Below, piece after piece: positions 1 to 38,584 of a stretch of 38,584 nt of DNA. Both the position numbers and the translations under genes were made by a program. The notes under the pieces are model-generated. The model saw only the letters and a program-made list of their open reading frames with translations, had not been told where the DNA came from and searched no databases. The DNA is from Bacteroidota bacterium (GTDB lineage: Bacteria > Bacteroidota > Bacteroidia > UBA4408), in the NCBI GenBank assembly GCA_963169745.1, contig CAUJCU010000003.1:1-38584 (forward strand), written 5' to 3'. Numbering within the stretch: position 1 is the stretch's first letter; each line of letters starts with the position of its first letter.

Positions 1-87
1 AATATCTTTTCAGTTAAAAGCACCATAGAGCGGTTTGAAAACTACTCCTATAAGTCGTATTCGGTGGGGCTACCACCATCTCATTGA
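1..87 (+). CDS. C-terminal end of an unidentified protein (partial)
   Basis: An open frame enters from the left edge in frame 1 and stops with TGA at 85-87, giving 28 residues that end in ..YSVGLPPSH. The aromatic, charged composition looks like real coding sequence, but it is too short to assign to a family. The start lies outside the window. It could be the tail of an enzyme or envelope protein; I do not recognise it. Confidence 0.45.
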   Translation, partial: NIFSVKSTIERFENYSYKSYSVGLPPSH

Positions 88-109
88 AAGCATGTTAAAG
101 AACTTGATA

Positions 110-215
110 ATTTATCCTCTATCTTCGAGGCGCACTGTGCCAAAATGCGGATGGCTGGCTCGTTAGTCTGTTGTTGCTGTGTCCCGTCATGTTTGCAGTG
201 CCCCTTTGCTTGCCT
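110..215. other. GC-rich pocket with a long imperfect stem-loop
   Basis: This stretch between the left partial gene and the exonuclease is visibly richer in G and C than its surroundings. GGCGCACTG (129-137) can pair with CAGTGCCCC (196-204) at 8 of 9 positions, closing a loop of about 58 nt. A minus-strand frame also runs open through it, but overlaps the exonuclease and resembles no family. It may be a small structured RNA or a gene remnant; the strand is not determined. Confidence 0.25.
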
Positions 216-234
216 ATAACTCTTAAATACACGT

Positions 235-816
235 ATGTTTGCAATTATTGATATAGAATCGTGCAGCCCAATTACAGATTCGCGCAAAAATAAAATCATT
301 GAAATTTCTATATTAATTCACGATGGTCTGGTTGTAGTAGAAGAATATACTACCTTGGTAAATCCGGAATGTACGATCAGTTCTTTCTATAGTAAGTTCT
401 CTGGTATTACAAATCAAATGGTTAAAGATGCTCCTAAGTTTTATGAAATAGCCAAAAAAATTATAGAAATAACAGAAAACAAGATATTTGTTGCGCATAA
501 TGTAAAGTTTGATTACCATGTAGTAAAAAATGAATTTGAAGCTCTTGGCTATGAATACAAAAGAAAAGAGTTATGCACCGTTAAACTTAGTCGAAAACTT
601 TTACCGGGGCTGCCCTCATACAGCTTAGGAAACTTATGTATGCACCTTCAAATTAACAACCAAGCTCGACACAGAGCCTATGGTGATGCCTTAGCTACAG
701 CCCAGCTCTTTGATATGCTTTTGAAACAAAAAAGTCAAAATCCTAAATACAAAAACAAAAATCTAGAGCAACTAATGGAATACAAAAAGACAAAGTTTAA
801 TGGAAATCAATTCTGA
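235..816 (+). CDS. DnaQ-like 3'-5' exonuclease (DEDDh)
   Basis: Predicted 3'-5' exonuclease of the RNase T/DNA polymerase III epsilon fold, 193 residues. The DEDDh catalytic set is visible: D6 and E8 in the IIDIES motif (Exo I), H88-N89 and D93 in AHNVKFD (Exo II), and H146-x4-D151 in HRAYGD (Exo III). The usual DIETTG is changed to DIESCS, with the two acids kept. The protein is a bare nuclease domain with a short lysine-rich tail; many Bacteroidota homologues carry an extra GIY-YIG domain, which is absent here. It is probably a DNA-repair or proofreading-type nuclease, and a role as true replicative epsilon subunit cannot be shown. The ATG at 235 fits the start of the fold, because the first beta strand begins at residue 2. 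Confidence 0.85.
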   Translation: MFAIIDIESCSPITDSRKNKIIEISILIHDGLVVVEEYTTLVNPECTISSFYSKFSGITNQMVKDAPKFYEIAKKIIEITENKIFVAHNVKFDYHVVKNEFEALGYEYKRKELCTVKLSRKLLPGLPSYSLGNLCMHLQINNQARHRAYGDALATAQLFDMLLKQKSQNPKYKNKNLEQLMEYKKTKFNGNQF

Positions 817-829
817 TTTCAAAAAAACA

Positions 830-913
830 ACCCTAATTAATTTTAGAACTTAACAAATGCTAACTTATTGTTACTAATTAGTGAAACTTTACTCCAAATC
901 TCTGAATTAGGGT
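830..913. repeat. Spaced inverted repeat between exonuclease and merR
   Basis: ACCCTAATT at 830-838 is exactly complementary to AATTAGGGT at 905-913, with a 66-nt spacer. It lies between the convergent exonuclease and MerR genes, so it could be a weak terminator-like structure or an operator, but there is no T-tract. I see nothing else in 817-967. Confidence 0.3.
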
Positions 914-967
914 AACACTTACAGACATGAATCTATTTTCTTGTTTTCACTGTTTGTTGAAATTTGC

Positions 968-1318
968 CTATTTAATAGTATGATCCTTGTCTTTCAATCC
1001 GAGAAGTTTTTCCTTAAGCAAGCGTAAGTATGCAATTGCTTGCTCACGTCTGTCATCAAACATTTCAGGACTTTGTTCAAGAAATTGTTTAGCCCCTTGT
1101 ATCGTAAACCCTTTTTCATTAATTAGTTCATTAATTTTACGTATCGCTTCAATATCTTTACTGGTAAACATACGATTCCCATTTTTGTTTTTGTGAGGTT
1201 TAATCGTATCAAAGTGCTTATGCCAAAAGCGAATTTGCGATGTGTTAAGGTTAAGTATCTCTGCTACTTCGCCTATAGTATAATACAGTTTTTCAATATC
1301 TTTTTCTTTATATGGCAT
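968..1318 (-). CDS. MerR-family transcriptional regulator
   Basis: DNA-binding regulator of the MerR family, 116 residues from the chosen ATG. The winged HTH lies at about residues 12-60 (YYTIGEVAEIL, then TSQIRFWHKHF and NGNRMFTSKDIEAI), followed by a predicted helical dimerisation arm. There is no cysteine cluster or large effector domain, so a metal-sensing role is not supported. The open frame could extend 10 codons upstream, but MPYKEK at 1318 fits the family N-terminus and sits directly after a promoter-like element. The gene is convergent with the exonuclease and divergent from asnS. Small MerR proteins of this type are common single-copy genes in Bacteroidota; the target is unknown. 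Confidence 0.85.
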   Translation of the reverse strand: MPYKEKDIEKLYYTIGEVAEILNLNTSQIRFWHKHFDTIKPHKNKNGNRMFTSKDIEAIRKINELINEKGFTIQGAKQFLEQSPEMFDDRREQAIAYLRLLKEKLLGLKDKDHTIK

Positions 1319-1323
1319 AGGGG

Positions 1324-1339
1324 TAAAAGTACAAAATAA
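1324..1339 (-). promoter_or_regulatory. Near-consensus -7 elements for merR
   Basis: On the minus strand, TTATTTTG (1339-1332) and TACTTTTA (1331-1324) each match the Bacteroidota -7 consensus TAnnTTTG at all but one position. The second is only 5 nt from the ATG at 1318, which predicts a very short or absent 5' leader. Confidence 0.35.
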
Positions 1340-1556
1340 TTTAAACACTGATTTTGATTCTTTTTAAATGACCTATATGTTCTGAAAAACACTCGTTTTA
1401 TGGATGCTGATGATGAACAATCAAAAATTAAAATATCAAGGTTAACTTCGTAATTAAAAGTATTTTCTAAATCCACTTGCAATACTTTGTGAAAATAAGT
1501 TTTAAACTCTGTAAAAGTTTTAGAAATTTGCATTCCGCTATGAAACCATAAAAAAT

Positions 1557-2948
1557 ATGATGAAACACACTTCAATAAAAAGTTTATTAAAAGGAGCCCC
1601 TGATACTCCTAAGGATGTTGTTGTAAAAGGCTGGGTACGCACCATACGAACCAGTAAAAATGTTGCCTTTATTGCACTTAATGATGGCAGCATTATTCAT
1701 AATATCCAATTGGTAGTTGACAGTAGTTCAGAGGCCTTTGAGGCTTGTAGTAAAATTAATACAGGCGCCTGCCTATGCGCTGAAGGAACGTTGGAATCTT
1801 CACAAGGAAAAGGACAGTCGGTAGAAATTCACTGTAAGAAAATAATCGTTTATGGCACTGCCGATCCGGAAAAGTTTCCGCTCCAAAAAAAAGGCCATAC
1901 CTTAGAGTTTTTACGAGAAATAGCCCATCTCAGAACCCGCACAAATACCTTTGGAGCCGTTTTCAGAATACGTCATCAAATGGCTTTCGCCATTCATCAA
2001 TTTTTTAATCAAAAAAACTTTGTTTATATTCATTCACCAATCATTACAGGTAGTGATGCCGAAGGAGCCGGAGAAATGTTTCGTGTAACTACTTTGCCCT
2101 TAGAAAATATTCCACGCAACCCCGATGGCAGTATTAACTTTATGGAAGATTTTTTTGGGAAACCTACCAATCTTACCGTTAGCGGGCAACTTGAAGCAGA
2201 GCTTGCGGCCTTGGCTTTGGGTAATGTGTACACCTTTGGCCCTACTTTCAGAGCCGAAAATAGCAATACCCCTAGGCATTTAGCCGAGTTTTGGATGATT
2301 GAACCCGAAATGGCATTTTTTGATATTTATGACAATATGGACTTAGCCGAAGAAATGCTGAAGTATCTAGTTAATAATGCACTGCAGAACTGTTCGGATG
2401 ACCTTGAATTTTTAAACCAAATGTATGATAAAGAACTTATCACTAGATTACAAAACGTTGTAAATACCCCCTTTGTAAGACTTACTTACACACAGGCAAT
2501 TGATATTTTATTGGAATACAACCAAGAGTTTGAGTTTAAAGTTAGTTGGGGCACCGACTTACAGAAAGAACATGAAAATTTTTTAGTGGCCCATCATGGC
2601 GGTCCGGTTATATTAACCGATTATCCAAAACAAATTAAAGCTTTTTACATGAAGCAAAATGAAGATGGAAAAACCGTTAGAGCTATGGATGTGCTGTTTC
2701 CATGGATAGGCGAAATTATTGGCGGTTCACAACGAGAAGAAAATCTTGAGAAACTAAGTAATAGAATGGCCGAGATGGGAATTGACGAAGATGAACTATG
2801 GTGGTATATGGATACCCGTAAGTTTGGCACCTGCCCTCATGCTGGCTTTGGCTTGGGTTTTGAACGCTTAATGCTTTTTGTTACCGGTATGACCAATATC
2901 AGAGATGTTATCCCTTTTCCACGTACTCCTAAAAATGCAGAATTTTAA
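1557..2948 (+). CDS. asnS: Asparaginyl-tRNA synthetase
   Basis: Class IIb aminoacyl-tRNA synthetase that charges tRNA-Asn in the cytoplasm, 463 residues, a normal full length. An N-terminal OB-fold anticodon-binding domain (about residues 15-110, with VKGWVRTIR near its start) is followed by the catalytic core. Motif 2 is seen at about 226-252 ([20 protein letters not shown]), and motif 3 at about 430-445 ([13 protein letters not shown], then [10 protein letters not shown]). The [10 protein letters not shown] context and the PRTP ending favour AsnRS over AspRS. Two ATGs are adjacent (1557 and 1560), and either could be used. rpoN starts 17 nt after the stop. Confidence 0.97.
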
Positions 2949-2961
2949 TTTTGTAAATTTG
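2946..2961 (+). promoter_or_regulatory. Tandem -7 elements overlapping the asnS stop, for rpoN
   Basis: Two exact TAnnTTTG matches sit back to back: TAATTTTG (2946-2953) and TAAATTTG (2954-2961). They begin inside the asnS stop codon and end 4 nt before the rpoN ATG at 2966. If used, rpoN would have its own promoter in addition to read-through from asnS, with a leader of only a few nucleotides. Confidence 0.4.
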
Positions 2962-2965
2962 TCGT

Positions 2966-4468
2966 ATGCTTAAACAAACGCTTCAACAAAAACTTCAGCA
3001 GCGCTTATCGCCACAGCAAATACATCTTATGCAATTGCTGCAAATACCTACAGCCACTTTGGAGCAACGTATAAAAAAAGAACTGGAAGAAAATCCGGCC
3101 TTAGAAGAAGAAGAAAATGATTTAGAAAGTAAAAACAATCAAGACGAAGAATTCAGCAATAACGAAGATGATGCCCTTGAGGGATTTGAAGATAAAGATC
3201 GTAATCGGGAAGAATTTGACTTAGATCAGTATATTGATGATGATGAAGTTCCAGCCTACAAGCTGCATGTTAAGAATGTTGGCCCTGATGATGAACGTAA
3301 AGAAGTTCCTGTTAGTTCATCATTAAGTTTTCAGGATTATTTGAATGACCAATTGGGCTTGTTGGATTTGGATGAACGTCAAATGCAAGTAGCCGAATTT
3401 TTAGTTGGAAATATTGATGATGATGGCTATATGCGTAGAGAATTGGCTGCTTTAGTAGATGATTTGGCATTCACACTCAACATCCACACAAGTGAAAAAG
3501 AACTTAACATTTTATTAGGGCATATTCAGGGTTTTGACCCTCCGGGTATTGGCGCCCGTAATTTGCAAGACTGTTTAACTATTCAACTGAAACGCAAGTT
3601 GAATGAAACACATGATCCGGTTGTAAAAATAGCACTGCTTATTGTAGAGCAGTATTGGGAAGAATTTCAGAAAAAGCATTTTGAAAAAATAGCTCAGCGT
3701 GTAGGGCTTGATGATGCCTCAGAAGGTGATGATATTCTTATGAAAGATGCCGTAGGGATAATCTCTAAACTCAATCCGCGCCCAGGAGATTCAATGGTAG
3801 AAGGGCAAAAAAGTATTCAACATCTAATACCCGACTTTATTTTACGAAATAATGACGGTATCCTTGAACTGAACATAAACTCTCGTAATGCCCCACAATT
3901 AAGGGTTAGCAATAATTATATTGAAATGCTGGATGAGTATTCTAAAGCTAAAATAGCTACTAAAGATAAGAAAGAAGCCGTTCAGTTTGTTAAACAAAAG
4001 ATAGATGGAGCCAAATGGTTTATTGATGCTATTACACAACGCAACAATACCTTGCTTACCACCATGCAAGCTATTATCAACTATCAGTATGAATATTTTT
4101 TAGAAGGTGATGAAACGAAATTAAAACCTATGATTTTAAAAGATATTGCCGATAAAGTGGGCTTGGATATTTCAACGGTGTCGCGCGTCACTAACAGTAA
4201 ATACATTCAAACTCCATTTGGTACTTTATTGCTGAAATCCTTTTTTAGCGAATCATTGTCTAACAGCCAGGGAGAGGAAGTATCAACCCGTGAGGTAAAA
4301 AAAATACTGGAAGACTGTATAGCAGCTGAAAAAAAGAATAAACCTCTTACCGATGACAAACTAACTCAAATATTAAAAGAAAAAGGCTATAACATTGCTC
4401 GTAGAACGGTAGCTAAGTACCGCGAACAACTTAAAATTCCTATTGCCCGTATGCGAAAAGAAATTTAA
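2966..4468 (+). CDS. rpoN: RNA polymerase sigma-54 factor
   Basis: Sigma-54 factor that directs RNA polymerase to -24/-12 promoters and requires an AAA+ activator. It is 500 residues and complete. Region I is glutamine- and leucine-rich (KQTLQQKLQQRLSPQQIHLM, residues 3-22), followed by the conserved LEENPALEE. A very acidic linker, typical of region II, spans about residues 45-95. The core-binding domain and HTH follow (ADKVGLDISTVSRVTNSKYI). The RpoN box is intact at about 478-488 as ARRTVAKYREQ. No enhancer-binding activator gene lies in this window. It probably shares transcripts with asnS and may also use the elements just upstream. Confidence 0.97.
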   Translation: MLKQTLQQKLQQRLSPQQIHLMQLLQIPTATLEQRIKKELEENPALEEEENDLESKNNQDEEFSNNEDDALEGFEDKDRNREEFDLDQYIDDDEVPAYKLHVKNVGPDDERKEVPVSSSLSFQDYLNDQLGLLDLDERQMQVAEFLVGNIDDDGYMRRELAALVDDLAFTLNIHTSEKELNILLGHIQGFDPPGIGARNLQDCLTIQLKRKLNETHDPVVKIALLIVEQYWEEFQKKHFEKIAQRVGLDDASEGDDILMKDAVGIISKLNPRPGDSMVEGQKSIQHLIPDFILRNNDGILELNINSRNAPQLRVSNNYIEMLDEYSKAKIATKDKKEAVQFVKQKIDGAKWFIDAITQRNNTLLTTMQAIINYQYEYFLEGDETKLKPMILKDIADKVGLDISTVSRVTNSKYIQTPFGTLLLKSFFSESLSNSQGEEVSTREVKKILEDCIAAEKKNKPLTDDKLTQILKEKGYNIARRTVAKYREQLKIPIARMRKEI

Positions 4469-4541
4469 TTTTCATTGCGTTGATTTTCCCTTTTTCCAAT
4501 ACTCATTTTTGTAATCTGTATTTCTCACTTCAAATAATCAC

Positions 4542-5144
4542 TTGAACAAAACAGCTCAATTTCTTTCCTTTGCGTTACACCCGGTACTCATGCCTCTTTA
4601 TGCAGTTTTTCTTATGCTGCAAAGCCTTACTTTCAAATTAAACCCTACTGCCCAGCTTCTTATATATGCACTGGTTTTTTTAAACACATGTTTACTCCCT
4701 GTTTTTTCGGCTTTCGTTCTCAAAAAAATAGGATTGATAAGCAGTATGTACATGCCTCTTAGAGCCGAACGAAGTGTTCCTTATTTTATAACTGTTTTAT
4801 ATTATGGCTTTACCTGGTGGTTGCTTTATAAAGCACCCGTTCCGCCTATCTTAGCTCAGTTAATGATGGGTGCTGCTATTGCCGTATTAGGAACTGCACT
4901 TGTAAATTTTAAATATAAAATTAGCGCACACTTGGTAGGTATTGGTGGACTTAGCGGATGTTTTTTAGTGCTTGGGTTGCATGGGTCACAAGATTACACT
5001 TTACCTTTTATAATTGGTATTTTAAGTTCCGGAATTTTAGGCTGGGCGCGTTTGCAGTTAAGTGCACATAGTCCCGTAGAGGTATATTCCGGATTTTTAT
5101 TGGGTTTGTTATCCCAGTTTATTGCTGTTATAATTTTTAGGTAG
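4542..5144 (+). CDS. PAP2-like integral membrane protein (degenerate)
   Basis: A 200-residue protein made almost entirely of hydrophobic helices (about six membrane spans). It begins near LHPVLMPLYA, a motif seen at the N-terminus of Bacteroidota PAP2-superfamily proteins. The C-terminal ARLQLSAHSPVEVYSG resembles PAP2 motif 3 (SR-x5-H-x3-D), but Ser is replaced by Ala and Asp by Glu. The PSGH of motif 2 is not visible, the equivalent region reading GCFLVLGLHG. It may therefore be catalytically altered or inactive against lipid phosphates. The start is TTG at 4542; the next in-frame ATG (4590) would cut into the conserved N-terminal motif. It is the last plus-strand gene before the minus-strand block. 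Confidence 0.65.
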   Translation: MNKTAQFLSFALHPVLMPLYAVFLMLQSLTFKLNPTAQLLIYALVFLNTCLLPVFSAFVLKKIGLISSMYMPLRAERSVPYFITVLYYGFTWWLLYKAPVPPILAQLMMGAAIAVLGTALVNFKYKISAHLVGIGGLSGCFLVLGLHGSQDYTLPFIIGILSSGILGWARLQLSAHSPVEVYSGFLLGLLSQFIAVIIFR

Positions 5145-5241
5145 AAGATGTAGCTCAAAACTGTAGAAAAAACAAAAAAAGCGCATCTGTCTCCAATACT
5201 TAAAAAAAATTAGAAGTTTTAATTACAGCAGGGCTAATTGT

Positions 5242-5790
5242 TTATTTATGGATTTCTTTTTCTAATATACTTAGAATAGAAGGAATTAGAGCCTTGCTTT
5301 CTGAAGAAGATTTGACAGCTTTTGCAAATTTAATTTTAGAATCGCTTCCAACAATAATTATATAGCCAACATCGTTGCAATCTCCCAATTCCCATGCTTT
5401 TGATAGGGCACCTTTTTCATCAACTAAAATAATGGAGTTCGGATATCTACTTTGTTTCTGCCTGCCGGCATAGCGAATTAAGGAGTTAGGCAACCAGGTT
5501 TCATTACAATTGGCAATACCAATACCCTTGTATTTATCTGATGAAAAAGCTTTAGCTTTGATAGCATCTGTAAGCGCATCATTAATATCTTTAACATCTG
5601 GATCGGTATAAAAAACAGCAAGTACTTTAGAACCCAAAAAAGGAATTTCAGTTTCTTTATCGTTAGGTGTTTTTATTTTTACGTTAACAACAGATTTCCC
5701 TACGTTTAACTGTGCTGCCCATAGCGTTCCCATAGCAAATAAACCCAATAAGGCAATGGTGGTTTTCTTGAATTTTATGCGAGTTTTCAT
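5242..5790 (-). CDS. YtfJ-like periplasmic thioredoxin-fold protein
   Basis: About 182 residues with an N-terminal signal peptide (basic MKTRIKFKK, then a hydrophobic stretch ending TLWAAQ). The mature part resembles the YtfJ family: a FLGSKVLAVFY strand, the KDINDALTDAIKAKAF helix, ILVDEKGALSKAWELGD and a closing SKIKFAKA. The fold is thioredoxin-like, but the CxxC site is absent; C99 and C145 (approximately) are isolated. Its function is not known. It is the last gene of a minus-strand operon behind a DsbD-like protein and a TPR protein, which suggests an envelope redox or protein-quality role by association only. The open frame extends 8 codons further upstream, but the basic n-region starts at 5790. 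Confidence 0.65.
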   Translation of the reverse strand: MKTRIKFKKTTIALLGLFAMGTLWAAQLNVGKSVVNVKIKTPNDKETEIPFLGSKVLAVFYTDPDVKDINDALTDAIKAKAFSSDKYKGIGIANCNETWLPNSLIRYAGRQKQSRYPNSIILVDEKGALSKAWELGDCNDVGYIIIVGSDSKIKFAKAVKSSSESKALIPSILSILEKEIHK

Positions 5791-5846
5791 GGTAAAATTA
5801 TTTTCAAAATTCAAATAAAAGTAGTAAAAAAGATATAATCCTAATA

Positions 5847-6497
5847 CTAACCAGGAATACGACTAAGATATTTATCCATTTCCTTTATTTGCTTTATGAT
5901 TTCTTCCGACTTTGGCTTGCTTGCTTTGGCTTTATTAAAAAAATCACGTGCCGCTTTATTCTCCCTGCGTCTTAAATAAATTTGAGACATAGCCAAATAG
6001 GCCATAGCAGCACTGTCTTTATCGGGCAATCCCATTCTAATAGCTGCTTTCACATGCTTTTCTCCTTCTTTAAAATCACTTCTTTGCAAGGCCATCATAC
6101 CCATTTGTAAGTTGTTGGCTGCATCCATTTCGGCATTAACACCACCTAATTTTACACTCTTTTTTAAATTAGCTTCGGCAGCAGTGTAATTTTGCTGTGC
6201 CATATCCATATTAGCCTTTAACGTGTAATAACTGCTGCGTATGGGTTTAAGTAAAAGATTGGGAAACCATATTGAGGCTAAAATCTTATTTACTTCCTCA
6301 ATATTACCATCTTCCATAGGTTTTTGAAGCAAACGCATAGGTCCAATCAAAAAATGTGATAATAAAGCTATAAAAGCTAAAGAGTATAAAAGTATCCCGG
6401 TCCAAATATCAATAGTTAGCTGGGCTATTATTCCCAACGGAATAGCCAGTAAACCGAGCCAAAAACGGTATCTAATTAAAAAGTTATAAAATTTCAT
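5847..6497 (-). CDS. Membrane-anchored TPR protein
   Basis: A 216-residue protein. Two hydrophobic helices at about residues 10-52 form an N-terminal membrane anchor. They are followed by tetratricopeptide-like repeats, with helix pairs at roughly residues 66-100, 100-140, 142-176 and 178-210 (for example NYTAAEANLKKSVKLGG and DFKEGEKHVKAAIRMG). TPRs bind proteins; the partner is unknown. The gene starts 30 nt after the DsbD-like stop and ends 32 nt before the YtfJ-like frame, so it is almost certainly the middle gene of a three-gene operon. Confidence 0.75.
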   Translation of the reverse strand: MKFYNFLIRYRFWLGLLAIPLGIIAQLTIDIWTGILLYSLAFIALLSHFLIGPMRLLQKPMEDGNIEEVNKILASIWFPNLLLKPIRSSYYTLKANMDMAQQNYTAAEANLKKSVKLGGVNAEMDAANNLQMGMMALQRSDFKEGEKHVKAAIRMGLPDKDSAAMAYLAMSQIYLRRRENKAARDFFNKAKASKPKSEEIIKQIKEMDKYLSRIPG

Positions 6498-6527
6498 GAA
6501 GTAGTGTTTGTATGCTTAAATAAATTA

Positions 6528-8615
6528 TTATTTTTTTGACTGGTATATTTTTTTCCCTTCATCCAAAAAAGCAATAAACTTTTCGACATTAGGATCGTAG
6601 CCGGTTGGCGTGTTTAGTATTTGTTCATCGTGGTCGAGCAAAACATAATACGGTTGTGAGTTCGTTCCAAAACGTTCTGTTTGCATATCGCTCCATTTGT
6701 TTCCAATTGTTTTTATTTTATTACCTGTGGTTTTGCTTATCCCCTTTTCAGATTCTGGAAGTGCCGTTTTATCATCAACATATAAAGACACCAAAACAAA
6801 ATCATTCCGTAAGCGCTCCAGTACACGAGGGTCCACCCAAACATTATCCTCCATTTTACGACAGTTCACACAACTCCAACCGGTAAAATCAAGCATTAAT
6901 GGTTTTTTAACCTGGCGCGCATAATCTAATGCCACTTTATAGTCATGAAAACAATTCAAATTATGAGGGCAGTGTTCCGGGTCTGTTCCGGGAATAATCT
7001 TGTCTTCCTTAAGAGTAACTATACTTTCACTTCCTAGAGACCACCCTTCGTTATAAAAATTAGGAGGTGGAAATCCACTTATGATTTTTAACGGAGCACC
7101 AAACATTCCGGGTATTAGGTAAACAACAAATGAAAATACAAGTATGCCAAACATAACGCGAGGTATAGATATATGTTTCAAATCACTATCGTGCGAAAAC
7201 TTCAATTTCCCCAATAAATAAAAGCCCAGCAAACTAAATATTACAATCCAAATAGCAATAAACACTTCTCGGGTAAGAATTCCCCAGTGATAGGCTAAAT
7301 CAACATTTGATAAGAATTTGAGCGCTAATGCTAACTCTAAAAATCCCAATACAACTTTTATGGAATTAAGCCAACCGCCCGATTTTGGTAATGAATTAAG
7401 CCAGCCCGGGAAAGCTGCAAACAGTCCAAAAGGCAAAGCTAAAGCCGTTGAGAAGCCTATCATCCCAATGGTAGGACTTAAAATATTACCACCAACAGCA
7501 GCTTGCACCAACAAGGTTCCAATAATTGGCCCGGTACATGAGAAAGAAACTAATGATAGTGTAAAAGCCATAAAAAATATACCTATTAACCCGCCCTTTT
7601 CGCTGGCAGAATCAGCTTTATTTACCCAACTGGCTGGTAAGGTTATTTCAAAAGCTCCTAAAAATGAAGTAGCAAAAATTACGAATATGATGAAAAAGGC
7701 CATATTTACAAATACATTACTTGCCATTGCATTTAAGGCATCGGGCCCTAACGATAGTGTTATTAACATCCCCAGGGTTACATAAATCAATATAATAGAT
7801 AATCCATAAATAACGGCATTGACCAATCCTTTTTTACGAGTTCCACTTCGTTTGGTAAAAAAGCTAACCGTGAGCGGAATCATAGGAAAAACACAAGGTG
7901 TTAACAATGCCAATAGGCCGCCAATAAAGCCGGCTACAAAAACTCCCCATATACCTAATGCAGCTTTTTCTTCGCCTTTATCTGTTTGAACTTTTTCTGA
8001 GGTACCCGGTACCACTTCCTTGCTCGACACCACAGTATCTGCAACACGAGCTGTATCATTTAATACCAATCTTTCTACTTTTTCTTCGGGTTTGATCTGC
8101 TCTATGGCACCTGTTGATGATACACAAGGTTTACCCGGGGCATCGGTTAATTGAAATGTAAAATCCACATCTTCGGGTGGTAAGCAACGGCTTTCATCAC
8201 AAACCATAAAATTCAGATACCCCTTTACCTCAAATTTTTTAAGGTTGTTAATTTTTATTCTCTGTTTAAAAGTAGCCTCATTATCAAAAAACTTAAGCTT
8301 CATTTCAAAATTTGGATCATACTCTTCCTTGGGCGTACCTTCTTCTACCTTTCCAAGCGGACTGTAGTCTGAGCTCTTGTCGAATGTGAAAGATGTTGCA
8401 ACAGGCCCATCATTATTCTCTAAAAATTGAGAGTAAACATGAAACCCTTTATCAATTTTAGCTTTAAAAATCAACTCGGCCTCACAGTCATTTATTCTAT
8501 TCAAGTTAAAGCTCCATTTTACAGGTTTTAATATCTGAGCCTTAGCGATAGCTAAAGAAAAGAATAGAAAAAATAGCGATAACAGGCCATTTTTACGGCT
8601 TATTTTTATAGTCAT
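6528..8615 (-). CDS. DsbD-like thiol:disulfide interchange protein
   Basis: Inner-membrane reductant transporter of the DsbD/ScsB type, 695 residues with all three modules. After a signal peptide, the N-terminal DsbD-alpha-like domain (about 25-160) carries CDESRC. The membrane domain (about 225-500) has the two key cysteines in LLTPCVFPMIP and SFSCTGPI. The C-terminal thioredoxin domain (about 545-695) has a CVNC active site in FTGWSCVNCRKM. It moves electrons from cytoplasmic thioredoxin to periplasmic proteins such as disulfide isomerases or cytochrome c maturation partners. It heads the operon with the TPR and YtfJ-like genes. A consensus -7 element lies 22 nt upstream of the ATG. Confidence 0.92.
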   Translation of the reverse strand: MTIKISRKNGLLSLFFLFFSLAIAKAQILKPVKWSFNLNRINDCEAELIFKAKIDKGFHVYSQFLENNDGPVATSFTFDKSSDYSPLGKVEEGTPKEEYDPNFEMKLKFFDNEATFKQRIKINNLKKFEVKGYLNFMVCDESRCLPPEDVDFTFQLTDAPGKPCVSSTGAIEQIKPEEKVERLVLNDTARVADTVVSSKEVVPGTSEKVQTDKGEEKAALGIWGVFVAGFIGGLLALLTPCVFPMIPLTVSFFTKRSGTRKKGLVNAVIYGLSIILIYVTLGMLITLSLGPDALNAMASNVFVNMAFFIIFVIFATSFLGAFEITLPASWVNKADSASEKGGLIGIFFMAFTLSLVSFSCTGPIIGTLLVQAAVGGNILSPTIGMIGFSTALALPFGLFAAFPGWLNSLPKSGGWLNSIKVVLGFLELALALKFLSNVDLAYHWGILTREVFIAIWIVIFSLLGFYLLGKLKFSHDSDLKHISIPRVMFGILVFSFVVYLIPGMFGAPLKIISGFPPPNFYNEGWSLGSESIVTLKEDKIIPGTDPEHCPHNLNCFHDYKVALDYARQVKKPLMLDFTGWSCVNCRKMEDNVWVDPRVLERLRNDFVLVSLYVDDKTALPESEKGISKTTGNKIKTIGNKWSDMQTERFGTNSQPYYVLLDHDEQILNTPTGYDPNVEKFIAFLDEGKKIYQSKK

Positions 8616-8636
8616 AGCGGCAATTTAATGAAGGAG

Positions 8637-8644
8637 CAAAAGTA
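8637..8644 (-). promoter_or_regulatory. -7 element of the dsbD operon
   Basis: TACTTTTG on the minus strand matches TAnnTTTG exactly and is followed by CTCC. Transcription would start about 15 nt before the ATG at 8615. No convincing TTG -33 element at the usual spacing. Confidence 0.45.
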
Positions 8645-8697
8645 AATCTTTTACAACAACTTATAAAGCCCAAGAAACTTAAATAATGCAAACGCAC

Positions 8698-9738
8698 TTA
8701 ATTGGTTTCCAGCACCTGTAAAAGCTCGTCCAATTTTGGAGTTAAAATGATTTCGGTTCTTCGGTTCTTTCTGCGTGCCTGTGCGGTGTTTTCAGTGTCA
8801 ATAGGAAAATATTCACCATGTCCTGCAGCGGTCAAACGTTTCGGATCAACTGTGCTATTAGCTGTAATCAGTTTTACAATAGAAGTTGCCCGCAATACGC
8901 TTAAATCCCAATTGTCCTTTATACCTCCACTTGGACTAGAATACGGAACATTGTCAGTATGTCCCTCTACCAAAACATTAATATCAGGGCTTTGCTCTAA
9001 AACTTTTGCCAAACTCTTTATGGCCTCTGCGCCTTTAGGGTCAACCGTGATGCTGCCACTGGCAAAAAGCAATTTCTCTTCAAGCGATACATAAACTTTC
9101 CCATTTTTTTGTTCTACTGTTAATCCACTGTTCTGAAAGCCAAGTAATGCGTCAGATACTTTGTTTTTCAATGCCTTTACCGTAGAATCTTTTTGCGCCA
9201 ATATTTTTTGTACTTCATTTAGTTTTGCTTCACGTACTTTAAGTGCTTCCTGAGCCTCTTTTAGCTCATTGGTCAACTTATCTAAAGTATTTTTTCTATC
9301 TTCCAACTCTTGCTTCGTTTTTTTCAGGGCATCTTGTTCGCGTTGTAACTGCTCTTGTGAAAGCTGATAATTAGACACTAACAGCTTGTTTTCATTGGCA
9401 TTCCCCTCTAATAACTCTTTATTTTTTGCCAAAAGTAAATCGTAAGTCTGATTTAGTTTATCATAATTTTTTGATAACAATCGCATAGAATTACCCATAA
9501 TCAATGTGTCATTTTGTAAATTCCCAACCTTGCGTTTAAGAAGTTGTACATCATTTTCGCATTCTGTTAACTTGGTGTTGCAGCTTAAATCGGCAGCCTT
9601 CATTTCGGCCAATTCTTGAGCACATTTTTTTTCTTTATTCTTTAGTTCTTCAAATTGGCGCGCAGGGACACAAGAGGTAATAAAACTTATACCCAACATA
9701 ACCCCCAATGGCAATATATACGCTTTAATGTTTTTCAT
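8698..9738 (-). CDS. OmpA-family outer-membrane lipoprotein
   Basis: A 346-residue cell-wall-anchoring lipoprotein. The signal peptide ends in the lipobox FITSC, with lipidation at C23. A long coiled coil rich in K, E, L and Q covers about residues 28-195. The OmpA C-terminal peptidoglycan-binding domain spans about 215-340, with VLVEGHTDNVPY, NWDLSVLRATSIVKLI and ARRKNRRTEIIL. It probably tethers the outer membrane to peptidoglycan. It is divergent from the exbB operon and transcribed towards dsbD, with an 82-nt gap that makes co-transcription unclear. Confidence 0.92.
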   Translation of the reverse strand: MKNIKAYILPLGVMLGISFITSCVPARQFEELKNKEKKCAQELAEMKAADLSCNTKLTECENDVQLLKRKVGNLQNDTLIMGNSMRLLSKNYDKLNQTYDLLLAKNKELLEGNANENKLLVSNYQLSQEQLQREQDALKKTKQELEDRKNTLDKLTNELKEAQEALKVREAKLNEVQKILAQKDSTVKALKNKVSDALLGFQNSGLTVEQKNGKVYVSLEEKLLFASGSITVDPKGAEAIKSLAKVLEQSPDINVLVEGHTDNVPYSSPSGGIKDNWDLSVLRATSIVKLITANSTVDPKRLTAAGHGEYFPIDTENTAQARRKNRRTEIILTPKLDELLQVLETN

Positions 9739-10124
9739 TCTATATACTATTTTTTTGTTTCTGAAATTAATTTTTGAAAGTAAATATCGGTAAATTCAAT
9801 CTTATCAAAGATAATTTCCTCGACACGCAAAATTATACTATAAAAATGTAATTTAATAACAAATGCTTGTGTATAGTGTAGCATACTTATTTCTGATGCA
9901 ATGTTATAATTAATGTTAAACCAAAAACTTATGAATTTGATAGTCGTATATACAGCACGTTTCCTTTTTGTAGGCAAAAGAAAGAGCTTATATCCATGAG
10001 GCCAAAAAACAGAGTTTAAACAGATTATTATAACTAACAAAACCTTGTTTATAATTTACTGTTGATATGCCTTTGAAAAGCTTTATGTAAAAGTACTTTA
10101 GCACTAAATAAAAACAGAAAAACT
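9739..10124. other. 386-nt divergent intergenic region (ompA-like / exbB)
   Basis: AT-rich non-coding DNA between divergent operons. On the minus strand TATCTTTG (9813-9806) is an exact TAnnTTTG match about 68 nt before the OmpA-like start. On the plus strand TACTTTAG (10094-10101) is a one-mismatch match 23 nt before exbB. Two minus-strand open frames here begin or end without family resemblance, and I do not regard them as genes. No repeats or strong hairpins were noticed. Confidence 0.5.
9806..9813 (-). promoter_or_regulatory. -7 element for the OmpA-like gene
   Basis: Minus-strand TATCTTTG matches TAnnTTTG. It would give a leader of about 60 nt for the OmpA-like lipoprotein, longer than for the other genes here. 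Confidence 0.35.
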
Positions 10125-10835
10125 ATGATATTATCGCTGATTTTGCAAATTAGTGAGAATGTGAGTAATGCTGCAGCTAACATACCTGCTATGGCCGAAC
10201 AACACGCCAAAGAAGACACACTCTCATTGCTCGATTTAATTATGAAAGGAGGTTGGATAATGGTTCCTATAGGACTATTATCCGTCGTAAGCATTTATGT
10301 ATTGATTGAAAAATACGTCAATATAAGAAATGCTGGAAAAATAAGCAGTGGCTTTATGCAAAGCGTTATTGAACAAGTTAAGAAAGGAAATTTAGATGGA
10401 GCCGCTTCTCTTTGTAAATCAAACCATGCAGCCGTTGCAGCCGTTGTTGAAAAAGGTATTTCACGTATTGGGAAGCCCATTAAGGAGATTGAAAGCGCTA
10501 TGGAAGGTATCGGTAAATTGGAAATTGCCAAGATGGAAAAAAACCTAGGAATCCTTGGAATTATTGCCGGTATAGCTCCTATGTTCGGATTTATAGGAAC
10601 TATTTCAGGGGTAATTAAAATATTCTATAACATTTCATTAGCCGACAATATTAGTATTGGATTAATTTCAGGGGGCTTATACGAAAAAATGATTACCAGT
10701 GCAGCCGGTCTTGTAGTAGGTGTTTTCTCTTTTGTAAGTTACCACTATTTAAATTTAATGATTGACCGAAACATTTATAAAATAGAAGCAAGCTCTATAG
10801 AATTTATTGATGTATTACAAGATACCAAATCATGA
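10125..10835 (+). CDS. exbB: MotA/TolQ/ExbB proton-channel protein
   Basis: Inner-membrane proton-channel subunit that powers TonB- or Tol-type energy transduction, 236 residues. The first membrane helix is at about residues 45-65 (GGWIMVPIGLLSVVSIYVLIEKY). The MotA_ExbB domain covers about 95-225, with two more helices (LGILGIIAGIAPMFGFIGTI and ITSAAGLVVGVFSFV). It overlaps exbD by 4 nt (ATGA) and heads an exbB-exbD-tonB-folC operon. ExbB is preferred over TolQ because an ExbD- and a TonB-like gene follow, but a Tol assignment cannot be fully excluded. Confidence 0.9.
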   Translation: MILSLILQISENVSNAAANIPAMAEQHAKEDTLSLLDLIMKGGWIMVPIGLLSVVSIYVLIEKYVNIRNAGKISSGFMQSVIEQVKKGNLDGAASLCKSNHAAVAAVVEKGISRIGKPIKEIESAMEGIGKLEIAKMEKNLGILGIIAGIAPMFGFIGTISGVIKIFYNISLADNISIGLISGGLYEKMITSAAGLVVGVFSFVSYHYLNLMIDRNIYKIEASSIEFIDVLQDTKS

Positions 10836-11233
10836 ACCTAAGGCGCAACAGAAAGAGATTTGAAGCTGAAGTTGGAGCATCGAGCATGAGTGATATTATG
10901 TTTTTTCTGATGCTCTTTTTTCTTATTGTTTCAACATTGGTTAATCCAAGTGTTATAAAACTTATGCTACCCAAAGCTAGTTCTTCTCAATCGGTAAATA
11001 AACAGCAATTTACTCTTGAAATGTCGCTCGATAAACAATTTTCATTAAATGGCCAACGCCTAACCTTTGAAGAGATTGAACCTCAACTTACAACTCTTGT
11101 AACCGGAATTCATGAGCCTACCGTTGTGTTACGTATTGACAACGGTTTAAGTGTCCAGGACTTAGTAGATGTTTTGGCTATCGGAAATAAATTAAAGGTG
11201 AAAATGATTATGGCCACACAAGCACCAAAATAA
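10832..11233 (+). CDS. exbD: ExbD/TolR biopolymer transport protein
   Basis: Partner of ExbB, 133 residues. A short basic cytoplasmic N-terminus is followed by one membrane helix at about residues 20-40 that starts with the conserved proton-carrying aspartate D21 (SMSDIMFFLMLFFLIVSTLV). A periplasmic domain follows and includes LRIDNGLSVQDLVDVL. Its start overlaps the exbB stop by 4 nt, indicating translational coupling. Standard length for the family. Confidence 0.92.
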   Translation: MNLRRNRKRFEAEVGASSMSDIMFFLMLFFLIVSTLVNPSVIKLMLPKASSSQSVNKQQFTLEMSLDKQFSLNGQRLTFEEIEPQLTTLVTGIHEPTVVLRIDNGLSVQDLVDVLAIGNKLKVKMIMATQAPK

Positions 11234-11293
11234 TTATTTATTCGTGTTTATGGAATTAATAACTCTTGTGCATCTTCCTAATAAAATAAGCTT

Positions 11294-12160
11294 ATGAATG
11301 GAACTGAAAATATTCAAAAAGAAAAGTGGGTTGCACTAGGAGGAACCATACTTTTTCATGGATTATTATTCGTGCTATTCCTGCTTGTCATCTTTAAAAC
11401 ACCTATTCCTCCTTTTCCAGACACCGGAGGAAACGGCATTGAGGTAAACTTCGGTACTTCTGATGATGGAATGGGAACTATTCAGCCTGAAGAAGCGTCA
11501 AATCCCGCTGAAAATGTTTCAACTGCCGAAGAGGTGAGTCTTGAGCCAATGAAAATTTCTACCCCGGTACGCCCGGTAGCCAACAAAATACTTACTCAAG
11601 AAACAGAAGAAGCACCACCTATAACTAGTACTAATAATACCGAAATAGAAAAGAACACCGCTGCTGAAGAACCTAAACCGGAGCCTCGTAAACCAAAAGC
11701 TGCTGCTTTATATCCCGGAAAAAAAACCAATGGGGGTAGTACCTCACAAGGAGAAGGGGAGACACAGAAATCAGGTGACCAGGGATCTAAAGATGGCAGC
11801 CATTCCGCTACTTACCACGGCCCTGGTGGAGGAACTGGTAATGCTCCCGGAAATGGAACAGATGGAAATGGTGGTGACGGGCGTGGAGGACCACGGTATT
11901 CATTAACGAATCGTAAGGCTGCAAGCTTACCCGTACCTCGTGCTGCATTTCAAGAAGCAGGAAAAGTAGTGGTTGAAATTACCGTAGATAATAAAGGAAA
12001 TGTTATTAAAGCTAAACCGGGTGTTAAAGGCTCTACTACTTCAAACCCTACTTTATTGGATATTGCCCAAAAAGCTGCACTAAACGCTAAGTTTAATGCT
12101 TCTGCCGATGCGCCCGAAGAACAAAAAGGCACCATTACCTATAATTTTATTTTGAAATAA
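11294..12160 (+). CDS. TonB-family energy transducer
   Basis: A 288-residue TonB-like protein. It has one N-terminal membrane anchor (about 13-36), a Pro/Glu-rich periplasmic linker (about 50-140, with EEPKPEPRKPK) and an unusual glycine- and asparagine-rich segment at about 150-200 (GPGGGTGNAPGNGTDGNGG). The C-terminal TonB domain (about 205-288) has KVVVEITVDNKGNVIKAKPG and ends TITYNFILK. It should couple ExbB/ExbD to outer-membrane receptors. It starts 60 nt after exbD and ends 20 nt before folC. Confidence 0.88.
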   Translation: MNGTENIQKEKWVALGGTILFHGLLFVLFLLVIFKTPIPPFPDTGGNGIEVNFGTSDDGMGTIQPEEASNPAENVSTAEEVSLEPMKISTPVRPVANKILTQETEEAPPITSTNNTEIEKNTAAEEPKPEPRKPKAAALYPGKKTNGGSTSQGEGETQKSGDQGSKDGSHSATYHGPGGGTGNAPGNGTDGNGGDGRGGPRYSLTNRKAASLPVPRAAFQEAGKVVVEITVDNKGNVIKAKPGVKGSTTSNPTLLDIAQKAALNAKFNASADAPEEQKGTITYNFILK

Positions 12161-12180
12161 GCAGTAAAGCGACTTTAAGG

Positions 12181-13461
12181 ATGAGAACCTATAAAGAAAC
12201 GCTGGCTTATATGTTTGAGCACTTGCCCCTTTTTCAAAGGGTGGGGAACGCAGCCTACAAAGCCAATTTGGATAATACTTTAAAACTTTGTAATGCACTA
12301 GATAACCCGCAAAATAAATTTAAAACCATTCATATTGCCGGTACTAATGGAAAGGGATCTACCAGTCACATGTTGGCAGCAGCCTTTCAGCAAGCAGGAT
12401 ACAAAACAGGGCTTTACACTTCTCCACATTTAAAAGATTTTAGAGAGCGAATAAAAATTAATGGAAAAAAAATATCACGAGCCTTTGTAATTCAGTTTAT
12501 AGAACAAAACCAAGAACAATTTGAAATTATTAAGCCCTCCTTTTTTGAAATGACAGTAGGTATGGCGTTTCAATATTTTAAGGAAAAGGGAACCGAAATA
12601 GCCATTATTGAAACCGGTCTAGGAGGACGCCTAGACAGTACCAATGTAATAAAACCACTGCTCAGTATAATCACCAACATCAGCAAAGATCATACAGCCT
12701 TATTGGGAAATACACGAGCACTAATTGCACAGGAAAAAGCCGGAATTATCAAATCGCATACCCCAATAATTATAGGTGAAACCCAGCCTGAGGTTAAAAA
12801 AATATTTATTCAAACAGCCCGGCAAATGGAAGCACCTATTTATTTTGCCGATAAAAATTTTAGTTTAATGAATACCCTTAAGCCGGGAATTTTTGAAGTA
12901 AAACACCACAAAAACACCTATATAAAACATCTTAAACCCCAGCTTAAAGGCTTTTATCAATCTAAAAATATTGTTACTGTACTGCAAGGCGTACAACAAG
13001 TTAATGAATTAGGTTTTTTTATAAACAAAAAACAGGTAAAAGAAGCTATTGAAAAAGTTTGTAATATAACCGGACTACAAGGTAGGTGGGAAATTCTTCA
13101 AAAGAAACCTTTATGTATTGCCGATACGGGGCATAACGAAGCAGGAATAAAAGTAGTTTTGAAGCAATTAAAAGAAACACCTTACAAACAATTACACATT
13201 GTTTTGGGAATGGTTAACGATAAAGATATTTCAAAAATATTAAGTATGTTGCCTAAAAAAGCCATTTACTATTTCTGTAAGGCAGCTATTCCAAGAGGTA
13301 CAGATGCCCATGAGTTAGCTTTAAAAGCTGCCGATTATGGATTAAGTGGAAAAACATACAAAAGCGTTAAAGAGGCCTTTATGGCAGCAAAAAAAAAGGC
13401 TACATCAAAGGACTTGGTATTTGTTGGAGGCTCTACCTTTACCGTAGCTGAAGTAATATAA
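12181..13461 (+). CDS. folC: Folylpolyglutamate synthase / dihydrofolate synthase
   Basis: Mur-ligase-superfamily enzyme of folate metabolism that adds glutamate to dihydropteroate or folates, using ATP. It is 426 residues, full length. The P-loop is HIAGTNGKGSTSHM at about 51-64. The nearby YTSPHLKDFRERI motif, ETGLGGRLDSTN (about 142-153) and IADTGHNEAG (about 311-320) are all present. It follows the TonB-like gene by only 20 nt; a housekeeping enzyme behind exbBD-tonB is, from memory, a recurring arrangement in Bacteroidota. No clear terminator follows the stop. Confidence 0.95.
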   Translation: MRTYKETLAYMFEHLPLFQRVGNAAYKANLDNTLKLCNALDNPQNKFKTIHIAGTNGKGSTSHMLAAAFQQAGYKTGLYTSPHLKDFRERIKINGKKISRAFVIQFIEQNQEQFEIIKPSFFEMTVGMAFQYFKEKGTEIAIIETGLGGRLDSTNVIKPLLSIITNISKDHTALLGNTRALIAQEKAGIIKSHTPIIIGETQPEVKKIFIQTARQMEAPIYFADKNFSLMNTLKPGIFEVKHHKNTYIKHLKPQLKGFYQSKNIVTVLQGVQQVNELGFFINKKQVKEAIEKVCNITGLQGRWEILQKKPLCIADTGHNEAGIKVVLKQLKETPYKQLHIVLGMVNDKDISKILSMLPKKAIYYFCKAAIPRGTDAHELALKAADYGLSGKTYKSVKEAFMAAKKKATSKDLVFVGGSTFTVAEVI

Positions 13462-13596
13462 TTGCAGCACAACTACGATTTAATCTTGTATCTAAATGAA
13501 TATCAACAGTATAACAAGGTTGAATTAATCGAGAATAACTTCACTGGGCTATCTTTTTTTCTTTCAGAACTTTAGTATTCTTTTCAGTTTTCTGAT

Positions 13597-13604
13597 TACT
13601 TTTG
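13597..13604 (+). promoter_or_regulatory. -7 element abutting the lepA start
   Basis: TACTTTTG is an exact TAnnTTTG match and is followed by only CACCCTT before the ATG at 13612. Transcription would start within a few bases of the start codon, so lepA mRNA is predicted to be leaderless or nearly so. Confidence 0.5.
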
Positions 13605-13611
13605 CACCCTT

Positions 13612-15399
13612 ATGGAAAATATCAGAAATTTTTGTATTATCGCTCACATTGACCACGGCAAAAGCACCCTAGCTGATCGTTTGCTTGAATATACCAATAC
13701 AGTATCTAAAAGAGAGCTTCAAAATCAGCTTCTTGATGATATGGATTTAGAGCGAGAACGTGGAATTACCATTAAAAGTCATGCCATACAAATGGACTAT
13801 GAATTACATGGGAAAAAGTATATTTTTAATTTAATTGATACTCCAGGGCACGTAGATTTCTCTTATGAGGTATCTCGCTCAATTGCTGCTTGTGAAGGTG
13901 CTTTACTTGTTGTAGATGCCGCACAGGGAATACAGGCTCAAACTATTAGTAATTTATATTTGGCCCTAGAAAACGATTTAGAAATAATACCTATACTTAA
14001 TAAAATAGACCTCCCAAGCGCTAATCCCGAAGAGGTAAAAGACCAAATAGTAGATTTGCTTGGCTGCAAACGAGATGATATTATGGTTGCCTCCGGAAAA
14101 ACAGGAGCAGGTGTTCATGAAATACTTGAAGCGGTAGTACATCGAATACCCCCGCCTAAAGGAAATGCTGAGGAGCCTTTACAAGCATTAATTTTTGACA
14201 GTGTTTACAACAGTTTCAGAGGAATTATTGCCTATTTTAAAGTAAAAAATGGGGTAATAAAGAAAGGGGAGCAAGTAAAGTTTGTAAATACCGGTATGGA
14301 ATACTATGCCGAAGAAATAGGAACCTTGAAGCTAAAACCGGAACCTAAAGCACAAGTTTCTGTTGGCGATGTAGGGTATATCATTTCGGGAATTAAGTCG
14401 GCACGTGAAGTAAAAGTTGGGGATACCATAACTCAAGTTAATCGCCCATGCAGTAGTGCTATTCAAGGTTTTGAAGATGTTAAACCAATGGTTTTTGCCG
14501 GAATTTATCCAGTAGATACTGAAGACTTTGAGGAACTTCGATTCAGCATGGAGAAATTACAACTGAACGATGCCTCTTTAACTTGGGAGCCTGAATCAAG
14601 TGCAGCTTTGGGCTTTGGCTTCAGATGTGGTTTTTTAGGGATGTTGCATATGGAAATTATTCAAGAACGTTTGGAACGCGAGTTTAACATGACAGTAATT
14701 ACCACAGTACCCAATGTGAGCTATCATGCCTATACAACAAAAGGAGAAATGATTACTGTAAATAACCCTTCTGATTTGCCCGAGGTTAGCCGTATAGATC
14801 ATGTTGAGGAACCCTATATCAAAGCTCAAATCATTACTAAGTCTGAATTTGTAGGGAGTATAATGACTTTGTGTATAAATAAAAGAGGAGAACTTCAAAA
14901 TCAAGTTTATTTAACTACCGACCGTGTAGAGCTGCAGTTTGATATGCCCTTAGGAGAAATTGTATTTGATTTTTATGATCGCTTAAAAACCATAAGTAAA
15001 GGCTATGCCTCTTTTGACTATCATCCCATTGGATATAAAACTTCGGCCTTAACAAAGTTAGATATTTTACTGAACAGTGAACCTGTAGATGCCCTATCTG
15101 CCCTTATTCATCGTGATAATGCTTATGAGTTTGGCAAAAAAATATGCGAAAAACTAAAAGAACTTATTCCACGACAGCAATTTGAAATTCCTATACAAGC
15201 TGCTATAGGCGCCAAAATTATTGCACGCGAAACCATTAGAGCCCTTAGAAAAGATGTAACTGCTAAATGTTATGGAGGAGATATATCTAGAAAACGTAAA
15301 TTACTCGAAAAACAAAAAGAAGGGAAAAAAAGAATGCGGCAGGTAGGAAGTGTTGAAATACCGCAACAAGCCTTTATGGCTGTTTTAAAACTCGATTAA
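13612..15399 (+). CDS. lepA: Elongation factor 4 (LepA)
   Basis: Ribosome-associated translational GTPase, 595 residues, standard length. The G domain shows AHIDHGKST (11-19), DTPGHVDF (about 76-83) and NKID (about 130). Domains related to EF-G III and V follow. The LepA-specific C-terminal region is present ([19 protein letters not shown], then [22 protein letters not shown]). It is separated from folC by 150 nt with its own promoter-like element, and is convergent with the acyl-CoA dehydrogenase. Confidence 0.98.
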
Positions 15400-15690
15400 G
15401 AAGTAAGCGTAACTGCAATTTACAGGGGATAATTTTCTGCCAATAAGTTTTTCTCGCTACTTCCTAAGCCCACTAATTTGTGTAGGTATTTTTAAAAAGT
15501 AATTGGCTCTATGGCTAAACTACTATAACACATGCTTCATATAGAAGTTATGGTTAAGCATATTTGTTCAGCACAAAAAATTGAGCTGTTTAATTAGGTA
15601 AATAAAAAACCTATTTGACTCAATTACTTCATTCCTAAGTGTGGTACTTTACTCCAAAAAACTCATTAGAAATAATAAGCATAGAAACTA
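15400..15690. other. Structured intergenic region after lepA, possible ncRNA
   Basis: About 290 nt with no gene. GAAGTAAGCG (15400-15409), directly after the lepA stop, pairs with CGCTACTTC (15455-15463) with one bulged A. Further on, AATTGAG (15579-15585) pairs with CTCAATT (15619-15625), and inside it AATTAGGT (15592-15599) pairs with ACCTATTT (15609-15616) at 7 of 8 positions. Together with the strong terminator at 15691-15731 this resembles a small structured RNA, or remnants of a repeat. No promoter was identified with confidence. Confidence 0.3.
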
Positions 15691-15731
15691 AAAAGGGGTT
15701 GTGAAAAATAATTTTTCACAACCCCTTTTTT
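15691..15731. terminator. Perfect bidirectional terminator, lepA / acyl-CoA dehydrogenase
   Basis: A 19-bp perfect inverted repeat (arms 15691-15709 and 15711-15729) has a single central base and GGGGTTGTG/CACAACCCC at its base. It is flanked by A5 on the left and T7 on the right. It lies between convergent genes and should stop transcription from both directions. Confidence 0.9.
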
Positions 15732-15746
15732 TAGAAATAGCAACAA

Positions 15747-17525
15747 TTAAAAGCAGTATTTGTTTTCGTTTATCAATTTAGCAGCAATAGTTCTGCGTGC
15801 CTCTTTGCTATTAAAAGGTTCGGTTTTGGTAAAACGTTTTAGTCCCATTAACATCATACGTAATTCATCACCATCAGCAAATGAGTTTATAGCCTCTTTC
15901 CCATTTTTATTTATTCTATCTGCTGCATCGTGTATAAAAACACGCATTATAGCCAATTGTTCTTGACATTTTTCTTGCCCCCTAATTCCACATAATTTCT
16001 CAACTCGCAGCATAACACTTTCTGCTTGATACAAATCAATCAGCATATCTGCAATATTCATCAATACTTCTTGTTCTTTCGAAAGCTCCATCATTAGTTT
16101 TTGAGCAGCACTTCCGGCTACCATCAATATGGCCTTTTTAAAATTAGCAATATATTTCTTTTCTGTGCTAAACAGAGTAGTTTCTTCAGTACCAAAATCA
16201 GGAATACTCATAAGCTCTCCGGCAACTTTTTGAGCCGGCCCCATTAAATCTAACTCTCCTTTCATAGCTCTTCTCAACATCATATCTACAATCAGCATTC
16301 TGTTAATTTCATTCGTTCCTTCAAATATCCTGTTTATACGACTATCACGATATGCTCTATCCATAGGGGCCTCAGCACTATATCCCATACCCCCATATAT
16401 TTGAACGCCTTCATCTACCACATAATCCAATACTTCACTTCCCGCTACTTTTAATATAGCTGCTTCGGGTGCAAACTGCTCTACTCCTTTTAATATAGCT
16501 TTTCCTTTATCTAATCCGGAGGCAACAAAACTGTTAATGGCATCTTCAATATTTTGTGTAACACGGTACAACGCACTCTCAACCGTATAGTTTCTGATGG
16601 CCTGTTCGGCTAATTTGTATTTTATGGCACCGTATTTTGCTATAGGGCGGCCAAATTGCTGACGTTCATTAGCATAGTTCACAGCTAAGGTTGCCGTTCT
16701 TTTGCTTCCTCCTAAAGCTGCGGCTGCAAGCTTAATGCGTCCCATATTTAAAATATTAACCGCAATTTTAAATCCATTTTGTCTTTCGCTCAGTAGGTTC
16801 TCAACAGGAACCTTACAATCATTAAAAAACACCTGTCGGGTGCTGCTCCCTTTAATTCCCATTTTATGTTCTTCAGGATTTAAAGTAACTCCACCAAAGC
16901 TTTTTTCAACTATAAACGCACTTAAATTCTCATCATCATCAATTTTTGCAAACACTGTAAAAATCTCTGAAAAGCCTCCGTTTGTAATCCACATCTTTTG
17001 GCCATTAAGAATATAGTGCTTCCCGTCAGCACTTAAAACAGCCTTTGTTTTTCCACTGTTAGCATCAGAACCTGAATTGGGCTCTGTTAAGCAATAACAA
17101 GCCTTCCACTCACCGCTAACCAACTTAGGAATATACCTCTTTTTCTGCTCTTCATTTCCGTAATAGAGAATTGGTAAAGTGCCAATGCCGGTATGAGCTG
17201 CAATGGATACCGCAAAAGAATGTCCTGCTCCAAGCACCTCTGTAGCTAACATTCCGCTAACAAAATCATTCTCATAACCCCCATATTCTTCAGGAACACT
17301 AAGCCCTAATAAGCCCAATGCGGCTGCTTTATCCAACAAAGAAACAGTAAGTCCTTCTTCTTGTTGATCAATACGTTCTAAGTTAGGCCATATTTCTGCC
17401 GCTAAGAAATCATGACAAGTTTGTGCTATCATTTGCTGATCCTCGTTCCATTGTTCAGGAATAAAAATATCATTTGCTTGTGTTTCGCGGATTAAAAATT
17501 CACCGCCTTTTAATGGATTACTCAT
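15747..17525 (-). CDS. Acyl-CoA dehydrogenase (long, VLCAD-like)
   Basis: FAD-dependent acyl-CoA dehydrogenase of about 592 residues. The N-terminal helical, beta-barrel and C-terminal helical domains are all present (CYCLTEPNSGSDANSG, KMWITNGGFSEIFTVFAKI, GYSAEAPMDRAYRDSRI, IFEGTNEINRMLI). A C-terminal extension of roughly 150 residues beyond the usual 380-residue core is typical of VLCAD/FadE-like enzymes. The glutamate in IFEGTNEINR occupies the position of the catalytic base region. It acts in fatty-acid beta-oxidation. The open frame extends 21 codons upstream, but MSNPLKGGEFL at 17525 matches the usual start for this group in Bacteroidota. It ends at a strong terminator and is divergent from the SDR gene. 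Confidence 0.92.
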   Translation of the reverse strand: MSNPLKGGEFLIRETQANDIFIPEQWNEDQQMIAQTCHDFLAAEIWPNLERIDQQEEGLTVSLLDKAAALGLLGLSVPEEYGGYENDFVSGMLATEVLGAGHSFAVSIAAHTGIGTLPILYYGNEEQKKRYIPKLVSGEWKACYCLTEPNSGSDANSGKTKAVLSADGKHYILNGQKMWITNGGFSEIFTVFAKIDDDENLSAFIVEKSFGGVTLNPEEHKMGIKGSSTRQVFFNDCKVPVENLLSERQNGFKIAVNILNMGRIKLAAAALGGSKRTATLAVNYANERQQFGRPIAKYGAIKYKLAEQAIRNYTVESALYRVTQNIEDAINSFVASGLDKGKAILKGVEQFAPEAAILKVAGSEVLDYVVDEGVQIYGGMGYSAEAPMDRAYRDSRINRIFEGTNEINRMLIVDMMLRRAMKGELDLMGPAQKVAGELMSIPDFGTEETTLFSTEKKYIANFKKAILMVAGSAAQKLMMELSKEQEVLMNIADMLIDLYQAESVMLRVEKLCGIRGQEKCQEQLAIMRVFIHDAADRINKNGKEAINSFADGDELRMMLMGLKRFTKTEPFNSKEARRTIAAKLINENKYCF

Positions 17526-17632
17526 AAGTTTTAATTTTTGTCTTCTCAAAGTAACGGCTTTTATATTAAATTTAAAAGTGCTTATCAATTTAATGAAGCA
17601 ATTACGAATTAAAATATATCAAAATAAGATGC

Positions 17633-17640
17633 TATTTTTG
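17633..17640 (+). promoter_or_regulatory. -7 element for the SDR operon
   Basis: TATTTTTG is an exact TAnnTTTG match 22 nt before the TTG start at 17663. It lies in the 137-nt divergent spacer with the acyl-CoA dehydrogenase. Confidence 0.45.
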
Positions 17641-17662
17641 TATTCTATTAATCCCAATAATT

Positions 17663-18418
17663 TTGAAAACAATATTTATTACCGGGGCTACATCCGGTAT
17701 CGGTGCTGCTTGTTCAGAGCTATTTGCCCAAAATGGATACCGTTTAATTATTAGCGGACGCAGAGCAGATCGTTTACAGAAACTGGCTCAATCACTAAAA
17801 TCACAATACAACTGTTCGGTATTGCCTTTAACTTTTGACGTATCGTTATTCAACGACTGCGAAACTGCTATTCAGTCAATTCCCGATGAGTTTAAGACCA
17901 TTGATGTACTTCTTAACAATGCCGGATTGGCTGCCGGTTTAGCATCTATTCAAGATGGTCATATTAACGACTGGGAAACCATGATAAATGTTAATTTAAA
18001 AGGATTGTTGTATATGACACGACTAATTAGCCCTATAATGATCAAACAGAAATCTGGTCATATAGTCAACATCAGTTCCATTGCCGGCAAAGAAAACTAT
18101 GCAAATGGGAATGTATATTGCGCCACAAAGCATGCTGTGGATTCACTCTCTCAATCAATGCGTATTGATTTACTTGCCCATGGTATTAAAGTAACCAATA
18201 TTGCTCCGGGCATGGTAGAAACCGAATTTAGCCTGGTGCGTTTTAAAGGTGACGAACAAAAAGCAAAAAACGTATATATTGGATTAACTCCATTAAAACC
18301 ACAAGACATTGCTGATGCTATATGGTGGGCTGTTTCACGCCCCGACCATGTTAATATTAGTGATATTATTATAACCCCAAAAGCACAAGCAAACGCATCA
18401 ACTACAATTCGTAAATAG
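17663..18418 (+). CDS. SDR-family NAD(P)-dependent oxidoreductase
   Basis: Classical short-chain dehydrogenase, 251 residues. The cofactor motif is TGATSGIG at residues 7-14, LLNNAG is at about 84-89, the catalytic serine is in NISSIAG (about 134-140) and the YCATK motif gives Y152 and K156. RRADR after the second strand suggests NADP(H) preference. It resembles YdfG-type 3-hydroxy acid/serine dehydrogenases, but the substrate is not assignable. The TTG at 17663 is the only start that keeps the first beta strand. It is followed 6 nt later by the amidohydrolase, so the two are co-transcribed. Confidence 0.88.
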   Translation: MKTIFITGATSGIGAACSELFAQNGYRLIISGRRADRLQKLAQSLKSQYNCSVLPLTFDVSLFNDCETAIQSIPDEFKTIDVLLNNAGLAAGLASIQDGHINDWETMINVNLKGLLYMTRLISPIMIKQKSGHIVNISSIAGKENYANGNVYCATKHAVDSLSQSMRIDLLAHGIKVTNIAPGMVETEFSLVRFKGDEQKAKNVYIGLTPLKPQDIADAIWWAVSRPDHVNISDIIITPKAQANASTTIRK

Positions 18419-18424
18419 CCTCGC

Positions 18425-20080
18425 ATGTCACTACTTCGGACTCTTGTTTTATGTTTAATTATTTCGATATTTTTTGGAATGTCGTGTAAAAGCAAAAAAC
18501 AAGTTGATCAAATTTATTATCATACAACCATATATACGGTTGATTCGGTCTTTTCCATCCAAAAAGCAATGGCTGTTAAAGATGGGAAAATTGTAGCTAC
18601 CGGAACCCAAGAGTTCATTTTTGAAAACTTTGAAGCAGCAAATAAATATGACTTAAACGGAAAAGTAATTATACCCGGTTTGTATGATGCACACACCCAT
18701 TTTTATTATTATGCTCTAGGCTTACAAGAGGCTAATCTCAAAGGAACCAAGTCGTTTCAGGAGGTTATTACATCTTTACTTCATTTTTCTAAAAACTCTA
18801 AAACCACTTGGATTAAAGGAAGAGGTTGGGATCAAAACAATTGGAAAGAAAAAGAATTTCCAAATAATGACACGTTAAATTTTCTTTTTAATGATCGCCC
18901 TGTTTTTTTGTCGAGGGTAGATGGCCATGCCGCTTTGGTAAATCAAAAAGCACTTGATTTAGCCGGAATTACTCCCGATACACAGATAGAAGGGGGCTTG
19001 ATTGGAACTAAAATTGTAAATGGGAAAAAGAAACTTACGGGAGTTTTAATTGACAATGCAATGGATCTGGTAAGTAAGCATATACCGGAACCTAATGCAG
19101 AGCAGAGAAAAGCTTTACTAATGCAAGCCCAACAAGATTGTTTTGCTTTAGGGCTAACCTCTGTTGCTGAAGCAGGTATTCCTAAAAATGTTGTAGATTT
19201 TATTGATAGTTTGCAAGAAGCAGATATTCTAAAAATAAAAATATATGCCATGCTTAATCCTTCGGATGAAAATCTTTCGTATTACCTTCCAAAAGGGCCT
19301 ATTTTTAAGCCCAAATTAACAATTAGTTCTTTTAAAGTATATGCTGATGGGGCTTTAGGTTCTAGGGGTGCATGTTTATTAAAACCCTATAATGACAAGA
19401 AACAGGAACAAGGCTTTTTAATATCATCTCCGGAAACACTAAAGTTAATTGGCACTAAAATTGCTGCTTCTGCTTTTCAAATGAACACGCATTGTATTGG
19501 CGACTCGGCAAACAGATATATTCTTAATTTATATCATGACTTATTGGGAAAAAGCACAGATAGGCGCTGGCGTATTGAGCATGCCCAGGTTATTGACGAA
19601 AATGATTTTGCTAAATTTACGCCAAACAACATTATTCCATCTGTACAACCTACCCATGCTACCTCTGATATGTATTGGGTTTACGATAGGTTAGGAAAAG
19701 AGAGGACCAAAAATGCCTATGCCTATAAAAAACTGATAAATGCTGCAGGACTAATTGCCGCGGGGAGTGATTGTCCGGTGGAAGACATCAATCCTTTTAA
19801 GGGAATATATGCAGCTGTTACCCGTCAGGATTTAAAGAAAATTCCTGCTCATGGTTTTGAGCCCGAAAATAAAATAAGTCGCCAACAAGCTTTAAGGGCA
19901 TTTACTATATGGGCAGCATATGCCGGCTTTGAAGAAAAATCAAAAGGAAGCCTTGAAAATGGGAAAGCCGCTGACTTTATTGTTATTGATAAAGATATTA
20001 TGAATTGCAATGAATATGAAATTCCTTTTATTCAAGTAGTCAGTACCTACAGTAACGGACAAAAAGTATATGAAAAATAA
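18425..20080 (+). CDS. YtcJ-like amidohydrolase, lipoprotein
   Basis: Metal-dependent amidohydrolase-3 family protein, 551 residues. The signal peptide ends in a lipobox (FFGMSC, C21), so it is probably anchored in an envelope membrane facing the periplasm. Metal-binding and family motifs are present: DAHTHF (about 88), GRGWDQNNW, DGHAALVN, YADGALGSRG, HCIGDSA (about 355), RIEHAQ (about 384) and AGSDCPVEDINP (about 446). The substrate is unknown. It overlaps the downstream CAP-domain gene by 11 nt. Confidence 0.88.
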   Translation: MSLLRTLVLCLIISIFFGMSCKSKKQVDQIYYHTTIYTVDSVFSIQKAMAVKDGKIVATGTQEFIFENFEAANKYDLNGKVIIPGLYDAHTHFYYYALGLQEANLKGTKSFQEVITSLLHFSKNSKTTWIKGRGWDQNNWKEKEFPNNDTLNFLFNDRPVFLSRVDGHAALVNQKALDLAGITPDTQIEGGLIGTKIVNGKKKLTGVLIDNAMDLVSKHIPEPNAEQRKALLMQAQQDCFALGLTSVAEAGIPKNVVDFIDSLQEADILKIKIYAMLNPSDENLSYYLPKGPIFKPKLTISSFKVYADGALGSRGACLLKPYNDKKQEQGFLISSPETLKLIGTKIAASAFQMNTHCIGDSANRYILNLYHDLLGKSTDRRWRIEHAQVIDENDFAKFTPNNIIPSVQPTHATSDMYWVYDRLGKERTKNAYAYKKLINAAGLIAAGSDCPVEDINPFKGIYAAVTRQDLKKIPAHGFEPENKISRQQALRAFTIWAAYAGFEEKSKGSLENGKAADFIVIDKDIMNCNEYEIPFIQVVSTYSNGQKVYEK

Positions 20081-20753
20081 AAGCAATATAAGTTCCCATA
20101 CAAAATTATTTTTTTCAAGACTCTTGTGTCTCTTTTTTGCAGCTTTCGTTTCTCCGTTAAGTAGCTTAGCTCAAGAACAATGGACTTCTGCAGATTTTAA
20201 AAAATGCAATACTGCCAAAGACATTGCTTACTTAACTAAAAATGAAAAAGAAGTTATTTTTTATCTTAATTTGGTTCGAAGCAATCCGAAACTCTTTGAA
20301 CAAACCTATCTAAAAAATTATCTTGATACTGCAGCAATAGAGCGCACTCCCAATGTTGAAAGCCTTATTGCTGAATTAAAAACAATGGTTCCTGTAAAAA
20401 TCCTAAGCCCTCAATTTGATCTTTTTGAAGTAGCCAAGAATCACGCTACTGAGATGGGTATTTATGGAAAAACAGGCCATATAAATATCAAAGGAGAGAG
20501 TTTTGAAGTTAGAGGAGCAAAGCTCAGTCAAAAATATAAAAGTGTAATGGAAAACTGCCAATATGGGTACAACAAAGGCCTCAGTATTGTGATTGATTTG
20601 CTCATAGACGAAGAGATTCCAGACTTTAGTCACAGGAAATCTTTACTCAGTAATAATATTAAATACGTTGGAGCTGTAATAAGAAAACATAAAGTATATA
20701 ATTACAATTGCGTTATTGAGCTAAGTGGCAGTATAAAATCTAACCCCAAATAA
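20070..20753 (+). CDS. CAP/SCP-like extracellular domain protein
   Basis: A 227-residue exported protein. A long signal peptide ends near SSLAQEQ (residue 35). The CAP (CRISP/antigen 5/PR-1) domain covers about residues 55-222. The family pattern is visible: YLNLVRSNP, a His in KNHATEMG, GHI, MENCQYGYN and FSHRKSLLSNNIKYVGAVI. Bacterial CAP proteins are secreted or envelope proteins of mostly unknown function. The start lies inside the amidohydrolase gene (11-nt overlap), so translation is probably coupled. Context does not reveal a role. Confidence 0.82.
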   Translation: MKNKSNISSHTKLFFSRLLCLFFAAFVSPLSSLAQEQWTSADFKKCNTAKDIAYLTKNEKEVIFYLNLVRSNPKLFEQTYLKNYLDTAAIERTPNVESLIAELKTMVPVKILSPQFDLFEVAKNHATEMGIYGKTGHINIKGESFEVRGAKLSQKYKSVMENCQYGYNKGLSIVIDLLIDEEIPDFSHRKSLLSNNIKYVGAVIRKHKVYNYNCVIELSGSIKSNPK

Positions 20754-20869
20754 AAATTATATTTATTGTCTTTTATTGTTTTCATTTGGGAGTGAAAGCC
20801 TATGCGTAATACTTTTTTTTAGATATTAGCAACTTGTTTTTATGAGCCTCCTTTTCAAAAATATTCCTT

Positions 20870-22051
20870 ATGGAAAATAACAAATTGTATTTTCCTGGCC
20901 TAGATGGATTGCGATTCTTTGCTGCATTTGCCGTAATTGTAACCCATATTGAACTAGTCAAGTCTTTTCAAAATTTACCTTCGTTCTGGGTGCCCGATAG
21001 TGGCTCTGAGCTAACCTTTAAAAACTTACTCCAAAAAATTGCTTTTGAAGGAGGTTCGCTGGGAGTTTACTTTTTCTTTGTATTAAGCGGCTTCCTTATT
21101 ACATATTTATTACTGGCTGAAAAAGCAAAAACAGGAACCGTAGCCGTAAAAAAGTTTTACTTGCGAAGGGTTTTAAGAATATGGCCGTTATACTACCTTA
21201 TTGTAATTCTTGGTTTTTTTATCATCCCTTTTTTTACACTAGGTGGGCTTCACTTTCACGATAAAGAACTGGACGCTAATTATGGTATAAATTTATTTTT
21301 ATACCTTATAATTTTTCCCAATATCGCCCATTCTATTTTTAATCCAGTTCCGCTTATAAGCCAAACATGGTCTATTGGAGTTGAGGAGCAATTTTATTTG
21401 ATTTGGCCGGTATTGGCTAAAAAGGCAAAAAACATCTTTAAAATGTTGATAGTTGTTTTTTGTGTTATGGTAGGGCTCAAAGTTCTTATACTTTTGGTAA
21501 TTAAAATGGGCTATGGCAATGAAATAGTATTGGCTGTTAAGAAATTTTTAGCAATGAGTAAGATTGAATGTATGACCATAGGTGGAATGGGGGCTTACCT
21601 TTTGTTTACATATCCCGAAAAATTTAAAAAAGCAGCCTACCATCCTTTTGTACTCCCTTTTTGTTTAATTGGAATTCCAACCCTTATGTTTTATACTCCC
21701 GATAGGGTTCAAGATGGCATACATTTGGTTTACAGTGTCATTTTTCTTGGTATTATTGTTAATGTATCTGGCAATCCAAAGTCAATAATAAAACTCGAAA
21801 ATAAAGTATTCCGCTTCTTAGGCCAAATTAGCTACAGTATGTACATGTATCACTTTATGTTAATTCCATTAGTGTTTTACTTTTTCAAAAAAATCGGCAT
21901 GCCGCCTTCCAATGAAATTCTCCCTGAAATACTTATATACATTAGTGTTACTTTGCTTACTATTTTAATTTCTTGGCTATCTTATACGTATTTTGAGGGA
22001 TGGTTCTTAAAACTAAAATCAAGGTTTACCATAATTAAAAGTGGCCATTAA
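20870..22051 (+). CDS. Acyltransferase-3 family membrane protein (OafA/YrhL-like)
   Basis: Integral membrane O-acyltransferase, 393 residues and about ten membrane helices. The N-terminus PGLDGLRFFAAFAVIVTHIE contains the conserved histidine. FLITYLLLAE, RRVLRIWPLYYLIVI and SQTWSIGVEEQFYLIWPV are diagnostic. Such enzymes acetylate or otherwise acylate sugars of surface glycans. It lacks a SGNH C-terminal domain. The spermidine-synthase-like gene starts 14 nt after its stop. Confidence 0.93.
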   Translation: MENNKLYFPGLDGLRFFAAFAVIVTHIELVKSFQNLPSFWVPDSGSELTFKNLLQKIAFEGGSLGVYFFFVLSGFLITYLLLAEKAKTGTVAVKKFYLRRVLRIWPLYYLIVILGFFIIPFFTLGGLHFHDKELDANYGINLFLYLIIFPNIAHSIFNPVPLISQTWSIGVEEQFYLIWPVLAKKAKNIFKMLIVVFCVMVGLKVLILLVIKMGYGNEIVLAVKKFLAMSKIECMTIGGMGAYLLFTYPEKFKKAAYHPFVLPFCLIGIPTLMFYTPDRVQDGIHLVYSVIFLGIIVNVSGNPKSIIKLENKVFRFLGQISYSMYMYHFMLIPLVFYFFKKIGMPPSNEILPEILIYISVTLLTILISWLSYTYFEGWFLKLKSRFTIIKSGH

Positions 22052-22065
22052 TAGCATAATATTTA

Positions 22066-23580
22066 GTGAAAAATTTTAAATATTTTTTATTTGCATTGTC
22101 TTTTATAGAGGGCGCCTCGGTTATGAGTGCCGAGCTTATTGGCGCTAAAATGTTGGCCCCTTACTATGGGTCTTCTTTATTTGTTTGGGCAACGGTAATG
22201 GCTGTTACCTTGGGAGGCTTGGCTTTAGGGTATTTCTTGGGCGGCTTTTTTTCAGCAAAAAACAAATACAGTAACTTCCTATACTATATTGTATTGCTAG
22301 CTGCTGCTTTTACCTCTCTTATGCCATTAAGTTCAGGAATGATTATTTCTTTTACTTCAGGACTTTCAATGCTGCCCTCTATTGTTGTTTCTTCTTTATT
22401 AATTCTGATGCCCCCTGTTTTTCTAATGGGCATGGTTTCACCATTAATTATTGAGAAACTCAGCTCTACCGGGAATCATGCCGGCAAAACTTCAGGAAGC
22501 ATTTATGCCATTTCAACCTTAGGTGGGATTATTGCTACTTTTACTATGGGCTTTTATATTATCCCAAATTTTGGCCTTAGCAAACCTGCTTTATGCACCG
22601 GTCTATGTTTATCTGCTTTACCCTTGTGGGCTATTCTTAATCACAAAAAAGTGGCAAGTGGTTTTATCCTTTTTTTTATTTTAATTTCATATATCCTTTT
22701 AGCCCCAAAAAATAATTTTTCGGATATTAAAATTTTAAGCCAAAATGAAGGTATGTTAGGACAGCTTATGGTTGTTGATTATCCCGTATATCAAACAAAA
22801 GAACGGCCCGAATACTACATTCGTATGATGTTGTTTAACCGCGTAATACAAGCGTTTTACAATGCTCATGATAGCAGCAACAAATATTTCCCTTATGTAT
22901 CATTAATGACGCAAGAAATTAAACATCAAAAAGATTCGGGAAGAGTGCTTTTATTAGGCCTTGGCGGTGGCTGTGTAGCCAATGAATTGGTTCAAAATAA
23001 ATTTTCGGTTGACGCAGTTGAACTTGACCCCAGAGTAGTGGAAGCTGCCCGAGAATTTTTTAACTTAGATTCTGGTATAGGAGTTTATGTAGATGACGCA
23101 CGCAGATTCATAAATCAGTGCACTCAAAAATATGATATTATCATTTTTGATGTTTTTAAAGGAGAAGAAAGTCCATCACATCTTATAACGCTTGAAAGTC
23201 TTGAAAAGATCAAAAAAACTCTTAACCCTAACGGAATATTAGTAATAAACGGCTATGGATTCAGAACAGGAGATAAAAGCCGTGGGATAAAGGCAATAGT
23301 TCATACCGTACAAAAATCGGGGTTTTATACTCAAACAGTTCCAAGCACTCCCAAAGAAGAAGAAGGTAATTTGTTATTATTTGCCCGAAAAAATAAATTT
23401 AACACACTAACTGCCTCATACAATTTTACTCCTGAAGAAATAAGCCAGGCCCCTTTATTAACCGATGATAAGCCTCTTTTAGAAGTACTTAACACCCCGG
23501 CTGTAATAGCTTGGCGGAGTGCATATATACAATCTGCAATTACTGATTTTAATAAAAGAAACATACCTTTGTTTGACTAA
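22066..23580 (+). CDS. Membrane-fused spermidine-synthase-like methyltransferase-fold protein
   Basis: A 504-residue fusion. Residues about 1-215 form roughly seven membrane helices (ELIGAKMLAPYYGSSLFVWA, then LGGLALGYFLGGFF), and the soluble half (about 225-500) is spermidine-synthase-like. The SAM-fold glycine motif LLLGLGGGC is at about 293-301. The acidic VELDPRVVEAAREFF follows, and DVFKGEESPSHLITLE carries the family aspartate. Whether it makes polyamines is uncertain, since this fused family often lacks shown aminopropyltransferase activity. GTG at 22066 is the only start that includes the first helix. Confidence 0.85.
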   Translation: MKNFKYFLFALSFIEGASVMSAELIGAKMLAPYYGSSLFVWATVMAVTLGGLALGYFLGGFFSAKNKYSNFLYYIVLLAAAFTSLMPLSSGMIISFTSGLSMLPSIVVSSLLILMPPVFLMGMVSPLIIEKLSSTGNHAGKTSGSIYAISTLGGIIATFTMGFYIIPNFGLSKPALCTGLCLSALPLWAILNHKKVASGFILFFILISYILLAPKNNFSDIKILSQNEGMLGQLMVVDYPVYQTKERPEYYIRMMLFNRVIQAFYNAHDSSNKYFPYVSLMTQEIKHQKDSGRVLLLGLGGGCVANELVQNKFSVDAVELDPRVVEAAREFFNLDSGIGVYVDDARRFINQCTQKYDIIIFDVFKGEESPSHLITLESLEKIKKTLNPNGILVINGYGFRTGDKSRGIKAIVHTVQKSGFYTQTVPSTPKEEEGNLLLFARKNKFNTLTASYNFTPEEISQAPLLTDDKPLLEVLNTPAVIAWRSAYIQSAITDFNKRNIPLFD

Positions 23581-23602
23581 AATTATTTTTTTATTTCATC
23601 TT

Positions 23603-24967
23603 ATGAATACCTTTATAAACACACATAAAGAACGCTTTTTAGAAGAGTTGTTTGAGTTACTAAGAATTCCATCGATAAGTGCCGACCCACAATACAAAGA
23701 TGCGGTAATTAATACGGCCCAAGCTGTAGCTGATTCTCTAAAAAAAGTAGGAGCCGAAAATGTTGAAGTCTGCTCCACTGCCGGTTATCCTATTGTTTAT
23801 GCCGAAAAAATTATAGACCCTAAAAAACCTACTGTTTTGGTTTATGGGCATTATGATGTGCAACCTCCCGACCCACTTGATTTATGGGAGTCGAAACCTT
23901 TTGACCCTGTTATTAAAAATGGGAAAATATTTGCCCGTGGCGCATGTGATGACAAGGGACAAATGTTTATGCATATAAAAGCTTTTGAAACGATGATGCA
24001 AACTAATTCACTGCCTTGCAATGTGAAGTTTATGATTGAAGGTGAAGAAGAAGTGGGCTCTACAAATTTGGGCATCTTTGTTAAACAACATAAAGCCAAA
24101 CTAAAAGCAGATGTAATTCTAATCTCTGATACCGGAATTATTGCGAATGAAATTCCTTCTATTACCGTTGGATTAAGAGGACTGAGTTATATTGAAGTAG
24201 AAGTTACAGGCCCCAATCGTGATTTACACTCTGGTCTATATGGGGGTGCCGTGGCAAATCCAATAAATATCTTATGTGATATGATTGCTAAACTTAAAGA
24301 TTCCAACAATCACATTAGCATTCCGGGGTTTTACGATGATGTAGAAGAGCTATCTGATTTAATACGCAAAGAAATGGCTAAAGCTCCCTTTAGTTTAGAA
24401 GCCTATAAGGAAGCTTTAAACATTGCCGATGTTCATGGCGAGAAAGGCTATAGTACCATCGAAAGAACTTCTATAAGACCTACCTTAGATGTTAACGGTA
24501 TTTGGGGTGGTTACACTGGCGAAGGTGCTAAAACGGTTATACCCTCAAAAGCATTTGCCAAAATTTCTATGCGTTTAGTTCCTTTTCAAAGGAGTGAAAA
24601 AATAACACAATTATTTACTGATTATTTTACAAAAATTGCCCCTCCTTCTGTTCGAGTAAAAGTAACTCCACATCATGGTGGAGAACCTGTGGTTACACCC
24701 AGTACTTCAATTTCATATTTAGCAGCAGCTAAGGCCATGGAAACTACATTCGGGAAAAAACCTATTCCAGTACGTAGTGGTGGCAGCATTCCAATTGTGG
24801 CTATGTTCAAATCGGAGCTAGAGCTTGATTCGGTTTTGATGGGATTTGGGCTCGATTCAGATGCGATCCACTCTCCAAACGAAAGTTATGGTGTTTTTAA
24901 CTTTTATAAAGGAATTGAAACTATACCCTATTTCTATCATAACTTTACTGAACTTTATAATAAATAA
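23603..24967 (+). CDS. M20-family dipeptidase
   Basis: Zinc metallopeptidase of the M20/M28 type, about 454 residues. Metal and catalytic motifs are YGHYDVQPPDP, RGACDDKGQMFMHIKA, EGEEEVGS and DLHSGLYGGAVANP, and a C-terminal GLDSDAIHSPNE is present. This pattern matches PepV/CNDP-like dipeptidases, which act on short peptides in the cytoplasm. The open frame reaches back to 23519 inside the previous gene, but that extension is hydrophobic and unrelated; MNTFINTHKERF at 23603 is the proper start. The downstream RR-leader gene begins 5 nt after the stop. Confidence 0.93.
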   Translation: MNTFINTHKERFLEELFELLRIPSISADPQYKDAVINTAQAVADSLKKVGAENVEVCSTAGYPIVYAEKIIDPKKPTVLVYGHYDVQPPDPLDLWESKPFDPVIKNGKIFARGACDDKGQMFMHIKAFETMMQTNSLPCNVKFMIEGEEEVGSTNLGIFVKQHKAKLKADVILISDTGIIANEIPSITVGLRGLSYIEVEVTGPNRDLHSGLYGGAVANPINILCDMIAKLKDSNNHISIPGFYDDVEELSDLIRKEMAKAPFSLEAYKEALNIADVHGEKGYSTIERTSIRPTLDVNGIWGGYTGEGAKTVIPSKAFAKISMRLVPFQRSEKITQLFTDYFTKIAPPSVRVKVTPHHGGEPVVTPSTSISYLAAAKAMETTFGKKPIPVRSGGSIPIVAMFKSELELDSVLMGFGLDSDAIHSPNESYGVFNFYKGIETIPYFYHNFTELYNK

Positions 24968-24972
24968 TATCT

Positions 24973-25779
24973 ATGAAAAGACGAAATTTTATCAAAGAAT
25001 CAGGACTTGGCGTTATAGGCCTTACCTTGTCTGGTAGCCTTATTAATGCAACCAATATAAACCAAGTAAATAACAAACACATTATTTTATTAATGAGTGG
25101 TGGTATTGATGCCCGTGATGTATTATTCACCCCAAACAGTTCTTTCGATACTTTGTATAATGTTAAACGTAAAACGGCTGTTGTATGTAATACAAATATC
25201 AAACATAGTGGCAAATCTTTTGAACATGCCGAAAGTGCTCTTCACGCCTTATCAAACTTTCCCTTTCATCATCATAAATCACTAATCATAACTTGTAAAG
25301 AAAGCGAACTAGCCGCTAAAATTAAAACCCAAAACTTTAAAACTGAAATAGAATTTACAAGTGTTTCAAACGAGTACATGCCTTGGTCAAGAGATGCTCA
25401 GGTATTTAATGCACTACTTCAAAATCTTTATACATCTAAATATAATACACTTATCTTAAATCTTGAAGATACTGATATAGCTCATTCTAATATACAAGAA
25501 TACAAACATGTGTTAAGCTTTTACAACAAGCAAATAGAGCTTTTGAGCAATGCTGTGTTAACTGCCAACGCAACCAATCGAATTACTATCTTATCGGCTT
25601 TAGGACGTAATGCGATATATTCTGATGAGTTCCAAAACCAACATCATTATGAAGAAGGTTCAGAAAACTTATTTTGTTATGACTTGCAATACGCCCAAAC
25701 ATATTCTTTTACAAAAGATGAACGTTTAAAATACAGCCATCAAATATTATCTGGTCACGATGCGCTCATAATAGTCTAA
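24973..25779 (+). CDS. Exported protein with RR-type leader, possibly a remote alkaline-phosphatase-fold/DUF1501-like protein
   Basis: I do not recognise this 268-residue protein with certainty. Its N-terminus (MKRRNFIKESGLGVIGLTLSG) has twin arginines and a short hydrophobic run like a Tat leader. Internal features resemble DUF1501/sulfatase-like proteins: HIILLMSGGIDARD at the start of the mature part, LNLEDTDIAHSN, a helix like KQIELLSNAVLTANA, then ILSALGRNA and GHDALI at the end. The metal ligands of true alkaline phosphatases are not all present, so it may be a diverged, inactive relative. It is 5 nt behind the M20 dipeptidase and probably co-transcribed. Confidence 0.55.
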   Translation: MKRRNFIKESGLGVIGLTLSGSLINATNINQVNNKHIILLMSGGIDARDVLFTPNSSFDTLYNVKRKTAVVCNTNIKHSGKSFEHAESALHALSNFPFHHHKSLIITCKESELAAKIKTQNFKTEIEFTSVSNEYMPWSRDAQVFNALLQNLYTSKYNTLILNLEDTDIAHSNIQEYKHVLSFYNKQIELLSNAVLTANATNRITILSALGRNAIYSDEFQNQHHYEEGSENLFCYDLQYAQTYSFTKDERLKYSHQILSGHDALIIV

Positions 25780-25874
25780 TCTGAACAATTTTGTTTAACA
25801 TTTCTTATGTGAATACTAAGGTTTAATTGTAACCTGCATGGCTAATATGCGTATCGCCTATAAAAGAAGTCGGT

Positions 25875-26360
25875 ATGAAAATCAATTTAAAGCAGTACTT
25901 GTTTGTATGCCTCATACTACTACCTATTATCATGCTAAGTTCTTGCACATTTCAGGAGGTAGAATTTAAAAAAATTGAGTCATTCAAACTTATTAAGGTA
26001 GAGAATACAGGAGCACTGGTGGAGCTAAATGTTTCACTCAACAATCCCAACCGGATAGCTTTTACGGTGCATGATGTTGATATGAATGTTTTTATTAATC
26101 AAACCAATATTGGCAAAGTAAATCTTCAAGAAAAAGTAAAAATACCCGGGCATAGTTCAAAAACGCACCGCTTTCTAATCAAAGCTAACTATGGAGATTT
26201 GGCTGTAGGTGGCTTTTCCTCTATCCTTTCGGCTGTATTATCAAAAAAAATCAACTTCTCCTGTCAAGGTAATATTAAAGGCAGTTCATACGGAATTTCC
26301 AAAACAGTACCGGTGAATTACCAAGGAGATGTTCCCTTAGGCTTTTTAGGCAACAAATAA
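25875..26360 (+). CDS. LEA type 2 / WHy-domain lipoprotein
   Basis: A 161-residue lipoprotein. The signal peptide ends in MLSSC (C24). The mature part is a single Water-stress/Hypersensitive (WHy, LEA-2) domain at about residues 35-130. It shows alternating beta strands with LNVSLNNPNRIAFTVHDVDMNVFINQTNIG, in which the conserved NPN motif is intact. Such domains are immunoglobulin-like and their bacterial role is unclear. It stands 95 nt downstream of the RR-leader gene and 71 nt before the stress protein. Confidence 0.78.
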   Translation: MKINLKQYLFVCLILLPIIMLSSCTFQEVEFKKIESFKLIKVENTGALVELNVSLNNPNRIAFTVHDVDMNVFINQTNIGKVNLQEKVKIPGHSSKTHRFLIKANYGDLAVGGFSSILSAVLSKKINFSCQGNIKGSSYGISKTVPVNYQGDVPLGFLGNK

Positions 26361-26431
26361 ATAAAAAAACACATTTTTCTTTTTTTGTTGAATTTTATTT
26401 TAGAAATTGGCTGAACAAAAAATAAATTCTT

Positions 26432-27316
26432 ATGAAGCCTTTTAAAATAAATAAAATACTTGTTCCGCTCGATTTATCGGCAAACAGTATGCTGGCCTTG
26501 GAGCATGCCACTTTTATGGCTAAACTATTTAAAGCCGATATAGTTATTGCTCACGTTATGGAAACCATGGTGTTGAAGCTTAATTTAGGTACGTTTACCG
26601 CTTCCGATAAAAAGCAAGCTGAAGAAATTATCAGAGAAAAACTGGAGAATCTGACTACAGACCTAAGAATTAAAACTGGTGGCAAAGTTACTTATGTTAT
26701 AAAAACAGGTCGTATTTCTCAAGGAGTTACCGAAGCTGCTACCGAAAATAATGTTGATATCATAATTATGGGAACTCACGGTGTAAGTGGGTTTCAGGAG
26801 TTTTTTATGGGGAGTAACTCATTTCGAGTAGTTACTGAATCAAAAATACCGGTAATTACTGTACAAAAACAAGCTTCTAAAATAGGTTTTAACAATATAC
26901 TTTGTCCTATAGACAGTTCAGAGCCATCTCGAGAAAAAGTACGCTATATTCGCGAATTGGCTAAAAAATACAATTCCAAAGTTCATATTCTTGGAATTTT
27001 AAGTATTGATGACGATGATGCTGCGTTTAAACTAGATAAGAAGTTAGAGCAAGTAGAGAAATACTTTGCCAATGCCGAAATTAAATTTACCATGGAAATG
27101 GTTGAAGGAAGCAATTTAGCAGAAGTAACTAAAAAGCAGGCAAAAAAGAAAAAGTGTGATTTGATTGTTATTATGACTGAACAAGAAGAAAATTTTACCG
27201 GAATACTTTTAGGCCCTTTTGCACAACAAGTGGTAAACCATTCTAAAATTCCTGTTATGAGTATTACTCCCGACAATGCTGATTATTACTTTAATGTACA
27301 ATCAGGTGGGGAATAA
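26432..27316 (+). CDS. Tandem universal stress protein
   Basis: Two UspA domains in one chain of 294 residues: about 1-147 and 151-284. The first keeps the ATP-binding G-2x-G-9x-G-S motif (GTHGVSGFQEFFMGSNS), preceded by VDIIIMGTHG. The second starts at GFNNILCPIDSSEPSREKV but lacks the glycine motif, reading MTEQEENFTGILLGPF, so probably only the first half binds nucleotide. A cytoplasmic stress or dormancy role is typical of the family. Single-gene unit by spacing. Confidence 0.9.
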   Translation: MKPFKINKILVPLDLSANSMLALEHATFMAKLFKADIVIAHVMETMVLKLNLGTFTASDKKQAEEIIREKLENLTTDLRIKTGGKVTYVIKTGRISQGVTEAATENNVDIIIMGTHGVSGFQEFFMGSNSFRVVTESKIPVITVQKQASKIGFNNILCPIDSSEPSREKVRYIRELAKKYNSKVHILGILSIDDDDAAFKLDKKLEQVEKYFANAEIKFTMEMVEGSNLAEVTKKQAKKKKCDLIVIMTEQEENFTGILLGPFAQQVVNHSKIPVMSITPDNADYYFNVQSGGE

Positions 27317-27360
27317 TTGTTTTATTAATAAAATAATAAATCTAATTTAATTTAATTTTA

Positions 27361-27368
27361 TATATTTG
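27361..27368 (+). promoter_or_regulatory. -7 element for the TM2 gene
   Basis: TATATTTG matches TAnnTTTG exactly, 23 nt before the ATG at 27392. It follows a very AT-rich stretch. Confidence 0.5.
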
Positions 27369-27391
27369 AGCAACAATTTAAACCCTTTCCT

Positions 27392-27814
27392 ATGAAAAAA
27401 ATATTATTTAGCCTGGCATTTCTTACATGCCTTTTTACAAGTAATTTGGTCTCGGCATCTAACTACAAGTTAGACAATGTAGTTGTTGATGAGCTTTTTG
27501 CCAGTTCAGAAGATGTAACTTTTGTACTTGCCGATCAAGTTCCCGCATTAACCAGTGCCCCTATGTCTTCTTTGGCCAGCGGTTCTCAAACTGTTGGAGG
27601 ATTTTTAATTAGAGCATTTTTTTGCGGTGGGTTTGCCTTACACCGCTATTACATGGGAACAGGCGGAAAGCAATTGTTTTGGTATTATTTCTGTATCCCT
27701 GTTGTAGGCGGTGTTACCGGATGTGTTGATTTTTGGTGGGTCGTATTTCAAGGGAATGATGCCATGATGAAATTTAAAGACAATCCTAAATTTATGGTTT
27801 GGACAGATAATTAA
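27392..27814 (+). CDS. TM2-domain protein with signal peptide
   Basis: A 140-residue small membrane protein. The signal peptide is MKKILFSLAFLTCLFTSNLVSA, and a short extracytoplasmic stretch follows (about 23-65, including YKLDNVVVDELFASS). A TM2 domain occupies about 68-120: GGFLIRAFFCGGFALHRYYM, G-K-Q and a second helix with the acidic VDFWWVV ending. The domain function is unknown. It is a single gene bounded by a consensus -7 element and a strong terminator. Confidence 0.85.
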   Translation: MKKILFSLAFLTCLFTSNLVSASNYKLDNVVVDELFASSEDVTFVLADQVPALTSAPMSSLASGSQTVGGFLIRAFFCGGFALHRYYMGTGGKQLFWYYFCIPVVGGVTGCVDFWWVVFQGNDAMMKFKDNPKFMVWTDN

Positions 27815-27836
27815 AAAAGTAATTTTTTCTAATTAT

Positions 27837-27866
27837 AAAAAAAGCACCCATTGGGTGCTTTTTTTA
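27837..27866 (+). terminator. Rho-independent terminator after the TM2 gene
   Basis: A 14-bp perfect inverted repeat (27837-27850 and 27852-27865) centred on GCACCCATTGGGTGC is followed by a T7 run, 23 nt after the TM2 stop. Confidence 0.92.
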
Positions 27867-27943
27867 TTTAACTAATCTTAAACCAATTTGAATGTATTAT
27901 AAAATCATTACAAGAAATCATGTTTTGCAAAGAGGTCATATAA

Positions 27944-27951
27944 TATTTTTG
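27944..27951 (+). promoter_or_regulatory. Promoter of the sugar isomerase-lipB operon
   Basis: TATTTTTG (-7, exact TAnnTTTG) is preceded by TTG at 27925-27927 with 16 nt between, a fair -33/-7 pair. The predicted leader is 15-30 nt depending on the start chosen. Confidence 0.5.
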
Positions 27952-27984
27952 TAACTTGCAGCCCTTACTATTTTGACCGAATTA

Positions 27985-28977
27985 ATGAATATGAAAGATT
28001 TAGTAGCCGCTTTTCCGGCCCAGTTGCAAAAAGCCCTAGTTATTGCAAACTCTGCAAATTTGAATAAAAGCGCAAACCCTATAAAAAATGTATTTATTAG
28101 TGGCTTAGGCGGCTCAGGTATTGGAGGCACTATCGTAGCCGAACAAGTAAGTTCTAATGCTGCATTACCCATTATTATTAATAAAGATTATACAGCGCCT
28201 AACTTTATTAACTCTCATACACTAGCTGTTATTTGTACCTATAGCGGAAATACTGAGGAAACTATTCAGGTACTCAAATACTGTATAGCAGCCGGAGCAA
28301 AAGTTACTGTTATTACTTCGGGTGGCGAGGCAGCTCATATTGCCGAAATGCAACAACTCGATTATATTTTATTACCCGCAGGTTTTCCGCCTCGTTCATG
28401 TATTGGTTATTCTGTTTGTCAAATACTAAAAATACTCCATTTTCATGAAGTATGCTCAACAAACTATTTAGCTGAGGTTGAAAATGTTATTTCTTTATTA
28501 GATAATAATCAAAGCCATATTAAAGAAGAAGCAGCAAAAGTTGCCCAATTAATCTTTAATAAAATACCTGTTATTTATACTCTTGGGTCCACTGAAGGTG
28601 TAGCGGTACGCTTCAGACAACAATTAAACGAAAACAGCAAAATGCTGTGCTGGCATCACGTTCTTCCCGAAATGAATCACAATGAATTGGTTGGTTGGAC
28701 TCAAAAAAATGATGACCTTGCAGTAATTGTTTTTAGATATGATAACGACTACTACCGAACTGTTAAAAGACTTGAGGTATGTACTGAAGTGTTTTCAAAA
28801 TACTGTAATACGGTAATAGAAATTAAGGCTAAGGGAGCCACATCATTACAGCAAGCAATATACATGATTCATTTAGGAGACTGGATTAGTTGTTTAATAG
28901 CCGATATTAAAAATATTGATGCTATGGATATTTCTATCATTAACCATTTAAAAACAGAACTTGCTAAATTAAATTAA
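27985..28977 (+). CDS. Bifunctional phosphoglucose/phosphomannose isomerase
   Basis: SIS-domain isomerase that interconverts glucose-6-P or mannose-6-P with fructose-6-P, about 330 residues. Two SIS domains are present: FISGLGGSGIGGTIVAEQ and TYSGNTEET in the first, and LGSTEGVAVRFRQQLNENSK in the second. The characteristic PEMNHNELVGW is near the C-terminus, and PPRS between domains is a marker of the bifunctional archaeal/bacterial type. The start is ambiguous: TTG 27973, ATG 27985 and ATG 27991 are all in frame. I chose 27985. lipB begins 5 nt after the stop. Confidence 0.9.
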   Translation: MNMKDLVAAFPAQLQKALVIANSANLNKSANPIKNVFISGLGGSGIGGTIVAEQVSSNAALPIIINKDYTAPNFINSHTLAVICTYSGNTEETIQVLKYCIAAGAKVTVITSGGEAAHIAEMQQLDYILLPAGFPPRSCIGYSVCQILKILHFHEVCSTNYLAEVENVISLLDNNQSHIKEEAAKVAQLIFNKIPVIYTLGSTEGVAVRFRQQLNENSKMLCWHHVLPEMNHNELVGWTQKNDDLAVIVFRYDNDYYRTVKRLEVCTEVFSKYCNTVIEIKAKGATSLQQAIYMIHLGDWISCLIADIKNIDAMDISIINHLKTELAKLN

Positions 28978-28982
28978 TTTTA

Positions 28983-29717
28983 ATGCAAAAAAACACTCAG
29001 GTAATCACTCAGGACTTAGGACTCATAGACTATAAAAAAGCCTGGGACTATCAGGAATCTGTTTTTGATAGTATTGTTCAAAAAAAAATAGCTCAAAGAA
29101 GCCATCCCGAAACAGCACAGCCAACTTTAAATTACCTGCTTTTGTGCGAACATCCTCACGTTTACACAATAGGGAAAAGCGGAAAATTAGCTAACTTATT
29201 AGTAAATGATAAGGACTTAGCGAAAATTCAAGCTTCATTTTATAAAATAAATCGTGGAGGTGATATTACTTACCATGGCCCTGGGCAATTAGTTGGCTAC
29301 CCAATACTTAATTTGGATAATTTTTTTACTGATATTCATAAATATTTAAGGTTACTCGAAGAAAGTATTATTTTAACCTGTCGTTACTTTGGTATTGAAG
29401 CCGGGCGATATCCTGGATACACGGGAGTTTGGCTTGATCCGGATGACAATAAAAAAGCACGTAAAATTTGTGCTATGGGGGTTCGTTGCAGTCGTTGGGT
29501 AACAATGCATGGCTTTGCTTTTAATGTAAATACCTCTTTAGATTATTTTAAACATATTGTTCCGTGTGGAATTGATGACAAAGCGGTATGCTCACTGCAA
29601 ACAGAATTAGGAAAAGAAATAGATATAAACGAAGTAAAGCATGTTTTTCTAAAAAGTTTCGAAAGCGTTTTCATGTGCTCATTGCAACCTCAACTCAAAA
29701 ACCTAAGCTTTTCTTAA
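28983..29717 (+). CDS. lipB: Octanoyl-[acyl-carrier-protein]:protein N-octanoyltransferase
   Basis: LipB moves octanoate from acyl carrier protein to lipoyl domains, the first step of lipoate synthesis. It is 244 residues. RGGDITYHGPGQLVGYPI, KICAMGVRCSRWVTMHG (with the conserved lysine) and FKHIVPCGI (with the catalytic cysteine) are all intact. It is co-transcribed with the sugar isomerase 5 nt upstream. No lipA in the window. Confidence 0.96.
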   Translation: MQKNTQVITQDLGLIDYKKAWDYQESVFDSIVQKKIAQRSHPETAQPTLNYLLLCEHPHVYTIGKSGKLANLLVNDKDLAKIQASFYKINRGGDITYHGPGQLVGYPILNLDNFFTDIHKYLRLLEESIILTCRYFGIEAGRYPGYTGVWLDPDDNKKARKICAMGVRCSRWVTMHGFAFNVNTSLDYFKHIVPCGIDDKAVCSLQTELGKEIDINEVKHVFLKSFESVFMCSLQPQLKNLSFS

Positions 29718-29724
29718 AAAGAAT

Positions 29725-29755
29725 AAAAAAGCCTCTGTAGCTGAGCTACAGAGGC
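29725..29755 (-). terminator. Terminator of the cold-shock gene
   Basis: A GCCTCTGTAGCT / AGCTACAGAGGC repeat (29731-29742 and 29744-29755) is followed, on the minus strand, by TTTTTT. It lies 25 nt beyond the csp stop. There is no T-tract on the lipB side, so it mainly serves the minus-strand gene. Confidence 0.88.
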
Positions 29756-29779
29756 AATAAACCTGGTAACTAAATATTT

Positions 29780-29971
29780 TTATATCTTCTTAACGTTAAC
29801 CGCGTTTAATCCACGTTTACCTTCAGTAAGGTCATAAGATACACTGTCATCTTGCTTGATTTGATCTACAAGCCCGGTAACATGCACAAATACCTCCTCA
29901 TTGTTGGCATCGTCTTTAATAAATCCAAATCCTTTAGTTACGTTAAAGAATTTTACTTTTCCTGTTTTCAT
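29780..29971 (-). CDS. Cold-shock-domain protein
   Basis: A single cold-shock domain (63 residues) that binds single-stranded nucleic acid. RNP1 (KGFGFIKD, about 13-20) and RNP2 (VFVHVTGL, about 27-34) are present. The protein starts MKTGKVKFFNVTKGFGF as in many Bacteroidota CspA-like proteins. Its predicted leader is only about 20 nt, so the long thermosensing 5' UTR of E. coli cspA is not expected. Confidence 0.96.
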   Translation of the reverse strand: MKTGKVKFFNVTKGFGFIKDDANNEEVFVHVTGLVDQIKQDDSVSYDLTEGKRGLNAVNVKKI

Positions 29972-29996
29972 ATTTTGAAATTATTTTAATAAGGTG

Positions 29997-30004
29997 CAAA
30001 GGTA
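29997..30004 (-). promoter_or_regulatory. -7 element for the cold-shock gene
   Basis: Minus-strand TACCTTTG is an exact TAnnTTTG match, followed by CACC, 26 nt before the start codon. Confidence 0.5.
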
Positions 30005-30070
30005 GTATAATTCTTTAACATCCTTTATATATCACAAAAAGTTTTCTGCTTTTTTATTCCTTATTAAGAA

Positions 30071-30097
30071 TTGGGTTAAATAATTTTCTTATTTTTG
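30071..30097 (+). promoter_or_regulatory. Promoter driving the cobalamin riboswitch
   Basis: TTG at 30071-30073 and TATTTTTG at 30090-30097 form a -33/-7 pair with a 16-nt spacer. A transcription start near 30103 would begin just ahead of the aptamer. Confidence 0.55.
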
Positions 30098-30103
30098 CAC
30101 CGC

Positions 30104-30300
30104 ATTGGTTTTTTACGATACATCTTTTGTGTCAAAAAATTAAAAGGAAATACTGTGTAAATCAGTAACAGTTCCCGCTGCTGTAAGCTTGAACTACTTT
30201 TTATAAAGTAGTTTTTTTCGGAATCTATAAGCCACTTTTTAGACATTTCTAAATGGGAAGGCTCCGATAAAAGCAAGTCAGAAGACCTGCCATTGCAAAA
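30104..30300 (+). promoter_or_regulatory. Cobalamin (B12) riboswitch
   Basis: The conserved core is readable. AAAAGGAAA is at 30142-30150, CCCGCTGCTGTAAGC at 30174-30188, AGCCAC...GGGAAGGC around 30230-30262, and the B12-box segment GCAAGTCAGAAGACCTGCC at 30273-30291. GCATTGG near 30112 can pair with CCATTGC near 30291 as P1. A peripheral A/T hairpin (30192-30213) with a T-run lies between the P4 and P6 regions. Just downstream CAACTT/AAGTTG (30311-30330) forms a small hairpin that may be part of the expression platform. It should lower expression of the DUF4465 gene when cobalamin is abundant. Confidence 0.95.
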
Positions 30301-30447
30301 ACAAATTGACCAACTTCGGGAAAAAAGTTGAGGATAATAGATCGTAAAATATTCTAAATTTTGCGCCTTATTTTACTCTATGCTTACCTGTTTTGGGGTC
30401 AAAATTATTTTTTAAAATTTAATAACAACCCAATAAAAACAAGCAAC

Positions 30448-31455
30448 ATGAAAAAAAAATTTACGTTTACTTTTACCTTAATTTTATGGGCCTTTACTTC
30501 GCTGCAGGCACAAACTCTTATTTCTGATTTTGACTCCTTACCTTTATCATCAGCACCCTATTGGAATGGAAACGATCATTCCGGTGGATTTGCCAGTGGA
30601 AGTGTTTATTTTAACAACTCCTATGATGATTCTTTTGGTGGTTATTGGGCTACAGGATTTGCTTATTCATCTGTTGTTGACTCTAGCACATCTGGATTTG
30701 GAAATATGTATGCCGCAAAGGCAGCATCGGGGTATAATAACTCATTAGTGTATGCTGTAGCACAACAGGGTGCTATTTGTAAAATTATTACCCCACAACC
30801 TGAGCTAACAACCGTTCAGGGTTTTTATGTAACCAATGGCACTTATGCTTATAATACCATGCGTGACGGGGATAGTTTCTCGCGTAAATTTGGAGACACA
30901 ACAGGTACCCATAGCGGACTGCCTCAAGGAGCCTTTCCTGACTTTTTTAAGCTTACTGTAAAGGGTTATTTTGGAGGCCAATTGCTTCCAGATTCCGTTG
31001 AGTTTTATTTAGCTGATTACCGATTTGCAATTGATAGTTTGGATTATATTGTTAAAACATGGGAATGGGTGGATTGTTCTTCGTTAGGCGCTGTAGATAG
31101 TTTGACATTCCTTCTTGCTTCTTCAGATATGGGTTCTTTTGGAATGAACACTCCGGCTTTCTTTTGTATCGACAACTTAACGCTTGACTATACCGTTGGA
31201 AATACCAATAAAAACTCATTTAGTACACTCGAGATTTTCCCAAATCCTGCTCAGAACTTCATTAGCATTAATGGTTCTATAACGGAACAACCGGTTCATG
31301 TAAAAGTATATAGTACTACTGGGCAAATGGTATTAGATTTTATTAATGTAACACCTCATCAACAATTAAACATAGAACAATTACCTTTGGGTATGTACTT
31401 GGTGCAGGTTCAAAATAACTCAGAACAAATTACCCTAAAAATATTGAAGCAGTAA
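30448..31455 (+). CDS. DUF4465 protein with T9SS C-terminal sorting domain
   Basis: A 335-residue secreted protein under the B12 riboswitch. The signal peptide (about 1-20) ends LQAQ. The DUF4465 domain (about 25-250) shows PYWNGNDHSGGF, ATGFAYSSVVDSSTSGFGN, FYVTNGTYAYNTMRDGDSF, FYLADYR and GMNTPAFFCIDNL. A type A T9SS sorting domain follows (about 260-335: LEIFPNPAQNFISI, then LPLGMYLVQVQNN and LKILKQ). It should be exported by the type IX system and attached to the cell surface. A corrinoid-related surface role is suggested by the riboswitch and by what I recall of DUF4465 genes near B12 uptake genes. The open frame starts at a TTG at 30361, but the signal peptide begins at 30448. It stands alone, ended by a strong terminator. 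Confidence 0.9.
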   Translation: MKKKFTFTFTLILWAFTSLQAQTLISDFDSLPLSSAPYWNGNDHSGGFASGSVYFNNSYDDSFGGYWATGFAYSSVVDSSTSGFGNMYAAKAASGYNNSLVYAVAQQGAICKIITPQPELTTVQGFYVTNGTYAYNTMRDGDSFSRKFGDTTGTHSGLPQGAFPDFFKLTVKGYFGGQLLPDSVEFYLADYRFAIDSLDYIVKTWEWVDCSSLGAVDSLTFLLASSDMGSFGMNTPAFFCIDNLTLDYTVGNTNKNSFSTLEIFPNPAQNFISINGSITEQPVHVKVYSTTGQMVLDFINVTPHQQLNIEQLPLGMYLVQVQNNSEQITLKILKQ

Positions 31456-31586
31456 CTCAATAATAATAGGTAAAATGAGTACAATGAAAATAAGATAAAT
31501 TCCAGAAACTGGTTAAAAATATAGTATTTTCTTTGAGAAAAATTATACCTGTTTTGGAAACCAAATTATCAATCTGTTTTTTTTAT

Positions 31587-31628
31587 AAAATAAGAAGGCT
31601 AAACCAGTAGCCTTCTTATTTTTTTTGT
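31587..31628 (+). terminator. Terminator after the DUF4465 gene
   Basis: A perfect 15-bp inverted repeat (31587-31601 and 31608-31622) with a 6-nt loop and a long T-tract. Confidence 0.92.
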
Positions 31629-31652
31629 ACCTTGTGATTAATTAGATATAAA

Positions 31653-32006
31653 ATGCACCATGCCGAAGAGATACGAAATTATTGCCTTCAAAAGGTTGGA
31701 GTAACCGAAAGTTTTCCTTTTGATGAGTTTACCCTAGTATTCAAATTGATGGATAAAATATTTGTTTTGCTTGCCTTAGACAGTAAACCTATACGTATTA
31801 ATGTAAAATGCCATCCTGAAAAGGCCATTCAACAAAGAGAAGAGTTTCCAAATACGGTACTGCCCGGCTATCACATGAATAAAAAGCATTGGAACACCAT
31901 CATTTTGAATGACTCTATAAGTGCTTCACAAATACAATTATTTATTGATGAGTCGTATCATTTGGTTTATAATACTATCCCAAAATCAAAACGACTACTC
32001 CTTTAA
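31653..32006 (+). CDS. MmcQ/YjbR-family protein
   Basis: A 117-residue protein of the YjbR double-wing fold. It begins HHAEEIRNYCLQKVGVTESFPFDE and contains MDKIFVLLALD, VKCHPEKAIQQREEF and the typical ending GYHMNKKHWNTIIL. These proteins have a DNA-binding-like fold, but their cellular role is not established. It is a single gene, convergent with xseB, and the last 12 nt of each gene overlap. Confidence 0.9.
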   Translation: MHHAEEIRNYCLQKVGVTESFPFDEFTLVFKLMDKIFVLLALDSKPIRINVKCHPEKAIQQREEFPNTVLPGYHMNKKHWNTIILNDSISASQIQLFIDESYHLVYNTIPKSKRLLL

Positions 32007-32204
32007 TTTTCCTATATTTTTTTTACATTCTTCTTCGGTTTGCCGGAGTTTTCCTTTGCAAAATGCAATTAACTCATTAGCCCTCTCAATACTTCTCGAT
32101 AGCTCTTCCAGCAAAATATGATCTTGTTCAATCGACTGAACAATGGTACTTAATTCGTCAAAAGCATGTTCATAGGTTAATTCATTTTTCTTCTTCGTCA
32201 TCAT
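31995..32204 (-). CDS. xseB: Exodeoxyribonuclease VII small subunit
   Basis: A 69-residue helical protein. LTYEHAFDELSTIVQSIEQDHILLEELSRSIERANELIAFCKGKL matches the XseB two-helix hairpin, which binds the large subunit XseA. ExoVII degrades single-stranded DNA. xseA usually lies beside xseB but is not in this window. Two adjacent ATGs start the gene. The end overlaps the YjbR-like gene by 12 nt. Confidence 0.9.
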   Translation of the reverse strand: MMTKKKNELTYEHAFDELSTIVQSIEQDHILLEELSRSIERANELIAFCKGKLRQTEEECKKNIGKLKE

Positions 32205-32428
32205 AAAGCAAGCATCTCTTTTTTTTCTTCATTAGAGAGTGAAAGTACTCTTTTTTAAACACTAAGAAAAGCTTTTATAAATTTATTTTCATAGGCTTAA
32301 TTTTACTCCAATAAAGCAGTAAATTTGCTTTTTAAACTATTTGTAACATGTCTAATTATTAAGTTTTGGGTGTAGCATATCGTTTTTATACTTATACCTT
32401 AACATTTACCTCTAAAAACAGATATAAG
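32205..32428. other. Divergent spacer between xseB and the substrate-binding gene
   Basis: AT-rich. TAAATTTG at 32320-32327 is an exact TAnnTTTG match oriented to the plus-strand gene, inside a short hairpin (AAAGCA ... TGCTTT, about 32313-32331). No other features seen. Confidence 0.4.
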
Positions 32429-33442
32429 GTGAACCTAAACAGACATTGTAAAAATACTCAAGTAACAAAACCAAGGGTCCTTCATTTAATCTTTATGGCA
32501 TTATACCTATTGCCATCATTTTTTATTACATCCTGCCAACAGGTAAAAAAAAGCAGCACCCCAACAATCGGCTTCTTAGATGCTTTTGTTGATGAAACCA
32601 TAAATCAGGCTAAAATAGGCTATTTTAAAGCTTTGGAAGACAGCGGATATAGTGAAAAGAAAAAGACAATAACCATCTTATATCGAAATGCACAAGGAGA
32701 TATTCCAACATTAACTCAAGCTTGTGATTTTTTTATCAGTAAGCATGTTGACGTTATAGCAAGTAATACTACCTTAAGTACTATAACAGCTATTCAAAAA
32801 ACATCCACGATACCGGTGTGTATGATGGTTTCACCAAGCCCCAAAAATGCTCTTCTTACAGACAGCCAAGACCATCCTCCTAGTAACCTGTTTGGAGTTT
32901 ATGAAACCTTGGCTTACATAGATACATCAGTATTGCTGATAAAACAATTTTTTCCACAAGCGAAACATCTTGGAGTTATTTACAATCAGGCCGAGCAACA
33001 ATCGGTAAACGCATTACAACAAATTCAGACAGCTTGCAAACGCTTATCCATTCAGTTAAGCGTAGTTTCGGTCAGCAACTCATCAGAAACACAGTTAGCC
33101 ATACAAAGCCTTATTGCTAAAAATGTTGATTGTTTTTTTGCCATGCCCGATAATAGTGTATTTGCCTCGTTTGAAGTTATTGCATTAGCATGCAAGCATC
33201 GTAATATTCCAGTATTTACCAGCGAGGCCGGTTTGGTTAAACGAGGCGCTCTATGTGCTTTTGGTGCTGATTTGTATGCTTGGGGCTATCAGGCCGGGTT
33301 ACAAACGGTAGCCTTTTTAAAAAGTAATAAAACTCAATTACCCCCATCGGCACTTGTAAAAAAAAGAGTTCGTATTGTTAACGAAAGAGTAGCCCAAACA
33401 TTAGGTTTATCAACAATTGGAAGCAACTTTATAAGGCTCTAA
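32429..33442 (+). CDS. ABC-transporter substrate-binding lipoprotein (orphan)
   Basis: Periplasmic-binding-protein-fold lipoprotein of the ABC_sub_bind (TrpX-like) type. After the lipobox FFITSC, two Rossmann-like lobes are seen: TIGFLDAFVDETINQAKIGYFKALEDSGY at the start, CDFFISKHVDVIASNTT, KHLGVIYNQAEQQS, DCFFAMPDNSV and CKHRNIPVFTSEAGLVKRGALCAFGAD. The family binds small ligands such as aromatic amino acids; the ligand here is unknown. No permease or ATPase gene lies beside it. The start is uncertain: GTG 32429 gives a basic n-region before the hydrophobic stretch, while TTG 32366 and ATG 32495 are alternatives. The stop overlaps the convergent RemB-like gene by 4 nt. Confidence 0.8.
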   Translation: MNLNRHCKNTQVTKPRVLHLIFMALYLLPSFFITSCQQVKKSSTPTIGFLDAFVDETINQAKIGYFKALEDSGYSEKKKTITILYRNAQGDIPTLTQACDFFISKHVDVIASNTTLSTITAIQKTSTIPVCMMVSPSPKNALLTDSQDHPPSNLFGVYETLAYIDTSVLLIKQFFPQAKHLGVIYNQAEQQSVNALQQIQTACKRLSIQLSVVSVSNSSETQLAIQSLIAKNVDCFFAMPDNSVFASFEVIALACKHRNIPVFTSEAGLVKRGALCAFGADLYAWGYQAGLQTVAFLKSNKTQLPPSALVKKRVRIVNERVAQTLGLSTIGSNFIRL

Positions 33443-35052
33443 AAATCAAGATAGCGATTATCTAAGGCAGTACTAATTCCTAACTGAAAAAGAAGCGATT
33501 TTTTTGTTCCGTTTACGTTTTGTTCTATTCGTGGAATAATCATTCCTTCTACTCTGCAATTGTATGCGGTATTAATTAAATAGGAAGCTTTTGCAGTAGC
33601 AAAAATAAGCTTGGTCTTTAAACCTTGTGCAATTGAATTCCCGTAAATACTGGGTCTGTAATCATATAAACTGTATATATTTTGTCCGTAACTTACAGTA
33701 CTTTTATAATCTAAACCAATAATTGCATAAATTAGTTTTGTTGCTACAAACCAACGCTTGTATTTATAATTAAGTGTTGTCATGCTTTCGTAAAAATTAG
33801 CCCCATAAGGATGTGCCAGGGGTTCATTAAAATGACCATAGTTTTGCAGCGTGTTTTTATGAGAATAAGTGTAGGGTCGAACAACATTTACTTCGGTCAA
33901 AAAATTCAAGTTTTTTATACCTGCAATATTAAATATTTTAACTCCTAATTGCCCTCCTTGTTTGTTGTCCTGCCATCCATTGCGAGCTCTTATTTCTTTC
34001 AGAAAAAATTCATCTAATACAACCTGGCCGTATAGTTGTATGCGGGCCGGTAATTTTATTTTAAATCCAGCTCCCATTAAAGCATTATCGCCCGAACCCA
34101 TAGCGTATTCAACCGGACGGAAGAAAATAACGGGGTTTAGGTAATTAACGTCAAATGAGAAAGCATTATTTTGTTGACGACTCTGGAAAACTATGGCTTC
34201 AAAGAAAGTAAGATTCAGCCATTTCAGGGCATTCCAACTTAAATAATGCAAAGTAGCATATTTATTCTTATGCAGTTCTGGGTTACCCGGTTTTGTTCTA
34301 ATGTCTTTAAACTCTGCTACCATACTAACATATTTGATATGCCAAAAATGAGCCGAGGTTTTAAAAAAGGGGTAACTATAGGCATTGTCGCTTAAAAACA
34401 AAGAGCGATAGCCATCGCCCCAAAAATTTTTGCCATAACCAGCCTGAAAATTAAAAGTAGCATTTGGTGAATAAGACAAATAGCCATTATTCAAATTACT
34501 GGCGTAGCCCAATGCAGTTGGTGAAGCAAAATTTCCACCGGGTACTACTGAAGTTTTTTCAATTACAGAATCTACATAGCCGGGGTAATCTGTATTAAAA
34601 CTTTCCATCTTAACTTCAGCAAACAATTTCTTCCCTAACTGGAGTTGCGTTCTGAAACCAATAGAGGTTTGAATAAGTTTATCATTAGCATCAAGATCGT
34701 ATCCTCCAATCATTGAAAAAACGGGGTCGGCATTTAATGAAATTTTTTTAGATTTAAGAGTCAACAAGTGGTTGTTCTGAAGCAAATCAATAAGAGGCCG
34801 AGCATGAGAAACTGAAGTACTCGAATCTAGTGTAGTAGCAAGTAAATTAATGTTTTCAATTTCGCTACGTAAGTATGGCCTTACACTAGTGTGAAAAAAA
34901 TAAGGGTTACTTTGTGCTGCATTGGTTATACCAATGTTGGCTTCACGTAGTAAAGATAGGTTTTCGGGTTGTGCAATTAAAACCTGAATAGGAACCAATA
35001 AAAAAAAGAGGCTCCAAAGTGTCTTTATAATATATTGTTTTACTACTCTCAA
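33439..35052 (-). CDS. RemB/Wzi-like outer-membrane beta-barrel protein (first paralogue)
   Basis: A 537-residue exported protein: signal peptide to about residue 28 (VPIQVLIAQ), then a region of alternating aromatic beta strands. It has the family hallmark GDGYRSLFLSDNAYSYPFFK at about 215-235 and LAHPYGANFYE in the C-terminal third. It ends in an aromatic residue (NRYLDF), as expected for an outer-membrane beta signal. It is clearly paralogous to the protein at 36195-37784. It resembles gliding-motility RemB and capsule-assembly Wzi proteins. The start is TTG at 35052, the only one that includes the signal peptide; it follows the WecA-like stop by 5 nt. Confidence 0.8.
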   Translation of the reverse strand: MRVVKQYIIKTLWSLFFLLVPIQVLIAQPENLSLLREANIGITNAAQSNPYFFHTSVRPYLRSEIENINLLATTLDSSTSVSHARPLIDLLQNNHLLTLKSKKISLNADPVFSMIGGYDLDANDKLIQTSIGFRTQLQLGKKLFAEVKMESFNTDYPGYVDSVIEKTSVVPGGNFASPTALGYASNLNNGYLSYSPNATFNFQAGYGKNFWGDGYRSLFLSDNAYSYPFFKTSAHFWHIKYVSMVAEFKDIRTKPGNPELHKNKYATLHYLSWNALKWLNLTFFEAIVFQSRQQNNAFSFDVNYLNPVIFFRPVEYAMGSGDNALMGAGFKIKLPARIQLYGQVVLDEFFLKEIRARNGWQDNKQGGQLGVKIFNIAGIKNLNFLTEVNVVRPYTYSHKNTLQNYGHFNEPLAHPYGANFYESMTTLNYKYKRWFVATKLIYAIIGLDYKSTVSYGQNIYSLYDYRPSIYGNSIAQGLKTKLIFATAKASYLINTAYNCRVEGMIIPRIEQNVNGTKKSLLFQLGISTALDNRYLDF

Positions 35053-35057
35053 AAGAA

Positions 35058-36146
35058 TTAAGTTTCTATAGTATTATCAAGTTGCGGGTTAATTGCTTCG
35101 GTTTTACTTTTCTTTTTTAGCACATAAAAAGGAATCAAACACAGTATAATTGCTATTCCTACAACGGTGAGTAAGGCAAATGTTGGATCTAAATATTGTG
35201 TTAAGTAGGCAACAAATATTATCAATACTGTTGCTGCATAAAGTACTGTTGAGGTTTGGCGGTGAGAAAAGCCAACATCTTGTAACCGGTGGTGGATATG
35301 ATTTCTGTCGGCATGGAATGGAGATAGTCCGTTTAATGCTCGGTATATAAAAATACGCATGGTATCAACTAATGGATAAATCAGAAACGAAACTGCCAAT
35401 ACGGGTTTTGTAATTATTGTCAATGGATATATCATAGAAACACGATCAAACTCAATAAGCTTTATAGCCAGTACCGACATGATCAGACCTATTGTCAATG
35501 ATCCGGAATCACCCATAAAGATTTTAGCCGGTGAAAAATTATAATACAAGAAACCCATTAGCGCCCCAGCCAAAGAAAATGCCAAACAACTCATAACTAA
35601 ATCTTTTACAAGCAGAAACCATAAACCAAATGCTAAAGCAGCAATAAAACCAAGTCCGGTAGCTAATCCATCTACCCCATCAACCAAATTAAAAGCGTTA
35701 ATAATAACAATAATAGTAAAGAGCGATAAAAATATGCTTGCCCAATATGGGATTTCATACAGCCCAAATATTCCATGAAAGCTTTTTATACGAATATTGG
35801 CCATAAGCACAATAACCAAGGCACATAAAATATGAGCTATTAATTTCTTAATTGGTGCGGTTCCAATAATATCGTCTTTAACCCCAACAAAAAACATAAG
35901 CAGTGTGGTAGTTACTATATATTTAAAATCGCTGGCATCATCCGTTGGCAACCATAAGGCATAAGAAAACAAGGTTGCAGCATAAATAATAATACCTCCT
36001 ATAGTAGGCACTTGACGTTGGTGTAATTTTCTTTTCGCATCCGGGGCATCTGTCAGGTTCTTCAACTCGGCCACCTTAATTAAAGATGGTGTAAAAAACA
36101 AAACAACAAGAAAGGCTGTAAAAAATGAAAGTATTGTTAATCCCAT
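35058..36146 (-). CDS. WecA/MraY-family undecaprenyl-phosphate sugar-1-phosphate transferase
   Basis: Integral membrane glycosyltransferase of 362 residues and about eleven helices that starts glycan assembly by moving a sugar-phosphate from a UDP-sugar to undecaprenyl phosphate. Motifs are HQRQVPTIGGI, FFVGVKDDIIGTAPIKKL, NAFNLVDGVDGLATG, FMGDSGSLTIGL and HADRNHIHHRL. The HIHH motif marks the WecA branch rather than MraY. The substrate is probably UDP-GlcNAc or a relative. It lies between two RemB-like genes and near a GDP-fucose synthase, which fits surface polysaccharide synthesis. Confidence 0.93.
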   Translation of the reverse strand: MGLTILSFFTAFLVVLFFTPSLIKVAELKNLTDAPDAKRKLHQRQVPTIGGIIIYAATLFSYALWLPTDDASDFKYIVTTTLLMFFVGVKDDIIGTAPIKKLIAHILCALVIVLMANIRIKSFHGIFGLYEIPYWASIFLSLFTIIVIINAFNLVDGVDGLATGLGFIAALAFGLWFLLVKDLVMSCLAFSLAGALMGFLYYNFSPAKIFMGDSGSLTIGLIMSVLAIKLIEFDRVSMIYPLTIITKPVLAVSFLIYPLVDTMRIFIYRALNGLSPFHADRNHIHHRLQDVGFSHRQTSTVLYAATVLIIFVAYLTQYLDPTFALLTVVGIAIILCLIPFYVLKKKSKTEAINPQLDNTIET

Positions 36147-36194
36147 AGGAAAGTTTTAGCAAGTGTGCAAATTACGTAAATATTAAGCATTTTT

Positions 36195-37784
36195 TTAGAA
36201 ATCATAATATTTGTTTGTGATCGTGGTTCCTATACTCAAATAGAAATAATGCGTTTGTAAGCCTCCCAAAGCACCACTCTGGTTACGCAAAAGGGCACCT
36301 GCTGCAATATTTAAGTTGGAAGCCTTATTTACAACATAACCTAACTTCAAATCTGTATATTGAACAAGGGCTTTACGAAGCATGGTGTTTGATTGCATCT
36401 CAGATAGTAAGTAGTTTTGCATAATATTGTTGCCGGCAAAATATTTAAGTGTATCTTTTCCGTAGGTCATTAAATTAAGTTTAGCTGCAACAAAAAAATC
36501 TTTAAAGCGATAGTTTACCAAACCCACAATTTCATTGAAATTAGCTCCCAAAGGATGCGCCAAAGCTTGATTGTAATGTGTAAAACTCCGAAATGCGTAT
36601 GGATATGAATACGTATAAGGATTTACTTTATTATACTCAGCTTGCAGGTATAAATTTTTAATCCCTCCTACATCAAAATATTTAACTCCGGCTTGTATGC
36701 CGATCTTTTTATTTTTCCAATCGTCAATCACAAACTGGCTATAAAAATTAATATAGGAGGTTATTTTAATGTTCAAATTAGCTCCTAGTATAATATTGTT
36801 TCGGTAATACAATCCATATTGAAAAGCATGCGAGAAAATAAGAGGATTTAAAAGATTGGGGTCAAAGTTATTGTTTCGCTGTGTTTGCTCTTGCCACATT
36901 ACTCCCTGAAAAAAACCTAACTCTATTCGCTTAATAGGCCTGATTGTAACGTACTGAAAGGTATATGCTTTTTTAGTATAAATTGGTTCGCTGAGCTTAT
37001 AAAAAACAAAACGACCGTTTTTTATTATTTGAAATGATGCCCAAGCGGCCGTATAAGACCACCGAGAACCATGAAAATTAATTTTTAAATAGGGGTAACT
37101 AAACGCATTATCACTTAATAGTAATGAACGATAACCATTTCCTACAAAAAGTTTTCCGGAACCGGCCATAATATTTAAAAATCTAATAGGACTATACGAA
37201 AAAACTCCTGTAGATTGGGCAAAATCAAAGCCGCTTTGCTTGTATTTTTTTACACGTCCTTGCCCCGGAACTACTTCATTTTCTCGAATAAATCTTGACA
37301 AATAATCAGGAAAAAAAGCTTGATTTTCAAAAAATGCAGATTCAAAAGCTAAGTTCTGACCTAAACTCCCACGCAACAGCACCCCTCGGGTATTGGTAAA
37401 GTATAAGGAATCGCTATACTTCAAATCTCTTCCACCTTCAAAATAAAATAATGGGTCTAAAGCCAATTTAAAAGTAGGACTATCAACATGTATTAAGCTC
37501 TCTTGTTTTAGCTTTCGAAGCCAAATGTTTTTATAACTCTTTACATTATGACATTGAAAATATAAAGAGTCTAATTCCTGTTTATTGTAATTTACTCCAT
37601 TTACAAAGGGTTTTACTCCGGCATTCCAGGTATTATTAATAGCTGCAGCCTGATGTTCAACATCTTGAGAAAAAAACTGGTTGAGTTGATGGAGTACTGG
37701 TTGTGCTTGAATATTATTCGCTATTAAGCCTAATAGAAAGGAGAAAAAAAAGATGAGTCTAACTTTATTCAATTGTATAATCAC
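36195..37784 (-). CDS. RemB/Wzi-like outer-membrane beta-barrel protein (second paralogue)
   Basis: A 529-residue relative of the protein at 33439-35052. It has a signal peptide to about residue 28 (FLLGLIANNIQAQ), GNGYRSLLLSDNAFSYPYLK at about 215-235, NPLIFSHAFQYGLYYRNN, VGGIKNLYLQAEYNKVNPYTYSY and LAHPLGANFNE, and the C-terminal aromatic NKYYDF. It probably forms an outer-membrane barrel that binds or guides surface glycan, or takes part in gliding. The start is GTG at 37784, 11 nt after the GDP-fucose synthase stop. It ends 48 nt before the WecA-like gene. Confidence 0.8.
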   Translation of the reverse strand: MIIQLNKVRLIFFFSFLLGLIANNIQAQPVLHQLNQFFSQDVEHQAAAINNTWNAGVKPFVNGVNYNKQELDSLYFQCHNVKSYKNIWLRKLKQESLIHVDSPTFKLALDPLFYFEGGRDLKYSDSLYFTNTRGVLLRGSLGQNLAFESAFFENQAFFPDYLSRFIRENEVVPGQGRVKKYKQSGFDFAQSTGVFSYSPIRFLNIMAGSGKLFVGNGYRSLLLSDNAFSYPYLKINFHGSRWSYTAAWASFQIIKNGRFVFYKLSEPIYTKKAYTFQYVTIRPIKRIELGFFQGVMWQEQTQRNNNFDPNLLNPLIFSHAFQYGLYYRNNIILGANLNIKITSYINFYSQFVIDDWKNKKIGIQAGVKYFDVGGIKNLYLQAEYNKVNPYTYSYPYAFRSFTHYNQALAHPLGANFNEIVGLVNYRFKDFFVAAKLNLMTYGKDTLKYFAGNNIMQNYLLSEMQSNTMLRKALVQYTDLKLGYVVNKASNLNIAAGALLRNQSGALGGLQTHYFYLSIGTTITNKYYDF

Positions 37785-37795
37785 AAGTACTGTAA

Positions 37796-38584
37796 TTAAA
37801 GATTAAAAATATTCTTCTCAAGCACTTCTTTATAAACTGATGTAATTCCTTCGGTTAATGAAATTTTGTATTTCCATCCTACTTGCTCCAACTTACTTAC
37901 ATCCATTAATTTCCGAGGAGTTCCATCGGGCTTGGAAGCATCAAATTTAATACTTCCGGTGTATCCTACAATATTTTTAATAGTTTGTGCTAACTCTAAA
38001 ATTGTTACATCCACCCCACTCCCAACATTTACTAATTGCTCTCCATCATAGTGTTGTAACAAATAAAAACAAGCATCAGCTAAATCATCAACATGCAAAA
38101 ATTCTCTACGTGGAGTGCCCGAGCCCCAAATTTCAACAAAGTCAGTTTGCTGAACTTTTGCTGTATGAAATTTACGAATTAAAGCCGGTAAAACATGTGA
38201 ATTATTCAAATCATAATTATCGTTAGGACCATATAAATTAGTTGGCATAGCCGAAATAAAGTTACAGCCATACTGCCTACGGTATGCCTCGCACATTTTT
38301 ATCCCGGCAATTTTTGCAATAGCATAAGGTTCGTTTGTTTCTTCAAGTGAACCGGTAAGTAAATACTCTTCTTTTAATGGCTGAGGAGCCATTTTAGGGT
38401 AAATACATGAAGAGCCTAGGAATAATAATTTCTTTACGCCATGAACATAACTCTGATGGATAACATTATTCTGAATCATCAGGTTTTCGTAAATAAACTG
38501 CCCGCGATAAGTGTTGTTAGCCAATATTCCACCTACTTTGGCTGCTGCTAAAATAACATACTCCGGTTTTTCTTCAGTAAAAAA
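37796..38584 (-). CDS. GDP-L-fucose synthase (5' end cut by window)
   Basis: NAD(P)-dependent epimerase/reductase that converts GDP-4-keto-6-deoxymannose to GDP-L-fucose. The visible 262 residues start mid-protein at the right edge; the reading frame stays open to 38584 (..[20 protein letters not shown]). Active-site features are [10 protein letters not shown] (with the Ser and Cys of the family), [10 protein letters not shown] (Tyr-x3-Lys) and [12 protein letters not shown] (His). [13 protein letters not shown] and [10 protein letters not shown] are present. The apparent TTG start at 38524 is an internal leucine codon. It supplies fucose for a surface polysaccharide and is probably operonic with the RemB-like gene that follows 11 nt later. 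Confidence 0.95.

Follow-up and report, generated by a model that had tools for sequence, protein, structure and literature searches.

The closest described systems are the BtuJ proteins of B. thetaiotaomicron, BtuJ1 and BtuJ2 (BT_1491 and BT_1957; IPR027828), both of which are DUF4465 proteins that bind cobalamin and have structures solved with B12 (PMC12751083). Both bind cobalamin very tightly, the affinities given for the tested proteins as a group being nano- to picomolar (PMC12751083). Eight distant DUF4465 members all bind B12 as well (PMC13398666), and F2I9N3 of Fluviicola is a DUF4465 protein that binds B12. The link between DUF4465 and B12, which the initial annotation of the DNA studied here had put forward, is real and well documented in these two studies (PMC12751083, PMC13398666). 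Surface capture of B12 that feeds BtuB is also described for BtuH and BtuG, which are surface B12-binding lipoproteins (PMC8941943, PMC10404256). Targeting signals differ within the DUF4465 family: among 824 members, 229 carry IPR026444, 88 carry IPR013424 and 275 are lipoproteins (PMC12751083).

The gene analysed here lies in the window, i.e., the whole 38,584-nt contig (CAUJCU010000003.1 of assembly GCA_963169745.1), so that the surroundings of the gene could be viewed over 30 kb on its upstream side and 7 kb on its downstream side. Its product shares the domain of BtuJ1 and BtuJ2 (phmmer E 3e-20 to 1e-10), and its closest solved relatives are the B12-bound BtuJ1 (9fct, 3.4e-20), BtuJ2 and D5EK51 (9hmu, 8e-14). 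Like the BtuJ proteins, it is riboswitch-controlled and exported (predicted for the window protein), with the Tyr146 and Asn-Thr contacts kept; unlike them, since the BtuJs are lipoproteins encoded inside btuB operons, it has a T9SS tail and a standalone gene, as well as Phe in place of both Tyr245 and Tyr97 of BtuJ1. BtuH and BtuG resemble it in the role proposed below, but they have other domains and are lipoproteins, whereas the window protein is predicted T9SS cargo. The IPR026444 members, which we take to carry the T9SS C-terminal domain, combine DUF4465 with a C-terminal T9SS signal as the window protein does, and no difference from it is apparent at the level reported, their source not discussing them one by one. 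Judged by its sequence, the window gene is an ordinary family member, i.e., it is predicted to encode a BtuJ-type, T9SS-exported B12-capture protein within a split, riboswitch-controlled uptake regulon.

The DUF4465 gene and its predicted export route

The gene (30448-31455, plus strand, from the ATG at 30448 to the stop at 31455; ORF, Pfam and NCBIfam) encodes a protein of 335 aa. DUF4465 (PF14717) covers residues 63-244 (5e-45; 154.5 bits vs. a cut-off of 25), and a T9SS type A sorting tail at the very C-terminus is matched by Por_Secre_tail (PF18962; residues 263-332, 7e-13) and by TIGR04183 (residues 263-335 of 335; 1.3e-13; 50.8 vs. 23 bits). The N-terminus, MKKKFTFTFTLILWAFTSLQAQ (about residues 1-21), resembles a Sec signal peptide when judged by eye, and no lipobox was seen in the protein. 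A structure prediction from five sequences gave a mean pLDDT of 45.8 and was not used. The DUF4465 ORF is the only gene of its unit, which is closed by an intrinsic terminator (31587-31622, plus strand; 15 pairs, then a T tract; fold z-score -5.3). Its neighbours are LipB and a cold-shock protein (opposite strand) upstream and YjbR downstream, with no B12 gene beside it and no BtuB on the contig around it; both the lone gene ahead of a strong terminator and the absence of a nearby B12 receptor had been described correctly in the initial annotation. At the edge of the window (1-77, minus strand), there is also a match to group II intron D1-D4-2 (43.1 bits), interrupted by the contig end.

In a survey of 395 genomes from this class, of which 111 contain DUF4465, we took 114 regions around DUF4465 matches and located the cobalamin riboswitches in the same genomes. 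Counting upstream riboswitches and T9SS tails, as had been suggested at the outset, we found a cobalamin riboswitch upstream and on the same strand for 100/113 DUF4465 genes, the 13 genes without one including several near a contig edge and possibly others missed by the strict filters. The T9SS tail model was matched by 101 of the 111 DUF4465 proteins scanned (the 2104-aa protein of L045 was excluded from the domain scan). That is, as read from these tails, T9SS is the normal export route predicted for DUF4465 in the class surveyed, and, since 229 of the 824 published members carry IPR026444, T9SS-tailed DUF4465 proteins were already on record. The earlier view that T9SS delivery would be unusual, and export as an oddity of this locus, are rejected in view of these two counts, to which a search of the literature for T9SS in connection with BtuB and cobalamin added nothing. 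Outside the lipoprotein forms of gut Bacteroides, DUF4465 B12-capture proteins thus appear to be mostly T9SS cargo under cobalamin riboswitches, which the survey quantifies and of which the window gene is a further clear example. This T9SS frequency and the tyrosine count given below represent useful corrections for the B12-uptake field rather than a new system.

Two other architectures were observed in the survey. Two tandem DUF4465 domains, mostly with a T9SS tail, occur in L049, L050, L058, L066, L075, L097, L098, L101, L104, L111, L112, L113, L119 and L122, and the 2104-aa protein of L045 (1184-7495) contains a DUF4465 domain and has a cobalamin riboswitch 218 nt upstream.

Partner genes and a proposed split regulon

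The genome to which the window belongs (24 contigs, 99.96% complete) contains one DUF4465 gene and two cobalamin riboswitches. The second RF00174 match (contig C13, L004 7089-7278; 93.8 bits) precedes genes for a BtuB-like TonB receptor of 638 aa (TIGR01779 at 1.7e-21, well below cut-off, with clear barrel and plug domains) and a BtuG-like DUF5074 protein of 353 aa (L004 9561-10622; DUF5074 1e-23). The receptors that the initial annotation had supposed to be encoded elsewhere are, therefore, represented by BtuB and BtuG homologues behind a second riboswitch on another contig of the same genome, and an organism without a B12 receptor is ruled out by this locus. The accompanying proposal of an exported corrinoid binder holds in that the gene is riboswitch-controlled and its product predicted to be exported and probably corrinoid-binding; it is the supposed rarity of T9SS delivery that falls away. 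The same genome encodes MetH (above cut-off) and parts of IcmF-type and methylmalonyl-CoA mutases, which show that it uses B12, as well as the T9SS translocon SprA (TIGR04189, 2661.7 bits), and shows 130 TIGR04183 tail matches, the window DUF4465 protein included.

A FecCD (BtuC-type) inner-membrane permease was not found in this genome, in the genus members L081, L085 and L109, in the family members L120 and L138, or in L082/G164; FecCD is present in five other class-mates. Behind the BtuB-BtuG locus come genes for a small protein rich in His (126 aa) and for an RND efflux pump (L004 10641-16703), the pump ORF carrying a fused outer-membrane efflux domain (1450 aa), and the small His-rich protein and RND pump recur in two genus relatives (L155 and L156).

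Across relatives, two main layouts were observed: in one, the riboswitch is followed by BtuB and then by DUF4465 (about 2 kb away), often with a BtuG-like gene next, and in the other, the riboswitch directly precedes DUF4465, which is followed by BtuB and BtuG. BtuB is part of the same locus in 85 of the 100 loci having a riboswitch upstream of DUF4465. The lone layout, in which the riboswitch directly precedes DUF4465 and BtuB is absent within about 5 kb, accounts for 15/113 loci, the window's included, and is, hence, less common but recurrent. Compared to the riboswitch-BtuB-DUF4465-BtuG operons of other Bacteroidia (L042, L062, L087 and L138), the window's genome has the same three kinds of protein and cobalamin riboswitches, but divides these between two units, with one riboswitch apiece. 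A lone riboswitch-DUF4465 unit beside a cold-shock gene, with riboswitch-BtuB-BtuG elsewhere, was also seen in the other three species sampled from the genus; with the same split in all four sampled species, the split is stable in the genus. On the unrooted DUF4465 domain tree, the four genus proteins form one clade (starred; 99) whose nearest neighbour (88) is a BtuB-first protein, and the layout has switched 18 times or more; the split layout may be derived.

The riboswitch, the domains, the tail, SprA, the 130 tail matches, the BtuB and BtuG homologues and MetH are all observed in the sequence; B12 binding by the window protein, its transfer of cobamide to BtuG and BtuB, its attachment to the surface or release, and the direction in which the gene is regulated are inferred. 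Very probably, the window gene forms half of a split regulon for cobamide uptake that is repressed by B12. Under this hypothesis, low cellular cobamide would let the riboswitch allow the DUF4465 gene to be read, and the protein would exit via Sec and then T9SS, lose its tail, and be either surface-attached or released. Its jelly roll would then capture cobamide and pass it to the BtuG-like lipoprotein and the BtuB-like receptor made from the other locus under the second riboswitch. Two observations weigh against this hypothesis: no FecCD permease was found in the genome, and Tyr245 and Tyr97 of BtuJ1 are replaced by Phe in the window protein.

Alternatively, it is possible, if clearly less likely, that T9SS frees the protein to the medium as a cobalophore, with cobamide brought back in a haemophore-like manner or hoarded from competitors; this represents a variant of the split-regulon hypothesis that differs in the protein's final location. 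The strong T9SS tail with no lipobox seen is consistent with release, as is the finding that B. thetaiotaomicron vesicles bearing its BtuJ proteins already deliver B12 at a distance from the cell, and a separate unit with its own riboswitch would allow production in excess over BtuB. However, a T9SS tail is silent on whether cargo is anchored or released, and most class-mates have the gene in an operon together with BtuB, as would suit a partner that stays on the cell.

Residues of the putative B12 pocket

Among the B12-bonding residues of BtuJ1, Tyr146 (DE-helix), Asn241 and Thr242 are kept in the window protein as Tyr133, Asn234 and Thr235. The HI-loop Tyr245, which bonds the c side chain, corresponds to Phe238, so that the window HI-loop motif reads NTPAFF, with NTPxY kept except for the change of Tyr to Phe, and the AB-loop Tyr97 corresponds to Phe84. 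While published work describes the HI-loop tyrosine as "universal" or as conserved in 97% of homologues, our class survey found Tyr at this position in 69/128 DUF4465 domains and Phe in 56/128 (44%), which corrects the published rule. Since these 56 domains all match PF14717, the HI tyrosine does not define the DUF4465 family.

Phe238 and Phe84 may lower the affinity of the window protein or alter its specificity. A stronger version, in which Phe-type DUF4465 proteins, the window's included, have drifted from B12 capture to another corrinoid or to weak binding, draws on the frequency of Phe at the Tyr245 equivalent, on the at least 11 changes of this position on the domain tree, and on the occurrence of Thr there in loci L007 and L008, but we consider it improbable: Phe-type genes have the same cobalamin riboswitches and BtuB/BtuG neighbours as Tyr-type genes, the DE-loop Tyr and the Asn-Thr pair are kept in the window protein, and many other B12 contacts are main-chain. 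We take it that the Phe form would still bind. A combination of the two alternatives, i.e., a T9SS-released cobalophore made in excess, with a Phe-type pocket for a non-cobalamin corrinoid or for less tight cobalamin binding, seems similarly doubtful; if true, it would mean that the published DUF4465 tyrosine rule is valid for part of the family only.

The riboswitch and its probable regulatory hairpin

Under the split-regulon hypothesis, control of the gene would reside in the cobalamin riboswitch aptamer (RF00174) at 30089-30308 (plus strand), which cmscan matched over the full model (1-189) at 82.4 bits (gathering score 31.5; E 5.4e-19). This match covers the whole of 30104-30300, where a canonical B12 aptamer had been recognised by reading. 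Directly behind it, a P13 hairpin (30311-30330, plus strand; from folds) exposes the loop CGGGAA (L13, 30317-30322), which by inspection is the exact complement of the aptamer loop L5, UUCCCG (30172-30177, plus strand), and is predicted to be its kissing-loop partner and the probable expression platform. It is highly unlikely that the riboswitch has decayed and that expression is independent of B12: the score is lower than the 93.8 bits of the genome's second riboswitch, but the match is full-length, L5 and P13/L13 are intact, and four species of the genus retain both the riboswitch and its position.

The phylum Bacteroidota has a known promoter consensus, TTG / TAnnTTTG. By its likeness to this consensus, read by eye, 30071-30097 (plus strand; TTG at 30071-30073, TATTTTTG at 30090-30097) is a candidate promoter. 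Finally, of 34 riboswitches in related genomes that lie immediately before a DUF4465 gene, 27 are followed by a CGGG-loop hairpin, and the P13 stem reads CAACUU/AAGUUG in the window vs. AGCUU/AAGC in the genus relatives, i.e., a paired change.
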